Shown: positions 1 to 7,014 of the stretch, piece by piece
How positions within the stretch are numbered: the stretch's first letter is position 1
How the letters are laid out: each line of letters starts with the position of its first letter
Origin: a bacterium
GTDB taxonomy: Bacteria; UBA4055
Assembly: GCA_029559475.1 (NCBI GenBank)
Contig: JAKQBN010000010.1
Coordinates: 1 to 7,014, forward strand
Length of the DNA stretch: 7,014 nt
Direction of reading: 5' to 3'
The notes under the pieces: generated by a model
What the model was told of the DNA's origin: nothing
Databases searched by the model: none
Seen by the model: only the letters and a program-made list of their open reading frames with translations
Program-made: the position numbers and the translations under genes

Positions 1-344
1 ATAACCGGAAGGACTATTTCAGACCTGGTTTCTGAAGAACAGGCTATATGGTAAGGTAGTCTTGTAACATCATTCTCGATCTGAACTTTTTGTTCCCTTG
101 CGCACTTTCCGCATACGCCGCGTCCGAAATCGATGACGAGGCAGCCGTGTCCGCCCTGGTACGGGCCGACCTTTAATGTTCTTTCGCCTGTGCGCCTGTA
201 GAATCCCGCCCAGTTGACATATTCAAATGCGTGATAGATCTCGCAGGAAACGGTCGACATCTTAGAAATCATATCGTCTTCGCCTTCTGTCATGGCTTTG
301 ATATCCTTTAAAAGCTGAATGTAAACCGCTTCTTTGCCGCTCAT
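1..344 (-). CDS. msrC: free methionine-(R)-sulfoxide reductase (fRMsr), GAF-domain enzyme, 3' end outside window
   Basis: Reduces free L-methionine-(R)-sulfoxide to methionine in the cytoplasm, with thioredoxin as the usual electron donor. The visible 114 residues are a GAF domain with the family hallmarks: NWAGFYR (44-50), VGPYQG (59-64), FGRGVCG (73-79), LPYHIAC (96-102) and SEIVLPV (108-114). The three cysteines matching the redox trio of E. coli YebR (84, 94, 118) are present as C68, C78 and C102. An extra cysteine at 81 makes a CGKC motif. Family members are about 150-165 residues, so about 40-50 C-terminal residues lie beyond position 1. The ATG at 344 follows AGGAAG at good spacing and starts 14 bases after the stop of the preceding barrel gene, so it is probably the last or a late gene of the operon that starts with DUF1385. 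The identification is confident from the motifs; only the C-terminus is unseen. Confidence 0.93.
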   Translation of the reverse strand, partial: MSGKEAVYIQLLKDIKAMTEGEDDMISKMSTVSCEIYHAFEYVNWAGFYRRTGERTLKVGPYQGGHGCLVIDFGRGVCGKCAREQKVQIENDVTRLPYHIACSSETRSEIVLPV

Positions 345-358
345 ATAATTGCTTCCTA

Positions 359-1384
359 TTAATATAAATATGTAACTTTAACTTCTATCCTGTTGTAGCC
401 GGACGTTTCATCAAGTTTTTCGGGAGAGCTTATCTCCGCAGGAATAAAGCCTGAACCGATTTTATCTGATAAAAGGCTTTTGTACATTTCATATTTCCAG
501 CCGACTGAAAGGTTCAAACGGTCGGCGATAAGGCTGTTTTTCAGTTCAAGACCGTTGTAAAAAAATGGAAGATGTATTTCCGGAGCTTCCATACCGGAGG
601 ATAAATACGATCCTGCCGCTGCGCTTATTACACTTTTCGCTCTCGCTATAGATATTTTATATCCGAGCTCGGCATTAATATAATCCTTATCTTTATCGCC
701 TGCTGCGCTTTTATATAGCGATAAATATTTAAACTTCCCTGAAAATTCAGAACTGCCGGACGGATATTTCAATCCTGCTCCGAAGTAAGCTGAAGGCTCG
801 GGTGAAGTAATAAATACCGCATACCTGCTATTATCCTCATCGCCTTCTGAAGAAAATCCGCAGGATCCTGTTATGCCTGTTCCTGATCTGAATGCGTATT
901 TGTATTCGAGCCTTAATCCGCCTGAAAATGATGATCCGTCAGCTTCTTTTGAAGAAACATATCTCATAGTGCCGAAGATCCCGTAAGCATCCTTATAAAA
1001 TATCCCCGCTTCGGCTGCGACATCCTGCATCGATAGATCCGGAAGGCTGATGTTCGTGCTTTGACCCGATGATGAAGAATCGACAGTAACAGAAGAAGTC
1101 AGCTCGTATATCATGTGACTTAAATTGTAACGGACAGTCAGATCGCCAAAGCCGTTCTTCCCGCCCAGTTCGTATCCGAAACCGAATATTTTTGACCTCG
1201 CCGTAAAACTGCTTGAATTATCGTAGCCGACTTTCCATTCAGTATCGTTCTTGGTAAAATTGAACGATGCGGACATCTCATCTTTTTCTGCTGTTTTCTT
1301 AATGGAATAATCAGTTCCGCTCGAGAACTGTCCGAAACTGGTGACCGCTGCGGATACGATCAATAAAATAATAACTCTTTTCAT
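359..1384 (-). CDS. uncharacterised secreted protein, predicted outer-membrane beta-barrel
   Basis: I do not recognise a named family. The 341-residue product starts with a clear signal peptide (MKRV, then a hydrophobic run, probable cleavage after SFG at about residue 18). The mature part is rich in Ser, Gly and Tyr, with short alternating polar/hydrophobic stretches such as GGLRLEYKYAF and LNLSVGWKYEMY. It ends in RIEVKVTYLY, an alternating strand with a terminal aromatic residue, which is the usual C-terminal signal for BAM-dependent insertion. This points to an outer-membrane barrel of perhaps 12-16 strands (inference). The ATG at 1384 is preceded by AGAGGT. It shares one base with the TAA of the DUF1385 gene (TAATG), suggesting translational coupling. 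The msrC start follows after 14 bases. Its substrate or role cannot be read from sequence; a porin-like or structural envelope role are both possible. Confidence 0.75.
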   Translation of the reverse strand: MKRVIILLIVSAAVTSFGQFSSGTDYSIKKTAEKDEMSASFNFTKNDTEWKVGYDNSSSFTARSKIFGFGYELGGKNGFGDLTVRYNLSHMIYELTSSVTVDSSSSGQSTNISLPDLSMQDVAAEAGIFYKDAYGIFGTMRYVSSKEADGSSFSGGLRLEYKYAFRSGTGITGSCGFSSEGDEDNSRYAVFITSPEPSAYFGAGLKYPSGSSEFSGKFKYLSLYKSAAGDKDKDYINAELGYKISIARAKSVISAAAGSYLSSGMEAPEIHLPFFYNGLELKNSLIADRLNLSVGWKYEMYKSLLSDKIGSGFIPAEISSPEKLDETSGYNRIEVKVTYLY

Positions 1385-2334
1385 TATGATACCTCTTTTC
1401 CCTTTTTGAGATATTCTGTTGAAAGCTTTACGGATTCTATGGCTACTTCAAGCTGACTGTCATCCGGTTCGTTTGTGGTTATGTGCTGGAGCCAGAGTCC
1501 CGGCTGAATAAGAATACTTACAAGCTTCATACGGCTGTACTTCTCCGACATTTTTAAAAGCTCGAACGATACTCCCACCGCTACGGGCAGGAATAATAGA
1601 TGTACTCCGATCCTTGAAAATACGTTCGGGTACGAGCTGTAGAGATAATAGATACTGTCGAAGATCGAGAAAATTATTATCGTAATTATCGCGGCGATGA
1701 GAATGAAGCTCGTGCCGCATCTCGGATGAAATCTGGTTTGAGATTTTACGTTCTCAATGCTGAGATCAAGCCCTTTTTCAAATGCGAATATAGTTTTGTG
1801 CTCCGCTCCGTGATATTCAAAAAGCCTTCTAACGTCTTTCATAAAGCTTATCGCGTACATATATAGTATTACAAAGGCTGTCCTTATTATCCCGGCGAAC
1901 AGATTGAAAAGAAACTGGTTCGAATTGAATTTCTCAAAAATGTCAGTGATCTTATACGGAATATACATAAAGATCATCAGAGCTATGATCAGAACCGCTG
2001 AAGTTCCGAGACCTTCTAAAAGTCTGCTGAAAAATGATGCTTTTTCTTTCGAATGTTTTTCACCTTTTGCTTTCTTTTCGTCCTCGATCGCTTTATCGGC
2101 TGACCAGTTAAGTGTCCCAATGCCTATCTTCATCATTTCGAAAAGACTGATCGCACCTCTGATCACCCAAATGTTCAGAAATTTCTTTCTTTTGGACAGC
2201 GGAATAAAATCCTGCACCCTGTTCTCAAGCGTTCCGTCGGCTCTTCTTATAACTGTCGCAACGACTTTCGGAGATCTCATCATCACACCTTCGATAACAG
2301 CCTGCCCGCCTATATTTACTTTGTCTTCCTTCAA
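1384..2334 (-). CDS. DUF1385 family integral membrane protein (YqhQ-like)
   Basis: A 316-residue member of the DUF1385 family, related to B. subtilis YqhQ; some databases call the family predicted metal-dependent enzymes, but its biochemical role is unsettled. Hallmarks: N-terminal GGQAVIEGVMMRSP (9-22), IRGAI (58-62), EYHGAEHKT (173-181), TRFHPRCGTSF (200-210) and QPGLWLQHITTNEPDD (277-292). H175, H179, H203 and C206 are plausible metal ligands. Four hydrophobic segments (about 111-129, 142-165, 210-232 and 244-262) place it in the inner membrane. The start is a TTG at 2334: it follows GGGAG with a 5-base gap, and the first in-frame ATG (residue 18) would remove the conserved GGQAVIEG motif. 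In many bacteria DUF1385 sits beside rpmE and near prfA/prmC. The rpmE link is kept here, but the following genes are a barrel protein and msrC. Family confident, function not. Confidence 0.92.
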   Translation of the reverse strand: MKEDKVNIGGQAVIEGVMMRSPKVVATVIRRADGTLENRVQDFIPLSKRKKFLNIWVIRGAISLFEMMKIGIGTLNWSADKAIEDEKKAKGEKHSKEKASFFSRLLEGLGTSAVLIIALMIFMYIPYKITDIFEKFNSNQFLFNLFAGIIRTAFVILYMYAISFMKDVRRLFEYHGAEHKTIFAFEKGLDLSIENVKSQTRFHPRCGTSFILIAAIITIIIFSIFDSIYYLYSSYPNVFSRIGVHLLFLPVAVGVSFELLKMSEKYSRMKLVSILIQPGLWLQHITTNEPDDSQLEVAIESVKLSTEYLKKGKEVS

Positions 2335-2339
2335 AATTA

Positions 2340-2344
2340 CTCCC
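2340..2344 (-). promoter_or_regulatory. ribosome binding site fixing the TTG start of the DUF1385 gene
   Basis: The minus strand reads GGGAG, 5 bases ahead of TTG at 2334-2332. No ATG lies upstream in frame near it, and the next ATG would cut a conserved motif, so this site decides the non-ATG start. Confidence 0.7.
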
Positions 2345-2352
2345 GTTTAAAT

Positions 2353-2382
2353 AAAAAAGCGCATAGGCCGCTATGCGCTTTT
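2353..2382 (-). terminator. intrinsic terminator after rpmE
   Basis: A perfect GC-rich hairpin: stem GCGCATAG (2359-2366) pairs with CTATGCGC (2371-2378) around a 4-base loop, extended by four A-T pairs. On the minus strand it runs straight into a tract of six Ts (2358-2353). This is a textbook Rho-independent terminator for rpmE, whose stop lies 26 bases before it. It ends only 18 bases before the first base of the DUF1385 start codon, so some read-through or an attenuator role is possible. The A tract on the other side could also allow plus-strand termination, but no plus-strand gene reaches it. Confidence 0.9.
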
Positions 2383-2408
2383 GAAACTTATATCAAAATG
2401 ATAAAAAA

Positions 2409-2624
2409 CTATTCTTCGTCTTTTTTCTCAATTTTGTATTTTTTCATGAACTTGTCAACCCTTCCAGCCGTGTCGAGAATCCTTGTTTTTCCAGTATAAA
2501 AAGGATGGCATTTCGAGCATATCTCGACCTTTATTTCGCCGATGGTCGTCCTGCTTTCGAAAGTGTTTCCGCATACGCATGATATAGTCGCGGTTTCATA
2601 TTTAGGGTGAATTCCTTTTTTCAT
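2409..2624 (-). CDS. rpmE: 50S ribosomal protein L31, zinc-binding (C+) form
   Basis: Ribosomal protein L31 (bL31) sits on the central protuberance of the large subunit and contributes to an intersubunit bridge. The 71-residue product begins MKKGIHPKY, the standard L31 opening. It has four cysteines as CVC (16-18) and CSKC (36-39), the zinc ribbon of the C+ type, followed by HPFYTGK, typical of the family. The acidic/basic tail KKYKIEKKDEE is normal. An in-frame TTG one codon upstream (2627) is an alternative, but the ATG at 2624 is preferred because it gives the family N-terminus and follows AAGGAG by 6 bases. It appears to have its own promoter (2671-2699) and terminator (2353-2382), so it is mainly monocistronic. 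The zinc form suggests expression under zinc-replete conditions; no C- paralogue is visible here. Confidence 0.97.
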   Translation of the reverse strand: MKKGIHPKYETATISCVCGNTFESRTTIGEIKVEICSKCHPFYTGKTRILDTAGRVDKFMKKYKIEKKDEE

Positions 2625-2630
2625 CAATAG

Positions 2631-2636
2631 CTCCTT
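2631..2636 (-). promoter_or_regulatory. ribosome binding site of rpmE
   Basis: The minus strand reads AAGGAG, 6 bases before ATG at 2624. It favours this ATG over the adjacent upstream TTG at 2627, where the spacing would shrink to 3 bases. Confidence 0.75.
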
Positions 2637-2650
2637 AAGTTTCGTCTTTA

Positions 2651-2666
2651 CCGTTTTTTACAACGG
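2651..2666 (-). other. small inverted repeat in the rpmE leader
   Basis: CCGTT and AACGG arms of 5 bases surround a 6-base loop, in the predicted 5' untranslated region of rpmE and 14 bases upstream of its ribosome binding site. There is no U tract after it, so it is not a good terminator for the preceding barrel gene. It could be a weak leader structure or chance. Confidence 0.3.
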
Positions 2667-2670
2667 GTCG

Positions 2671-2699
2671 AATATAACAATAAATTAATTCAAAAGCAA
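2671..2699 (-). promoter_or_regulatory. candidate promoter of rpmE
   Basis: On the minus strand, TATATT (2676-2671, five of six matches to the sigma-70 -10 box) is preceded at 17 bases by TTGCTT (2699-2694), which matches only TTG of the -35 box. It lies in an AT-rich gap between the DUF6029-like gene and rpmE and would give a leader of about 40 bases. Promoters of Bacteroidota differ from sigma-70 consensus, so the exact boxes are uncertain. Confidence 0.4.
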
Positions 2700-2724
2700 A
2701 TCATTTTTTCTATGACGAACAGAT

Positions 2725-4332
2725 CTAAAAATCAGATACCAGAGTCAGCCTTAAACCATCAAATTCGGGGACCTGTCTGCATGTTCCGCCCGAACATTTG
2801 ATCCCGGACCTTTCTCTGCCGTAAAAAAGTTCAAGTTTATGATTTTCCTTTATGTTTATGCCCGCTTCGAATCCCAGCCACGAATCAGGCGAGTCATCGG
2901 GAACTTTCTGTGAAGTCGTGATCAATGATACATTAACATAACCGTATGGCGAATATTCGTATTCAACTGAACCGTAGATATCATTATAATCTTCGTCGAG
3001 AAATTCATTGTTTACTTTCTGAAGTTCTCCGCATAAAGAGATCGATGAAGTCTCGTTCATCTTTATTTTATAATCGCCCATAAATGTAAGTCTTTCGTCG
3101 GAATAAACTTCAAGCTCAGTATCCTCTCCGGGTTCTATAAGCTGGTTCACTCCTTTCGAAATAGGAGAATCCTTCATATAACCTAACCCTGCGCTGAATC
3201 TGTGGATATCTATATCCATATCAGCTCCCAGCCACGAATCCGAGTAAGGCAGATAAGTATCATCCATTTCCGGTATAATGCTGTCTCCGTTATGCTTTGA
3301 AGCTGAAGCGAAAGAACCTTTGAAGGCAGTATTATCGTTCATCTGATATTCCCAGGTGAATTTGTATCCGATCTCGTCGTTCGGATTGACTTCGTGGGGA
3401 TGGGTATTCAGAAGATGCGATGAATGCGCTATTACAAGTTCCGGAGCGTTCTGGTATGGAGTAAATCCCGATGCGGCTTCGTTGGGGTTCGCGCCGTATT
3501 TATAATAGTCCTTGAATTCAAGCCCGAGGCTTATGCCCTTTACTGCGTAACTTAAAGACGTATAATTCGCCCATCCGGTCTGCGACGGCGTTCTGTCTGT
3601 GATCTTAACAGCGTATTCGTTATACAATTCCGCATCGAACGCTGATACTTCCAAGCCGAATCCGAAAATATCCGTTTTTTCGATGAACATATCGCTGTGA
3701 AGGTACTGGTTCACGGGAACTTCGTCGCCTTTTATGAAAAGATAAGAACCGCTCAGATTCAAAGTTAGATCATCGTAATTCAGATATCTGCCGACAGGAA
3801 GTATTAGTTCGGATCCAAGAATGGCGTTATCCATTTCTTCGACTGTCTGATAAAGAGGATCGAAATCGTTAATATATTTAAAATAGCTTTTTCCGCCAAG
3901 GGCTTTAAGCCCGAAAAGCTCTCCGCAGTATTCGAATTTTCCTCCTCTAACTTTACTGTCGAAGAAATCAGCTTTAGATTCTTTTAATCCGAAAACCAGT
4001 CCTCTTCCGAAAGACCCGTAAAAATCTCCTGCGGTAATGCTTATCTTGTCTTTTGTGTAATTAAAGAACATTCTTGTGATCTCGCTTATCCTCTCATTGT
4101 GGCTGCTTGAATCGGCGGCTTCGAACCTTATTCCTGCAGTAAAATCGCCTTTTACCGCCTGCAGATCGAGCCAGTCCTCGAAATACTGCTTTTTGATCTC
4201 GATATCCTTTTTATCTCCGGCCCATTCGCTTCCCGAGCCGAACTTCATTGTATTCGTAGCTGTGATCGTTAGATCTTCCGCAAAAACCGTAAGAGCGGCT
4301 GCAGCTAATATCAGAATGATCGTCTTTTTCAA
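2725..4332 (-). CDS. DUF6029-like outer-membrane beta-barrel protein with C-terminal cysteine pair
   Basis: A 535-residue secreted protein. The signal peptide is residues 1-18 (MKKT, hydrophobic run, probable cleavage VFA/ED). Strand-like alternating stretches fill the rest, and it ends in LTLVSDF, with the terminal phenylalanine typical of outer-membrane barrels. GDFYGSFGRGLVFGLKE (102-118) and the block around residues 296-329 (APEL, HSSHLLN, NDEIGYKF) resemble the conserved segments I associate with DUF6029 proteins of Bacteroidota and relatives. Near the end, CSGGTCR (513-519) places two cysteines five residues apart. The start is TTG at 4332, with AAAGGA 8 bases upstream; no in-frame ATG is available before the signal peptide and a TAA lies just upstream in frame. 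It follows the thioredoxin-like lipoprotein gene by 12 bases, and its ribosome binding site overlaps that gene's stop, so the two are surely co-transcribed. No biochemical function is established for the family. Barrel is confident, family moderately so. Confidence 0.78.
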   Translation of the reverse strand: MKKTIILILAAAALTVFAEDLTITATNTMKFGSGSEWAGDKKDIEIKKQYFEDWLDLQAVKGDFTAGIRFEAADSSSHNERISEITRMFFNYTKDKISITAGDFYGSFGRGLVFGLKESKADFFDSKVRGGKFEYCGELFGLKALGGKSYFKYINDFDPLYQTVEEMDNAILGSELILPVGRYLNYDDLTLNLSGSYLFIKGDEVPVNQYLHSDMFIEKTDIFGFGLEVSAFDAELYNEYAVKITDRTPSQTGWANYTSLSYAVKGISLGLEFKDYYKYGANPNEAASGFTPYQNAPELVIAHSSHLLNTHPHEVNPNDEIGYKFTWEYQMNDNTAFKGSFASASKHNGDSIIPEMDDTYLPYSDSWLGADMDIDIHRFSAGLGYMKDSPISKGVNQLIEPGEDTELEVYSDERLTFMGDYKIKMNETSSISLCGELQKVNNEFLDEDYNDIYGSVEYEYSPYGYVNVSLITTSQKVPDDSPDSWLGFEAGINIKENHKLELFYGRERSGIKCSGGTCRQVPEFDGLRLTLVSDF

Positions 4333-4340
4333 TTTGAATG

Positions 4341-4346
4341 TCCTTT
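4341..4346 (-). promoter_or_regulatory. ribosome binding site fixing the TTG start of the DUF6029-like gene
   Basis: The minus strand reads AAAGGA, 8 bases before TTG at 4332. It overlaps the TAA stop of the lipoprotein gene, which supports coupled translation. A TAA in the same frame as the TTG start lies within this stretch, so the reading frame cannot begin further upstream. Confidence 0.6.
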
Positions 4347-5283
4347 ATTTTTGTTTACCGGGATATGCGAGCTGGTACATCGAATGGATCCAGTTCTCAA
4401 AAGTCGTCTGCAGATAATCATACTGTATTATCTTTCCGTTCGGAAGCACAGCGAACACCTCATTTTCTATCTCTTTTCCTATCAGGGCTTCAAAAAAGTT
4501 CTTTATAGAATCCTCACTGTCCCAGAAACAGTCGAATGGCAGCCTCTCGGTTTTTACAGCGAAACTGTTAAATTCAACTTCGGTAAAGGTATAGTTTCCC
4601 ATAAGCGAGTGAGAGTACTTCGATTGATCGTAATTAAGTGTGTCAGCATACATTGCCTTCATTTCCCTGGCTTCTTCCACGCATGACAGACAGCCTTTGG
4701 ACATGAACTGGATAAATGCGAGTTTCCAGTTCTTTTCTCTAAAATCGATCGAATCGCCCCTGGTCTCTTTAACCAAACCGAGCTCGTCATAGAACTGGTT
4801 GAACGGAAACAGTTTTGCGACTTTGAAACCGAATTTCGGGGTCTGGAAACTGTTCTCGGTTTCGTCTTCTATCTTTACGCTCAGATAGAATTCCTGAGGA
4901 TTCTCTTCCTGAACTACCGGAAAATCTTTATAGTTGAAGCTGACGGTCGCCACTCCTTCAGACGGTTCCAAGACCTTTTTTATCGGGTAGACCTTACCGG
5001 TCACTTTATCTTCAGCGCAGAATGTCAACCTGTAAAGATTCTGATTGTCAGACAACTTAACTTTGAGTTCGTATTCACCTTCAAGAATAATCTGCTGAAA
5101 ATCTGTAAATACCGCAGCGGTATCCGCGGAGTTATACAGCGTGTCAGTGCTGCTATAGACCATCATTATTTCCGCCTGCGGATCCTGGCTGTCGATGTTC
5201 AGAGGAGTTTCTGTATGGCAGGATACTGATAGAACCGCAGCTCCGACTGCAATAAAAGCGGCGACAGTCCTCTTGATTTTCAT
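4345..5283 (-). CDS. lipoprotein with Ig-like region and C-terminal thioredoxin-like domain
   Basis: A 312-residue envelope protein, probably anchored by lipid at C22 (signal MKIKRTV, hydrophobic run, then VLSVSC). The lipobox is relaxed, with leucine at -4 rather than -3. Residues about 60-155 look like a beta-sandwich or Ig-like module (EGEYELKVKLSDNQNLYRL; FYLSVKIED). From about 187 a thioredoxin-like fold begins: WKLAFIQFMSKGCLSCVEEA (186-205) matches the first strand, CxxC active site (C198, C201) and helix. VFAVLPNGKII (276-286) matches the late strand-turn-strand. The cis-proline normally just before that strand is not evident; glutamate occupies the place. The ATG at 5283 is chosen over an upstream TTG (5301) because AGGAG lies 5 bases before it. 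It is the first gene of a unit with the DUF6029-like barrel and lies downstream of a perfect palindrome. A thiol-disulfide role in the periplasm is inferred; the exact family is unknown. Confidence 0.78.
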   Translation of the reverse strand: MKIKRTVAAFIAVGAAVLSVSCHTETPLNIDSQDPQAEIMMVYSSTDTLYNSADTAAVFTDFQQIILEGEYELKVKLSDNQNLYRLTFCAEDKVTGKVYPIKKVLEPSEGVATVSFNYKDFPVVQEENPQEFYLSVKIEDETENSFQTPKFGFKVAKLFPFNQFYDELGLVKETRGDSIDFREKNWKLAFIQFMSKGCLSCVEEAREMKAMYADTLNYDQSKYSHSLMGNYTFTEVEFNSFAVKTERLPFDCFWDSEDSIKNFFEALIGKEIENEVFAVLPNGKIIQYDYLQTTFENWIHSMYQLAYPGKQK

Positions 5284-5288
5284 CTTAT

Positions 5289-5293
5289 CTCCT
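5289..5293 (-). promoter_or_regulatory. ribosome binding site of the thioredoxin-like lipoprotein gene
   Basis: The minus strand reads AAAGGAGAT over 5295-5287, with the AGGAG core 5 bases before ATG at 5283. This strong site sets the start and excludes the six extra codons from the TTG at 5301, which lies upstream of the site itself. Confidence 0.8.
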
Positions 5294-5330
5294 TTGTGCA
5301 AAATAGTATTTTCGATATCTATTATTTTTC

Positions 5331-5353
5331 ATATATTGTAAGTTACAATATAT
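5331..5353. promoter_or_regulatory. perfect 23-bp palindrome, candidate operator upstream of the lipoprotein gene
   Basis: Arms ATATATTGTAA (5331-5341) and TTACAATATAT (5343-5353) flank a single central base. The TTGTAA-N-TTACAA core has the look of a dimeric repressor or activator site. On the minus strand TTGTAA could serve as a -35-like box, with TAATAG 18 bases on as a -10-like box, so a bound protein would sit on the promoter of the lipoprotein/barrel unit. As a terminator it is poor in the direction of transcription: the one-base loop is too small, the stem is nearly all A-T, and the U-rich tail lies on the wrong strand. Which factor binds cannot be told. Confidence 0.5.
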
Positions 5354-5371
5354 TTTTTAATAACGCAAATG

Positions 5372-6274
5372 TTATTCGGACTTTTTTATATTATTTTCTT
5401 GAGATTTCCGCAGTTTCTGGCTGTAAAAACTTTCGTGAGAAGGATCTTTGTCGATTAGATACCTGATATGTTTTTCATCATCTGAAAGCGAGAATATCTC
5501 ACCGAAAGCATAAAAATTATTCATAAAAAAATTCTGCGGGAAATCGAAAACTTTTGTCATCGATTCGTACATGGGCTCGACAAAAAGCTTTGCCCGTTTC
5601 TTTTTGCCTGAATTTATAAAATAAACAGCGTTATAAATGTAAGCATGAAGTTTTCTGATCTCGAGTTTTGTATTCATTCTATACATATTAATTATATCCA
5701 GTCTTTTACTCCATACAGTTCTTTCCGCTGCGGCTGTCAGAAGGTTTTCGAACTCGTATAATTTCTGATAATAATAATCTCCTTCCAGCTTGAAATTCTT
5801 CTGGTCGGTATAAGATAGCCTGTCGAAATTCTCTCCGAGAACGAGATATGAGTAGAACATAACTGCCGTTTCTATTGTTCCCGGTTCCATCCTGTCGAGC
5901 TTAGGATCGGCTTCATAATCAAGCGTGAAGGCCATGTCCTGCTCGCTGTAATATATATCTTTTTTTAAGGCGATCTCTTTTACTGCTGATGTCGCGGGAC
6001 CGCTGCTTATAATCAGCATTCCTGTTCCGTTTTTTTCCGATGAAAGACTTTCAATGTTAATATTGATGCTCGTTTCTATCTTTTCAAAATCGTTATGTGG
6101 AAATTTCCAGTCGTAATTATCCATCTGTCTTTCTAGCGATTCTTCGAATATCCTGAGTTTGTTCGTGAGATCTGCATCCTGTTTTAAATATATGATCTTT
6201 ACAGAGAAATCGATTGCGCCGCCATAAGCACAGGCTATGTTTAAATAAATAAATATGGTTAATAATTTTTTCAT
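5372..6274 (-). CDS. DUF4835 family secreted protein (type IX secretion PorD-like)
   Basis: A 300-residue exported protein matching my recall of the DUF4835 family, which some annotation pipelines name PorD and link to type IX secretion; its mechanism is not established. Matching features in order: a short signal peptide (residues 1 to about 19); an early helix ending [10 protein letters not shown] (49-58), like the family's [18 protein letters not shown] (65-74); a strand segment [13 protein letters not shown] (86-98) in place of the family's [19 protein letters not shown] (116-124); [15 protein letters not shown] (140-154), the most telling motif; and a C-terminal half of helices with [15 protein letters not shown] (249-263) and [11 protein letters not shown] (274-284). 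Length is normal. C15 in the signal region (LNIAC) could be a degenerate lipobox, but the family usually has an ordinary signal. The ATG at 6274 overlaps the TGA of meaB by four bases (ATGA) and has only a weak Shine-Dalgarno, so translation probably depends on coupling to meaB. Confidence 0.8.
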
Positions 6275-7014
6275 GATCTGAACAGCTTTATAAGATCTTC
6301 AACAGCGGCAGCTGGAGATATTCTGCCCGACATTACATTCTTCTGATAATTATCAAAAACATCATTTATTTTAGGACAGTGGTAGAACTCATTTTCCAGA
6401 GACTGCACTATCGTCGTTCTGAACCATTCGCCGACCTGATTGCGTCTTTTTGATTCGAACCGTCCGTTCTTTTTCATAATATCCGTATGCCTGCATACAG
6501 TTTCCCATACTTTGTCTATGGAGCGGTTTTCAAGTGAAGATACAGTTAACACGGGAATTCTCCAGTCTTCGTCATAATTTAAAGTGTAATGAAGAGCCGT
6601 TTCAATCTCTTTTTTACACAGTTCGGCTCTTGTGACGTTATCGCCGTCCGATTTTGTCACTGCTATTGCGTCAGCCATTTCCATGATACCTTTTTTTATG
6701 CCCTGAAGTTCATCGCCGGCTCCGGCTATCTGAAGCAAAAGGAAAAAATCCACCATCGAATGTACCATGACTTCCGACTGACCTACTCCGACCGTTTCGA
6801 TAAGGATCACGTCATAACCCGCAGCTTCCGTTATGATTATTGCCTCTCTTGTTGCTCTGTTTACACCACCCAGAAATCCTGAAGTGGCGGACGGTCTGAT
6901 AAAAACATCTTTCTGACCCGAAAGCCTTTCCATTCTGGTTTTGTCGCCCATCAGGCTTCCGCCGGATTTGCTCGAGCTTGGATCGACAGCCATTACGGCG
7001 ACTTTTTTCCCGAG
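6271..7014 (-). CDS. meaB: MeaB/MMAA-type G-protein chaperone of methylmalonyl-CoA mutase, 5' end outside window
   Basis: A P-loop GTPase of the MeaB/ArgK/MMAA group, which loads and protects the B12 cofactor of methylmalonyl-CoA mutase in the cytoplasm (propionate/succinate interconversion). 247 residues are visible; the frame is open through 7014, so the ATG at 6993 is internal, not the start. Counting from the window edge: [16 protein letters not shown] (5-20), GDKTRM (23-28), [20 protein letters not shown] (40-59), ETVGVGQSE (73-81, switch region), [12 protein letters not shown] (98-109) and TKSDGDN (120-126, the guanine-specificity motif in the TKSD form also found in human MMAA). The C-terminal [13 protein letters not shown] resembles the family's dimerisation arm. 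The Walker A motif and about 70-80 N-terminal residues lie beyond the edge. It overlaps the DUF4835 gene by ATGA. Mutase genes, usual neighbours, may lie further upstream. Confidence 0.95.

Follow-up and report, generated by a model that had tools for sequence, protein, structure and literature searches.

The stretch of DNA analysed here (7,014 nucleotides; hereafter the window) comes from Candidatus Delongbacteria, and close relatives of that name are found at 49-70% identity. On its minus strand, a gene for a probable lipoprotein is followed closely by a gene for an outer-membrane beta-barrel (Table 1). The sequence-only reading had described both genes within positions 2725-5283, the CLSC and CSGGTC motifs, the short gap between the genes, and a ribosome-binding site lying over the preceding stop codon. 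All of these features are as it claimed.

Table 1. Positions of the gene pair, its motifs and other genes in the window
Feature	Positions	Strand	Details
Exported protein gene	359-1384	minus	341 aa; no family match
DUF6029 outer-membrane beta-barrel gene	2725-4332	minus	535 aa, TTG start; PF19494, 157 bits
CSGGTC cysteine pair of the barrel	2779-2796	minus	C513 at 2794-2796, C518 at 2779-2781
Gap between lipoprotein and barrel genes	4333-4344		12 bases; lipoprotein gene upstream
AAAGGA ribosome-binding site of the barrel gene	4341-4346	minus	overlaps the lipoprotein stop codon (4345-4347)
Probable lipoprotein gene	4345-5283	minus	312 residues; Ig-like domain N-terminal, then thioredoxin-fold domain
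CLSC active-site motif of the lipoprotein	4681-4692	minus	residues 198-201 (C198 and C201), from the sequence
Gene upstream of the lipoprotein gene	5372-6274	minus	weak match to PorD

Two envelope proteins encoded side by side

The barrel is a full-length member of the DUF6029 family (PF19494), to which Pfam assigns no function. Its score stands against a model cut-off of 27 bits, and residues 1-535 align with model positions 1-538. The two cysteines of the CSGGTC motif sit in KCSGGTCRQVPEFDG near the C-terminus and represent the C-terminal pair found in the family.

The upstream gene translates to MKIKRTVAAFIAVGAAVLSVSC-HTE. A probable lipobox, SVSC at residues 19-22 (Cys22), was recognized by sequence inspection, and its SC is kept in relatives. 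Matches to this lipoprotein are found in nine other Delongbacteria genomes. Its thioredoxin domain is matched by no Pfam or NCBIfam model, the protein has no match to the curated TlpA and AhpC-TSA family models, and a PDB sequence search with it yielded no match. A home-made HMM built from the TlpA genes that adjoin distant DUF6029 genes matches residues 195-280 (E 1.6e-4). In addition, a predicted model of moderate confidence (pLDDT 70, pTM 0.49) contains an Ig-like domain at residues 37-155 and a thioredoxin fold at residues 188-306. In this model, a strand (188-194) is followed by a helix (199-213) that begins after C198, which places the CxxC motif at the helix start as in the thioredoxin fold, and the fold matches are to tryparedoxin II and Etrx1. 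An asparagine (N274, in the segment VFAVLPNGK) occupies the place where a cis-proline is usual, and from this by-eye alignment the window lipoprotein appears to lack that residue.

The thioredoxin-fold domain is distantly related to those of TlpA and other AhpC-TSA-Redoxin proteins. Unlike the TlpA types, the window lipoprotein has no thioredoxin-type Pfam match and carries an Ig-like domain at its N-terminus. Thioredoxin-fold lipoproteins of the Omp28 type (PF11551) lie beside DUF6029 genes in other families; the Omp28 Pfam model does not match the window lipoprotein. Profile comparison did not join the two either, the alignment being confined to the region around the CxxC helix with 13% probability. 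In genome G006, the lipoprotein gene is duplicated in tandem (L037:6785-7837 and 7916-8965). The copy beside the barrel has the motif CINC and the other has CINS, as if the resolving cysteine had been lost.

The next gene upstream weakly resembles PorD, a protein of the type IX secretion system (T9SS), with 24.7 bits (E 1e-5) where the model's cut-off is 170. A gene similar to it holds the same place in L033, L036 and L039.

The cysteine pair and the gene pairing across families

When 386 genomes were surveyed with the family model, 66 of them, from about 42 families, proved to carry DUF6029, and 67 DUF6029 proteins were read. The sequence-only reading had asked whether the CSGGxC pair is conserved among homologues. 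A C-x-x-[GA]-x-C pair is present in every one of the 67 proteins, and its second cysteine lies exactly 17 residues before the C-terminus in 63 of them. Identity to the window barrel falls to 21-27% outside Delongbacteria, and an alignment of 15 members (identity down to 23%) retains only 14 invariant columns, which include both cysteines. The possibility that this invariance is an artefact of an HMM that selects C-terminal motifs was rejected, since members matched only through the N-terminal or middle parts of the model (such as those from G152, G289, G018, G146 and G384) also have the pair. We propose the C-terminal CxxGxC pair as a hallmark of the DUF6029 family, which the window barrel carries in its sequence.

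Using the home-made TlpA HMM and measured distances, a thioredoxin domain was found on the same strand and no more than 700 nt upstream in 57 of the 67 loci. Four further cases comprise a fused gene (L044), overlapping reading frames (L103), a lipoprotein fragment at a contig edge (L030), and an Omp28-type gene directly upstream (L134). With these, a thioredoxin-fold gene lies directly upstream of the barrel gene or is fused to it in 61 of 66 evaluable loci, one locus (L151) being left out because it offers too little sequence. Fusions between TlpA and the barrel occur in L044, where two Pfam matches fall in one frame, and in L131. Because TlpA is fused at the N-terminus of the barrel, it is presumably periplasmic.

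Outside the window, the usual upstream partner is a clear TlpA / AhpC-TSA-Redoxin member with a WCxPC motif. In loci outside Delongbacteria, the TlpA type occupies gene position -1 in 44 of 57 cases and any other position in 0 to 5, and the Omp28 types are found mainly at positions -4 to -2 and +1. Among the Delongbacteria, nine genomes have both the barrel and the lipoprotein, both are absent from G002, G004 and G009, and G010 has the lipoprotein at a contig end. A TlpA gene is missing from the DUF6029 locus in most members of this group. Five loci keep the cysteine pair and have no upstream thioredoxin gene (L101, L104, L143, L146 and L148, the last three from one genus). In L101, two Omp28-like proteins with UxxC are encoded directly downstream of the barrel instead; the other four loci have no partner.

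Several loci show further variations. The DUF6029 proteins of L143, L146 and L148 have a CDGGTC pair and an extended N-terminus, and no thioredoxin gene is found nearby. Genome G070 carries two DUF6029 copies, L101 and L115, in different neighbourhoods, one with TlpA upstream and the other with two predicted Sec-containing Omp28-like genes downstream. In L116, L118 and L121, a second pair made up of a thioredoxin and a TlpA-like protein (WAPWCxPC, WATWCxPC) lies upstream of the TlpA-DUF6029 genes.

A conserved but uncharacterized two-gene system, with thioredoxin-like or Omp28-like genes near DUF6029, had been suspected in the sequence-only reading. The pairing in about 42 families, the upstream or fused thioredoxin-fold genes, and the Omp28 types beside them bear this out, and the cysteine pair tracks with its CxxC partner as had been anticipated. 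Homologues that keep the gene pair and lose the cysteines, which would have spoken against the idea, were sought in the 67 loci and none was found, the CINS motif belonging to the extra duplicate in G006. A conserved pair combined with a recurring gene pairing across about 42 families is more than would be expected by chance, and we consider it likely that the barrel and the thioredoxin-fold gene are functionally linked in some redox way.

Predicted selenocysteine and secreted thioredoxin-fold proteins

In three relatives of the lipoprotein from genus g6 (G007, G010 and G012), an in-frame UGA codon takes the place of the first motif cysteine, giving UASC, ULSC and ULAC. The window lipoprotein has TGT (Cys) at residue 198 and so carries no active-site UGA. 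Among the Delongbacteria, SelA is present in 13 of 13 genomes, and a tRNA-Sec scores above the cut-off in 10 of 13; the best tRNA-Sec match in G010 (41.5 bits) falls below it. Two SelA matches of near-equal score at contig starts (G000:C40 and G000:C67) are possibly an assembly duplicate.

Where they align, the three g6 lipoprotein genes share 53% identity, and a 23-nt run, GAAGAGGCAGTTGCCTTTAAAAA, located 15-37 nt after the UGA, is the same in all three and folds to a hairpin. This is the only identical run of at least 12 nt among the three genes, and it is not common to the Cys-coding relatives. Single-sequence RNA folds after the UGA codons are not clearly better than those of shuffled sequences (z -1.67 to -0.08), and the case for a SECIS-like hairpin is therefore made by the conserved run rather than by folding energy. 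Judged from sequence, the g6 lipoproteins combine a UGA at a Cys position, Sec machinery and a downstream hairpin, as bacterial selenoproteins do, and Sec at the first motif position is very likely. The same observations make it very likely that this position is redox-active in g6. A UGC-containing TlpA-family protein has been listed among selenoproteins in a review (PMC13188914).

Predicted Sec is also found in other proteins encoded near the barrel. In four Delongbacteria genomes, the gene after the barrel contains an in-frame UGA (U-P/G-G-C) and codes for a secreted thioredoxin-fold protein whose tail is of the T9SS type; in G012, a related gene lies on the opposite strand. Similar UxxC proteins occur near DUF6029 in other families (L101, L113, L116, L118, L140, L142, L145, L043, L123, L115 and L131), and the tails on the neighbouring secreted UxxC thioredoxin-fold proteins are of the T9SS, dockerin or FlgD-like type. 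Many DUF6029 loci also contain Omp28-type lipoproteins or secreted thioredoxin-fold proteins; among 14 upstream or neighbouring lipoproteins that were scanned, 10 match Omp28 and 8 have PEGA domains. Relatives of the secreted, T9SS-tailed thioredoxin-fold protein are numerous in genomes G000-G012, and several of them have an in-frame UGA. With standard gene calling, Sec-containing envelope proteins of this kind would be cut short at that codon.

The secreted UPGC proteins beside the Delongbacteria barrels resemble HBP35 of Porphyromonas gingivalis in being thioredoxin-like proteins with a T9SS-type tail. As excerpts of two reports describe it, HBP35 is thioredoxin-active, has a conserved C-terminal domain, and reaches the surface via the Por (type IX) system (PMC2907840, PMC3120885). 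It differs in that it has been studied for haemin binding, and those excerpts describe no DUF6029 partner (PMC2907840, PMC3120885). A literature search, with subscription journals largely outside its coverage, found T9SS, selenocysteine and thioredoxin combined nowhere.

SprA, which represents the T9SS, was detected in 12 of the 13 Delongbacteria. In the survey, SprA is present in 50 of 66 genomes with DUF6029 versus 52 of 320 without it, and SelA in 50 of 66 versus 128 of 320, both comparisons being confounded by the relatedness of the genomes. For this reason, neither co-occurrence is used as proof. A requirement of DUF6029 for the T9SS was considered and rejected, given that no SprA was detected in 16 of the 66 DUF6029 genomes. 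A search covering DsbD and VKOR found DsbD_TM in 12 of 13 Delongbacteria genomes and VKOR in 0 of 13, which favours the reducing direction.

Predicted location of the cysteine pair and its possible roles

In the AlphaFold2 model of the window barrel (pLDDT 80, pTM 0.76), 24 long strands are joined by short turns at one side and by long loops at the opposite side. By fold, the model is matched best by two 24-strand pores, FimD and PapC (for FimD, Z 19.1, rmsd 4.5, 376 residues), and less well by AlgE and Occ porins. Chain 6r2q_B of the Mtr complex is also among the fold matches (Z 15.0, rmsd 4.4, 385 residues). In this predicted model, C513 and C518 form a small hairpin in a loop (residues 508-523) between strands 23 and 24. 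Outer-membrane barrels usually have both ends in the periplasm, and under this topology the loop is predicted to be extracellular. Residues 514-517 have pLDDT values below 50, and it is therefore uncertain whether the hairpin lies outside or is folded into the lumen.

This location bears on the proposal, made in the sequence-only reading, that the periplasmic lipoprotein acts on the pair, and on its statement that a pair facing the cell exterior, away from periplasmic access, would count against this. The predicted model comes close to that situation, and it makes action of a periplasmic protein on the folded barrel less likely. Either the partner may act during assembly, or thioredoxin-fold proteins on the surface may act on the pair. 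The modelled position agrees better with a thiol relay at the surface, or with handling of the disulfide while the barrel is being assembled.

Our preferred reading, to which we assign a probability of roughly 0.4, is that the window pair represents the local version of a thiol redox module of the envelope that is widespread and centred on the DUF6029 barrel, with the barrel connecting thiol proteins of the periplasm to those of the surface. The C-terminal cysteine hairpin would act as a redox-active dithiol/disulfide where a large barrel (approximately 24 strands) opens to the outside, and would exchange electrons with thioredoxin-fold partners. In most lineages, the partner would be a periplasmic protein of the TlpA type, either fused to the barrel N-terminus or encoded by the gene immediately upstream, and in the window it would be the CLSC lipoprotein. 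Omp28-type lipoproteins or secreted (seleno)thioredoxin-fold proteins might serve as further partners. Reducing power might be supplied by inner-membrane DsbD/CcdA proteins, and electrons might leave towards surface-exposed or secreted thioredoxin-fold proteins. The computed support consists of the cysteine pair kept in all barrels, the paired or fused genes, predicted Sec at the first catalytic position of the partner in relatives, the modelled position of the pair, and DsbD family proteins in the genomes. From these we infer direct electron transfer, its direction, and a barrel that serves as a hub or conduit and not just as a substrate.

It seems unlikely that the DUF6029 barrels act as hubs through which a relay of thiols (and selenols) spans the outer membrane, with electrons passing from periplasmic TlpA by way of the barrel cysteine hairpin to Sec-containing thioredoxin-fold proteins on the cell surface. 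If true, such a relay would be a haem-free route for reducing extracellular disulfides or oxidants. Several points count against the preferred reading of a redox module. If the hairpin is extracellular, periplasmic TlpA could not easily reach the pair in the folded barrel, and invariance of the pair is also expected of a purely structural disulfide. The five pair-bearing barrels without an upstream thioredoxin gene and the lack of TlpA at the locus in most Delongbacteria likewise count against the module.

The main rival to a redox module is that the partner works on a structural disulfide of the last hairpin, which it would form, reduce or shuffle while the C-terminus is still periplasmic, so that the barrel can fold, and that the barrel's own job is a different one. 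We regard this as possible, if on the doubtful side. The pair adjoins the C-terminal strand at its near-constant spacing, and a disulfide there could gate insertion; the partner is adjacent or fused; and, in the model, the pair looks extracellular once folded, so that periplasmic access would exist mainly before insertion. However, a general DsbA-type enzyme should be enough for one simple disulfide, the fusions and strict one-to-one linkage suggest lasting work, and this reading does not explain why the loci also encode Omp28-type proteins and secreted, Sec-containing thioredoxin-fold proteins. Next comes the possibility, which we judge distinctly unlikely, that the barrel is a porin or exporter with a structural disulfide that passes a substrate such as a polysaccharide, a peptide or small thiols, and that the thioredoxin-fold proteins process this substrate and not the barrel. 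The resemblance of the model to FimD/PapC pores and, less well, to AlgE and Occ porins agrees with this, although a common barrel fold shows no function. In its passages on DUF6029, the one report found to name the family suggests a polysaccharide role from the similarity of DUF6029 to Wzi barrel homologues by HHpred, and these passages mention neither invariance of the pair nor linkage to thioredoxin-fold proteins (PMC9603273). However, the loci read show linkage of the barrel to thiol proteins, and no genes for polysaccharides were noticed next to it.

It is scarcely credible that the two genes lie together with no functional connection and that the cysteines are a lineage-specific feature. 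Two genes easily travel together as an operon, and five DUF6029 loci have no upstream thioredoxin gene, but the same arrangement occurs in about 42 families and the two genes are absent together from three Delongbacteria genomes. The fusions and the positional count nearly exclude such a coincidence.

No description of a DUF6029 barrel with a thioredoxin-fold system was found in the literature search, which left subscription journals largely outside its coverage. The outer-membrane barrel LptD needs disulfides for its function, and these are handled by the thioredoxin-fold proteins DsbA and DsbC. In that case the enzymes are general and are not encoded beside the barrel, whereas the DUF6029 partner is dedicated and sometimes fused. 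Mtr-type electron conduits likewise pair a large barrel with redox proteins, a comparison that concerns only how the two might work. They differ in having multihaem cytochromes inside the barrel, whereas the redox groups of the DUF6029 system would be thiols or selenols only. The pairing described here gives a family of outer-membrane barrels without known function a role that can be tested. A real redox link would amount to a dedicated bacterial thiol system that reaches the surface, sometimes with selenium. Should the partner be no more than an assembly helper, it would still be a rare example of a disulfide enzyme dedicated, and sometimes fused, to a single barrel.

Elsewhere in the window, the gene for the 341-residue exported protein lies between DUF1385 and GAF-domain genes, a place that is kept in several Delongbacteria (L030, L033 and L036). 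The same arrangement is kept in L032 as far as the contig end.
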